Shown piece by piece: positions 1 through 48,523 of a stretch of DNA of 48,523 nt; position 1 is the first letter of the stretch, and each line of letters opens with the position of its first letter. The stretch is from NCBI GenBank assembly GCA_947452635.1, contig CANGEE010000003.1:1-48523 (forward strand), read 5' to 3'. The DNA comes from Comamonadaceae bacterium (GTDB lineage: Bacteria > Pseudomonadota > Gammaproteobacteria > Burkholderiales > Burkholderiaceae_C). A model generated the notes under the pieces. That model had not been told where the DNA came from and did not search any database. It saw only the letters and a program-made list of their open reading frames with translations. The position numbers and the translations under genes were made by a program.

Positions 1-40
1 CGCATGGCTGAAAGACACCTCGCTGGTCCAGGCCCGATGA
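1..40 (+). CDS. C-terminal end of an unidentified upstream gene (partial)
   Basis: In frame 2 the first bases read as twelve codons ending ...LKDTSLVQAR before a TGA at 38-40. The fragment is too short to assign to a family. It is inferred to be the end of a plus-strand gene only because the next gene is in the same direction and a regulatory site follows the stop directly. It could equally be non-coding. Confidence 0.3.
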   Translation, partial: AWLKDTSLVQAR

Positions 41-50
41 TGCACACAAA

Positions 51-64
51 TTGATGTACATCAA
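51..64. promoter_or_regulatory. Perfect FNR/ANR-type binding site
   Basis: TTGATGTACATCAA is a perfect palindrome matching the FNR/ANR consensus TTGAT-N4-ATCAA. Its centre is at 57.5, so a class II activated promoter (site centred at -41.5) would start transcription at about base 99. That is the A of the ATG of the next gene. A weak -10-like TTTAAG lies at 85-90. This points to oxygen-responsive control of the DUF2189/DUF2788 pair, possibly from a leaderless transcript, since no Shine-Dalgarno sequence precedes the ATG. Confidence 0.8.
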
Positions 65-98
65 GAAATAAAGGCTCTGCCAAGTTTAAGCTCGGCGA

Positions 99-935
99 AT
101 GCCGAAGCGAATCCAAACCGTCCAAACCAGCGCTTTACCCCTTATTCAATCCATTGAATTCGATCAACCTCTGAAATGGTTGGTTCTGGGTTGGAAAGAC
201 GTGGCGCGCCATCCTTTTTGGAGTTTGTTACATGGCGTGGTGATGACCGTCGCAGGCCTGTTGATCACCGCCTTGGCGCATGATCAATTTTGGCTTTTGG
301 CAGGGGCTATCTCAGGATTTTTAGTCGTGGCGCCGGTCTTGGCAACCAGCCTGTACGCCATGAGCCGTGCTGATGAGCGAGAAGAAAAAGTAGATGCCGC
401 CTTACTCATCTCGACATGGACCCGTTGGCAACGCCATGCCAAGCAAGACCCTGCTGGTTATTGGAGCTTGATTCAATTTGGCTCGTTATTGGCCCTGGCC
501 GCCACTGGATGGGTTTTAACCTCTTGCGCACTGATCACATTGGCGGCCTATCAACCCATCCACACCCCTATGGATTTCATACGGCATGTGGTCTTGGCCC
601 CTGAAGGGTATCTGTTCGAAATGTGGCTGACCGTTGGTGGCTTGATGGCAGCGCCCATCTTTGCGTCCAGCGTGGTGTCTATGCCTATGCTGTTAGATAA
701 ACGCGTCACAGTTTTACAAGCTGTCATGACCAGTTGGAAAGCCGTTATCGCGCATCCCGCCATCTTGGCTTTTTGGGCTTTCTTGATCATGGGTTTTGTC
801 ACCCTGGGTGTGATGTCACTTTTCCTGGGCTTGGTGTTTGTAGTCCCTATGCTGGGCCACGCCAGTTGGCATGCTTACAAAGACCTGGTGGATGCGCGTC
901 AATTGCCCGACCGTTGGTCTTCTGAGGCGTTGTGA
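99..935 (+). CDS. DUF2189 family integral membrane protein
   Basis: A 278-residue inner-membrane protein of the DUF2189 family, whose function is unknown. A short polar N-terminus is followed by the typical entry motif (PLKWLVLGWKDVARHPFW, about residues 24-41). Five or six hydrophobic segments follow, at roughly 42-62, 65-88, 125-150, 175-198 and 220-252. The ATG at 99 has no Shine-Dalgarno sequence and sits exactly where a class II FNR promoter would start transcription, so leaderless translation is possible. The stop overlaps the next start (TGATG at 933-937), so the two genes are probably translationally coupled. In other proteobacteria DUF2189 genes are often found near respiratory genes, which would fit anaerobic control; that link is inference. 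Confidence 0.85.
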   Translation: MPKRIQTVQTSALPLIQSIEFDQPLKWLVLGWKDVARHPFWSLLHGVVMTVAGLLITALAHDQFWLLAGAISGFLVVAPVLATSLYAMSRADEREEKVDAALLISTWTRWQRHAKQDPAGYWSLIQFGSLLALAATGWVLTSCALITLAAYQPIHTPMDFIRHVVLAPEGYLFEMWLTVGGLMAAPIFASSVVSMPMLLDKRVTVLQAVMTSWKAVIAHPAILAFWAFLIMGFVTLGVMSLFLGLVFVVPMLGHASWHAYKDLVDARQLPDRWSSEAL

Positions 936-1144
936 TGTGGGGTTGGACTGAAACACAGATCGCAGGTTTTGGTTTGACCTTCGGCGTAGGCGCCTTTATG
1001 GCCTACATGCTGTTCATCATTGGCCATCTGGCATGGGAATCGAAAGCCGGAAAATTTGGCACTTTTGTTATTTTTTTAGGACTTGCTTTTGGCATGGTGG
1101 GTTTTATAGCCAAAGGCTTGATCCAATGGTTTTTAGAAAAATGA
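935..1144 (+). CDS. DUF2788 family small membrane protein
   Basis: A 69-residue protein with two hydrophobic helices (about residues 8-30 and 41-65) joined by a short polar loop containing AWESKAGKFGTF. This matches the DUF2788 family of small proteobacterial membrane proteins of unknown function. The start chosen is the ATG at 935; the GTG one codon earlier is less likely. The ATG overlaps the TGA of the DUF2189 gene, and a GAGG sits at 922-925 at suitable spacing. It is presumably co-transcribed from the FNR-type promoter and may act with the DUF2189 protein; only the arrangement supports that. Confidence 0.8.
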   Translation: MWGWTETQIAGFGLTFGVGAFMAYMLFIIGHLAWESKAGKFGTFVIFLGLAFGMVGFIAKGLIQWFLEK

Positions 1145-1406
1145 TCTGTATAAACTTGTGGATAGTTGGACTGAAAAAGACAGGTTATCCACAGACTTCG
1201 ATGCTTTTCAGAAGTTGTTCATAAAACAGGTACACCAGCGAAGCAGAGTCTTGCACATGCGCTCAAACGGCCTAAGTCCTTGATCGGTATGGACTTACAA
1301 CCCTTATCCACAGAAGTGAGCGATGCTTATCTACTACTACTATCTTGATATAAAGAAATAAGAGAAAGAGAGAGGACAAGCTTGAGAGGTAAAATGAGGT
1401 CCTTTC
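1145..1406. other. Origin-like block: DnaA boxes, TAC-triplet array and AT-rich stretch upstream of minC
   Basis: This 262-base stretch has no gene. It holds two perfect DnaA boxes TTATCCACA (1185-1193 and 1304-1312) and an inverted box with one mismatch (TGTGGATAG, 1157-1165). A weaker box-like TTATCTACT is at 1327-1335. Right after it come repeated TAC triplets (TACTACTACTAT, 1332-1343) and an AT-rich then purine-rich run (about 1341-1377). The order DnaA box, short spacer, TAC triplets, AT-rich DNA matches the known layout of the basal unwinding region of bacterial origins (DnaA box plus DnaA-trio). A chromosomal origin, a secondary or relic origin, or DnaA control of minCDE are all possible. 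No dnaA, dnaN or parAB lies in the window. Confidence 0.6.
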
Positions 1407-2204
1407 ATGCTCACTGGATTCACGTTGGCAGCCTCCGCATCAAGCACTACGATCTGTTACGAAATCAAAAGCGCTGACTTGGCATTGGTGGCGCTTTTAT
1501 TGAAAACAGCGCAATTGGATACGTTGGCCAGTGATTTGAAAATGCAATTGGCTGACACCCCTGATTTTTTTGAGCAAGAACCGGTGGTCATCGATTTGGG
1601 CGGATTGCCTGATGCCGAAAAAGTGCTGGCGATTGATTTTGCAAAGTTGATTCATCTGCTGCGTTCGCATGGCATGGTGCCAATTGCCTTGCGTTCAGGT
1701 TCAGCCGAACACATGCAAGCAGGCAAATCGGCGGGATTGATGGACGCCACTTTTGCGCGTATTTTAAAAACACCCGCCGCCACACCTGTGCCCGTTGCCA
1801 AACCAGCACCTGTGAAAGCAATGCCGGTGGCTCCACCACCAGAGCCCGTGAACCATTTGGGCGCTTTGGTGATCGACAAGCCTTTGCGTTCAGGTCAGCA
1901 AATTTATGCCAAGGGGCGCGATTTGGTGATCTTGGCCATGGTCAATCCTGGTGCTGAAGTGATTGCCGATGGCAGTATTCACGTCTATTCGACACTGCGC
2001 GGCAAGGCCATTGCGGGGGCTAAAGGCAACAGCCAGGCCATGATTTTTGCCCAATGCATGGAGCCGGAGCTGATCTCGATTGCAGGCGTGTACCGCACCA
2101 GTGAAAATGCCTTGCCTGCTGAAATCAGGGGGCAAGCGGCACAAGTCAGTCTCAAGCATACGCCCGATGGTGAAAAATTAGTCATTCAAGCCCTCAGGTC
2201 TTGA
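1407..2204 (+). CDS. minC: Septum site-determining protein MinC
   Basis: Inhibitor of FtsZ polymerisation, recruited to the polar membrane by MinD. It is 265 residues, within the usual range. The N-terminal FtsZ-inhibiting domain covers about residues 15-120. A Pro/Ala-rich linker follows (about 122-152, including PVAKPAPVKAMPVAPPPEP). The C-terminal beta-helix domain, which binds MinD and dimerises, contains the family pattern GQQIYAKGRDLVILAMVNPG, then GSIHVYSTLRGKAIAG. The ATG at 1407 is preceded by a GAGG about 8 bases upstream. It is the first gene of minCDE. The upstream region is the origin-like block, so its promoter may lie within DnaA-bound DNA. Confidence 0.95.
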   Translation: MLTGFTLAASASSTTICYEIKSADLALVALLLKTAQLDTLASDLKMQLADTPDFFEQEPVVIDLGGLPDAEKVLAIDFAKLIHLLRSHGMVPIALRSGSAEHMQAGKSAGLMDATFARILKTPAATPVPVAKPAPVKAMPVAPPPEPVNHLGALVIDKPLRSGQQIYAKGRDLVILAMVNPGAEVIADGSIHVYSTLRGKAIAGAKGNSQAMIFAQCMEPELISIAGVYRTSENALPAEIRGQAAQVSLKHTPDGEKLVIQALRS

Positions 2205-2255
2205 TTTTTATAATCTTGTTTTCTATTTTTTATCTCTCAGAAAGACCTATCACCC

Positions 2256-3071
2256 ATGGCAAAAATCGTTGTTGTGACTTCCGGCAAAGGTGGCGTCGGT
2301 AAAACGACCACCAGCGCCAGTTTCGCCACAGGCCTGGCCCTGCGCGGGCTGAAGACTGTGGTGATTGACTTTGATGTGGGTCTGCGCAACTTGGACTTGA
2401 TCATGGGTTGCGAGCGCCGCGTCGTGTATGACTTCATCAATGTGATTCAAGGTGAAGCCAACCTGAACCAAGCCTTGATCAAAGACAAACAATGTGACAA
2501 CCTGTTCGTCTTGGCCGCATCGCAAACACGTGACAAAGACGCTTTGAGCCAGGAGGGCGTAGAGAAGGTTTTGAACGATTTGGCGGGGATGGGCTTTGAC
2601 TACATCGTTTGCGACTCGCCAGCGGGCATTGAGACGGGTGCATTGATGGCCATGCACTTTGCCGACGAAGCGTTGATCGTCACCAATCCTGAAGTGTCCT
2701 CGGTGCGTGATTCAGACCGCATTTTGGGCATGCTCGGCAGCAAAACCAAACGCGCGATTGAAGGCAATGATCCGATCAAAGAGCATTTGCTGATCACCCG
2801 CTACAACCCCAACCGGGTTGAAGACGGTCAAATGCTGTCCTTGCAAGACATTCAGGACATTTTGCGTGTGCCCTTGATCGGTGTGATTCCTGAAAGTGAA
2901 AACGTGTTGCAAGCCTCCAACCAGGGTACGCCAGCGATTCACATGAATGGCTCGGAAGTTTCGGAAGCGTACAAGGATGTGATTGACCGCTTTTTGGGCG
3001 AAGACAAGCCCTTGCGTTTTGTGGATGTTGAAAAAGCAGGCTTTTTCAAGCGCCTTTTTGGAGGGAAATAA
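2256..3071 (+). CDS. minD: Septum site-determining ATPase MinD
   Basis: Membrane-cycling ParA/MinD-type ATPase that carries MinC to the membrane and oscillates under MinE. It has 271 residues, the standard length. The deviant Walker A motif KGGVGKTT is at residues 11-18, including the signature lysine at 11. Switch regions follow (IDFDVGLRNLDL near 40; DYIVCDSPAGIE near 115). The extreme C-terminus is the amphipathic membrane-targeting helix (KAGFFKRLFGGK). It lies 51 bases after minC and 3 bases before minE, so the three genes form one operon. Nothing unusual is seen. Confidence 0.97.
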   Translation: MAKIVVVTSGKGGVGKTTTSASFATGLALRGLKTVVIDFDVGLRNLDLIMGCERRVVYDFINVIQGEANLNQALIKDKQCDNLFVLAASQTRDKDALSQEGVEKVLNDLAGMGFDYIVCDSPAGIETGALMAMHFADEALIVTNPEVSSVRDSDRILGMLGSKTKRAIEGNDPIKEHLLITRYNPNRVEDGQMLSLQDIQDILRVPLIGVIPESENVLQASNQGTPAIHMNGSEVSEAYKDVIDRFLGEDKPLRFVDVEKAGFFKRLFGGK

Positions 3072-3074
3072 GCC

Positions 3075-3335
3075 ATGTCCTTCCTTTCATTCCTGCTTGG
3101 GGAAAAGAAAAAAACAGCCAGTGTGGCGAAAGAACGCCTGCAAATCATCCTGGCGCATGAGCGCAGTGGACGCAACGCCGCCGAACCGGATTATTTGCCC
3201 GCTTTGCAACGCGAATTGGTGGCTGTGATCAGCAAGTACATCAAAATCAATCCCGACGACATCAAGGTCAACTTGGAACGCCAGGACAATTTGGAAGTAC
3301 TCGAAGTGAAAATCGAGTTGCCAGACGCGCGGTAA
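3075..3335 (+). CDS. minE: Cell division topological specificity factor MinE
   Basis: An 86-residue protein that stimulates the MinD ATPase and restricts MinCD inhibition to the poles. The N-terminus (MSFLSFLLG) is the membrane-binding amphipathic segment. It is followed by the MinD-binding, anti-MinCD region ([15 protein letters not shown], about residues 19-33). The C-terminal beta-rich topological specificity domain follows ([18 protein letters not shown]). The start is 3 bases after the minD stop, with GGAGGG at 3060-3065. It is the last gene of the operon and is followed by a strong terminator. Confidence 0.96.
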
Positions 3336-3359
3336 ACGCCTGGCTCAGCACCGGTCACA

Positions 3360-3390
3360 ACAAAGGGCTCTGAATTTCAGAGCCCTTTGT
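3360..3390. terminator. Bidirectional intrinsic terminator between minE and the minus-strand oxidoreductase gene
   Basis: Perfect 14-bp inverted repeat: ACAAAGGGCTCTGA (3360-3373), loop of 3, TCAGAGCCCTTTGT (3377-3390). The stem has A-rich and T-rich outer ends on both strands, so it can end both the minCDE transcript and the convergent minus-strand transcript, whose stop codon is only 4 bases away at 3394. Confidence 0.85.
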
Positions 3391-3393
3391 GTT

Positions 3394-6300
3394 TCAAGCG
3401 ACGAACTGGGCCATCAAGGCTTTCCACTGCGTGCGCGCGGCCTTCAGGTTGCGTTCTTTGACGTGGCCAAAGCCTTTGATTTGTTCAGGAATGCGCGCCA
3501 CATCCACTGCCACGCGGTGATTGTCGGCATGGAGTTGACTCAAAATCACCGACAAACTGCTTTGGTACTCGCCAATCAAAGCCCGCTCGGTGCGCCGCTC
3601 TTCAGTCCGCCCAAATACATCAAGTGGCGTGCCGCGCAAAAACTTCAGGCGCGACAAGACTTTGAAGCCAGTCAGCATCGCGGGCCCAAACTTTTTCTTC
3701 ACCAACTCGCCTTTGTCATTGGTCTCAGATGTGAGAGGCGGTGCCAAGTGGTAATGGAGTTTGAAGTCGCCTTCAAACAGCCCTGTGACCCGAGACAAGA
3801 ACGCGGTGTCGGTGTGCAAACGCGCCACCTCGTACTCGTCCTTATAGGCCATCAGTTTGAACAGGTAACGCGCCACGGTTTCGGTCAACACCGTTTTGCC
3901 CAGGGCCGATTCGGCTTGCTGCACCTTGCCAACAAAGTGCAAATAGCTTTGCGCATAGGCCGCGTTTTGATAGTCTGTCAAATAGGCCACGCGCCGCTCA
4001 ATCAAAGTGTCCAAGGTCTCGCGCTTCTTGAATTCAATCACCTGAGAAGGCGCCAAGACGCGCTGCACTGCCGCCGCGTCGTGGGCCGCGTGACGGCCCC
4101 ATTCGAAAGCGGTTTGGTTGTTTTGCACCTGCACACCGTTGAGTTCCATGGCGCGCAAGATGCTTTCACGCGTCAACGGAATCCAACCCTTTTGCCAAGC
4201 GTAGCCCAGGATCATGGGGTTCACATAAATCGTGTCGCCCATCAGTTGATTGGCCATGGTATCGGCATCGAATGCGCCCACACCCTCTACGCCCACCGCT
4301 TGGGTGATTTCAGCCAGACATTGCTCGGCCGGGTTTTCCCAATTGCCGTTTTTCACAAAAGCCGCTGTCGGCGTGCCATGCGAATTCAAGGCCACACGGG
4401 TGCGGCCTTGGCGCATGCGCAATGCCGTTTCTTTGCTGGCCGTGACGATGGGGTCACAGCCGATGATCACATCGGCGGCGGCCATGCTGACACGGGTGGT
4501 GCGAATCTCGTCTTGATGGTTGGCGATCAGCACATGGCTCCAGGTGGCACCGCCTTTTTGTGCCAAGCCGGCTGCGTCTTGGGTGATGATGCCTTTGCCA
4601 TCAATGTGACCGGCCATGCCCAACAACTGACCAATCGTGATCACGCCGGTGCCGCCCACGCCCGCCACCACCAGGCCATAAGCCTGGGTGAGTGCGGGCA
4701 GGATAGGTTCTGGCAAGGCGCCCAAGGCGGCGGGTGATGCCGCTTGGGTCTTGGCTTTTTTCTTCAGCTGACCACCTTCCACCGTGACAAAGCTGGGGCA
4801 AAAACCTTTGAGGCAACTGGTGTCTTTGTTGCACGTGCTTTGGTTGATGGTGCGCTTGCGGCCGAACTCGGTTTCCAGCGGCTCGACCGACAAACAATTG
4901 GACTGCACGCCGCAGTCACCGCAGCCTTCGCACACCAACTCGTTGATCACCACCCGAACCGCCGGGTCGACCATGGTGCCGCGCTTGCGGCGGCGGCGTT
5001 TTTCGGTGGCGCAGGTCTGGTCGTAAATGATGACGGTGCAACCCTTGATCTCGCGCATTTCGCGCTGAATGCGGTCGAGCTCGTCGCGGTGGTGCACCGT
5101 CACACCTTCAGCCAAGGCCACGCCGTCGTACTTTTCCGGCTCGTCGGTCACCACGTCAATGCGCTGCGCCCCTTCGGCGCGCATGCTTTGCGCAATCTGC
5201 ACCACGCTGTGGCCCTCAGGGCGTTCACCCACTTGCTGGCCACCGGTCATGGCGACCGCATCGTTGTAGAGAATTTTGTAGGTGATGTTCACGCCCGCCG
5301 CAATGCTTTGGCGAATCGCCAGCATGCCGCTGTGAAAGTAGGTGCCGTCGCCCACATTGGCAAACATGTGCTGGTCGTGGCTGAAGGGCTGTTGCCCGAC
5401 CCAAGGCACGCCCTCGCCACCCATTTGCGTGAAGCCCACGGTGCTGCGGTCCATCCACACGCTCATGAAGTGGCAGCCGATACCGGCCATGGCGCGCGAA
5501 CCTTCGGGTACGCGGGTCGAGGTGTTGTGTGGACAGCCCGAGCAAAACCAGGGTGTGCGCTCGCCAATCGCGTTCACATTCAAAACCTGCAGCGAGCGCT
5601 CTTTGGCTTCCAAAATCGCCAATTGCGCGTCGATGCGCGCAGTGGTGTCGGCGTCCAAGCCGAGCTTTTTGAGGCGCTTGGCCAAGGCCTTGGCAATCAA
5701 GGCCGGCGTTAAATCGGCGTTGGCGCGCAGCAGGGTGCGGCTGTGCGGGTTGGACACCGACCATTCGCCACCGGTGGTTTCGCCCTCTTCTTCGTCGAAC
5801 TTGCCCAGCACTTTGGGGCGCACATCGTCGCGCCAGTTGTACAGCTCTTCTTTGATTTGGTATTCGATCAGTTGGCGCTTTTCTTCGACCACCAAGATCT
5901 CTTGCAGGCCCGTGGCAAATTCTCGGGTGGAATGCGACTCCAGCGGCCAGACCACGCCCACTTTGTGCACCCGAATGCCCAGGCGTTGGCAGGTGGCGTC
6001 GTCCAATCCCAAGTCGAGCAAGGCTTGGCGGGTGTCGTTGTAAGCCTTGCCGCTGGCGATGATGCCAAAGCGGTCATGGGGGCCTTGCACCACGTTGTGG
6101 TTGAGTTTGTTGGCACGGATGTAGGAGAGTGCGGCATACCATTTGTAGTCAAACAAGCGCGCTTCCTGGTCCAGCGCGGGGTCGGGCCAGCGAATATGAA
6201 TGCCACCCGCAGGCATCTCAAACTCGGGCAAGATGATCTTCACGCGTTCAGGGTCGATCTCGGCGGTGGCGCTGGACTCGACGATTTCTTGGATGGTCTT

Positions 6301-6933
6301 CATGCCCGACCAAATGCCGGCAAACCGGCTCAGGGCGATGCCGTGCACCCCCATGTCCAGCACGTCTTGCACCGAGGCAGGAAAGAACACCGGCAGGCCA
6401 CAGGCCTTGAAAACATGGTCGCTCTGGTGCGCTGCGGTGGAGCTTTTGGCCACATGGTCGTCACCGGCCACGGCCAAGACGCCGCCCCAAGGCGTGGTGC
6501 CGGCCATGTTGGCGTGCTTGAACACGTCAGAACACCGGTCGACACCCGGGCCCTTGCCGTACCAAATGCCAAACACGCCATCAAAACGGTTGGTGCCCGG
6601 TGGGGCAAAACCCAGTTGCTGCGTGCCCCACAAGGCAGTGGCGGCCAACTCCTCGTTCACGCCGGGTTGAAAGACGATGTTTTGCGCCTGCAAATACGAC
6701 TTGGCTTTCCACAAAAACTGATCGTAATTGCCCAGGGGTGAGCCGCGGTAACCGCTGATGAAACCGGCGGTGTTTTTGCCTTGTAAGGCATCGCGCTGGC
6801 GCTGCAACATCGGCAGCTTGACCAGGGCTTGCACCCCGCTCATGAAAGCGCGGCCACTGTCCAGGCTGTACTTGTCGTCCAGCGTCACGGTTTCCAAGGC
6901 TTTGCGAATCGAATCGGGAAGAGGGGCGTTCAT
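3394..6933 (-). CDS. Fused indolepyruvate ferredoxin oxidoreductase (IorA/IorB-type 2-oxoacid oxidoreductase)
   Basis: Single-chain 2-oxoacid:ferredoxin oxidoreductase of 1179 residues, of the proteobacterial fused indolepyruvate type. The family decarboxylates aryl or branched 2-oxoacids to acyl-CoA using thiamine diphosphate and Fe-S clusters. Visible in order: N-terminal pyrimidine-binding half (GFISGYRGSPLGNYD near 60); CSGCPHN (about 465); ThDP motif GDGTYFHSG...NDAVAMTGGQ (from about 530); a [4Fe-4S] ferredoxin-like motif CEGCGDCGVQSNC (about 666) with further cysteines; an IorB-like gamma domain with GVGGTGVITIGQ (about 760); then a helical C-terminal extension. The ATG at 6933 is preferred, with GGAG suitably placed upstream; an in-frame TTG at 6945 is less likely. 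The exact substrate cannot be read from sequence. Confidence 0.9.
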   Translation of the reverse strand: MNAPLPDSIRKALETVTLDDKYSLDSGRAFMSGVQALVKLPMLQRQRDALQGKNTAGFISGYRGSPLGNYDQFLWKAKSYLQAQNIVFQPGVNEELAATALWGTQQLGFAPPGTNRFDGVFGIWYGKGPGVDRCSDVFKHANMAGTTPWGGVLAVAGDDHVAKSSTAAHQSDHVFKACGLPVFFPASVQDVLDMGVHGIALSRFAGIWSGMKTIQEIVESSATAEIDPERVKIILPEFEMPAGGIHIRWPDPALDQEARLFDYKWYAALSYIRANKLNHNVVQGPHDRFGIIASGKAYNDTRQALLDLGLDDATCQRLGIRVHKVGVVWPLESHSTREFATGLQEILVVEEKRQLIEYQIKEELYNWRDDVRPKVLGKFDEEEGETTGGEWSVSNPHSRTLLRANADLTPALIAKALAKRLKKLGLDADTTARIDAQLAILEAKERSLQVLNVNAIGERTPWFCSGCPHNTSTRVPEGSRAMAGIGCHFMSVWMDRSTVGFTQMGGEGVPWVGQQPFSHDQHMFANVGDGTYFHSGMLAIRQSIAAGVNITYKILYNDAVAMTGGQQVGERPEGHSVVQIAQSMRAEGAQRIDVVTDEPEKYDGVALAEGVTVHHRDELDRIQREMREIKGCTVIIYDQTCATEKRRRRKRGTMVDPAVRVVINELVCEGCGDCGVQSNCLSVEPLETEFGRKRTINQSTCNKDTSCLKGFCPSFVTVEGGQLKKKAKTQAASPAALGALPEPILPALTQAYGLVVAGVGGTGVITIGQLLGMAGHIDGKGIITQDAAGLAQKGGATWSHVLIANHQDEIRTTRVSMAAADVIIGCDPIVTASKETALRMRQGRTRVALNSHGTPTAAFVKNGNWENPAEQCLAEITQAVGVEGVGAFDADTMANQLMGDTIYVNPMILGYAWQKGWIPLTRESILRAMELNGVQVQNNQTAFEWGRHAAHDAAAVQRVLAPSQVIEFKKRETLDTLIERRVAYLTDYQNAAYAQSYLHFVGKVQQAESALGKTVLTETVARYLFKLMAYKDEYEVARLHTDTAFLSRVTGLFEGDFKLHYHLAPPLTSETNDKGELVKKKFGPAMLTGFKVLSRLKFLRGTPLDVFGRTEERRTERALIGEYQSSLSVILSQLHADNHRVAVDVARIPEQIKGFGHVKERNLKAARTQWKALMAQFVA

Positions 6934-7021
6934 CAGGGTCTCCAACGCAGAAAACGTGGCTTCAGTTTAGTGGCTACAAGGGTCGCCGACATGGCTTTTG
7001 GTGACATCTCACCGTTGTAAT

Positions 7022-8710
7022 TCACGGTTTTCGGGTTTCCGGTAAAAAACGAACCCCTCGGCGTGCCAGGCCACCGCCCAGGCCAATGGGTGTGCCGTCG
7101 GCGCGCCAACAGGCCGCGCCTTCTAGGCTGGCGTCGGCATGAAATTGGATGGCATTCATGCCCCCGCCCACGTTCGGCACGCGCAAGACCGCATGGCCCA
7201 TGTGTTCCAGCGACGCCTGCAAAGCAGGTGAAAACGCGGGTTCCAATTCCAAATCAAAGCCCTGTGTCCAGATACGCGGCGCTTCCACCGCTTGTTGCAA
7301 GCTCATGCCGTGGTCGATCAGGTTGATCAGCGCCTGCAGCGCCGAGGGGAAAATCCGCAAACCGCCCGGCAGTCCCAGCGCATAGCGGGGTTGGCCCTCT
7401 TTCACCACCATCAAGGGCGCCATGGAAGAGGTGACGCGCTTGCCGGGCGCCATCGAGTTGGCGCGGTCGGGTCGGGGGTCAAGCACGTAAAGGTAGTTGT
7501 TAGGGATCAGGCCGGTGTCGGGCACCATGTAGCGCGCACCAAACACCGAGTTGATGGTTTGGGTGGCGCTGACCACGCGCCCTTCGCTGTCGGCCACGGT
7601 GATGTGGGTGGTGTGTGCGCTTTCGGCCGGGCTCAAGCCCGGCGTCCAGTTGCGCGCGCGCTGCAAATCCAGTTGACCGCGCCTCAGGGCGGCGTATTCG
7701 GGTGACAGCAAGCGCTCGACAGGCACGTTGACAAAGTCGGGGTCGGCGGTGACGGCGGCGCGGTCGGCAAAGGCCATTTTCAACACCTCGGCCAGCAGGT
7801 GCACGCTGGCCGAGGTGCCAAAACCCATGCCGCGCAGATCAAAACCCGCCAAGACGTTCAGCATTTGCTCGATGTGCAGCGGACCCGCACAGGGCGGCGG
7901 CGGGCCGATGATGTCAAAGCCCCGGTAAGTGGAGCGCAACGGGGCCGGGTCTCGGGTGCGGTACTGGCGCAAATCGTCCAGCGTTAAAAACCCCTGGTGC
8001 TGGGCCATGTCCTCACACAAGGCCTGTCCCAGCGCCCCGCCATACAGCACCGCTGCGCCTTGTTGTGCCACGGTTTTCAAGGTTTGCGCGTAAGCGCCTT
8101 GCACCAATCGGTCGCCCTTCTTCAAAGGCTCGCCCTGGGGTAAAAAATAGCGCGAAATCTCAGCGTCTAAGCGCATGTCGGCCGCGTTGTCTGAGATGCA
8201 GTCACTCAGGTATTGCGTCACACGAAAACCCCGACTGGCGTGGCCGATGGCTGGCGCCATCACGTCGTCGAGCGACATGCTGCCGTGGCGCGCCAGCATT
8301 TGGCACCAGGCCATCAGATTGCCGGGCGTGGCCACCGCCGCTCGGCCCAGGCTGTGGCGCCGCCCGATGCTTTCCAGTGAACCGGGTGGCGCGGATGTGT
8401 CGTATTCAAAGGTGGTTGGCCCAACCGCCTGCGGGCATACCCCTTGACCTTCCAAAATAAGGTGGGTGCCGTCGGCTTGGCGCAGATGGGCAAAGCCGCC
8501 GCCGAGCAGGCCCACCATCATGGGCTCGACCACGGACAGCGTGAACAGCGCCGCGACGGCGGCATCCACCGCATTGCCGCCAGCGCACAGCATTTCAGTG
8601 CCTGCCGCAGAGGCCAAGGGGTGGTTGGTGACCACCATGCCGCGCTGGCCACGGGCCGGATGTTTCTCGGTGGCAAAAGGGGTGTCAGCGCGTTGGAGCC
8701 AGTCGTTCAT
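7022..8710 (-). CDS. Gamma-glutamyltransferase family protein (Ntn hydrolase)
   Basis: Autoprocessing gamma-glutamyltransferase/hydrolase-like enzyme, about 562 residues. The N-terminal half carries the family hallmarks MVVTNHPLASAAGTEML and GGNAVDAAVAALFTLSVVEP, with a GLLGGGF loop. The small-subunit start is visible as AHTTHITVADSEG near residue 367, whose first threonine of TTH is the expected nucleophile. Downstream NSVFG, SMAPGKRVTSSMAPL and the GLPGG oxyanion region are present. No clear signal peptide is seen, so a cytoplasmic location is inferred. The ATG at 8710 is chosen; an in-frame GTG at 8731 would add seven residues, and neither has a convincing ribosome-binding site. Whether it acts on glutathione, another gamma-glutamyl compound or a cephalosporin-like amide is unknown. 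Confidence 0.88.
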   Translation of the reverse strand: MNDWLQRADTPFATEKHPARGQRGMVVTNHPLASAAGTEMLCAGGNAVDAAVAALFTLSVVEPMMVGLLGGGFAHLRQADGTHLILEGQGVCPQAVGPTTFEYDTSAPPGSLESIGRRHSLGRAAVATPGNLMAWCQMLARHGSMSLDDVMAPAIGHASRGFRVTQYLSDCISDNAADMRLDAEISRYFLPQGEPLKKGDRLVQGAYAQTLKTVAQQGAAVLYGGALGQALCEDMAQHQGFLTLDDLRQYRTRDPAPLRSTYRGFDIIGPPPPCAGPLHIEQMLNVLAGFDLRGMGFGTSASVHLLAEVLKMAFADRAAVTADPDFVNVPVERLLSPEYAALRRGQLDLQRARNWTPGLSPAESAHTTHITVADSEGRVVSATQTINSVFGARYMVPDTGLIPNNYLYVLDPRPDRANSMAPGKRVTSSMAPLMVVKEGQPRYALGLPGGLRIFPSALQALINLIDHGMSLQQAVEAPRIWTQGFDLELEPAFSPALQASLEHMGHAVLRVPNVGGGMNAIQFHADASLEGAACWRADGTPIGLGGGLARRGVRFLPETRKP

Positions 8711-8934
8711 AAGAAAAATGTGCGGTTGCACAGCGTTGTTGTGCCCTCAAGTTAGCCCCTCAGGCCTGAAAAAACAAGGGAGCAATCCATGAGGCCGCTT
8801 GTCACCCATGTTTCAGCAACTAGGGTCAACCGCCTTGGCGAGCGAAAAAATTCGTGCCTCAATGAAAACTGAAAGCCCAAAAAGAAGCACCGAAGTTTGT
8901 TTATTTCTTCACCCACTTTCGAGGAGACACCCGC

Positions 8935-10164
8935 ATGTTGGCATTATCTTTTTCTAAGCGTTCTTTTTCCAAACTCGCCCTGGCGCTCAGCGCCGCCGCC
9001 CTGTTCTCGCCGGCACAAGCCCAACAAGGTCCGATCAAAATAGGTCTGACCACGGCGGTTCAATTGCAGGTGGGCCGCGACACCCAAGAGGCCGCCAAAA
9101 TCGCCATTGACGAGATCAACAACAAGGGCGGCGTCATGGGTCGCAAGCTGTCTTTCGTGGTCGCCGATGAAACCGAAAACCCGGAAGTGGGCATCAACGC
9201 CATCAAAAAACTCACCGCCGACGAAAAGGTGGACGTGATCATTGGCGGCTACACCAGCGGCGTGACCCTGGCACAGCTGCCCCACATCTCGTCGGCCAAA
9301 ACGATTTACCTGGGCGTGGGCGCGGCCTCGCCGGCCATCACCGCCAAGGTCAAGCAAGATTACGACAACTACAAATATGTGTTCCGCACCGGCCCGATCA
9401 ACGCGGTGCACCAAGCCAAAGGGTTGGTCGAATGGATTTCAGGCCACCTGATTGGTGAGTTGGGCTTGAAAAAAATCGCCATCATTGGTGAGAACGCCAA
9501 ATGGGTGCAGGACCTGGTGCCGGTGCTGCGCAAAGGCGCGGTCGACGTTGGGGCCGATGTGAAGATGGTGGAGTTCTTTGACACCACGACCTCGGACTTT
9601 TCGCCGCTGTTGTCGAAAATCAAAAGCTCCGACGCGCAGTTTTTGGTCGTGGTGTTGTCACATGCCTCGAGCGACGTGTTTGCCAAGCAGTGGTATGACG
9701 CACGCTTTCCGATTCCCTACGGCGGCATCGACGTGAAGTCGCAAGACGGTGACTTTTTCGACCGTGTCGGCGGCAAGTCACTCAGCGAAGTGGCGGTGAA
9801 CTTTGCCGTGCGCACGCCCTTGACCGTGAAGACCGTGCCGTTTTTTGACGAATTCAAAAAGCGCACCGGACGCGTGCCGGTGTACACCGCCTTTGGCACT
9901 TATGACTCGGTGCACGCGTATGCGCAAGCGATTGAACGCGCCAAGGGTTTCGACACCAACGCCATCATCAAAGAGTTGGAAAAAACCAGCATGCCCGGCG
10001 TGGCCGGCCTCTTGGAATACGACGACACCCATGATGTGAAGGCAGGCGGCAAATACATGAACCTGCTGTTTGCGCAGTGGCAAGCCAAAGGCGAGCGCGT
10101 GGTGCTGTGGCCCAAGAGTTTGCGCAGCGGCAACATGATCATGCCGCCTTGGTTGACCAAATAA
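8935..10164 (+). CDS. Branched-chain amino-acid type ABC transporter, periplasmic substrate-binding protein
   Basis: A 409-residue periplasmic binding protein (Peripla_BP_6, LivK-like). Residues 1-29 form a signal peptide ending at ...LFSPAQA. The mature protein begins GPIKIGLTTAVQLQVG and shows typical LivK features: AAKIAIDEINNKGGVMGRK, then NPEVGINAIKKL and DVIIGGYTSG. GAGGAG at 8921-8926 sits 8 bases before the ATG. It is the first gene of a five-gene liv-type operon. The ligand cannot be inferred; this family also takes amides, urea and aromatic acids. Gene symbols livK to livF describe the family rather than a proven substrate. Confidence 0.9.
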   Translation: MLALSFSKRSFSKLALALSAAALFSPAQAQQGPIKIGLTTAVQLQVGRDTQEAAKIAIDEINNKGGVMGRKLSFVVADETENPEVGINAIKKLTADEKVDVIIGGYTSGVTLAQLPHISSAKTIYLGVGAASPAITAKVKQDYDNYKYVFRTGPINAVHQAKGLVEWISGHLIGELGLKKIAIIGENAKWVQDLVPVLRKGAVDVGADVKMVEFFDTTTSDFSPLLSKIKSSDAQFLVVVLSHASSDVFAKQWYDARFPIPYGGIDVKSQDGDFFDRVGGKSLSEVAVNFAVRTPLTVKTVPFFDEFKKRTGRVPVYTAFGTYDSVHAYAQAIERAKGFDTNAIIKELEKTSMPGVAGLLEYDDTHDVKAGGKYMNLLFAQWQAKGERVVLWPKSLRSGNMIMPPWLTK

Positions 10165-10209
10165 TCCATCCTGTTTGAAGGCTGTTTTGCGTCACGCAAA
10201 GGGACTGCT

Positions 10210-11064
10210 GTGCTTGAAATACTGATCTTTGGCGCGGTCACCAGCGCCATCTACGCCATGCTGGCGGTGGGCTTCACGCTGATTTTTGGCGTGGCCCGCA
10301 TCCTCAACTTGGCGCATGGCTCTTTTTATGCCCTGGGCGCTTATGGCGCCTATGTGCTGACCACGATCTTCAAGGTACCCTTGCTGGTGGCGGCGCCGTT
10401 GGTGGTGGTCGGCGTGGCCTTGTTTGGCATGCTGGTCGAGCGGGTCTTGATCCGCCCGATGCGCACCTCGCAATTGGCGGTGCTGATGATCAGCTTGGCG
10501 GTGTCTCTGGTGGTCGAGCAGGCCTTGTTTTTGATCTTTGGCTCGGAGTACCGCAACGTGCCCAGTTTCATTGATCAAAAGTTCGTCATTGGCGGTGTCG
10601 ATGTGGCCGGCCAGCGCTTGTTGACTTTGCTGGTGGCGGTGGTGTCGATTGGCGGCTTGCACCTGTTCATTCAAAAAACCCGCCTGGGCAGTGCCATCTT
10701 GGCCATTTCCCAAGACCCTGAAGCGGCGCAGTACATGGGCATTCCCAGCGACCGCATCTTTGGCGTGGTGATGGCCATGTCCGCCGGTTTGGCGGCGCTG
10801 GCCGGCATCATGGCGGGGCCGTTTTTGAGCGTGCAGCCGTCGATGCATTTGTTGCCTATTGTCAAAGCTTTTGCCATTGTGGTCGTGGGCGGCCTGGGCT
10901 CCATTCCCGGCAGCATTGTGGCGGCCTTGATGCTCGGTTACGCCGAAACGCTGGTGGCCTATGGCATCTCGACCTCGTGGACCGAGATCGTCTCGGTCGC
11001 CGCCACGCTGCTGATGCTGGTGCTGCGCCCTGCGGGCTTCTTTGGCAAACGCGCCGCCTTCTGA
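10210..11064 (+). CDS. livH: Branched-chain amino-acid ABC transporter permease LivH-type
   Basis: A 284-residue membrane permease with about eight hydrophobic segments. It carries the LivH signature near the N-terminus (GFTLIFGVARILNLAHGSFYALGAYGAY compressed; key residues LNLAHG) and the EAA-like loop AISQDPEAAQYMGIPSDR before the last helices. It starts with GTG at 10210, about 45 bases after the binding-protein stop. It pairs with the LivM-type permease encoded next to form the membrane channel. Confidence 0.92.
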   Translation: MLEILIFGAVTSAIYAMLAVGFTLIFGVARILNLAHGSFYALGAYGAYVLTTIFKVPLLVAAPLVVVGVALFGMLVERVLIRPMRTSQLAVLMISLAVSLVVEQALFLIFGSEYRNVPSFIDQKFVIGGVDVAGQRLLTLLVAVVSIGGLHLFIQKTRLGSAILAISQDPEAAQYMGIPSDRIFGVVMAMSAGLAALAGIMAGPFLSVQPSMHLLPIVKAFAIVVVGGLGSIPGSIVAALMLGYAETLVAYGISTSWTEIVSVAATLLMLVLRPAGFFGKRAAF

Positions 11065-11080
11065 TTCTGAGGACATTCCC

Positions 11081-12019
11081 ATGCAGTTGAAACACATAGA
11101 CCGGGGTGGCGCGTTCGTGGCGGTGCTGTTGATGGCCGCGTTGCCCCTGGTTTTTGACAGTCGCTACCTCATGGGTGTGCTCACCGTGGCGGCGATTTAC
11201 GGCATCTGGTCGGTCAGCTGGGATTTCATGTCGGGCCTGACCGGCCGAGAAAACTTTGGCCACTCCTTGTTCATTGGCGTAGGCGCGTATGCGGCCGGTT
11301 TTTTGAACACCACCTGGGGGGTCAACGCCTGGTGGAGTTTGCCCGCGGGCATGGCGGCGGCGGTGGCTTTTGCGTTGATCATGGGCATTCCCACGCTGCG
11401 CTTGAAAGGGCCTTACTTTGCCTTGGCCATGCTCTCCGGCGCGGTCATCATGCAGCGTTTGATGCTGATTTTTTGGGAGTACACCGGTGGCGAGGAAGGC
11501 ATCAACGGCATTGAGCCGCTGATCCGCTCGCCGCTGTACTTTTATTGGTTTGTGCTGGGCGTCTTGGTGTTCACCGTGGCCTTGCTGGGCGGTTTGGCGC
11601 GCTCGCGCTGGGGCCTCATTTTGAAGGCCATTCGCGGTGACGAGGCCACGTGCCAAGCCGCCGGTTTGAACGTGACCTATTACAAAATTGCCTCGCTGGT
11701 GATCAGCGCCGCGTTTGCTGGCATGGGCGGCGCTTTGTACGCGCATTACCAACTGCAGGTCAGCCCGCAATTGTTTGCCGTGGTCACCTCCATCACCATC
11801 ATCACCATGGTCTATGTGGGCGGCATGGGCTCGATTTACGGCGCTGTCGGCGGCGCTTTGCTGCTGACTTTGATGACCGAATTGCTGCGCAATTTTGGTG
11901 AGTGGCGCTTGATGGTCTACAGCGTGGCCCTGATTTTGATTTTGTTCTTTCTGCCACAAGGCCTGGTGGCACCCACGTGGCACAAGATTCGTCAGCGTTT
12001 GGCCGGGGGGCAGTCATGA
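11081..12019 (+). CDS. livM: Branched-chain amino-acid ABC transporter permease LivM-type
   Basis: A 312-residue permease with about nine hydrophobic segments. LivM features include GRENFGHSLFIGVGAYAAG and the conserved loop AIRGDEATCQAAGLNVTYYK before the second helix bundle. The ATG at 11081 follows a GAGGA at 11069-11073; an in-frame upstream codon inside livH is rejected. The gene ends in an ATGA overlap with livG, indicating translational coupling. The run SITIITMVYVGGMGSIYGA is the usual late LivM motif. Confidence 0.92.
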   Translation: MQLKHIDRGGAFVAVLLMAALPLVFDSRYLMGVLTVAAIYGIWSVSWDFMSGLTGRENFGHSLFIGVGAYAAGFLNTTWGVNAWWSLPAGMAAAVAFALIMGIPTLRLKGPYFALAMLSGAVIMQRLMLIFWEYTGGEEGINGIEPLIRSPLYFYWFVLGVLVFTVALLGGLARSRWGLILKAIRGDEATCQAAGLNVTYYKIASLVISAAFAGMGGALYAHYQLQVSPQLFAVVTSITIITMVYVGGMGSIYGAVGGALLLTLMTELLRNFGEWRLMVYSVALILILFFLPQGLVAPTWHKIRQRLAGGQS

Positions 12020-12750
12020 GTTTGCTCAGCGTTCGCAATTTGAACAAGCGCTTTGGCGGCTTGCATGCGGTCAAAGAGGTCAGCCTGGAAGTTCAGCCGG
12101 GCGATATTTTGGGTATTTTGGGCCCCAACGGGGCGGGTAAAACCACCTTGTACAACCTGCTGACCGGTTTCATTGAGCCTGACAGCGGCGAGGTCTTGCT
12201 GGATGGCCAGTCATTGCTCGGCATTCCCGCGCACAAGGTGGTGGGCCTGGGCATTGCCCGTACCTTTCAATTGTGCCGCCCCTTTGTCGGCTTGACGGTG
12301 TTGGAAAACGTCATGGTCGGCAGTTTGGGGCCGCGCGTGCCGGCGGTGGACCTGGAAACCAGAGCGCACAAATTACTCGACCAAGTGGGCCTGACGGGCA
12401 AGGCGCATGCCCCGTCCGAGCAGCTGTCCTACGGCGACCAGCGGCGCCTGGAAATTGCCCGGGCGCTGGCCACCGAGCCGCGCTTGTTGCTGCTGGACGA
12501 GCCTTTTGCGGGTTTGGGCTCGGGCGAGATTGCTGCCTTGTCCACCTTGATCCGTGATCTGCACCGAGAGCAAGGCCTGACCATCATGCTGATCGAGCAC
12601 AAATTGCGAGAATTCATGCAATTGGTGTCCGACGTGGTGGCGATCGATTTTGGCCAGGTGATCGGCACCGGTTCGCCGCAAGAAATTGTGAAAAATCCGA
12701 AAGTGATTGAGGCTTACATCGGAAAACAGGATGCCCAAGATGCTGCTTGA
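12016..12750 (+). CDS. livG: Branched-chain amino-acid ABC transporter ATPase LivG-type
   Basis: A 244-residue cytoplasmic ATPase. Walker A is GPNGAGKTT (about residue 36), the Q-loop region FQLCRPF follows, the ABC signature is LSYGDQRRLEIA, Walker B is LLLLDEPFAGLG, and the switch histidine lies in IEHKL. The signature motif LSYGDQ instead of LSGGQ is normal for LivG. The ATG overlaps the livM stop by four bases. It forms the nucleotide-binding pair with LivF. Confidence 0.94.
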   Translation: MSLLSVRNLNKRFGGLHAVKEVSLEVQPGDILGILGPNGAGKTTLYNLLTGFIEPDSGEVLLDGQSLLGIPAHKVVGLGIARTFQLCRPFVGLTVLENVMVGSLGPRVPAVDLETRAHKLLDQVGLTGKAHAPSEQLSYGDQRRLEIARALATEPRLLLLDEPFAGLGSGEIAALSTLIRDLHREQGLTIMLIEHKLREFMQLVSDVVAIDFGQVIGTGSPQEIVKNPKVIEAYIGKQDAQDAA

Positions 12751-13447
12751 GATTGAAAACATGAGCGCCTCCTATGGCAAGGCGTTGGCGCTGGAAGACG
12801 TCAGCTTGCACATCGCGCCGGGCGAATTTGTCGCGGTGCTGGGCCCCAATGGCGCAGGCAAATCCACCTTGCTCAAATGCATTTCGCGCATGCTGGCGGC
12901 GACCGGGCGTCTTGCGCTCAACGGCACCTCTTTGCATGCCTATGCCGCGCACCAAGTGGTCGGCCTGGGCATTTGCCATTGCCCAGAGGGGCGGCGCTTG
13001 TTTCCGGAGTTGACGGTGCTGAAAAACCTGATGCTTGGCGCTTATTTGCGCAGCGATGCGGACGCCGTGGCCAAAGACCTGGAGCGGGTCTATGCCTTGT
13101 TTCCGATTTTGCGCGACCGCGCCAGTCAAATGGTCAGCACCTTGTCGGGCGGGCAGCAGCAAATGGTGGCGATTGGTCGCGCTTTGATGGGCGCGCCCAA
13201 ACTCTTGTTGCTGGACGAGCCCTCGGTGGGCATTGCGCACCGCCTCAAGCACGAAATTTTCGATGCCATTGGCCAAATTCGCGATGGCGGCGTGGCGATC
13301 TTGATGGCCGAGCAAGACGCGTTGTCGGCGCTGCGCATCGCCGACCGCGCCTATGTGCTGGAGCACGGTCATGTGGCGCGCCATGGGCCGGTGGCCGAAC
13401 TCAGCCAAGACGACCACATTCGGCAAATTTATTTGGGCGTGGCTTAA
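12740..13447 (+). CDS. livF: Branched-chain amino-acid ABC transporter ATPase LivF-type
   Basis: A 235-residue ATPase that partners LivG. Walker A is GPNGAGKST, the signature LSGGQQQMVAIGRAL, and Walker B LLLLDEPSVGIA. The ATG at 12740 (MLLEIENMSASYGK) is preferred because AGGA lies 8 bases upstream and LivF proteins usually start this way. An ATG at 12731 would add three residues. The start overlaps the livG coding end by 11 bases. It is the last gene of the liv operon and converges on mltA with only 13 bases between stops and no obvious terminator hairpin. Confidence 0.93.
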   Translation: MLLEIENMSASYGKALALEDVSLHIAPGEFVAVLGPNGAGKSTLLKCISRMLAATGRLALNGTSLHAYAAHQVVGLGICHCPEGRRLFPELTVLKNLMLGAYLRSDADAVAKDLERVYALFPILRDRASQMVSTLSGGQQQMVAIGRALMGAPKLLLLDEPSVGIAHRLKHEIFDAIGQIRDGGVAILMAEQDALSALRIADRAYVLEHGHVARHGPVAELSQDDHIRQIYLGVA

Positions 13448-13460
13448 GCCCAGGCCGGAT

Positions 13461-14666
13461 TTATCGCGCCAGCAACACCCACAGCCGCAAAGGCTGTTTG
13501 AGTCGACCCGCCAGGTCGCCTGCCGCCGAGCCTGAGCCGGCAAAGTAGTCGGCCCGGATGCCGCCCACAATGGCGCTGCCGGTGTCTTGCGCCAGCACCA
13601 GTTTTTGCAATTGGGCTTGCGGCCCACTGGAGGCCAGCCACACCGGCGTGCCATAGGGGATGCTGCCAGGATCCACGGCGATGGAACGCCCCGCGGTGAG
13701 TGGCACGCCTTGCGCGCCCTTGGGTCCCAGCTCAGCGGCAGCGCCCGACAAGGATTCTTCTTTGAAAAACACCACGCGCGGGTTTTTCCACAGCAACTCG
13801 TTCACCCGCTGCGGGTTTTTGGCGATCCAGGCTTTGATACCCGGCCAGGTGGCGTCTCGCGTCAGGCCTTGCTCCAACAGCCAACTGCCAATGCTTTTGT
13901 AGGGCTGCTCGTTGGTGCCGGCAAAGGCCAGCCGCACCAGGCGCACCCGGCCATCGGCCTCGGTCACCCGAATGCGGCCACTGCCTTGGATGTGCAGCAC
14001 CATGGCGTCCACCGGGTCGGCCAGATAAAGCAACTCTTTGCCTTTGAGTGCGGCGCGTGCTTGCGGCTGGGTTTCCATTTCTTCGCGGGTGAACCAGGGT
14101 TTGCGCTGGCCCAATCCGCTGGGCACGGCGTACAGCGGTACCGTAAAACCTGCGCGTGGCAGGCGTGAGGCGTCCATCACCGGTTCGTAATAACTGGTCA
14201 ACAGGCCTTCGGCGCTGCCTTGCAACGTCTCCACCCGGTAAGGCTTAAAGCGTTGCATCAGCCATTGCTGCTGCGCCGCCAAGGGTGCGCCGTTCAGGCG
14301 CTGCACCTCGGCGCAAATGGCGCTGGCCGCGGCACGTTGGCAACTTTGCAGCCAAGCGGGCCAAGCCTCTTGCAAGCTGTCCTGCGACCACCCAGGCAAA
14401 TCCGACCAGGGCGCGGCCACCCAGCGGCTTTTGGCTTGCACGATAGGCGGCGGCAGTGGCCCCTCTGGCCGAGAGGGAGGCGGCCCCGGCGTCGCTTCGC
14501 TGCGCGTGACCGCTGGGGCCGGCGCTGGCGCTGGCCCCATCACCCCGCAGCCGGCCAAGATGCCTACAATCAGCCCCACTGCCAGGGCGCGCTTTGGGTT
14601 GCGTGCAGGCCACCGGAGTGAAGAGATGAGTGGATTGCTTTTGGAAGCGTTGTTGGCCTTGGTCAT
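13461..14666 (-). CDS. mltA: Membrane-bound lytic murein transglycosylase A (MltA)
   Basis: Outer-membrane lipoprotein that cleaves the glycan strands of peptidoglycan. A lipobox LAGC ends a hydrophobic segment (ALAVGLIVGILAGC), followed by a Pro/Ala-rich tether. The MltA domain follows (AQQQWLMQRFKPYR...GLLTSYYEPVMDASR), then the 3D domain with GRSIAVDPGSIPYGTPVWL and LAQDTGSAIVGGIRADYFAG, which holds the catalytic Asp region. The ATG at 14666 gives about 401 residues and a rather long leader; 14678 and 14693 are alternatives, and none has a clear ribosome-binding site. Its 5' end overlaps a small plus-strand reading frame. Confidence 0.9.
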   Translation of the reverse strand: MTKANNASKSNPLISSLRWPARNPKRALAVGLIVGILAGCGVMGPAPAPAPAVTRSEATPGPPPSRPEGPLPPPIVQAKSRWVAAPWSDLPGWSQDSLQEAWPAWLQSCQRAAASAICAEVQRLNGAPLAAQQQWLMQRFKPYRVETLQGSAEGLLTSYYEPVMDASRLPRAGFTVPLYAVPSGLGQRKPWFTREEMETQPQARAALKGKELLYLADPVDAMVLHIQGSGRIRVTEADGRVRLVRLAFAGTNEQPYKSIGSWLLEQGLTRDATWPGIKAWIAKNPQRVNELLWKNPRVVFFKEESLSGAAAELGPKGAQGVPLTAGRSIAVDPGSIPYGTPVWLASSGPQAQLQKLVLAQDTGSAIVGGIRADYFAGSGSAAGDLAGRLKQPLRLWVLLAR

Positions 14667-14796
14667 GTTGTTGCTCATTGTGTGGTGGACCATGTTTTCT
14701 GGCCGCCCAGGCGGCGAAATACCGCCCGCGGATGCGCCGCCCCTTGACGCTGCTGACACGGCCGCGTCTGCATCTGCAAACACCACCAAAGACTGA
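14626..14796 (+). CDS. Possible 56-residue single-helix membrane protein
   Basis: A reading frame of 56 residues with a GGAG at 14615-14618, 7 bases before its ATG. It encodes one strongly hydrophobic helix (LLLEALLALVMLLLIVWW, residues 4-21). A short acidic, Pro/Ala-rich tail follows (PPADAPPLDAADTAA). It fills the gap between the response-regulator stop (14804) and the mltA 5' region, and overlaps the proposed mltA start antisense by about 41 bases. No family is recognised. It could be a real small protein or a chance frame opposite an over-long mltA leader. Confidence 0.4.
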   Translation: MSGLLLEALLALVMLLLIVWWTMFSGRPGGEIPPADAPPLDAADTAASASANTTKD

Positions 14797-14803
14797 GCGC
14801 CGT

Positions 14804-15448
14804 TCACAGTTCACGCAACAGGTTGGCCAACTCCACCGCCGATTTGACATTCATTTTGTCAAACACCCGTGCGCGATGGACCTCCACGGTGCGCACACTG
14901 ATGTCCAGTTGGTCGGCGATGAGTTTGTTGGGCAAACCTTCCACCACCAGTTGCATGACATCGCGCTCGCGCTCTGTCAGCTCTGCCAAACGGTTGCTCA
15001 GCTCGTGGTGAATTTGGCGTGAAGCCAAGCGCGTCTGTGACAAGGCCAGTGCTTGTTCGACGCGGTCCACCAGTGCGTTATCGGAAAAGGGTTTTTCGCA
15101 AAAATCAAAAGCGCCGCGCTTGACCGTGTCAACGGCGGTAGGCACATCGGCATGGCCGGTCAGGAAAATCACCGGCCAGGCCTGCGCCACACCGGAGACA
15201 ATCAATTTCTCAAACAAAGCCAAACCACTTTGGCCCGGCATGCGCACATCCAACAAAATGCAGCCGGCTTCACGCGGCAGGTCGCCGCTCAAAGGGCCTT
15301 GAGGGTGCGCCAGCCGTGCCTCAAAGGCCTCGGCACTGTCAAAAGATTCGCTCAGCAAGCGGCGCGAACGCAGCAACCAAGCCATGCCCTCGCGCACGAT
15401 GGCATCGTCATCAACGATGTACACGGTGGCGTGGAAGCGAGTTTGCAT
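14804..15448 (-). CDS. FixJ/NarL-type response regulator with LuxR HTH
   Basis: A 214-residue two-component response regulator. Receiver domain: acidic pocket D13-D15, phospho-acceptor Asp67 in ILLDVRMPG, Thr97 in FLTGHAD, and Lys119 in CEKPF, all in the FixJ-type arrangement. The C-terminal LuxR-type helix-turn-helix covers about residues 155-212 (LTERERDVMQLVVEG...LIADQLDISVRTVEVHRARV). The start is 9 bases after the stop of the kinase gene, so the two are expressed together and form a cognate pair. Target genes and signal are unknown. Confidence 0.92.
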   Translation of the reverse strand: MQTRFHATVYIVDDDAIVREGMAWLLRSRRLLSESFDSAEAFEARLAHPQGPLSGDLPREAGCILLDVRMPGQSGLALFEKLIVSGVAQAWPVIFLTGHADVPTAVDTVKRGAFDFCEKPFSDNALVDRVEQALALSQTRLASRQIHHELSNRLAELTERERDVMQLVVEGLPNKLIADQLDISVRTVEVHRARVFDKMNVKSAVELANLLREL

Positions 15449-15457
15449 GTGTGGATT

Positions 15458-17506
15458 TTAGTAACGCGATGGGTGTACCGGCAGGGTGAATCGAAAAACA
15501 GTGCCACGCGGCTGCTGGGGGGCAAACTCCAGGTGGCCCCCGTGTTGTTCAATCACGGTGCGGCACAAACTCAGCCCCAACCCCATGCCTTCGGCCTTGG
15601 TGGTGAAAAACGGTGTGAACAACTGCGTCGCCACCGACGCTGAAATCCCGCTGCCCAAATCGGTGACCGCCAATTCCACCCACTGGTGTTCAAGATTAGA
15701 CGCAGCGCGGCGAACCTGAATTTGCAAGACCCGCTCGGTGCATTCGGGCGCATCCATGGCTTGCATGCCGTTGCGCGCCAAATTCAGCAACACCTGCTCC
15801 ACCATGGTGCGATCACACCAGACGGTGGGCAAAGCGGCTTGCAGTTGAATTTCAACCCGTGTGCGCAGTTTGCGCGCTTGCAACTGCACCAAGGGCATGA
15901 TGGCATCGATCAAGGCTTGCGGTGACACGGCTTCGCGATCTTGATCGCGTCGGCGCACAAAGTCGTGCACGCTGTTGATGATTTTGCCCGCCCGACCCGC
16001 TTGTTCGGCAATGCGCTTGAGGGCCAAGTGAAGGTCCGTCAAGGTCTGCGCTTGCTGACCGGGTTGCGGGTCTTGCAGCAAGTTCAGGGAGCCATTGGCG
16101 TAACTGGCAATGGCCGCCAAAGGCTGATTGAGTTCGTGGCTCAGTAGCGAAGCCATCTCACCCACGGTGGCCAAACGCGCCGTGGCTTGCAGTCGCTCTT
16201 GGCTGGTGCGCGACATTTCTTCGACGCGGCGCTGCTCGCTGATGTCCAAAAACGCGCTCATCCAGCCGGTTTGCTGACCCAAGACGTTGATCAGGGGCGC
16301 TTCAATGATCAACACCGAAATGCGCGTGCCGTCTTTGCGCATGAACACCGACTCGAAGCCTTCGCGAGGTGGCGCATTGCCCGCCAGTCGAATCGCCTGG
16401 CGCTGTTGGTATTCGCCCACCATTTCGGGCGGCCAGTAAGGCATGGGCGCGTTGTGCCCCAACAGCTCCGCTGGCGTAAAGTCCACCATTTGACAAAAGG
16501 CCGGGTTCACATAGGTGATGCGACCTTGCAGGTCGCGTGCCCGCAAGCCGGTGACCAGCGAGTCTTCCATGGCTTTGCGAAACGCCAAAGCCTCGGCCAG
16601 ATCACGCTCGGCTTTCATGCGTCGGCGCGAGTCCTTGACCAGCAACACCAGCACCGAGACCAGCGCAATCGACATGGCGGTGACCAAGGCGGTTAAAACA
16701 TTGGGGAACAACTCGGGCGCGCCGCGCCGCCCATCGACCCGCAGCACCAAGGTCAACCCTGGCAGGTCCAGCAGCTGAGTCGCCGAAAACAAACGCACGC
16801 CTCGGCCGTGTTGACCGATGATGGCCAAGCGGGTCCCATCAGGTTCGGTGAACGCGACCTCATTGCGCCGGGCAAACGCAGGGCTCAATTGCTCAGCCAA
16901 GGTCTCTTGCAAGCTGTAGCTGGTGATGATGTAACCCACGGTTTCGCCCGCCGCCACCAAGGGCAGGCACACGTCCATGACCTCGAAACCCAGGCCATCG
17001 TCTTGCGGTACAAAATAACTGCTGGAATAAGCAGGGCCATTGAAGCGACGCGCTCTTTGGCAGGCTTGCAAGAACTCATTGGCCACGTTGCTGCGTGGCG
17101 TTTTGTTGAAAGACGGTGGTCGCAATGGCGAATCGCTGTGGTGACGCAATTGCATGTGGGCGTCACGCCATTCGACGCGCAACCAATTGCGGTGATCGCG
17201 CAACAGCTTGATGGTTTCTGCAGACCAGGCGGTGGCCGTGTTGTGGTTGGCCTGCAGCGCTTGCAGGGCTTGGACATCGCGCATCAAACCACTGCGAATG
17301 TCGTTCACCGCATCCATCGTGTCGCGCTCCAAAGTGGCTTGCACCTGGCTGGCCTCGTAGCGTCCCGCCAACCACACCAAGGTGATCAATACCGCCGTGA
17401 CCAAGCCCACCAGTGCCACCCACAGGGATAAGCGTTTGTCGCGCAGCGACCAAATCAGAGCCAGCCGTTGACGCAAGCGATGGAGCCCAGGCCGCAGCGA
17501 ATTCAT
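15458..17506 (-). CDS. Membrane PAS-domain sensor histidine kinase (FixL/DctB-like)
   Basis: About 682 residues. A first transmembrane helix near residues 30-52 and a second near 272-292 enclose a periplasmic sensing region of roughly 220 residues. Then come a short coiled segment and a PAS domain (about 310-425; GRITYVNPAFCQMVDFTP, then a PAC-like KDGTRISVLIIEAPL). The HisKA domain has the phospho-accepting His in SHELNQPLAAIASYANG (about 457), and the HATPase domain shows N, DLGSGIS and GLGLSLCRT boxes. The ATG at 17506 is chosen; an in-frame TTG at 17530 is an alternative. It precedes the response regulator by 9 bases. Whether the PAS domain binds a cofactor cannot be told. Confidence 0.9.
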   Translation of the reverse strand: MNSLRPGLHRLRQRLALIWSLRDKRLSLWVALVGLVTAVLITLVWLAGRYEASQVQATLERDTMDAVNDIRSGLMRDVQALQALQANHNTATAWSAETIKLLRDHRNWLRVEWRDAHMQLRHHSDSPLRPPSFNKTPRSNVANEFLQACQRARRFNGPAYSSSYFVPQDDGLGFEVMDVCLPLVAAGETVGYIITSYSLQETLAEQLSPAFARRNEVAFTEPDGTRLAIIGQHGRGVRLFSATQLLDLPGLTLVLRVDGRRGAPELFPNVLTALVTAMSIALVSVLVLLVKDSRRRMKAERDLAEALAFRKAMEDSLVTGLRARDLQGRITYVNPAFCQMVDFTPAELLGHNAPMPYWPPEMVGEYQQRQAIRLAGNAPPREGFESVFMRKDGTRISVLIIEAPLINVLGQQTGWMSAFLDISEQRRVEEMSRTSQERLQATARLATVGEMASLLSHELNQPLAAIASYANGSLNLLQDPQPGQQAQTLTDLHLALKRIAEQAGRAGKIINSVHDFVRRRDQDREAVSPQALIDAIMPLVQLQARKLRTRVEIQLQAALPTVWCDRTMVEQVLLNLARNGMQAMDAPECTERVLQIQVRRAASNLEHQWVELAVTDLGSGISASVATQLFTPFFTTKAEGMGLGLSLCRTVIEQHGGHLEFAPQQPRGTVFRFTLPVHPSRY

Positions 17507-17540
17507 GGTGAAAGTGAGCCAGCGGGGCAAGGCGTCATGC

Positions 17541-20500
17541 TTATTTGGCGGCCGGAATATCGATCTTGGTCACCTTGGGATTGGACCAAGTGCCGTCCAC
17601 CTGAAACGTTTGTGCCGCCGCTTTGGACAGCGGATTGTGCAAAAACCATTGGGCCAAAAAGGTGCTCAAGCCAATCACTGGATTGACCGCGATCCCGGCC
17701 AGCAGCGATGCGGTGCCGGCATCGACTTCAGGCAAGATCAAAACCCGCAGGTTTTGTGTTTCTTTGGCGATGTCGGAGCTGCCCTCCATCTTCACCACCG
17801 CATTGACGCCCTTCATCTCCAGGTTGTGTGTGCTGGCCATGCCGCGGTCAATCGCCACATCGCCGCGAATCACATCATAGGAAAAACCTTCGGCAAACAC
17901 ATCGCGAAAGTCCAGCAGCAAGCGCCGAGGCAGCGCTTGCAAACTCAAAACGCCCAAGAGTTTGGCCACGCCCGGGTCTGCTTTCAAAAACTGACCCCTG
18001 GCGAGGTTGACGTTGAAGCGCCCTGACAAACTGGGGTAATGCAATGACAAGGGCGAGCCCTGCCACGCCACCTGACCTTCTAAGCGACCATGGCCTGCGC
18101 GCATCGCGTCTTGTGTGCCCAGGCGGTTGAGTAAATTGCCGGCGTCATTCACGTCGAGGCGGAAATTCATCTCGGTTTGGCGCGGGCTGGTGCTGTCTTT
18201 GGCCGTCACCCAACGCCCGGTGGCCTTGAAGCTGGCTTCGGGCACCGTGACATTGAGTTTGTTCAATCGCCATTCGTGTGCTGTGCCGCTGCGAGGGTTG
18301 CTGCGCGGACTGGGGGCCGTGCTGTTGCTGGCGATGTCCACATTGGTGGCATCAATTTCGATGCGGCCTAATTTTTTGCCACGCAACTCCAATTCTTCCA
18401 CCACGATATCCAGCGCAGGGATGTCGACGGGGCCGCTTTCAAGCAAGTCCTCGATCGCGTTATCGGCCGTTGGCGGCAGGCTCAGGCGACCGAGCCGGGC
18501 ATAGACGCGGCCCAGATTGGGACCGGCCGACTGTCGGTATTCCAAATAGCCGCTGAACTCGTGCGCATCCAGATTGGCGCGCCACAACAAACCTTCACGT
18601 GAACCGCCAACCACCAGGTTGTGCAAGGTGCGCCCTTGGAACACAAACTCCTGCGCTTGCAAAGCCATGCGGGTGGGTAAAAAAGTGGCGGCAATCATGT
18701 CGTAGGCCGCCCGGGACAAGGCGCCGTTGGCGCCCGGGTTGGTGGGCATGGCACCGGTGCCTGCCCAGACAGCTTGCCATTCGTCCAGGGAAAAAACTTG
18801 AAACGCCATGTTCGCCACCACCCCGCTGTCGGGCAAAGGCGGCGCTTGCACACGGTCCAGGCCAACGCCCAAACTGCCTTGCACCACGCGGGGTTTGTCG
18901 CCACTCCAATCGCGGATGTAGGTGGCGGCCAGCAACCGTCCTAAACTGAGTTGGATTTGCTCGCGCAGCGGCTTGGGGCCTCCGCCGGAAAGGATGCGCG
19001 AATCCATGCGCAACGCCAACTCCTGCGCAGGTGCTTTGACCAAAGGCGCCGGCAAGCTCAAGCCCAGGCCTTGTAAACGACTGGTGATGGACAGCTCCGG
19101 GTGCCCTTGGCGAAAGCCAATCACCGCGGTATAGGCCGTGGCGCCGCTCATGTGCTGGGCAAATTTGTTCAGCGGCGCCAATTCAACCGCTTGTTGCAAG
19201 CCCTGCGCCGTGGCTGTGCCTTGGATCCGCAGTGAAACAGGGGCCTCTTTATTTCCGGCACTGGCCGCCTGTGTGCCGCCGTCCACCCGCAACGTGCCAC
19301 CCAGCATCCGCGCCAAGCCTGCTGTCACGGTGAAACCGGACTCATTGAAGTTGACAGCCGCCTGGACTTTTTCCAGCTTGGGCAACTCGCTCACGAGTCG
19401 CAGGTCGTTGCCATTCAACACCACGCTGCCTTGCAGTTTGGTTTTGTCCAAGCTGGCCAGCGGCAGGCTGAGTTTGATGCGCCCGGAGACATTGCCCGTG
19501 GCGCTGCTGTCATGCAAGCTGCCGCCGAGCATCGGATCCAAGGGCGATTTTTGCACCAAGCCCAAGACATCGTTGGCCAAAGCATTGCGCGATTCGGCCG
19601 TCACCTCCAGCACAGCGTTGTGCGCCATGTCGGCGATAGTGGCTTGCCCATTGCTGAGGGGGACATTGCCCAGCTTGGCGTTGACGTTGCTGAGCTTCAC
19701 ACTCAAACGGTCAAACACCACATCGCCATTCAGGTTGTTCAGTAGCGGCCAAGGGGCCTCGCCCGGCGCTTGGCTGAAAAGGGGGACATAGGCCATTTGC
19801 ACACCGCGCAGCTTGCCAGCAAAGCGCAGTTCACCATTTTTAGCTTGGGTAAAAGGCAAGTCTCTCAAATCGCCCTTGATGCGGACGGCCATTTGGCGCA
19901 ATTCGCCTTGCTTGAAGGCGTCGCGCACATAGTGACGTACCCTTTCTGACAAGACGCGCGGCAGATAGCGTGCGACCTGCGAGGCCTCGGCGCGCACAAT
20001 TTGGCCCTGTAAATCCAGCAGGCCGGGGCCCGAGCCCTCTTTGTCCATGCGCCAGCTGCCATTCAGATCGACGGAAGCATCGGTGTTGCTGGCCGTCACA
20101 TGCCATTGGGGAATCGACACTTGCTTGTCTTTCAGGCTCCAACTCAGGTCTGCCTTGAGCCCGTCCAGGAGCACCACCGGGTCGTCCAAAATTTCAGCCA
20201 GGGTGATGCTGCCTTTGTCAATGCCCAAAGAGAGTTTGCCGCCGGCTTGGGTCAATGTGAAATCGGCAACAGCGTTATGCACCCCGGGAATGAGGGCGAA
20301 GGCGTTCACAGAAGGGCTTGCGCTGGCCTGCGTCGACCAGCTCAGACCGTGCGCCCGGCCGGTGGCCTCATAGCTGCTCAATTGAGGCCATGCGCCTTGC
20401 CATTGCGCTTTCAAGTGGTCGACCGTTCCAGCCACGTGCACCGTTTGCAGCGTCTCGAGCCATGCCGCGTCCAGCGGCATGCGGGTCATCAGGCTTTGCA

Positions 20501-21623
20501 GTGCTTGCAGGTTCAAGCCCGTCGCCTGAATGTGCCCTTTGCCCAGGGAGGCCCCTTGGGGGTAGGCGTAGGACAGGTCGATATCGCCCCCAGGCCAATG
20601 CAAACCATCAGGCGCTTCAAAGGTCAGCGCAGAGGTGGACACTTCAAAGCCTTGCGCATCGTGTCGACCCGTCAAGCGTCCTTGCAAGGTCTCAAACTGC
20701 AAGGGTTTCAAGTCGGGCCCCAGGGTCAGGCTGACATCTTTCAGATGCACATCGGCGCCGACTTTGACGGCCTGGCCGTTGCGCACATCGACTTTCAGTT
20801 GCAAGGAGCCTTGACCTGAAGTCAGCGTCACCCCAGTGGCCACGCTGCGACCCAAAGGCCCCAGGTTCAGCTCGGGCAGCTGTGTTTCAAGAGCGCCCGA
20901 CCAATCTTTCCATTGCGCCGCATGGGTGGACAACAAGCCGCGCCGAAACTCGCCTGTGGCGCTGATGCGCGAACCCCAACCCTGTGGTGGTGTCGCCTGC
21001 AGCTGCAGCTGGTGACTTCGCGCACCGTTGCGCAGCGTGATGTCGACTTCGGTCATGGCCACCGTGCGGTGGGGTTCGAGGGACAACGCGTCCGTCCAAC
21101 GCAGCGTGCCGTGCTGGAGCACGATTTCTTTTTGCGCCAAGACCCAATCGGCCGCGGCGGACGGGGAGGATGCGGCGCTCGCCACAGGCAAGCCGGCGAT
21201 CAGGATCTGCCCATCCTCAGTGCGGCGCAGGTCCAGGTCTGCGCCGCTCAGGGCCAGTTGCTCGACCCCCAGGGTCAACAAGGACTGGGCACTGACCGTG
21301 ACGCGCAAAGCGGGCAAGGTCAACGCAGCCAAGCCGGCCGCATTGTGAATGCGCAGATCGTTTATTTCCAGCACGGGTGCCCAGCCGTTGGACTTCACCG
21401 TCAAGGCGCCCAGGCTGACGGGCAGCCCCACGGCTTGGCTGGCCATGCGTTCGAGCTGAGGGCGCAGCTCAGAGATTCGCGGCACAATCCAAAAATGCAA
21501 TATCGCCCACGTCAACCCCACGAGTATGCTCAAGCTCAGCAGGCCCCAGGCGAGCCAGCGCAGCAGCAACGCGGGCAGAGCGGTTAGCCATGGCAGTTTC
21601 AGCATTCGAAATGATTCACGCAT
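17541..21623 (-). CDS. YhdP family giant envelope protein (AsmA-like)
   Basis: About 1360 residues. An N-terminal membrane anchor (LLLRWLAWGLLSLSILVGLTW compressed; about residues 20-45) is followed by a very long periplasmic region rich in beta-strand repeats. It ends in an AsmA-type C-terminal domain (SGRFNVNLARGQFLKADPG, then LNLRDVF-like LLLDFRDVFAEGFSYD, and late SLLAGIAVNPVIGLSTFLAQ). This matches the YhdP/TIGR02099 family, which in E. coli acts with TamB and YdbH in phospholipid transport to the outer membrane. The ATG at 21623 is chosen (21605 is an alternative). It lies only 22 bases from the divergent glnE start, so its promoter must overlap coding DNA. The kinase gene follows 34 bases downstream. 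Confidence 0.9.
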   Translation of the reverse strand: MRESFRMLKLPWLTALPALLLRWLAWGLLSLSILVGLTWAILHFWIVPRISELRPQLERMASQAVGLPVSLGALTVKSNGWAPVLEINDLRIHNAAGLAALTLPALRVTVSAQSLLTLGVEQLALSGADLDLRRTEDGQILIAGLPVASAASSPSAAADWVLAQKEIVLQHGTLRWTDALSLEPHRTVAMTEVDITLRNGARSHQLQLQATPPQGWGSRISATGEFRRGLLSTHAAQWKDWSGALETQLPELNLGPLGRSVATGVTLTSGQGSLQLKVDVRNGQAVKVGADVHLKDVSLTLGPDLKPLQFETLQGRLTGRHDAQGFEVSTSALTFEAPDGLHWPGGDIDLSYAYPQGASLGKGHIQATGLNLQALQSLMTRMPLDAAWLETLQTVHVAGTVDHLKAQWQGAWPQLSSYEATGRAHGLSWSTQASASPSVNAFALIPGVHNAVADFTLTQAGGKLSLGIDKGSITLAEILDDPVVLLDGLKADLSWSLKDKQVSIPQWHVTASNTDASVDLNGSWRMDKEGSGPGLLDLQGQIVRAEASQVARYLPRVLSERVRHYVRDAFKQGELRQMAVRIKGDLRDLPFTQAKNGELRFAGKLRGVQMAYVPLFSQAPGEAPWPLLNNLNGDVVFDRLSVKLSNVNAKLGNVPLSNGQATIADMAHNAVLEVTAESRNALANDVLGLVQKSPLDPMLGGSLHDSSATGNVSGRIKLSLPLASLDKTKLQGSVVLNGNDLRLVSELPKLEKVQAAVNFNESGFTVTAGLARMLGGTLRVDGGTQAASAGNKEAPVSLRIQGTATAQGLQQAVELAPLNKFAQHMSGATAYTAVIGFRQGHPELSITSRLQGLGLSLPAPLVKAPAQELALRMDSRILSGGGPKPLREQIQLSLGRLLAATYIRDWSGDKPRVVQGSLGVGLDRVQAPPLPDSGVVANMAFQVFSLDEWQAVWAGTGAMPTNPGANGALSRAAYDMIAATFLPTRMALQAQEFVFQGRTLHNLVVGGSREGLLWRANLDAHEFSGYLEYRQSAGPNLGRVYARLGRLSLPPTADNAIEDLLESGPVDIPALDIVVEELELRGKKLGRIEIDATNVDIASNSTAPSPRSNPRSGTAHEWRLNKLNVTVPEASFKATGRWVTAKDSTSPRQTEMNFRLDVNDAGNLLNRLGTQDAMRAGHGRLEGQVAWQGSPLSLHYPSLSGRFNVNLARGQFLKADPGVAKLLGVLSLQALPRRLLLDFRDVFAEGFSYDVIRGDVAIDRGMASTHNLEMKGVNAVVKMEGSSDIAKETQNLRVLILPEVDAGTASLLAGIAVNPVIGLSTFLAQWFLHNPLSKAAAQTFQVDGTWSNPKVTKIDIPAAK

Positions 21624-21645
21624 TGCATACAAATTGGCAGGAATT

Positions 21646-24411
21646 ATGACCCGCAGCGACCCCTCTGGTGTGCCTGTGGCGTTAAATGAAGGCCAAAATT
21701 TCCCAAAAGCCGGTTATTCGCGTTTTCGGCAGCGCTTAGAGCGCCGCTACGCTGCGCTTTGGGCGCTTTTGCCGGCGGGCATTCCCAACCGAGAGACCTT
21801 GGCTTTCGCCTACGAGAGAATTTGTGCCCACCCCCTGTCTGTGCAGGGCGATCCGGGCACCGCATTGCGGCTGCTGCGCCAATGGGTCATGGCCCAACTG
21901 ATGGCCTGCGACTGCGAACACCAGGCGACGATGCAAAGCATCACCTTGAGCGTGACGCAACTGGCCGAATTTGCCTTGGATGTGGCTTGCCGTCATACCC
22001 TGACCGAATTGGATCAGCGCCACGGCGTGCCCACTTTGGCCTCAGGCGCGCGAGCACAACTGTGGATCGTGGGCATGGGCAAGTTGGGCGCGCGCGAGCT
22101 CAATGTGTCGAGCGACATTGACCTGATTTATGTCTATGACGAAGACGGCGAAACCGCTGGGGCTGCCGACGGGCGCGGGCGCATCAGCTGCCAAGACTAT
22201 TTCAGCCGCGCCGTCAAAATGATGCAGACCTTGATCGGCGAGAGCACCGAGCACGGTTTTGTGTTTCGTGTGGACTTGGCGCTGCGGCCCAATGGCAACT
22301 CGGGCCCCAGCGTGGTCTCGCTCAGCGCCTTGGAAGAATACCTCTTGGTGCAGGGTCGCGAATGGGAGCGTTTTGCCTGGATGAAAAGTCGCGTGGTGGC
22401 GCCGCGCAGTGCCATCGACAACGGTTCGGCTGTCGCTTTGCGCCGCATCGTGTTGCCGTTTGTGTTTCGCAAATACCTGGACTACAACGTGTTCGAGTCC
22501 TTGCGTACCCTGCATCAGCAAATTCGCGACCATGCGGCCAAGCGCAGTGCGGGCCATCCTGAACGCGCCAATGATGTGAAGTTGTCGCGCGGTGGCATTC
22601 GCGAAATTGAATTCACCGTGCAGTTGTTGCAGGTGGTGCGCGGCGGGCAGTTCCCCGAGCTGCGCACCAGGCCCACATTGGACGCGTTGCAACGTGTGGC
22701 CAAAGCAGGCTTGATGCCTCAGGCCGCCGCCCAAGCCCTGACCGAGGCCTATGTTTTTTTGCGACGTGTCGAACACCGCATTCAGTACCTGGACGATCAA
22801 CAGACCCATGTATTGCCCACCCGTGACGATGACTTGCTGTGGATTGCACAGACCCTGGGCTGCCCCGACACCTGTGCTTTTTTGAAAGCGCTGGACGCAC
22901 ACCGTGAGCGGGTGGCCGTGGAGTTTGATGCGTTGTTGGGCGGTGGCCGCGCCGCAGGCGCTTGCACGGGTAAAGGCTGCGGCGCCCCAAGCGCAGGCTC
23001 GACGCATACCGAGTTGGAAACCCTGATCGCGTTGTTCAGCGGCCCGGTGCGCGAACGCCTGAGCCACTGGCGGGACAACCCCAAAATCCACGCCTTGCGC
23101 GATGAAGCGCGGGCCCGCCTGATGCGCTTGCTGCAGCGCACGGCGCAATGGCAAAAAGAAGGCCGCGTGAATGAAGATGCTGTGCTGCGCATGGCCGACT
23201 GGCTGGAGCCTTTGCTGCGCCGAGAAAGTTATTTGGCGCTGCTGCTGGAGCGTCCGGCGGTGCACGAACGCTTGCTGCGCCTGTTGGGTGCGGCGCGTTG
23301 GCCGGCGCGCTATTTGGTGCAACACCCGGGCGTGATTGACGAGTTGGCCGGAGGCGACTTGCTGACCAGCCGCTTCAGCGCGGTCGATTTTGAAGCTGAA
23401 TTACAGACACGCTGGCAAGCCCTGCAGCGCACGGGTGAAGCCGACGAAGAAAACCTGCTCAACTTGCTGCGCCGAGCCCACCATGCGGAACTGTTTCGCA
23501 CCTTGGCGCGTGATGTTGAAGGTGCATTAAGCATTGAGCAGGTGGCTGACGATTTGAGTGCTTTGGCCGACACCGTGCTGCACCTCACCACCCAGTGGTG
23601 TTGGGCCTGCTTTAAAAACCGCCACCAAGACGAACCGCAACTGGCCATCATTGGCTACGGCAAACTTGGTGGCAAAGAGTTGGGCTATGGCAGTGACTTG
23701 GACATTGTGTTTGTCTACCAAGATGCACATGAACGGGCCCCTGAAATTTACGCTGCCTTTGTGCGCAAACTGATCAATTGGCTGACGGTGAAAACCGGCG
23801 AGGGCGACCTGTACGAAATCGACACCGCGCTGCGGCCCAACGGCAATGCCGGATTGTTGGTCACGCCCTTCAGCGCCTATGCCGATTACCAAGCACAACG
23901 GGGCAGCAACACCGCTTGGACCTGGGAACACCAGGCCATGACCCGCGCCCGCTTTGTGTCGGGCTTGCCCACCTTGCAAGCGCCTTTTGAAGCGGTACGC
24001 TGCGCCGTCATGGGCGCACCACGCGATGCGGCCAGCCTGAAGGCGGAAATTGTCAGCATGCGCGAGCGCGTGCGCATGGCCCATCCCGAAAAAGCCCAGC
24101 GCTTTGATGTCAAGCACAGCCCCGGCGGCATGGTGGATGTGGAGTTTGCCGTGCAATACCTGGTGCTGCTGCATACCGCCGCCCACCCGGCTTTGGCCGA
24201 CAACGTGGGCAATATTGCCTTGCTGCTACGCGCTGAAACAGCGGGCCTCTTGCCGGCCGGCATGGGCCAAGCGGTTGCCGACGCCTACCGGCAGCTGCGC
24301 CGCGTGCAACACCATGCGCGTTTGAACGAAGAGCCCACAGAGGTGGCGTTCGACCAGCTGGCGGCTGAACGTGAGGCTGTGCTGGCACTGTGGCGCGAGA
24401 TCATGGGTTGA
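21646..24411 (+). CDS. glnE: Bifunctional glutamine synthetase adenylyltransferase/adenylyl-removing enzyme
   Basis: A 921-residue cytoplasmic enzyme that adenylylates and deadenylylates glutamine synthetase in response to PII and glutamine, so controlling nitrogen assimilation. Both nucleotidyltransferase halves are present. The N-terminal (adenylyl-removing) motif is NVSSDIDLIYVYDEDGE near residue 153, followed by VDLALRPNGNSGP. The C-terminal (adenylylating) motif is GYGSDLDIVFVYQD near 681, followed by IDTALRPNGNAG. Helical regulatory regions lie between. The ATG at 21646 is taken as start, with AGGA immediately upstream at short spacing; frames extending further upstream run into yhdP. 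The divergent spacing of 22 bases is unusually small. Confidence 0.95.
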   Translation: MTRSDPSGVPVALNEGQNFPKAGYSRFRQRLERRYAALWALLPAGIPNRETLAFAYERICAHPLSVQGDPGTALRLLRQWVMAQLMACDCEHQATMQSITLSVTQLAEFALDVACRHTLTELDQRHGVPTLASGARAQLWIVGMGKLGARELNVSSDIDLIYVYDEDGETAGAADGRGRISCQDYFSRAVKMMQTLIGESTEHGFVFRVDLALRPNGNSGPSVVSLSALEEYLLVQGREWERFAWMKSRVVAPRSAIDNGSAVALRRIVLPFVFRKYLDYNVFESLRTLHQQIRDHAAKRSAGHPERANDVKLSRGGIREIEFTVQLLQVVRGGQFPELRTRPTLDALQRVAKAGLMPQAAAQALTEAYVFLRRVEHRIQYLDDQQTHVLPTRDDDLLWIAQTLGCPDTCAFLKALDAHRERVAVEFDALLGGGRAAGACTGKGCGAPSAGSTHTELETLIALFSGPVRERLSHWRDNPKIHALRDEARARLMRLLQRTAQWQKEGRVNEDAVLRMADWLEPLLRRESYLALLLERPAVHERLLRLLGAARWPARYLVQHPGVIDELAGGDLLTSRFSAVDFEAELQTRWQALQRTGEADEENLLNLLRRAHHAELFRTLARDVEGALSIEQVADDLSALADTVLHLTTQWCWACFKNRHQDEPQLAIIGYGKLGGKELGYGSDLDIVFVYQDAHERAPEIYAAFVRKLINWLTVKTGEGDLYEIDTALRPNGNAGLLVTPFSAYADYQAQRGSNTAWTWEHQAMTRARFVSGLPTLQAPFEAVRCAVMGAPRDAASLKAEIVSMRERVRMAHPEKAQRFDVKHSPGGMVDVEFAVQYLVLLHTAAHPALADNVGNIALLLRAETAGLLPAGMGQAVADAYRQLRRVQHHARLNEEPTEVAFDQLAAEREAVLALWREIMG

Positions 24412-24472
24412 CGGGGTTTGAGTGGGCTGCGCGCGAATAAACTCAGGTGCTTCTAAAGGGATGATTCAAATC

Positions 24473-25585
24473 ATGCAGAAATTTGTTTGGACAACGGGTC
24501 TGTGCCTGGGCCTTTGCGCCACGCTGTGGGCGCAAGAGAAACCCCCGTTGTCGCCAGTCAGCGTGAAACCCAGTCTGACGGTGACTTTGGCGGCCCCGCA
24601 ATCTGGCGCCTTGGCGCAGCGCTTGCAGGCCAACGGCGCCTTGGCTGCGTGGCAAGAGGCGGTGGTGGGCGCCGAGGCCAACGGTTTGAAGATCACCGAG
24701 GTGCGGGTGAATGTGGGCGACCGGGTGCAGCGCGGCGATGTGCTGGCCACTTTGCAGTCTGACACGCTGCGTGCCGAGTTGGCGCAGGCCGAAGGCAGCT
24801 TGGCCGAGGCCACGGCCAATGCGCAAGAAACCAAGTTGCAGGCCGAGCGCGCCCGGGCTTTGCAGCAGCAAGGTTTTTACAGCAGCGCGCAGCTGAGCCA
24901 AGCGCTGGCCACCGAGGTGTCGGCGCAGGCCCGCGTGCAGTCGGCGCGCGCCGTGGTGCAGTTGCAGCAACTGCGGCTGGCGCAAACCGTGGTCAAGTCG
25001 CCAGACGCCGGTGTGATCTCGGCGCGTCAAGCCACGGTGGGCAGTGTGGTCGGCGCGGGCACGGAATTGTTCCGCTTGATTCGCCAAGGCCGCTTGGAAT
25101 GGCGCGCCGAAATCACCGCGGCCGATGTGGGCCGCGTGCCGGTGGGTGCTGTGGCGCACATCACCGCCGCCAGCGGCCAGGTGTTGCAAGGCAAGGTGCG
25201 CATGGTCGCGCCGTCGGTAGACGCGCAAACCCGCAACGCCCTGGTGTATGTGGACCTGCCCACCAACACCGGCAGCGCCCGCGCGGGCATGTTTGCCAAA
25301 GGCGAGATCGCCTTGGCGCCAAGCCCCAACGCGCAAGTCCTCACGGTGCCGCAAACGGCGGTGGTGGTGCGCGATGGTTTCAGCTACCTCTACACCGTCA
25401 ACGCCGAGCGCAAGGTCAGCCAGCTCAAGGTGCGCACCGGCCTTTTGAGCGGGGACCGCATGGAGGTACTGAGCGGCTTGCCGGCGGACGCGCTGGTGGT
25501 GGTCAGCGGCGGGGCGTTTTTGAACCATGGCGACACGGTGCGCGTGCTGCCTGCCAGCGCCCCGGCAACGCCCGCCAGCAAGTAA
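24473..25585 (+). CDS. RND efflux periplasmic adaptor (membrane fusion protein)
   Basis: About 370 residues. A signal peptide (LCLGLCATLWAQ) is followed by HlyD/AcrA-type domains. The first half of the lipoyl-like motif is VNVGDRVQRGDVLATL, an alpha-hairpin contains ALQQQGFYSSAQLSQALA, and the second lipoyl half is SPDAGVISARQATVGSVVGAG. A beta-barrel and a membrane-proximal domain (TVPQTAVVVRDGFSYLYTV) follow. The ATG at 24473 is preferred because AAAGGGA lies upstream and a normal signal peptide results; 24461 is an alternative. It sits 9 bases before the pump gene. No outer-membrane channel gene is adjacent, so a TolC-like protein from elsewhere is presumably used. Confidence 0.9.
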   Translation: MQKFVWTTGLCLGLCATLWAQEKPPLSPVSVKPSLTVTLAAPQSGALAQRLQANGALAAWQEAVVGAEANGLKITEVRVNVGDRVQRGDVLATLQSDTLRAELAQAEGSLAEATANAQETKLQAERARALQQQGFYSSAQLSQALATEVSAQARVQSARAVVQLQQLRLAQTVVKSPDAGVISARQATVGSVVGAGTELFRLIRQGRLEWRAEITAADVGRVPVGAVAHITAASGQVLQGKVRMVAPSVDAQTRNALVYVDLPTNTGSARAGMFAKGEIALAPSPNAQVLTVPQTAVVVRDGFSYLYTVNAERKVSQLKVRTGLLSGDRMEVLSGLPADALVVVSGGAFLNHGDTVRVLPASAPATPASK

Positions 25586-25594
25586 GAGACGGTC

Positions 25595-28500
25595 ATGCTC
25601 AACGTTTCTTCTTGGTCGATCCGCAACCCGATCCCGGCGGTCATGCTGTTTGTGCTGCTGACGGTGGCCGGTTTCATCGCCTTTGGCGCGATGAAGGTGC
25701 AAAACTTTCCTGATCTGGACTTGCCCACCATCAGCGTCACCGCCAGCTTGCCGGGCGTGGCACCGGCGCAGCTGGAAACCGATGTGGCGCGCAAGCTTGA
25801 AAACGCGCTGGCCCCCTTGCAGGGTCTGAAACACATCACCACCAAGGTGCAAGACGGCGTGGTCTCGATCACCGCCGAGTTCCGTTTGGAAAAACCAGTG
25901 CAAGAGGCGGTGGACGATGTGCGCTCCGCCATCCAAGGTGTGCGTGCGGATTTGCCCAGCGACCTGCGCGACCCCATCGTGCAAAAAATCAACCTGGCCG
26001 GCACCCCCGTGCTGGCCTACACCGTGCGCTCTTCGCGCATGGACGATGAAGCCCTGTCGTGGCTGGTCGACAACGAGATCACCCGCAAGCTCTTGTCGCT
26101 GCGCGGCGTGGGGGCGGTCAACCGCGTGGGCGGGGTGACGCGTGAGGTGCGCATTGCGCTGGACCTGAACCGTTTGCAAGCCTTGGGCATCACGGCGTCG
26201 GAGGTGTCACGCCAACTCAAGCAGGTGCAGCAAGAAGGCTCGGGCGGCCGCATGGAGCTGGGTGTGGGCGAGCAACCGGTGCGCACCTTGGCCACGGTCA
26301 AAACCGCACAAGAAGTCGGGCAGATTGAGCTGGCCACGGCGCGGGCCGGTCGTGTGCGGCTGGACCAAATCGCCACCGTGAGTGACACCTTGGCCGAGCA
26401 GCGCTCGGCCGCGAGTTTGAACGGCAAGCCGGTGGTCGGCTTTGAGGTGGTGCGCAGCCGCGGCGAGAGCGAGGTGGCCGTGGGCCGCTTGGTGCGCCAA
26501 GCCCTGGCCGACTTCAGGCTGAAAAACCCCGACATCGAGATCACCGAAGCCTTTGACTTTGTCACCCCGGTGCAGGAGGAGTACACCGGCTCTTTGCACC
26601 TGCTGTACGAGGGCGCGATTTTGGCGGTGCTGGTGGTGTGGCTGTTCTTGCGCGATTTGCGCGCCACTTTCGTGTCGGCGGTGGCGCTGCCCTTGTCGGT
26701 GATTCCGGCCTTCATTGGCATGGCGTATCTGGGCTTTTCCATCAACGTGGTCACGCTGTTGGCGCTGTCATTGGTGATCGGGATTTTGGTGGACGACGCG
26801 ATTGTCGAGGTGGAAAACATCGTGCGCCATTTGCGCATGGGCAAGACGCCCTACCAAGCCGCCATGGAAGCGGCCGACGAAATTGGCCTGGCGGTGATCG
26901 CCACCACCTTCACCTTGATCGCGGTGTTTTTGCCCACGGCTTTCATGGCGGGCATTCCCGGCAAGTTTTTCAAACAGTTTGGCTGGACCGCCTCGCTGGC
27001 GGTGTTTGCGTCCTTGGTGGTGGCGCGTGTGCTCACCCCCATGATGGCGGCCTACATCATGCGGCCCATTGCCCACGCGGCGCACGAGCCGCCGTGGTTG
27101 ACGCGCTACATGGGCTGGGTGGCTTGGTGCACCCGGCACCGATGGGTGACGATGGCCTTGGCCACCGTGTTTTTCATCGGCTCCGTCCTGCTGGTGCCGC
27201 TGCTGCCCAAGGGCTTTATTCCGCCCGACGACAACTCGCAAACCCAGGTTTATGTCGAGCTGCCGCCGGGCTCCACCCTGACGCAAACCCAGGCCAGCGC
27301 CGAGCAGGCGCGCCAGCTGCTGATGCAAGTGCAGGATGTGAAAAGCATTTACACCACGATTGGCGGCGGCAGCGCGGGCACCGACCCGTTTGCCGGCAGT
27401 GGCGCGGCCGAGGTGCGCAAAGCCACGCTGACCATCCAGCTGAGCGAACGCGGCACACGCCCACGCAAGCAGGTGATTGAAGACCGCATCCGCACCGCGC
27501 TGCAGCCCCTGCCCGGTGTGCGCACCAAGGTCGGCCTGGGCGGCTCGGGCGAGAAATACGTGTTGGTGTTGACCGGCGAAGACCCGGTGGCCTTGCAAAG
27601 CACCGCCATGGCGGTGGAGCGCGACCTGCGCACCATCACAGGCCTGGGCTCGATTGCGTCCACCGCCAGTTTGGTGCGCCCCGAGATCGCGGTGCGCCCG
27701 GACTTTGCCAAAGCCGCTGACTTGGGCGTGACGAGTGCCGCCATCAGCGACACCTTGCGCGTGGCCACCTTGGGCGACTACGACGCCGCCTTGCCCAAGC
27801 TCAATTTGTCGCAGCGCCAAGTGCCCATCGTCGTCAAGTTGGAGGCCGATGCACGCAAAGACCTGGGCGTGCTCGAGCGCTTGATGGTGCCCGGCAGCCG
27901 CGGCCCGGTCATGCTGTCGCAAGTGGCCAGCGTGGAGGTGGCCGGTGGCCCGGCGGTGATCGACCGCTACGACCGCCAGCGCAATATCAACTTCGAGATC
28001 GAACTGTCCAGCGTGCCGCTGGGGGACGTGACCCAAGCCGTGCAACAACTGCCCTCGATCCAAAACCTGCCGCCTGGTGTGCGGGTGGTGGAGGTGGGCG
28101 ACGCCGAAGTCATGGGCGAACTCTTTGCCAGCTTTGGCCTGGCCATGCTGATCGGCGTGCTGTGCATCTACATCGTGCTGGTGCTGCTGTTCAAGGGCTT
28201 TTTGCACCCGGTGACGATTTTGGCGGCCCTGCCTTTGTCGCTCGGCGGGGCCTTTGTCGGCCTCTTGCTGGCGCAAAAAAGTTTCTCCATGCCCTCGCTG
28301 ATTGGCTTGATCATGCTGATGGGCATTGCCACCAAAAACTCCATCTTGCTGGTGGAATACGCGATCGAGGCGCGGCGCGGCCGCCCGGCGCACGACGGGC
28401 ATCCCGCTGTGGCCGGCATGAACCGCTGGGACGCGCTGATGGACGCCTGCCACAAACGCGCCCGCCCCATCGTCATGACCACCATCGCCATGGGCGCGGG

Positions 28501-28687
28501 CATGCTGCCGATCGCGTTCGGCTGGGGCAGCGCCGACACCAGCTTCCGCTCCCCCATGGCGATTGCCGTCATCGGCGGCCTGATCACCAGCACCGTGCTC
28601 AGCCTGTTGGTGATCCCGGTGGTGTTCACCTACCTGGACGACCTGGGGCAATGGGCGGGGCGGGTGTATCGGCGGGTCACCCAATAG
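25595..28687 (+). CDS. RND-family inner-membrane efflux pump (AcrB/HAE1-like)
   Basis: A 1030-residue proton-driven pump with the standard RND plan. The first helix (IPAVMLFVLLTVAGFIAFGAM compressed) is followed by a porter domain beginning FPDLDLPTISVTASLPG. A helix bundle carries the proton-relay Asp pair in GILVDDAIVEVENI (about residues 399-400). A second porter/docking region follows, then the last bundle with the conserved Lys in GIATKNSILLVEY (about 912). All key relay residues are present. It is co-transcribed with the adaptor gene upstream. Substrates cannot be predicted; the lack of metal-specific HME signatures favours organic compounds. Confidence 0.93.
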   Translation: MLNVSSWSIRNPIPAVMLFVLLTVAGFIAFGAMKVQNFPDLDLPTISVTASLPGVAPAQLETDVARKLENALAPLQGLKHITTKVQDGVVSITAEFRLEKPVQEAVDDVRSAIQGVRADLPSDLRDPIVQKINLAGTPVLAYTVRSSRMDDEALSWLVDNEITRKLLSLRGVGAVNRVGGVTREVRIALDLNRLQALGITASEVSRQLKQVQQEGSGGRMELGVGEQPVRTLATVKTAQEVGQIELATARAGRVRLDQIATVSDTLAEQRSAASLNGKPVVGFEVVRSRGESEVAVGRLVRQALADFRLKNPDIEITEAFDFVTPVQEEYTGSLHLLYEGAILAVLVVWLFLRDLRATFVSAVALPLSVIPAFIGMAYLGFSINVVTLLALSLVIGILVDDAIVEVENIVRHLRMGKTPYQAAMEAADEIGLAVIATTFTLIAVFLPTAFMAGIPGKFFKQFGWTASLAVFASLVVARVLTPMMAAYIMRPIAHAAHEPPWLTRYMGWVAWCTRHRWVTMALATVFFIGSVLLVPLLPKGFIPPDDNSQTQVYVELPPGSTLTQTQASAEQARQLLMQVQDVKSIYTTIGGGSAGTDPFAGSGAAEVRKATLTIQLSERGTRPRKQVIEDRIRTALQPLPGVRTKVGLGGSGEKYVLVLTGEDPVALQSTAMAVERDLRTITGLGSIASTASLVRPEIAVRPDFAKAADLGVTSAAISDTLRVATLGDYDAALPKLNLSQRQVPIVVKLEADARKDLGVLERLMVPGSRGPVMLSQVASVEVAGGPAVIDRYDRQRNINFEIELSSVPLGDVTQAVQQLPSIQNLPPGVRVVEVGDAEVMGELFASFGLAMLIGVLCIYIVLVLLFKGFLHPVTILAALPLSLGGAFVGLLLAQKSFSMPSLIGLIMLMGIATKNSILLVEYAIEARRGRPAHDGHPAVAGMNRWDALMDACHKRARPIVMTTIAMGAGMLPIAFGWGSADTSFRSPMAIAVIGGLITSTVLSLLVIPVVFTYLDDLGQWAGRVYRRVTQ

Positions 28688-28710
28688 CCATGCGGCTCAA
28701 GTTCCAGCGC

Positions 28711-29580
28711 TCAGCGTGAACACGCCGGCCCGACCAGCTCGGGCCGGTACTCAAAGTGCAGGGTGTCAAAGTGCGCCCATTTGCCGCCCCAGATAAAGCC
28801 TTCTTGTTCAAAGACTTCGACCACGCGTTGCAGCTTGGCGTCTTTCAACACCTTTGCCGGGTAGGGGCACGCCCCCTGTTCGCTGCAGCCGCTCCACTGC
28901 CAGTAGCGGCCCAGGCCGTGGGGCAGGCTGAAGTCCACCGCCGCACCCCATGCGTGCATGCTCAGGCGCTGCGTGCCGGCGACGCGCCGCCAGTTCAGGC
29001 TGCCGGCCGGGCGGCGCACATAGGCGGCGGTGGCGGCGTCTTGGGCCAGCGTGCGGCCCACGCGTTCCAAGGCTGGGGCTGCGCCATTGCGGCGGGTGAA
29101 CATCAAGCTGCCACCACTGGGTGCCCAAGGCACGGGCACCACATGGCCCTGGACTTCGTCGAGGGTCGCGCCGTACATCGCCGTGAAAAAGGCGTGCGAA
29201 CGCATGCGGCCCGGGTCTTGGTGGGGCAGAGGCGGCGCGGCCTGAAAACCTGCACTGTAGGGCTGCATCATCTGGCTTTTCAGATCGGCTTGGTTCAGCA
29301 GTTCGGTGTGCGGCAGCAGGTCCTTGTGTTGGTCAAATACAAAGCGTTCGCCGCTGCGGCTGACCAAAACATCGTCTGGCCCTGTATGGGCTATTTGTGC
29401 AGCCCAAAATTCCGGGTAAGCCAAGCGCAGGCAGTCGGGGCCGCTCAGAGCTTGGGCGGGCATACCCAAGGCAAACAGGACAGGGGCCAACAGTCCCGCA
29501 ATGAAGCGGCGTTGCATGCGTGGCGGGGTAATAACGCGAATAAGACGAATAAGGCGCATCAAGCGCACAGGAAGTTTCAT
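28711..29580 (-). CDS. M15-family D,D-carboxypeptidase-like protein
   Basis: A 289-residue secreted or membrane-anchored peptidase-like protein. A basic N-terminus (RLMRLIRLIRVI) is followed by a hydrophobic signal segment ending LGMPAQALS. Zinc-site motifs of the M15/VanY fold are visible: SMHAWGAAVDF near residue 207 (His and Asp ligands) and HFDTLHFEYRPEL near 273 (catalytic acid and third His). It would trim peptidoglycan stem peptides in the periplasm. The start is the ATG that overlaps the stop of the cho-like gene (ATGA, 29577-29580), so the pair is translationally coupled. An extensin-like annotation is also possible for this group. Confidence 0.82.
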   Translation of the reverse strand: MKLPVRLMRLIRLIRVITPPRMQRRFIAGLLAPVLFALGMPAQALSGPDCLRLAYPEFWAAQIAHTGPDDVLVSRSGERFVFDQHKDLLPHTELLNQADLKSQMMQPYSAGFQAAPPLPHQDPGRMRSHAFFTAMYGATLDEVQGHVVPVPWAPSGGSLMFTRRNGAAPALERVGRTLAQDAATAAYVRRPAGSLNWRRVAGTQRLSMHAWGAAVDFSLPHGLGRYWQWSGCSEQGACPYPAKVLKDAKLQRVVEVFEQEGFIWGGKWAHFDTLHFEYRPELVGPACSR

Positions 29581-30434
29581 AAAGTGATGATCTCCACGCT
29601 GCGCGTCAGCACCGGGCGGCACAAGATTTTGTAGCCGTCGGCGTCAAAGCCTGCCGCCACGGTGCTGAGTTGGCGCGCCTCGTCCAATGTGGCGGCGCTA
29701 CCCAAATAACACCAGTGGTTGACCACGTGAATCTGCGTCAAAACTTCGTCGCGCTCCACCAGCCCGACTGCGCCCGCATAGGGCCAGCATTCCACGCGCA
29801 AGCCCAGCAGGCTGGAAAACAGACGTTCGCTGTGGGCTTGCGGCGTTTCATCACCCCGGCACACGCCCGCACATTGACGGATCGCGGCGCGAAAGCAGGC
29901 TTTGCCAGGCGGCAATTTTTCCAGGCCCAGAGGGGCATAGCACAGCTTGTTCTGGTCGGCGACGGCGCGCAGCGCATCGAGCGCGGCGTGGCGACTCGCA
30001 AACAAGCCGTACAGGTCGGGCGCGCTGGCAAAGTCGATGTCTTTGGCATACACCACTTCGGGCACGCCAGCGGTCATTTGCAAGCTGCACAGTTGCTTGT
30101 TGCGGCGCAGTTTTTGGTTGAACAGCGGGTGCTGCGCCTTGATCATTTGCGCCTCCAGCAGCAGCGCACCAATTTCGCCCGCTGTGCGGATGTGGCTGAT
30201 GCGCTGGGTTTGGCGCAACATGCGCGCCTCGTCCTGGGTGCGCAGGTGCGACAGCAAGCGCGAGCGGATGTTCACGCTCTTGCCGATGTACAGCGGCAAA
30301 TCCCCTTCTTGGCCGTGAAACACATACACACCTGCACCGGTGGGGGCATCTTCAATGGCGGCGCGCAGGTGCTGCGGATAGTCGTAGACCTGTTTGTCCT
30401 CAAAGTCGTCACGGCGGCGGCGGGGAGCGTGCAT
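29577..30434 (-). CDS. cho: Excinuclease Cho-like GIY-YIG endonuclease (UvrC N-terminal homologue)
   Basis: A 285-residue protein resembling E. coli Cho, an alternative nuclease that makes the 3' incision in nucleotide excision repair. The GIY-YIG domain is intact: GVYVF near residue 33, LYIGKSVNIRSRLLSHL near 48 with the catalytic Arg, and the Glu in LLLEAQMIK near 93. A central cysteine-containing region follows (CFRAAIRQCAGVCRGDE), as in UvrC/Cho. There is no UvrB-binding coiled coil, RNase-H-like or HhH domain, which separates it from UvrC. In other Cho proteins, SOS induction is known; no clear LexA box was found here. Confidence 0.82.
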   Translation of the reverse strand: MHAPRRRRDDFEDKQVYDYPQHLRAAIEDAPTGAGVYVFHGQEGDLPLYIGKSVNIRSRLLSHLRTQDEARMLRQTQRISHIRTAGEIGALLLEAQMIKAQHPLFNQKLRRNKQLCSLQMTAGVPEVVYAKDIDFASAPDLYGLFASRHAALDALRAVADQNKLCYAPLGLEKLPPGKACFRAAIRQCAGVCRGDETPQAHSERLFSSLLGLRVECWPYAGAVGLVERDEVLTQIHVVNHWCYLGSAATLDEARQLSTVAAGFDADGYKILCRPVLTRSVEIITL

Positions 30435-30469
30435 GGTGAATGGATTGTGACGGGGTTACGGTCAAAGTT

Positions 30470-30488
30470 CATGGCGTGGGACGCCATG
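30470..30488. repeat. Perfect 8-bp inverted repeat in the cho/glutathione peroxidase divergent gap
   Basis: CATGGCGT (30470-30477), 3-base spacer, ACGCCATG (30481-30488). It lies between the two divergent starts (30434 and 30567). It could be an operator or a short hairpin in a leader. No run of T follows, so it is not a normal terminator. Confidence 0.45.
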
Positions 30489-30566
30489 CACGGCGATCGA
30501 CACCGCGAGACAAGGATATGAAAGTAATTTAAACTCCACAGTCACAAATCAGAACTTGGAGTTCAT

Positions 30567-31157
30567 ATGAGCTTGCGCTTGGAATTGAAGGCCATTTTCG
30601 CGTTGGGCTTGGGCCTTTGCTTGAGCCTCAGCGCAGCGCTGGCGGCGGAGCCTGCGGCCAAGGCGGTCTGCCCTGCCTTGTTGCAGCACAATGTGCTGCG
30701 CTTGCAAGACGAAAAGCCACAGTCGCTGTGCCAGTACAGCGGCAAGGTGCTGCTGGTGGTCAACACCGCCAGTTACTGCGGTTTCACGCCCCAGTACAAA
30801 GACCTGGAGGCGCTGCATGCCAAATATGCCGACAAGGGTTTGGTGGTGCTGGGTTTCCCCTCCAACGACTTTGCACAAGAAAAAACCACCAACAAAGAAA
30901 TTGCTGATTTTTGCGAGAACACCTTTGGCGTGAAATTCCCCATGTTCACCAAAACCGCGGTCACCGGCGCGGATGCCTCGTCGCTGTACAAACAACTGGC
31001 TGAACTGACTGGCAAAAAGCCGAGCTGGAATTTCTTCAAATACCTGGTTGGGCGTGATGGCAAAGTGGTGGACACTTATGGCAGCATGACCAACCCCAGC
31101 AGCCGCAATGTGGTCAGCGCGATTGAAAAAAGCCTGGCCGCAGCGCCGTTGAACTGA
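30567..31157 (+). CDS. Periplasmic cysteine-type glutathione peroxidase family protein
   Basis: A 196-residue thiol peroxidase of the GPx fold. Residues 1-27 form a signal peptide (ending LSAALAA), so it should act in the periplasm. The active-site loop is NTASYCGFT, with the peroxidatic Cys near residue 71. The second family motif reads GFPSNDFAQE, where the usual NQF glutamine is Asp. The Trp/Asn region is SWNFFKYLV. Cys replaces selenocysteine, as is usual in bacteria. GGAG at 30558-30561 precedes the ATG by 5 bases. It lies 12 bases before the FAD oxidoreductase gene and probably heads the nine-gene run. The physiological reductant is unknown and may be thioredoxin-like rather than glutathione. 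Confidence 0.9.
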   Translation: MSLRLELKAIFALGLGLCLSLSAALAAEPAAKAVCPALLQHNVLRLQDEKPQSLCQYSGKVLLVVNTASYCGFTPQYKDLEALHAKYADKGLVVLGFPSNDFAQEKTTNKEIADFCENTFGVKFPMFTKTAVTGADASSLYKQLAELTGKKPSWNFFKYLVGRDGKVVDTYGSMTNPSSRNVVSAIEKSLAAAPLN

Positions 31158-31169
31158 ATTGAACTGAAC

Positions 31170-32501
31170 ATGGGTTTGCGCAAAATTGCCATCGTCGGCT
31201 CCGGCATCTCGGGACTGGCCGTCGCTCACACCTTGCATGGCTTGGCCGATATCACGCTGTATGAAGCCGGTGATTATTTTGGCGGCCATACCCACACGGT
31301 GGACGTGACCTTGCCCACTTTGCAGGGCCCGGTCACGCACGGCGTGGACACGGGCTTTTTGGTGTTCAACGAACGCACCTACCCGAATCTGATCAGCCTG
31401 TTCGCGCAATTGGGCGTGCACACCGTGGCCTCTGACATGTCGTTTTCGGTCAAGGTGCCCGGCGCCTTGAATGGTCAGCCGCTGGAGTGGAGTGGCTCTA
31501 ATTTAGACACGGTGTTTGCGCAGCGCAGCAACTTGCTGCGCCCACGCTTTTTGAAAATGCTGGCCGAGGTGCTGCGTTTTAACGCACTGTGCAACCGCAT
31601 GGCCCAGGCCAATGTCGACGCGCAGTTGCATCAGCCGTTGGCGGATTTTTTGCTCGAAAACCGTTTCAGCCCTGAATTTCGCGATTGGTATTTTTTGCCC
31701 ATGCTCGGTTGCATTTGGAGCTGCCCGACCGATCAAATGCTGCAGTTCCCGGTGGCCACCATGATTCGGTTTTGCCACAACCATGGCTTGATTCAAGTGA
31801 CCAACCGACCGCGGTGGTTCACCGTGCAAGGCGGCGCACGCCATTACGTGGACAAGATCGTGGCACACATCAGCGACAAGCGTTTGAACACGCCGGTGCG
31901 CTTGATCGAGCGTGATGACCAAGGCGTGCGCATTGTCACCGATGGCCAGGTGGAGCGGTTTGACGAGGTGGTGGTGTGCAGCCACTCTGATCAAACCCTG
32001 GCCATGTTGCGCGACGCCTCCGAGGCCGAGCGCGAGGTGCTGGGCGCGATCCGTTACCAAGCCAATGTGGCCGTTTTGCACACCGATGCCAGCGTGTTGC
32101 CGGCGCGCCCTAAAGCCTGGGCGGCCTGGAATTACGAGCGCTCGGCCAGTGCCACGCAAGAGTCCACGCGGGTGTGTTTGCACTACCTGCTCAACCGTTT
32201 GCAGCCCCTGCCTTTTGCGCAACCGGTGGTGGTCTCGCTCAATCCCATCAGCGCCATCGCCCCCGCACAAATTTTGGGGCAATATGACTATGCGCACCCG
32301 GTGTTTGACCTGGCCGCGATCGAGGCACAAAAACGTGTGCCGCAGTTGCAGGGCCAGCAGCACACCTGGTTTGCAGGCGCCTGGATGGGTTACGGTTTCC
32401 ATGAAGATGGCCTCAAGGCCGGCCTGGGTGTGGCGCGTCAATTGCTTTCGCGCATTCAGCAAGCAGGCGGCGCGCAAGCCCCGCTGTACCAGGCGGCGTG
32501 A
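31170..32501 (+). CDS. FAD-dependent amine-oxidase-like oxidoreductase (COG2907 type)
   Basis: A 443-residue flavoprotein. The N-terminal dinucleotide-binding motif is GSGISGLAVAHTL (about residues 10-22), followed by the Glu of LYEAGDYFGGHTHTV. A C-terminal FAD-contact region resembles AWMGYGFHEDGLKAG. This type is typically encoded beside DUF1365 and cyclopropane synthase-like genes, as here. In Rhodobacter sphaeroides a related flavin amine-oxidase-like gene lies in the sigma-E-controlled RSP1087-1091 operon. A role in lipid modification is therefore inferred from context. The TGA overlaps the next gene's ATG (TGATG at 32499-32503). Confidence 0.85.
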   Translation: MGLRKIAIVGSGISGLAVAHTLHGLADITLYEAGDYFGGHTHTVDVTLPTLQGPVTHGVDTGFLVFNERTYPNLISLFAQLGVHTVASDMSFSVKVPGALNGQPLEWSGSNLDTVFAQRSNLLRPRFLKMLAEVLRFNALCNRMAQANVDAQLHQPLADFLLENRFSPEFRDWYFLPMLGCIWSCPTDQMLQFPVATMIRFCHNHGLIQVTNRPRWFTVQGGARHYVDKIVAHISDKRLNTPVRLIERDDQGVRIVTDGQVERFDEVVVCSHSDQTLAMLRDASEAEREVLGAIRYQANVAVLHTDASVLPARPKAWAAWNYERSASATQESTRVCLHYLLNRLQPLPFAQPVVVSLNPISAIAPAQILGQYDYAHPVFDLAAIEAQKRVPQLQGQQHTWFAGAWMGYGFHEDGLKAGLGVARQLLSRIQQAGGAQAPLYQAA

Positions 32502-33280
32502 TGAACACCGCGGGCGCACTCCTGGGCTTGGGCACGGTGCGCCACACCCGGCTGCGCCCCGCGCGCCATGTGTTCGCCTACCCCAGTTATTTTTTGATGC
32601 TGCCCATGCGCCGTTTGCAAGCCGAGGGGGCTCATGCAGACCTGGCGCTGAACCGCCGTGCGCCGCTGTCTTTTTACGATGCCGACCATGGCGATGGCCG
32701 CAGCCCCGCCCAGGGTGGCGCGTTGGCGTGGATCACCGAGGTGCTTGCACGAGAAGGCGTGCCCCAGGCCGATGGCGAAATTTGGCTGCAGACCTTTCCA
32801 CGCGTGTGCGGTTACACCTTCAAGCCGGTGAGCTTTTGGTATTGCCACCGGCGCGATGGCCAACTTGCGGCCATCGTGGCCGAGGTGCATAACACTTTTG
32901 GCGAGCGGCACTGTTATTTGCTGGACGCACCGCGCTACGGTCACACCCTGGAGACGGGCAAAGTGTTTCACGTGTCACCGTTTTGCAAGGTCGAGGGGCA
33001 GTATCGGTTTCGCTTCATGCGCACCGTGCACCAAGGTCAAGAGCGGGTGGTGGCGCGGGTGGATCACGACGACGCCAGTGGCGCCTTGATTGAAACCAGT
33101 TGGAGCGGTGCCCTGCAACCGGCCACGCGTGCGGCCTTGCGTCAAGCTTTTTGGCGTTATCCCTTGATGACCTGGGGCGTGGTGCTGCGCATCCACTGGC
33201 AGGCGTTTTTGCTGTGGCGCAAAAAAGTGCCGTTTTGGCGTAAACCCGAGCCGCCTGAACACTTCGTGACCCGTGCTTGA
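32501..33280 (+). CDS. DUF1365 domain-containing protein
   Basis: A 259-residue soluble protein of the DUF1365 family (COG3496), which has no established biochemical role. The N-terminus GTVRHTRLRPARHVFAYPSY and the central VCGYTFKPVSFWYCH and VEVHNTFGERHCY-like region are diagnostic. The ATG at 32501 is used; the GTG one codon earlier overlaps the previous stop. It is coupled to the FAD oxidoreductase gene and precedes the cfa-like gene by 50 bases. The recurring pairing of these three suggests a joint step on membrane acyl chains. Confidence 0.87.
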   Translation: MNTAGALLGLGTVRHTRLRPARHVFAYPSYFLMLPMRRLQAEGAHADLALNRRAPLSFYDADHGDGRSPAQGGALAWITEVLAREGVPQADGEIWLQTFPRVCGYTFKPVSFWYCHRRDGQLAAIVAEVHNTFGERHCYLLDAPRYGHTLETGKVFHVSPFCKVEGQYRFRFMRTVHQGQERVVARVDHDDASGALIETSWSGALQPATRAALRQAFWRYPLMTWGVVLRIHWQAFLLWRKKVPFWRKPEPPEHFVTRA

Positions 33281-33330
33281 TAGCGCGTGGGCCTTATTTG
33301 ATCTGTGTAGTTCATTGATTTCTTGACACC

Positions 33331-34551
33331 ATGAATTCAACCACCTCTTCCCGTGCAACCCCGTCTGGCGCCCGCCCTGTGGCCGCACAGCGGGTGATTC
33401 AACTGTTGTCGCGTCTGCGGCATGGCACGCTCACCGTGCATTGGCCTGATGGCAGCGAGCAGCGTTTTGGTCAGCGTGAGGCGCCGTTAGCCGTTTTGCA
33501 TGTGCACGATTGGTCGGTCTGCGCAGAGGCGCTCAAGTCCGGCGACATTGGCTTTGCCGAAGGCTATATGCGCGGTGATTGGACAAGCCCATGCGTCACG
33601 GATTTGCTGCGGGTGCTGATCCGCAATCGCCGCGAGATGGAGGACATGATTTATGGCCATTGGGCCGGACGCTTGTTTTACCGCATCAAGCACTTTTTGA
33701 ATCGCAATAACCGCAGCAACAGCCGCAAAAACATCCACGCCCATTACGACTTGGGCAATGCGTTCTACACCCTGTGGCTGGATGGCACGATGAACTATTC
33801 ATCGGCATGGTTTGACGGTGATTTAAGCCGTCCGATGCAAGCGGCGCAAACCGCCAAGGTGCGCCGCGCACTGCGCATGACACAAGTCAAGCCGGGCGAC
33901 CGGGTGCTGGAGATCGGCTGCGGTTGGGGCGCGCTGGCCGAGGCCGCCACCACCGAGTTTGGCGCGCACCTCACCGGCGTGACCTTGTCGACCGAGCAGC
34001 TGGCTTTTGCGCAGCAGCGTCTGCAAGGCTTGCACCGCGCAGACCAAGTGGATCTGCGCTTGCAAGACTACCGCGACATCCAGGACGGTCCTTATGACGC
34101 GGTGTGTTCCATCGAGATGATCGAGGCCGTGGGACGCGAATACTGGCCCACCTACTTTGCCAGTGTGGCGCGTTTGCTCAAGCCCGGTGGCCGCGCTTGC
34201 ATTCAAAGCATCGTGATCGACGACAGCCTGTTTGAGCGCTACCTCCAATCCACCGATTTCATTCAGCAGTACATCTTTCCCGGCGGGTGCTTGCCCAGCC
34301 CGAGCGCGTTTCGCAAGCAAGCGCAGGCGGCCGGTTTGCAGGTGGTGGATGCGCTGAAATTTGGCCCCGATTATGCCGAGACGCTGCGCCGTTGGCGTCA
34401 CGGCTTCATGGCGCAATTGACTGCCGTGCGGCAGCTGGGCTTTGACGAAAGCTTCATTCATTTGTGGGAGTTTTATTTGGCTTACTGCGAAGCAGCTTTT
34501 GATGAGCACAACATCGATGTGGTGCAGTTCACCTTGGTCAAACCGGCATGA
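33331..34551 (+). CDS. cfa: Cyclopropane-fatty-acyl-phospholipid synthase family methyltransferase
   Basis: A 406-residue SAM-dependent enzyme that methylates the double bond of unsaturated phospholipid acyl chains. Conserved features are HYDLGNAFYTLWLDGTMNYS (about residue 137), the SAM-binding motif VLEIGCGWGALAEAA (about 191), and late ICOLIC-type motifs: SIEMIEAVGREYWPTYF, YIFPGGCLPS and RRWRHGF. In this neighbourhood the product may be a cyclopropane lipid or, as for the UfaM-type enzymes of Rhodobacter, a methylated precursor of furan fatty acids. Sequence alone does not decide between them. Confidence 0.9.
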   Translation: MNSTTSSRATPSGARPVAAQRVIQLLSRLRHGTLTVHWPDGSEQRFGQREAPLAVLHVHDWSVCAEALKSGDIGFAEGYMRGDWTSPCVTDLLRVLIRNRREMEDMIYGHWAGRLFYRIKHFLNRNNRSNSRKNIHAHYDLGNAFYTLWLDGTMNYSSAWFDGDLSRPMQAAQTAKVRRALRMTQVKPGDRVLEIGCGWGALAEAATTEFGAHLTGVTLSTEQLAFAQQRLQGLHRADQVDLRLQDYRDIQDGPYDAVCSIEMIEAVGREYWPTYFASVARLLKPGGRACIQSIVIDDSLFERYLQSTDFIQQYIFPGGCLPSPSAFRKQAQAAGLQVVDALKFGPDYAETLRRWRHGFMAQLTAVRQLGFDESFIHLWEFYLAYCEAAFDEHNIDVVQFTLVKPA

Positions 34552-34558
34552 GGTCCGA

Positions 34559-35107
34559 ATGAACATCACACGCAGGTTTCAGGTGCGCGCGCTGGCCGCG
34601 GGCGCGCTGTGCACCTTGGCCGGTTTGCTGCTCAGCCCGGCCCAAGCGTTTGAAGCCACCTTGCCGGGCGCGACCCCCACAGCCCCTGTGCGCATGCGGG
34701 TGTGGGGTTTTGATGTGTATGACGCCAAGCTCTGGGTTCGGCCGGGCTTTGCGCCTGCCCAGTATGTGCGCCATCCGTTTGCCCTGGAGTTGCAGTACCT
34801 GCGCGGATTGAAGGGCGATGCGATTGCCCAGCGCTCGCTCGACGAAATGAAGCGCCAAGGCCCCATCAACGAGCCGCAAGCCCAAGCTTGGCTCAAAGCC
34901 ATGCAAGCCCTGTTTCCCGATGTGCAAAAAGGCGACCGCATCACGGGCGTGCACAAGCCCGAGCAGGGCGCAGAGTTTTGGGTGAATGAACGCATGGTCG
35001 GGCAGGTGAACGACCCGCAGTTTGCACAGCTGTTTTTCGGTATTTGGTTGTCGCCGCAAACCTCCGCGCCCGAAGTGCGCAAAGCCTTGCTGGCGCAGTG
35101 GCCTTGA
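34559..35107 (+). CDS. Chalcone isomerase-like secreted protein
   Basis: A 182-residue protein with a clear signal peptide (ALAAGALCTLAGLLLSPAQA, about residues 11-30). Its mature part has the bacterial chalcone-isomerase-like fold (VWGFDVYDAKLWVRPGF; LQYLRGLKGDAIAQRSLDEM; late FFGIWLSPQTSAPEVRKALL). Such proteins bind acyl chains or unknown ligands; true chalcone isomerase activity is not implied. The ATG at 34559 lies 7 bases after the cfa stop; the longer upstream frame lies inside cfa and is rejected. It belongs to the same operon. Confidence 0.85.
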   Translation: MNITRRFQVRALAAGALCTLAGLLLSPAQAFEATLPGATPTAPVRMRVWGFDVYDAKLWVRPGFAPAQYVRHPFALELQYLRGLKGDAIAQRSLDEMKRQGPINEPQAQAWLKAMQALFPDVQKGDRITGVHKPEQGAEFWVNERMVGQVNDPQFAQLFFGIWLSPQTSAPEVRKALLAQWP

Positions 35108-35138
35108 TCATCTGACCGCCTGACCTGAAGCCCGCACC

Positions 35139-36434
35139 ATGACCGCCAATGCACCCCAGGCCGCGTTCAGCCACGCCAACAGCGCGGCGGCAGGTGGGCT
35201 GGGTTTGCCTTTGGCGTTTGTGGCCTTGCCCTTGTATGTGCATTTGCCGCATTGGTACGCCACCCACTATGGCGTGCCCTTGGCGGCGCTGGGCATGGTG
35301 CTGCTGCTGAGCCGATTGACCGATGCGTTGGTTGACCCTTGGATGGGGCGGCTCAGTGACCGCTTGTACGCACGCTCTGTCAGGGCGGTGATGGGCGCTG
35401 CGGCATTCGCCGCTGTTTGTTTGGCGGTGGGTTTCGCCGGTTTGTTTTTTCCACCCACGCGCTGGACCCTGCCTGGGCAGGGTGATGCATTGCTGTGGTG
35501 GGTGGCCGCGATGTTGACGCTCAGCCACCTGGCTTACAGCGGCATCGGGATTTTGCACCAGTCTTGGGCCGCGTTGCTCGGCGGTGACGCCGTGCAGCGC
35601 AGCCGCTTGGTCAGTTGGCGTGAAGGCTGGGGTTTGCTCGGTGTGCTGATGGCGGGGGCTTTGCCCACCCTGGTGGGCATGGGCGGCACGGCCGGCGTAC
35701 TGGTCTTGAGCTTGGCCCTGGGTTTGTGGGCCTGGCTGCGCAGCCACCCGCCGGCTGTGCAGCGTCCTTCGGCGTCGGCCCTGCCACCTGTGGCCCTGAG
35801 CCTGCCTTGGCGTTTTGTGGCGTTCAGACGCTTGATGGCGGTGTTCTTGCTCAATGGCATTGCCAGCGCGGTGCCGGCCACTTTGGTGTTGTTCTTTGTG
35901 CAAGATCAAATCCAAGCCCCAGCCGATCAGGCACCCTGGTTTTTAACTTTGTATTTTGCGGCCGGCGCACTGTCTTTGCCGGTGTGGCTGGCCTGCATTC
36001 GGCGCATCGGCTTGGCCCCGGCCTGGCTGTGCGGCATGGCGTTGTCGGTGCTGACGTTTGCGGGCGTGAGCCTGTTGGGCGCGGGCGACAGCACCGGTTT
36101 TGCCTGGGCCTGTGTGCTGTCAGGTTTGGCGTTGGGTGCTGATTTGGCGGTGCCGGGGGCTTTGCTCAATGGCCTGATCGATGCGCTGGGTTTTCGCGGC
36201 CGTGCCGAAGGCGCGTTCTTGGGCTGGTGGAGTCTGGCCACCAAGTTGAATTTGGCCTTGGCGGCGGGTACCGCCTTGCCGCTGCTGGGTCTGTGGGGCT
36301 ATGCCCCGGGCAGTCAGGCACCGGCCGCCTTGCAGGCCTTGACCTGGGCCTATGTGGGCTTGCCCTGTGCGCTCAAGCTGGGTGCGGCCTTGTGTTTGTT
36401 TGTGTTTTTCGTTCCGCCAAGGAGTCTTGTATGA
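35139..36434 (+). CDS. GPH/MFS-type transporter
   Basis: A 431-residue integral membrane protein with about twelve hydrophobic segments. The N-terminal half carries the GPH (glycoside-pentoside-hexuronide:cation symporter) pattern (LPLYVHLPHWYATHYGVPL, then SRLTDALVDPWMGRLSDR). A transporter of this type, annotated as a sodium:galactoside symporter, also sits in the sigma-E operon of Rhodobacter. Its substrate here is unknown; lipid or lipid-precursor movement is more plausible than sugar uptake given the neighbours, but this is inference. The stop overlaps the next start (ATGA at 36431-36434). Confidence 0.87.
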   Translation: MTANAPQAAFSHANSAAAGGLGLPLAFVALPLYVHLPHWYATHYGVPLAALGMVLLLSRLTDALVDPWMGRLSDRLYARSVRAVMGAAAFAAVCLAVGFAGLFFPPTRWTLPGQGDALLWWVAAMLTLSHLAYSGIGILHQSWAALLGGDAVQRSRLVSWREGWGLLGVLMAGALPTLVGMGGTAGVLVLSLALGLWAWLRSHPPAVQRPSASALPPVALSLPWRFVAFRRLMAVFLLNGIASAVPATLVLFFVQDQIQAPADQAPWFLTLYFAAGALSLPVWLACIRRIGLAPAWLCGMALSVLTFAGVSLLGAGDSTGFAWACVLSGLALGADLAVPGALLNGLIDALGFRGRAEGAFLGWWSLATKLNLALAAGTALPLLGLWGYAPGSQAPAALQALTWAYVGLPCALKLGAALCLFVFFVPPRSLV

Positions 36435-36997
36435 ATCGACGTGGGGTTTTAAAGCACATGGGCCGCTGGTCTGCGGCATCGGTGGTGTCGGCAGGCGGCG
36501 CGGCCACCCTGCTCAGTGGCTGCGCGGGGCCGCAGCCCTCGGACTATGCCCGAGAAAAACCGGCGCTCGATTTGCGTCAGTACTTCAACGGCACGGTGGA
36601 CGCCTGGGGCGTCTTTACCGACCGCAGCGGCAAAGTGGTCAAACGCTTCACGGTGCTGATGCAGTGCAGCTGGCAAGGCAACGAGGGCGTGCTGGACGAG
36701 GCCTTCACCTACAGCGACGGCACTTTGCAACGGCGTGTGTGGCGCATTCAGGCCTTGCCTGACGGCCGCTACATCGGCCGCGCCGATGACGTGGTGGGCG
36801 AGGCCCAAGGCCAAGCCAGCGGCAACGCTTTGCGCTGGCAATACACCTTGGCTTTGCCGGTGGACGGGCGGGTGTGGGAGGTGCAATTTGACGACTGGAT
36901 GTATTTGATGGACGACCGGGTGATGCTGAACAAAGCGGTGATGAGCAAATGGGGTGTGCGCTTGGGTGAAGTCACCCTCTCGTTCACGCGCCGCTGA
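36431..36997 (+). CDS. DUF3833 family lipoprotein
   Basis: A 188-residue lipoprotein. Twin-arginine-like residues at the start (MNRRGVLKHMGRW) precede a signal ending in the lipobox LLSGC. The mature part is the DUF3833 domain (LRQYFNGTVDAWGVFTDRSG, then VWEVQFDDWMYLMDDRVMLN), a beta-rich domain of unknown function. The ATG overlaps the transporter stop by four bases, and its own TGA overlaps the next ATG (TGATG at 36995-36999). DUF3833 genes commonly accompany the FAD oxidoreductase, DUF1365 and Cfa-like genes. Confidence 0.88.
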   Translation: MNRRGVLKHMGRWSAASVVSAGGAATLLSGCAGPQPSDYAREKPALDLRQYFNGTVDAWGVFTDRSGKVVKRFTVLMQCSWQGNEGVLDEAFTYSDGTLQRRVWRIQALPDGRYIGRADDVVGEAQGQASGNALRWQYTLALPVDGRVWEVQFDDWMYLMDDRVMLNKAVMSKWGVRLGEVTLSFTRR

Positions 36998-37785
36998 TGT
37001 TCAAGCCCTTGAACAAGCCCATGACCCAATGGGCCGGCCAACGGGTGTGGCTGGTGGGCGCGTCCAGCGGCATTGGCCTGGCCTGCGCGCAGGCCTTGGC
37101 CCGTGCAGGCACGCAGGTGGTGGTCTCGGCGCGCCAAGTCGAGGCCCTGGCGGGCCTGCCCGGCATCCACCCCGTGCCCATGGACGTGACCGATGCCGCC
37201 AGCGTGAAAGCCGCCACAGCGCGTGTGCTTGGCGAGGTCTTGCAACACCCCACGCGCGGCGGCCCACTCGATCTGGTGGTGTATTGCGCCGGGCACTACC
37301 GGGCGCAACGCGCCACCGCGTTTGATCTGGCTGACATGCTGCGTCACCAAGAGGTGAACTACGCAGGCGCACTGCGCGTGTTGGACGCGGTGCTGCCTGT
37401 TTTGTTGGCGCAAGGCCAAGGCCACATCAGCCTGGTCAGCAGTGTGGCCGGCTGGCGCGGTTTGCCCAATGGCTTGGCTTATGGGCCGACCAAGGCGGCG
37501 CTGACGCATTTGGCCGAAACCTTGTATATGGATATGCAAGACCGTGGCATTGGCGTGAGCGTGATCAACCCGGGGTTTGTGGCCACGCCCTTGACCGCGC
37601 AAAACAATTTTCAAATGCCGGCCTTGATCAGCCCTGAGCAAGCGGCCACGGCCATGATCCGGGGCTGGGCGCAGGGCGCGTTTGACATCCACTTTCCCAA
37701 ACGCTTTACGCTGTGGCTCAAACTCTTGCGGGTGTTGCCCTACCGCGTTTACTTTGCGCTGGTGCGCCGTTTTACGGGATTGTGA
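36997..37785 (+). CDS. Short-chain dehydrogenase/reductase
   Basis: A 262-residue NAD(P)-dependent oxidoreductase. The cofactor motif is GASSGIGLACAQAL (about residues 20-32). The structural NAG-like element reads YCAGHY, the catalytic Ser lies in SLVSSVAGW, and the Tyr-Lys pair in AYGPTKAAL (YxxxK). It is translationally coupled to the DUF3833 gene and followed two bases later by an NTF2-like gene. An SDR occupies the same type of operon in Rhodobacter (RSP1087). Its substrate is unknown; an oxidised lipid carbonyl is an inference. Confidence 0.9.
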   Translation: MFKPLNKPMTQWAGQRVWLVGASSGIGLACAQALARAGTQVVVSARQVEALAGLPGIHPVPMDVTDAASVKAATARVLGEVLQHPTRGGPLDLVVYCAGHYRAQRATAFDLADMLRHQEVNYAGALRVLDAVLPVLLAQGQGHISLVSSVAGWRGLPNGLAYGPTKAALTHLAETLYMDMQDRGIGVSVINPGFVATPLTAQNNFQMPALISPEQAATAMIRGWAQGAFDIHFPKRFTLWLKLLRVLPYRVYFALVRRFTGL

Positions 37786-37787
37786 CG

Positions 37788-38252
37788 ATGCCTGCCACCT
37801 CACCTCTTTCAACCCCACCCGACTACCGCGCCCGCACGGCCGCTTTGGCCGCTTATTTTGAAAACCTGTCGCCTGTCAGCGTGGCACAGCTGCCGCAGTT
37901 TTATGCGCCTGATGCCCGCTTCAAAGACCCGTTCAACGAGGTGCAAGGCCTACAGGCCGTCACGCAGGTGTTTGAACACATGTACCAGGCACTTGAAACG
38001 CCCCACTTTGTGATCACCCACAGTTTGGTGGACGGGGATCAGGCGTTTTTGACCTGGGACTTCAGGTTCAAGTTCAAGCGCTTTGACACCCATACTTTGC
38101 AAACGGTGCGTGGCGGCACGCATGTGCAGTTCAACGCCCAAGGGCTGATCAGTATGCACCGTGATTATTGGGATGCGGCGGAAGAGCTTTACGAAAAGCT
38201 GCCGCTGCTCGGCGGCGTGATGCGCTGGCTCAAGGCAAGGGCGAACAGCTGA
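37788..38252 (+). CDS. NTF2-like/SnoaL-type small protein
   Basis: A 154-residue protein with the cone-shaped NTF2-like fold pattern. It has an N-terminal helix (RTAALAAYFENLSPVSVAQL), the motif FYAPDARFKDPFNEVQG, then beta-strands ending ISMHRDYWDAAEELYEKLP. Such domains serve as isomerases, hydrolases or binding proteins, so the activity is open. The ATG at 37788 lies two bases after the SDR stop; longer upstream frames overlap the SDR and are rejected. It is the last gene of the run and converges on the GST gene, with 16 bases between stops. Confidence 0.85.
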   Translation: MPATSPLSTPPDYRARTAALAAYFENLSPVSVAQLPQFYAPDARFKDPFNEVQGLQAVTQVFEHMYQALETPHFVITHSLVDGDQAFLTWDFRFKFKRFDTHTLQTVRGGTHVQFNAQGLISMHRDYWDAAEELYEKLPLLGGVMRWLKARANS

Positions 38253-38268
38253 TCGCGCCCGCCTCGCC

Positions 38269-38883
38269 TTAGGCTGGACGTGTTTCGATGAAACTGGCGC
38301 GCTGCGCCAGTTTGTCGTGCAGCTTGTGCAGCTGGGGCTGCTGGCTGCGCCAGTCAAACGCAGGAAAGCGAAAGTCCAAGTAGCTCACGGCGCAGACCAC
38401 GGCGATGTCCGACAGGCTCATGTGCACGCCTGAGCAATAGGGCTTGTCGCCCAGGCCGCGTTCCATGGCTTGCAGGGCCAGTTCCACTTTGCCCATTTGG
38501 CGCGCGATCCAAGCGGCACTGCGCTGCGCCTCGCTGCGGCCGGCCCAGGTGGCTTCCAGGCGTGCCAAGATGGCGGCGTCCAGCAAACCGTCGGCCAAGG
38601 CCTCCCAGGTTTTGACTTCGGCGCGTTCGCGGCCACCCGCAGGAATCAATTTACCCACCGGCGACAAGGTGTCCAAATACTCGACGATGACGCGCGAATC
38701 GAATACCGCTTCGCCGCCCTCCATGATCAGGCAAGGCACTTTGCCCAAGGGGTTGGAGGTGTGAATTTGCGTTTGGTCAGACCAGACGTTTTCGGGCAGG
38801 AATTGGTAATCCAATTTCTTCTCAGACAAGACCATGCGCACTTTGCGCACATAAGGACTGGCGACGGCACCAATGAGTTTCAT
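38269..38883 (-). CDS. Glutathione S-transferase family protein
   Basis: A 204-residue cytoplasmic GST. The N-terminal thioredoxin-like domain includes SPYVRKVRMVL with the likely catalytic Ser near residue 9. The cis-Pro element is NPLGKVPCLIM, and the glutathione-binding pair lies in VFDSRVIVEYLD. A helical C-terminal domain follows. It resembles the YibF-like group more than classical beta-class GSTs, because it lacks an obvious Cys10. It is divergent from purB. Confidence 0.88.
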   Translation of the reverse strand: MKLIGAVASPYVRKVRMVLSEKKLDYQFLPENVWSDQTQIHTSNPLGKVPCLIMEGGEAVFDSRVIVEYLDTLSPVGKLIPAGGRERAEVKTWEALADGLLDAAILARLEATWAGRSEAQRSAAWIARQMGKVELALQAMERGLGDKPYCSGVHMSLSDIAVVCAVSYLDFRFPAFDWRSQQPQLHKLHDKLAQRASFIETRPA

Positions 38884-38928
38884 AAAAGCAATTCAGGAGG
38901 ATGCGAATTCAAAGACGTGCCATTCTAG

Positions 38929-40353
<1,425 letters not shown>

Positions 40354-40357
40354 ACGG

Positions 40358-40918
40358 ATGGCGCTCAAATCCACCATCTACAAAGTCAATCTGTCGATCG
40401 CCGACATTGACCACAACTACTACGCCGACCACGCGCTGACCCTGGCGCGCCACCCCAGCGAAACCGACGAGCGGATGATGATCCGCTTGCTGGCCTTGGC
40501 CATCCATGCGCATGAATTGCACAGCGTGTGCAACGGCGACGGCACCCTGGGGTTTGGCGCGGGCTTGTCCGATCCGGACAACCCCGACGTCTACTTGCGC
40601 GACTACACCGGCCGTACCCGCTTGTGGGTGGAGGTGGGCCAGCCCGAAGACAAGCCGCTGAACAAAGCCTGCCAAAAGTCAGACGCGGTGCGCGTTTACG
40701 CCTTTAACCACGCCGCCGAAGTGTGGTGGAAAGGCATTGAAAACAAACTCAGCCGCATGGACAAACTGCAGGTCTGGCGCGTGCCCACCGAAGGCTCGCA
40801 AGAGCTGGCCCAATTGGCCGAGCGCAGCATGCAGATGCAAGCCACGGTGCAAGAAAACGCCGTCACCTTCAGCAGCGACAAGGGCAGCGTGCACATCGAG
40901 CCGGTGCGCTGGAAGTAA
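40358..40918 (+). CDS. yaeQ: YaeQ family protein
   Basis: A 186-residue protein of the YaeQ family, which has a PD-(D/E)XK nuclease-like fold but no firmly established function. Diagnostic stretches are STIYKVNLSIADIDHNYYAD, HPSETDERMMIRLLALA, and the late VWWKGIENKLSRMDKLQVWR. It starts 4 bases after the purB stop, so the two are co-transcribed. The ATG at 40358 matches the conserved YaeQ N-terminus; the longer frame inside purB is rejected. Confidence 0.92.
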   Translation: MALKSTIYKVNLSIADIDHNYYADHALTLARHPSETDERMMIRLLALAIHAHELHSVCNGDGTLGFGAGLSDPDNPDVYLRDYTGRTRLWVEVGQPEDKPLNKACQKSDAVRVYAFNHAAEVWWKGIENKLSRMDKLQVWRVPTEGSQELAQLAERSMQMQATVQENAVTFSSDKGSVHIEPVRWK

Positions 40919-40966
40919 GTCCCCCCTGCTCCGGTCGAGGCCTGGGTCAGGTGACGACCCCTGAAT

Positions 40967-41419
40967 TCAAAGCAATGAAATTTGCGCTTCTGCCGCCGCC
41001 TTGGCCCAGTCGCGCTCTTGGGCGGCGCGTTCGGCGTAGCGGTTAAAGCGCCAAGAGCTGCCGTCCAGCGTGATGCGGTGCCACACGTCGCGCTTCTCGC
41101 CCGGCGTCATTTCGGTCCACAGCTGCACTTCTTCAAAAGTGCGGCCACAGCCTTTGCACAGCTCGTCACCCTGGCTGGTCGAGCAAATGGCGATGCACGG
41201 CGTGTCGGGTGTGCTGGCGTACCAGGCCTGCCAGGCCTCAGCCGCGGCCAGTGGGATGCTGAACTCGTCCACCGTCTCTTCGTGGTGGTAAACCATCAAG
41301 GCATACACCTCGGCCAAAGCGCGCAGTTCCCGGGGCAAGGTGACGCCGTCGGGCGAGGGGTTTTTGGCGCGCCAGTAATTGATGGCGGCCTCGATGTCGG
41401 TGATGTAAATGCCAGCCAT
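40967..41419 (-). CDS. DUF3717-DUF1289 protein with a four-cysteine motif
   Basis: A 150-residue protein with two small domains. The N-terminal DUF3717 part reads IYITDIEAAINYWRAKNPSP. The C-terminal DUF1289 part has four cysteines in TPCIAICSTSQGDELCKGCG followed by RTFEEVQLWTEMT, a pattern suited to zinc or Fe-S binding. The function is unknown. The ATG at 41419 gives the natural DUF3717 start; the longer upstream frame crosses the riboswitch region and is rejected. It is divergent from the terC-like gene and convergent with yaeQ. Confidence 0.85.
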   Translation of the reverse strand: MAGIYITDIEAAINYWRAKNPSPDGVTLPRELRALAEVYALMVYHHEETVDEFSIPLAAAEAWQAWYASTPDTPCIAICSTSQGDELCKGCGRTFEEVQLWTEMTPGEKRDVWHRITLDGSSWRFNRYAERAAQERDWAKAAAEAQISLL

Positions 41420-41556
41420 GGTGTGTGTGCAAAGGGGAGTGCGATCATAGCCTTTCCAGGTCGGCGCGAGGCCCCAGCGGGGCGCAAGCCTTGAAACGCA
41501 CCCGCTGCGGGTATGACCGACTCGGCGCAAGGTTTTTGTGTTGCCGGTGTAATAGC

Positions 41557-41710
41557 GACTGAAGGGGAGTAACTCCCAATGCGAGCACCGCAGACTGTGC
41601 GGGGTTCGCAGCATCAACTTGTCGTCAGTACGAAACAGTTGCCCTCAAGGCATGTGGTTTCCGGTAAGTTGGGCTTGTGTTGCGCACAGGCTGAGTGAGA
41701 CCTTCGAGGA
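41557..41710 (+). ncRNA. yybP-ykoY manganese riboswitch in the terC leader
   Basis: The leader shows the conserved ends of the yybP-ykoY motif: GAAGGGGAGTAACTCCC at 41561-41577 and GGCTGAGTGAGACCTTC at 41689-41705. P1 pairs GAAGG (41561-41565) with CCTTC (41701-41705). Helical arms lie between, for example GCACCGCAGACTGTGCGGGG. This aptamer class senses Mn2+ and typically controls TerC/Alx-like or MntP exporters, which fits the downstream gene. A -10-like TGTAAT at 41548-41553 would start the RNA near 41560. The remaining upstream gap, 41420-41556, holds only short GC-rich hairpins. Confidence 0.88.
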
Positions 41711-41743
41711 AAAGCCGCAAGGTTTTGTATTCAAACTCGAAGG
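41701..41743 (+). promoter_or_regulatory. Expression platform: ribosome-binding-site sequestering hairpin
   Basis: CCTTCGAG (41701-41708) is perfectly complementary to CTCGAAGG (41736-41743), which contains most of the terC Shine-Dalgarno AGGA (41741-41744). An inner stem AAAA(G)CC-GCAA-GGTTTT lies between the two arms. The CCTTC also forms the 3' side of riboswitch P1, so the two pairings exclude each other. The expected result is translation OFF without Mn2+ and ON when P1 is stabilised. No T-run follows, which favours translational control. Confidence 0.75.
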
Positions 41744-41751
41744 AATAAAAA

Positions 41752-42435
41752 ATGGAATTTCTCTCTGCCCCTTGGTGGTCGGCTTTGCTGGCCATTGTGC
41801 TGATCGACCTCGTCTTGGCGGGCGATAACGCCATCGTGATTGCTTTGGCGGCGCGCAGTTTGCCGCCCGAACTCCAAAAAAAGGCCATCCTGTGGGGCAC
41901 CGTGGGCGCGATTGGCGTGCGCGCGCTGATGACGCTGGGCGTGGTCTGGTTGCTGCAAATTCCCGGTTTGATGTTGGTGGGCGGTTTGGGCCTGCTGTGG
42001 GTCGCCTTCAAGTTGCTGGTGGACCAAGACGCGGGTGAGCATGACGGTCCCGTGGCCAGCACCTTTTGGGGTGCAATGAAAACCATTGTGGTGGCCGATG
42101 CTTTGATGGGCGTGGACAACGTGCTGGGTGTGGCTGGCGCTGCGCATGGCGCCATGGATCTGGTGGTCATTGGTTTGCTGGTCAGCGTGCCGATTGTGGT
42201 GTTTGGCAGCTCGGTGGTGCTCAAATTGGTGGAGCGCTTCCCCCTCATCATCCAACTGGGCGCCGCGGTGTTGGCCTTCACCGCCGCCAAGATGATCGTG
42301 GACGAACCTTTGCTGAGTGCAGTTTTTGAGGCCAATGCGCCCCTGGCGTGGCTGGTGAGTCTGGTGTGCGTGGGCGGTGTGTGCGGCGGCGGTTGGTGGC
42401 TGACGCGCATCAAACAAGCAACTGAAAAAGCCTGA
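41752..42435 (+). CDS. TerC/Alx-family membrane protein, probable Mn2+ exporter
   Basis: A 227-residue integral membrane protein with about seven helices. It carries the TerC metal-site residues: acidic groups inside helices in LIDLVLAGDNAIVIALAAR (about residues 20-38) and IVVADALMGVDNVLGVAGAAH (about 113-133). The family name comes from tellurite resistance, but E. coli Alx and related proteins export or balance manganese. The Mn2+ riboswitch here supports that role. AGGA at 41741-41744 lies 7 bases before the ATG and sits in the switching hairpin. A CAGCCC/GGGCTG hairpin follows the stop at 42436-42453. Confidence 0.9.
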   Translation: MEFLSAPWWSALLAIVLIDLVLAGDNAIVIALAARSLPPELQKKAILWGTVGAIGVRALMTLGVVWLLQIPGLMLVGGLGLLWVAFKLLVDQDAGEHDGPVASTFWGAMKTIVVADALMGVDNVLGVAGAAHGAMDLVVIGLLVSVPIVVFGSSVVLKLVERFPLIIQLGAAVLAFTAAKMIVDEPLLSAVFEANAPLAWLVSLVCVGGVCGGGWWLTRIKQATEKA

Positions 42436-42453
42436 CAGCCCCCGCGTGGGCTG
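42436..42453 (+). terminator. Short GC-rich hairpin after the terC-family gene
   Basis: CAGCCC (42436-42441), 6-base loop, GGGCTG (42448-42453), directly after the stop. No clear T-run follows, so it may be a weak terminator or an attenuating hairpin before the next gene 14 bases on. Confidence 0.35.
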
Positions 42454-42466
42454 CTAAGCTGGCCGC

Positions 42467-42820
42467 ATGAAATGGCTTGTCAAATGGATGTTGTGCGCCG
42501 GGGCCCTGTTGCTGGTGGCCCAGGTTTACAGCGGGGTGCAGTTGCAAAGCTTCACCGCCGCTTTGATCGCCGCCTTGGTGCTGGGTTTGTTCAACACGGT
42601 GTTGCGCCCGGTGTTGATCGTCTTGACCTTGCCGATCACCGTGGTCACCCTGGGCTTGTTTCTGTTTGTGATTCACGCCGTCACGTTTTGGGCCGCCTCC
42701 GGCCTGTTGGACGGTTTTGCCGTGGCTGGTTTTGAGGCCGCGCTGATCGGCTCGGTGTTGTATTCGCTGCTGTGTGTGGTGATCGATTCAGCGCTCGAGC
42801 AGTTGTTCCCGCCACATTGA
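42467..42820 (+). CDS. Phage-holin-like family 4 membrane protein (YvlD-like)
   Basis: A 117-residue protein with four hydrophobic helices and the family pattern GLFNTVLRPVLIVLTLPITV followed by TLGLFLFVIHAVTFW. The Phage_holin_4_2/YvlD group is found widely on chromosomes and is not evidence of a prophage; its function is unknown. The gene ends inside the coding end of the convergent M48 gene, overlapping it by 33 bases. Confidence 0.85.
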   Translation: MKWLVKWMLCAGALLLVAQVYSGVQLQSFTAALIAALVLGLFNTVLRPVLIVLTLPITVVTLGLFLFVIHAVTFWAASGLLDGFAVAGFEAALIGSVLYSLLCVVIDSALEQLFPPH

Positions 42821-44359
42821 TTGCACCAGCCGCAAACGCGCATCGACAATCGCAGCCTCAATCTTGTCGGCCCCCTGCATGGCTTGCTTGCGCCCCAGGT
42901 CTTGCGCGGCCTTGAATCGGTCAATCGCGCCGCTGTAGTCCATGCGCGCCAACTGCGCTTCGCCCTCGGCGCGCAGCGACTGCAGCACCCGTCCTTGGGC
43001 CATGCAACCTGCCGCCAAGGCTTGCCAGACTTGACCATCGCCGGGGTGCTCTTGCAGCCAGATGCGCAGCTGTGACACCTCTTCATTCAAGGCCGGTGAC
43101 GCGGCCAAGCGGGTGCGCGCTTGAACACCGGCCAACAGCTCCGGTCGGCGCGCCAAGGCGCTGGCCGGAATGGCCGACAAGGCCCCCAGCACATTGCGCA
43201 TATCGTCTGCCTTGTAAGCCAACTCGGCCTTGAGCAACTGCAAAAGTCTAAACGCTTGGGCGTCGCCCTGTACCAACGGCGTCAAACGCAGCACCAAACG
43301 CTGCGCCAGTTGCGGGTCGCGCAATGGCATTTGCGCCACAGCCGCTGCATACAACACGCTGACTTGTTTGGCCAGCGGTTGACGCGACAGCTGCGGGTCT
43401 AGGGCCTCTTGCGTCCAGCTGCGCAGCAGGTCCACACCGGGTTGCGACAGCACTTTGGCGCGCGCCGTCATGATGGCGTGCTCCAAATCAGGCTTCAACA
43501 GCGCGCTGCGTGGGGTTAAAAGTTGTTGGCGCCCTTGCATGTCGGCCATGCGCTCAGTGGTCATGGGGTGCGAGCGCAAATACGGGAACGAGCCGTTGTC
43601 GTTCAAAGCCGCCGCTTGTTGCAGCTTGCCAAACATGCTGACAAAACCCTGGGGGTCAAAGCCGGCCTCGGTCATGACGCTGTAGCCCACCCGGTCGGCC
43701 TCGCGCTCCATGTCGCGCGAAAAGCTCAGCTGGCTTTGAATCGCCGCGGCTTGCCCGCCGACAATCAAGGCCTGGGCGCTTTGCGGGCTCTTGCTGGCCG
43801 CCAGCAGGCCCAAAATCATGGTGCCCATCATGATCGGCGTCATGCGCGACTGCGCGCCCATGGAGCGCGATATGTGCCGTTGGGTCACGTGGCTCAATTC
43901 ATGCGCCATGACCGAGGCCAGCTCGTCGCGACTGGCCACCACGCTGATCAGGCCCAAATGCACGCCCATATAACCCCCGGGCAGGGCAAAGGCGTTGACC
44001 GAGCGGTCTTTGCCCAGCAAGATCTTCCAGGCAAAGCGCTCTTGCATGTCGGCGCTCAACTCGCCGCGTGCCAATGCGCTGGTTACCAGGGGTCGCCAAA
44101 GGCTTTGGATGTACTCGTCCAAAATGGGGTCTTCGATGAAGTCCGGGTCGCGGTACAACTCGCGAGCAATCCGGTCGCCAATCTTGCGCTCTGCACTCAG
44201 AGTGATGTCGGAACCGTCGCCCAAACTGGGCAAGGCCGAGCTGGCGCTGCCAGACCCCGGCAGCGCGGGCGCTTGCGCCCAAGCAGGGACCAGCAGGCAA
44301 GCAACGGCCCACGTGACCAGGCTGGTCACGGGTTTGCGAGACAATGCCAATAACTTCAA
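42788..44359 (-). CDS. M48-family zinc metalloprotease with TPR-like C-terminus (BepA-like)
   Basis: A 523-residue secreted protease. A signal peptide (SLVTWAVACLLVPAWAQA) leads to the M48 domain, with the zinc motif in MAHELSHVTQRH (HEXXH, about residue 153) and the downstream MEREADRVGYSVM glutamate. The C-terminal half has helical repeats (ALRAEGEAQLARMDYSGAIDRF) like the TPR part of BepA, which cares for outer-membrane protein assembly. A TTG start at 44359 is preferred: an ideal AGGAGG lies 7 bases upstream and the signal peptide then starts cleanly. An ATG at 44389 would add ten residues and has no ribosome-binding site. Confidence 0.88.
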   Translation of the reverse strand: MKLLALSRKPVTSLVTWAVACLLVPAWAQAPALPGSGSASSALPSLGDGSDITLSAERKIGDRIARELYRDPDFIEDPILDEYIQSLWRPLVTSALARGELSADMQERFAWKILLGKDRSVNAFALPGGYMGVHLGLISVVASRDELASVMAHELSHVTQRHISRSMGAQSRMTPIMMGTMILGLLAASKSPQSAQALIVGGQAAAIQSQLSFSRDMEREADRVGYSVMTEAGFDPQGFVSMFGKLQQAAALNDNGSFPYLRSHPMTTERMADMQGRQQLLTPRSALLKPDLEHAIMTARAKVLSQPGVDLLRSWTQEALDPQLSRQPLAKQVSVLYAAAVAQMPLRDPQLAQRLVLRLTPLVQGDAQAFRLLQLLKAELAYKADDMRNVLGALSAIPASALARRPELLAGVQARTRLAASPALNEEVSQLRIWLQEHPGDGQVWQALAAGCMAQGRVLQSLRAEGEAQLARMDYSGAIDRFKAAQDLGRKQAMQGADKIEAAIVDARLRLVQSMWREQLLER

Positions 44360-44453
44360 ACTTTCCCCTCCTGAGAACGACCGTATCATGCCTGTTGCGA
44401 TACTGAATCAGGTGAACTCAGTGTAAATCTTCACCGCCACGCTGAACCCCTCT

Positions 44454-44957
44454 ATGTCAAAGACCATGCCCAGCAGCTCACCCTTTACCCATTTTGATGC
44501 CCAAGGCCAAGCGCATATGGTGGATGTGGGCGCCAAAGCCGCCACCCACCGCGTGGCCGTGGCCACAGGCCGCATCGAGATGCAGCCTGCGACTTGGCAT
44601 TTGATTGCGTCGGGCACAGCCCAAAAAGGCGACGTCTTGGGCATCGCGCGGATTGCCGGCATCCAGGCGGCTAAAAAAACCAGCGACCTGATTCCCTTGT
44701 GCCACCCCTTGGCCCTGACGCGGGTGGCGGTGGATTTTGACATGCGCGAATCACCCTCGCCGCAGGTGGTGTGCACCGTCACCGCCGAAACCGTGGGCCC
44801 CACCGGTGTGGAGATGGAAGCTCTGACCGCCGTGCAAGTGGCCTTGCTCACCATCTATGACATGTGCAAAGCGGCCGACCGCGGCATGGTCATGACCGAT
44901 GTGAAGTTGTTAGAAAAGCAAGGCGGCAAGTCGGGGCATTGGGTGGGTGAGAAGTGA
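44454..44957 (+). CDS. moaC: Molybdenum cofactor biosynthesis protein MoaC
   Basis: A 167-residue cyclic pyranopterin monophosphate synthase that, with MoaA, makes the first stable intermediate of molybdopterin. Conserved parts are [19 protein letters not shown], the active-site [12 protein letters not shown], and [23 protein letters not shown] with the key Glu and late Lys (TDVKLLEK). The ATG at 44454 is used; a second ATG at 44466 is possible. It is divergent from the M48 protease gene. It is the last core gene before the foreign-looking segment, so the insertion boundary lies within about 75 bases of its stop. Confidence 0.94.
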
Positions 44958-45031
44958 CCGCTTACAAATCAGTAGCAAAGTCTTTTTCAAATTGAGGTTT
45001 TGTCCCAATGCTGTCCCACTCAGGAGCAGAT

Positions 45032-45402
45032 ATGGCATCTTTCAGACAACATGGCAATAGCTGGCAAGCTCGGATGCGCTAACAAGCCCACCCAGAAATT
45101 ACCAAGAGCTTACCTTCAAGGCATGATGATGAGAAGCGGGCGCGATCAGATGAAACCGACACAGACAAAGTTCAATTTATCAGGGTCTCTGAGACACAGC
45201 GCAGCACCTTGGGTGATTTGATTTCAAGGTATTTGGCGAAGGTCACCCCGACCATGAAGGGCGCAACGGCAGACACCATAAGGCTCAAAGCCATCATGCG
45301 CAGGTCCATTGCAGGTGGAGTATGGTGAAAACTTAAGGGCATCCAAATTCGCAGATTATCGGACATTGAACTACGCGTCGCGTGGGGCTTTAGAAGTAAA
45401 CG
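45032..45402 (+). pseudogene. Remnant of a phage-type tyrosine integrase (N-terminal part only)
   Basis: AGGAG at 45022-45026 precedes an ATG that opens MASFRQHGNSWQARMR, the usual start of a Burkholderiales phage-type integrase. It is broken by TAA at 45080-45082. The same frame continues with HPEITKSLPSR, TLGDLISRYLAKVTPTMKG and DTIRLKAIMRRSIAGG, then stops at 45326-45328. In another frame the family core-binding pattern resumes (LRASKFADYRTL...ASRGALEV, about 45327-45402). A nonsense mutation, a frameshift and loss of the whole catalytic domain make it inactive. No tRNA or clear attachment repeat was seen beside it. Confidence 0.8.
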
Positions 45403-45452
45403 GTACCCAAACTAACGACAAAATGTCACGAAACATCAACGTTACTTTATAC

Positions 45453-47591
45453 CTAGAAACCGTTTCTAATTTGGCTGTAAACGTCCAAACCATCTGCTGT
45501 GCGACTGCGAACCTGAAACAGCCCAAGCCCTGATGTGCCCACTACCCAATTTGAGCGCAGCCCACAGCTATTTGCGCTGGTGCCCGTGCATGGAACATCC
45601 ACGCTGTTTGACGTGTAAGGTACGTTAACTGAGTTCGTCCCTCCGTTGACACCCGTTCCCCAATAAATAGCAGTTGACCAAGGATGAACATTCCCAGTGG
45701 ATATGCCAAAATTGATAGCAGCTGAAGTGGCACCAACAAAAGTCAGAAGATTGTTTTGAGTCGCTGTTGAAAAGGTGGGGTAGTAAGCAAAGCCTTGAGT
45801 TTCCGCAGGTGTTAAGGGCCTTGTAGCAAGCCGGTTTACATAAGTCATCGAACTGCCGTCAGACAAAATGATTTCAAATGTGTAAGGCTCTCCTTCCCCA
45901 ATGCTGGCGATATCAGAATCGCTCAAATAGTTGCCAACGGAAGTTGACAGGCCAGACATGGTTCCTGTGTTGTTTCCTGAGCCAATCAAATTGCCGTCGT
46001 TGCCGAGCCCTTTGAGATAACGCGGATTATTTGTAGTAAGTGTCGTGTAACTGTTCGAGTAATTTATTGCCAGTACAAATACACCTGCGCAAGAATAAGT
46101 TGTGTTGACGGTTGTCCAATCAGTTCCCGTTTTTGAAATTGCAGCAGCAGAAGTGATCGGCAGGTAAGAGCCGCACGAACCATTGAACTTTTGTGCGACG
46201 TAAGCCCCACCAGCTGGCAAACCCTTGCCCGTAATCTTTGCAACTACTGGTTTGCGATTTGTCGCGTCGGTCGATGAGATGAAATTTCCAACATAAAGGT
46301 TGATACCGGTCTCGTAGCGGTAATCGCCAGTGACTTGATTCACAATCTTTTGGACCACGGGTATCGCGTAGCTCTGGAAGTCACGCTGGTCGCCTATAAA
46401 TCTAAAGCCTTTATCTTGGCCGGACGCCAGATTGTCAAATCTTTTTACCACCATGAACGGTGAGCGAACCATGTCACCTAATTGGTCGACTGTACCATCC
46501 GCGAAAAGTATCGGAAACTTGACTGCCCACGTTGTGCCTTGCGAGTCAAGAGGGCGAATGATTCTGGGCGTCAGAAATGTAGCCCCATCGTATTTCGATT
46601 GAGTCAACATGTAACCGAAGATTCCAGCCCAGTACCAACTGGTATTGTTTGGCGTACTGTAATTTTGACTGTTCCACTTAAAGCTTGAATGCTTGAATGA
46701 ATTGGCTTGCGTCAGGTCACTTGTGACCACAAACTTAGCATCAGCACAGTCTGCCGATGGTGATTGTGGCGTTCCCCGGGTGGAGGATGAGGTTTGCTTG
46801 AAGCACTTATCCAACCTGCTTCTTAAAACTTCGAGGTCGCCAATCGTTAGGGTTGTTTTATCGGTAGGCGTGATCAAGCTCGCAGCAGAGTTCGCGTTTG
46901 GCAAAGCACCCGAGGCTATAACGAGGCTGGTGTATGGTGCTGTCGCCGTGCTATTGGCTGCAAGGTCGTTGCCAACCTTACCCGCACTCGTGCCCAGTAT
47001 GACCTGTCCGCTTGGCTGGACAGTGGCTGATACGTTGTCTAGCAACTTGTCCATCGCCCCTGAAAATGTGCTGCTGATTAAAGAGCCAGAAACCCCCATC
47101 GCTGACATGACTCCAGAAAGCGCAGAGCGATACGCTTGATCGGCCAGTTCAATTGATGCTGAATTGAAATTTCTTTGGCTTGAAGTGTTTGTACTCAAAT
47201 CCAGCGGGTTTCCGGAATTTGATAGAGAAGCTGCTATTGCGTTGGTTAGTTGGGTCACATTGGCTTGACCAGCAACTGATGCAACGCTGGTTAAACTTAT
47301 CCCTGTATCTCCACTCAAGCCATCTGCCCTGATGACGAAGGGTGGTGTAAATTTGGTTGAATCAAAGCTAAGTGAATATTTACCACTTGCGTCAGTGGTT
47401 GTCGTGCCAATTAATTGGCCAAGCGCATCGCGCACTGTGACAGCTGCGTTTTCAATCGGCGCGCCTGTTGCGACTGTTCCACCAAGAGAAGAGGTTGTAG
47501 AGCTACTTTCAATTTCGCTCAGGCTTCCGTTCCCGCTTCCACAGCCAACAATAAATAAGCAAACGATAATTGAAAGAGTTAGCAGTCGCAT
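45453..47591 (-). CDS. Large AT-rich secreted lipoprotein with a carboxypeptidase-regulatory-like domain
   Basis: 712 residues. A lipoprotein signal (LLTLSIIVCLFIVGC) gives the N-terminal Cys, followed by a Ser/Thr/Gly-rich linker. A transthyretin-like/carboxypeptidase regulatory domain follows (about 35-110; GAPIENAAVTVRDALGQLIG, TTTDASGKYSLSFD). The rest is low-complexity, Asn/Ser/Thr-rich beta-type sequence without a recognised catalytic motif. Its base composition is clearly more AT-rich than its neighbours. It has its own strong sigma-70 promoter and AAGGG before the ATG. With the integrase remnant next to it, recent acquisition is likely. A surface or adhesion role is a guess only. Confidence 0.75.
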   Translation of the reverse strand: MRLLTLSIIVCLFIVGCGSGNGSLSEIESSSTTSSLGGTVATGAPIENAAVTVRDALGQLIGTTTTDASGKYSLSFDSTKFTPPFVIRADGLSGDTGISLTSVASVAGQANVTQLTNAIAASLSNSGNPLDLSTNTSSQRNFNSASIELADQAYRSALSGVMSAMGVSGSLISSTFSGAMDKLLDNVSATVQPSGQVILGTSAGKVGNDLAANSTATAPYTSLVIASGALPNANSAASLITPTDKTTLTIGDLEVLRSRLDKCFKQTSSSTRGTPQSPSADCADAKFVVTSDLTQANSFKHSSFKWNSQNYSTPNNTSWYWAGIFGYMLTQSKYDGATFLTPRIIRPLDSQGTTWAVKFPILFADGTVDQLGDMVRSPFMVVKRFDNLASGQDKGFRFIGDQRDFQSYAIPVVQKIVNQVTGDYRYETGINLYVGNFISSTDATNRKPVVAKITGKGLPAGGAYVAQKFNGSCGSYLPITSAAAISKTGTDWTTVNTTYSCAGVFVLAINYSNSYTTLTTNNPRYLKGLGNDGNLIGSGNNTGTMSGLSTSVGNYLSDSDIASIGEGEPYTFEIILSDGSSMTYVNRLATRPLTPAETQGFAYYPTFSTATQNNLLTFVGATSAAINFGISTGNVHPWSTAIYWGTGVNGGTNSVNVPYTSNSVDVPCTGTSANSCGLRSNWVVGTSGLGLFQVRSRTADGLDVYSQIRNGF

Positions 47592-47663
47592 GATTGTTGC
47601 CCTTATTTAATATTCATTTAGGCTAGCTCTTTCAAAAATAGCCCCAATTTTGATAACGGTTTT

Positions 47664-47692
47664 ATACTACACTTAAATTTAATAAGAATCAA
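47664..47692 (-). promoter_or_regulatory. Strong sigma-70 promoter of the AT-rich lipoprotein gene
   Basis: On the minus strand TTGATT (47692-47687) and TAGTAT (47669-47664) are separated by exactly 17 bases. Transcription would start near 47657, giving a leader of about 66 bases. It is the best sigma-70-like promoter noticed in the window. Confidence 0.7.
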
Positions 47693-47743
47693 TTCAGCGA
47701 TTGCGATCCACATTCAAACTGAGCCACAAATGAAGCCCGAGCT

Positions 47744-47772
47744 CACAGTTGCATTTGTGCAAATGCTCTGTG
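47744..47772. repeat. Imperfect 29-base palindrome upstream of the lipoprotein promoter
   Basis: CACAG-TT-GCATTTG-TG-CAAATGC-T-CTGTG, with a perfect 7-bp core. It is centred about 100 bases upstream of the predicted lipoprotein start site. It could be an operator or the end hairpin of the upstream minus-strand gene; no T-run supports a terminator. The rest of the 47592-47873 gap is AT-rich with no gene seen. Confidence 0.45.
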
Positions 47773-47873
47773 TTATTGGGGGTGCATCAAGTAATTCTTG
47801 TTTTAAATGGTGAGGTTTTTGGTGTCAGGGACAACTTAGTAGTCGCAGGCTTAATGGCCAAGACCCTGAGCCC

Positions 47874-48523
47874 TTAGCGCGACAAAGCCGTCAAGTCATA
47901 GACCATCGTCAAGCCCCATGACGTGGCTTGAAAACTGCCGCGGTGAGCAGCGATGCGTCCCGCCGTCGCCATGACCGACCATTGTGGCGAAAGCCTGTAA
48001 CCCAGCCCCATGTCGTATTGTCCCACCAGCCCCCCACCCGTGGCCAAGCCACCCCCCCCACCGGCACCCGCCAGCGCTTGAGCCTCGGCAAACCAGGCGC
48101 CCACCAAAGACTGGTGCACACCCACGCCCAGCAGCCCGGACATGTAGGCACCCGCCTGCCCTTTGTAAGCCGCCAGGCCCTGCCCGGTGACGAACCATTG
48201 CGTGGAGGCGTCCGCCGGGCTGACAAAGTAATCCCATTGAGCACCCAAGAGGCTGACTTGCATGTCAGGATAGCTGTTGCGCCAAGCTGGGCGATCGCCC
48301 TTGTAGGTTTGCTGCACCAAACGCAGACGCAGGTGGTGCGGGTCCCAGCCCGCCAAATCGCCAATCGGTACAGTTTGCGCGCCGACATCAGGTGCGGAGA
48401 AATGATGCACCCACTTGAGTCCCAAACTGCTGCCCCTGAACGGGCCAGAAAATCCACCCTCTTGGCCCCAGGTTAAGGCCAGCGCATCATGCCGTGAGAG
48501 TTGCTGCTGCAACGACACGCCCG
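47874..48523 (-). CDS. C-terminal part of a putative outer-membrane beta-barrel protein (partial)
   Basis: The open frame runs off the window's right edge, so the start is not seen; at least 215 residues are present. The sequence alternates short hydrophobic strands with polar turns (WDYFVSPADASTQWFVTGQG, VGQYDMGLGYRLSPQWSVMA). It ends in a strand-like WGLTMVYDLTALSR, suggesting a barrel, though the last residue is not the usual Phe. A Gly-rich stretch (AGAGGGGGLATGGG) lies in the middle. No specific family is recognised; a porin-like or enzyme-type barrel is possible. Composition is normal for the genome, so the foreign segment probably ends before it. Confidence 0.6.
   Translation of the reverse strand, partial: GVSLQQQLSRHDALALTWGQEGGFSGPFRGSSLGLKWVHHFSAPDVGAQTVPIGDLAGWDPHHLRLRLVQQTYKGDRPAWRNSYPDMQVSLLGAQWDYFVSPADASTQWFVTGQGLAAYKGQAGAYMSGLLGVGVHQSLVGAWFAEAQALAGAGGGGGLATGGGLVGQYDMGLGYRLSPQWSVMATAGRIAAHRGSFQATSWGLTMVYDLTALSR

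Follow-up and report, generated by a model that had tools for sequence, protein, structure and literature searches.

The block at positions 1145 to 1375 of the analysed stretch (48,523 nucleotides, hereafter the window) is, with a probability of about 0.92, the chromosomal origin of replication (oriC) of a freshwater Limnohabitans-like lineage, relocated from dnaA to the space before minCDE, the genes that set the site of cell division. We favour this reading because the block is homologous to the oriC module of the family, the module is absent from dnaA and present in a single copy in four genomes of the same genus, and the GC skew switches at the block in three of three same-genus genomes. 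Among the options raised in a preliminary description of this DNA, the true origin is therefore the one supported here. Judged by its sequence, the block has the look of a conserved and functional oriC in an unusual place. Its features and those of the surrounding genes are as follows.

99 to 935, plus strand: gene of a DUF2189 membrane protein, the upstream neighbour (Pfam PF09955, E 1.3e-26), also beside the block in g1 and in the g16 genome G230
935 to 1144, plus strand: gene of a DUF2788 small protein (Pfam PF10981, E 1.3e-22), whose stop codon abuts the origin block
1145 to 1375, plus strand: putative oriC module with DnaA-box cluster, DnaA-trios and AT-rich region (match to the dnaA-dnaN-gap profile; skew switch at its orthologues)
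1145 to 1153, minus strand: DnaA box with one mismatch, TTATACAGA (box scan)
1157 to 1165, minus strand: DnaA box with one mismatch, CTATCCACA, of which several relatives carry the perfect version (box scan, alignment of relatives)
1185 to 1193, plus strand: perfect DnaA box TTATCCACA, without variation among 12 aligned clade members
1216 to 1224, minus strand: DnaA box with one mismatch, TTATGAACA, overlapping the conserved element AAGTTGTTCA
1304 to 1312, plus strand: perfect DnaA box TTATCCACA, proximal to the trios, starting 119 bp past the start of the 1185 box
1331 to 1342, plus strand: four CTA triplets, corresponding to 3'-GAT-5' DnaA-trios on the opposite strand (sequence; motif as defined in the available part of PMC8287927)
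1343 to 1375, no strand: AT-rich stretch 3' of the trios, predicted from its AT content to be the first DNA unwound
1407 to 2204, plus strand: minC (Pfam MinC_N, MinC_C)
2256 to 3071, plus strand: minD (CbiA/ParA/MinD-type ATPase families; between minC and minE)
3075 to 3335, plus strand: minE (Pfam MinE, E 8.2e-25)

The block fills most of the gap between the DUF2788 gene and minC, with the first DnaA box beginning immediately past the DUF2788 stop codon, and the coordinates given for it in the preliminary description proved correct. The same description had listed two perfect boxes and one near-perfect box; both perfect boxes were recovered, accompanied by three single-mismatch boxes instead of one, giving five boxes within 168 bp. 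Boxes with up to one mismatch show no excess over chance across the whole window (18 found versus 19.1 expected), while their clustering clearly exceeds chance, with five in 170 bp compared with a maximum of three across 300 dinucleotide shuffles of the window. The arrangement of a box, an 18-bp spacer and four CTA triplets occurs once in the window, and the box-spacer-trio motif was reached in none of 100 shuffles, even with up to three mismatches allowed. A box-like element merging into the triplets was likewise found as described: TTATCTACT (1327-1335, two mismatches) overlaps the first two CTA triplets and leaves two. The AT-rich DNA reported after the triplets is also present beside the boxes, base composition reaching 71% AT at 1345-1375 versus 40.5% window-wide. 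In the base composition of the window at large, GC content is about 48% at 45000-48000 versus about 60% over most of its length, and a similarly low value, near 50%, is seen in the first 3 kb.

This order of elements resembles the basal unwinding system (BUS) of Bacillus subtilis, which consists of a DnaA box and DnaA-trios and is defined, in the available part of PMC8287927, by three or more trios at a distance of 0-16 bp from a DnaA box. Box, spacer and 3'-GAT-5' trios follow one another in the same order in the window. The block differs from the system described there in two respects: 18 bp separate its four perfect trios from the nearest good box, compared with the BUS search range of 0-16 bp, and the closer box is only the degenerate TTATCTACT.

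Comparison with other genera of the family revealed that the same module occupies their dnaA-dnaN gap. Alignment of 30 module copies gave a mean column identity of 64%, with the box pair, the box spacing of about 119 bp and the CTA triplets in register, and the family-alignable part of the block extends over about 1147-1361. The main module profile (216 positions) was built from an alignment including the window, which makes its match to the window circular evidence, and the test was therefore repeated with clade-free profiles. A gap-only profile of six copies (G186, G261, G082, G014, G080 and G260, clade excluded) matched the window over 1149-1360 with 75 bits and E = 2.6e-22, hence over the whole length of the module, and found no second site in the window (next E 6.9). 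The likeness to the dnaA-linked oriC of other genera of the family and order comprises the box pair, the spacing of about 119 bp, the trios and the AT-rich end; the difference is that the block here precedes minCDE and that no module was found at dnaA. A shorter search pattern (box-N-TACTACT-N-CTA) matched 66 of 299 genomes and was dropped, as its reversed control matched many genomes too; at least one of its matches, L094, had no DnaA box within 500 bp, which helped to discard the count.

Unlike a dnaA-linked oriC, the block is not adjacent to dnaA, from which it is separated by 155-184 kb in three same-genus genomes. When searched with two profiles, built from the six gap copies and from all non-clade copies, the dnaA loci of the window's own genome and of G087, G189 and G264 gave no module match (best E only 1.7), an absence that speaks for the block as the origin. 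Each of the four same-genus genomes searched contains one module match, a count that rests on strict filters and may miss weak copies; for G264, the single match was obtained again in a second search.

The block is furthermore conserved in relatives. A MinC search limited to one genome per species retained 80 relatives out of 184, among them 13 Limnohabitans-clade loci (L002-L012, L022 and L032, labelled Limnohabitans sp., Comamonadaceae bacterium and, in one case, uncultured Burkholderiales), of which L004 and L022 start inside minC and are hence uninformative. All 11 testable clade relatives carry the block upstream of minC in the same orientation, with the boxes, their spacing and the triplets kept. 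No module was detected upstream of minC, within the flanking DNA scanned, in 19 more distant loci from Comamonas, Aquabacterium, Pelomonas, Burkholderia, Neisseriaceae and others (L013-L021, L023-L031 and L075; the module-profile scan left out L033-L074 and L076-L081). One of these, Pelomonas sp. BJYL3 (L023), carries four DnaA boxes on a single strand 280-635 bp upstream of its minC match, two of them perfect and two with one mismatch, but does not match the module profile there. A MinC_C match was absent in 13 of 69 genomes, 11 of which have a completeness of 90% or more and a contamination of 5% or less.

The own genome is a 222-contig draft with just 1.1 kb left of the block, where the skew is unreadable; because of this fragmentation, GC skew was tested in the three same-genus genomes G264, G087 and G189. 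In 20-kb stretches sampled around the block and dnaA, 21 of 23 were negative to the left of the block and 24 of 24 positive to its right, counts that leave out a 2.2-kb end piece (L172, -0.014) and the block-containing stretches of G264 (-0.032) and G087 (+0.023). Stretches lying wholly between the block and dnaA had the sign expected for a start at the block in 14 of 15 cases, the lone exception being found in G264 at 570 kb (+0.009). A skew step placed at the block outperformed a step at dnaA by 9.1 (G264), 11.5 (G087) and 5.6 (G189) log-likelihood units in 5-kb bins, in a test that takes adjacent bins as independent, and the best-fitting break lay at most 8 kb from the block in each genome. 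In none of the three does a skew change fit at dnaA; a skew minimum located only at a dnaA-linked origin was among the refuting conditions named in the preliminary description. Third-codon-position skew, although noisier, followed the same trend in G264 and G087 (negative in 14 of 19 cases to the left of the block, positive in 14 of 16 to its right).

Contigs of named relatives switched sign across the block in six of the seven computed, L009 being positive on both sides, while L002, L007, L010 and L012, with less than 2.8 kb left of the block, were left out of this comparison. As a control, G080, which carries the module in the dnaA gap, was positive in four of four stretches from the module onward and negative in four of four at the far contig end. 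The minC block was also favoured over dnaA in G257 and G230 (log-likelihood +4.7 and +4.2, respectively), with the best break 45 kb and 52 kb off the minC block and with skew near zero right of the block in G230. The skew test was clear in G294, and it was ambiguous or weak in G262 (p 0.07), G190 (p 0.03) and G114 (p 0.03, all by permutation), so that proof of relocation from these three genomes was set aside. Skew thus confirms a non-dnaA position of the module well in the window's genus and in G294, and less well elsewhere.

These data also bear on the second proposal of the preliminary description, a second or relic origin, according to which replication would start elsewhere, near dnaA, and the minC copy would be a leftover or a DnaA-titrating site. 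Extra copies of the module are real in the family, two or three being present in 18 of 40 genomes, and one perfect DnaA box is retained in front of dnaA in four same-genus genomes. However, the same-genus genomes hold one copy only and no module at dnaA, a skew step is better placed at the block than at dnaA in all three genomes tested, and trios and box spacing have been preserved, which would not be expected of a decaying relic. We therefore consider a relic or auxiliary origin very unlikely.

DnaA acts as a transcription factor at box clusters, and for this reason the block might be read as a DnaA-regulated minCDE promoter only and no origin, in keeping with its position 32-262 bp upstream of minC. 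Such a reading leaves the skew switch without explanation, is at odds with the module lying far from minC in many genera, and gains nothing from a simple promoter scan, which performed at chance (1 found versus 0.9 expected, that one inside minC). A role confined to the promoter thus appears extremely improbable, and we return to the block as a relocated oriC.

Across the family, the module profile matched 285 of 299 genomes, some of which had trained the profile. Positions were surveyed in 40 genomes, comprising 37 single-contig genomes together with G264, G114 and G132. The module was located at minC in 8, at dnaA in 13, at dnaA and near minC in one (G132, second copy 2.8 kb from minC), near minC in one (G152, within 5 kb) and elsewhere in 17; some circular distances to minC are overestimated (G079), which leaves the position classes unaffected. 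The dnaA class consists of 12 genomes assigned by script and of G254, placed there tentatively by hand: on the minus strand of its contig, the module is found close to the end and dnaA at the beginning, and in the related G070 the module occupies the dnaA gap. A single copy was found in seven of the eight minC-class genomes; the eighth, G121, has a second copy about 1.6 kb from a dnaA C-terminal domain. In an order-level search of 41 genomes, 11 besides the own genome matched, several of them weakly, and 29 had no match. As the module follows right after dnaA in seven of these 11, the dnaA-dnaN gap is probably its ancestral position.

The oriC module would accordingly have been situated, probably, in the dnaA-dnaN gap and have moved to the space before minCDE, perhaps via duplication followed by loss of the old copy. 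In the dnaA-class genome G272 and in G132, the copy at dnaA is accompanied by a further one at a distance of 25-29 kb (29 kb in G272), which suggests relocation through a two-copy intermediate. At the present site, DnaA-ATP is predicted to bind the box cluster and to be guided from the 1304 box onto the CTA/GAT trios at 1331-1342; the AT-rich DNA beyond would then be melted, and replication would depart both ways from the block.

Its place could, in addition to serving as oriC, couple initiation to minCDE expression, with DnaA occupancy or opening of the origin modulating minC transcription and minCDE being copied first. The preliminary description had likewise suggested a tie between septum placement and initiation. 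Seven genera (g1, g16, g45, g74, g121, g124 and g125) have the module immediately upstream of minC and on its strand. In the flanking DNA examined, the DUF2788 neighbour is common to g1 and g16 only, with no DUF2788 gene found outside these two within 0.4-1.3 kb upstream of the block, and the DUF2189 gene occurs in g1 and G230; several landings are thus possible, which could reflect selection. On the other hand, 13 of the 17 genomes with the module elsewhere have minC no more than about 110 kb from it, so that a chance landing nearby is plausible. A tree of DnaA and DnaN (64 genomes, 60 with DnaN) places g1 and g16 together at 68% bootstrap and g125 apart, and given its weak backbone the number of independent moves, and with it the independence of the landings, is uncertain. 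We therefore regard such a coupling as an unlikely, though conceivable, supplement to the oriC reading. Equally doubtful is the broader proposal that the family oriC is a compact module relocating repeatedly as a unit, often via a two-copy stage, and that it landed several times independently before minC because placement in the min promoter couples initiation to septum placement.

A chromosomal origin that is not beside dnaA is also known from Escherichia coli, where oriC lies between gidA and mioC; the present case differs in that min operon genes are the neighbours and in that several positions occur within one family, the number of moves being uncertain. Origin position is commonly assumed to vary little among close relatives. 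Within this one family, the module is found at dnaA, at minC or elsewhere in different genera, and single-copy genomes coexist with multi-copy ones. This offers a natural system for studying how an essential origin can change place while the cell stays viable, and whether regulation is affected when an origin lies in the promoter region of the division-site selector. Ori-Finder 2022 uses dnaA as its default indicator gene, and the origins of some genomes of the family may be misannotated when dnaA is taken as the marker. The origin of Acidovorax citrulli was predicted with Ori-Finder, according to the available part of PMC6595937. A full-text literature search, covering titles and the starts of abstracts, returned no origin beside min genes and no origin relocation in Comamonadaceae; DoriC tables and most subscription papers, outside its scope, may list the position.

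Several further arrangements of the module were observed. In g114 (G114) it is divergent from minC. In g45 (G044), the copy before minC is accompanied by a second copy after minD that faces the first; at this locus (L295, G044:C55:68000-74000), the facing copies at 798-1007 (plus strand) and 4879-5090 (minus strand) enclose minC and minD. Two copies that point the same way and are separated by about 470-790 bp, reminiscent of a bipartite origin, occur in G262, G085, G187, G194, G268, G294 and G190. Finally, at L095 (G150:C21), the CTA/TAC triplets following a DnaA box are expanded: from about position 453, an extended perfect repeat continues to the end of the approximately 78 bases examined.
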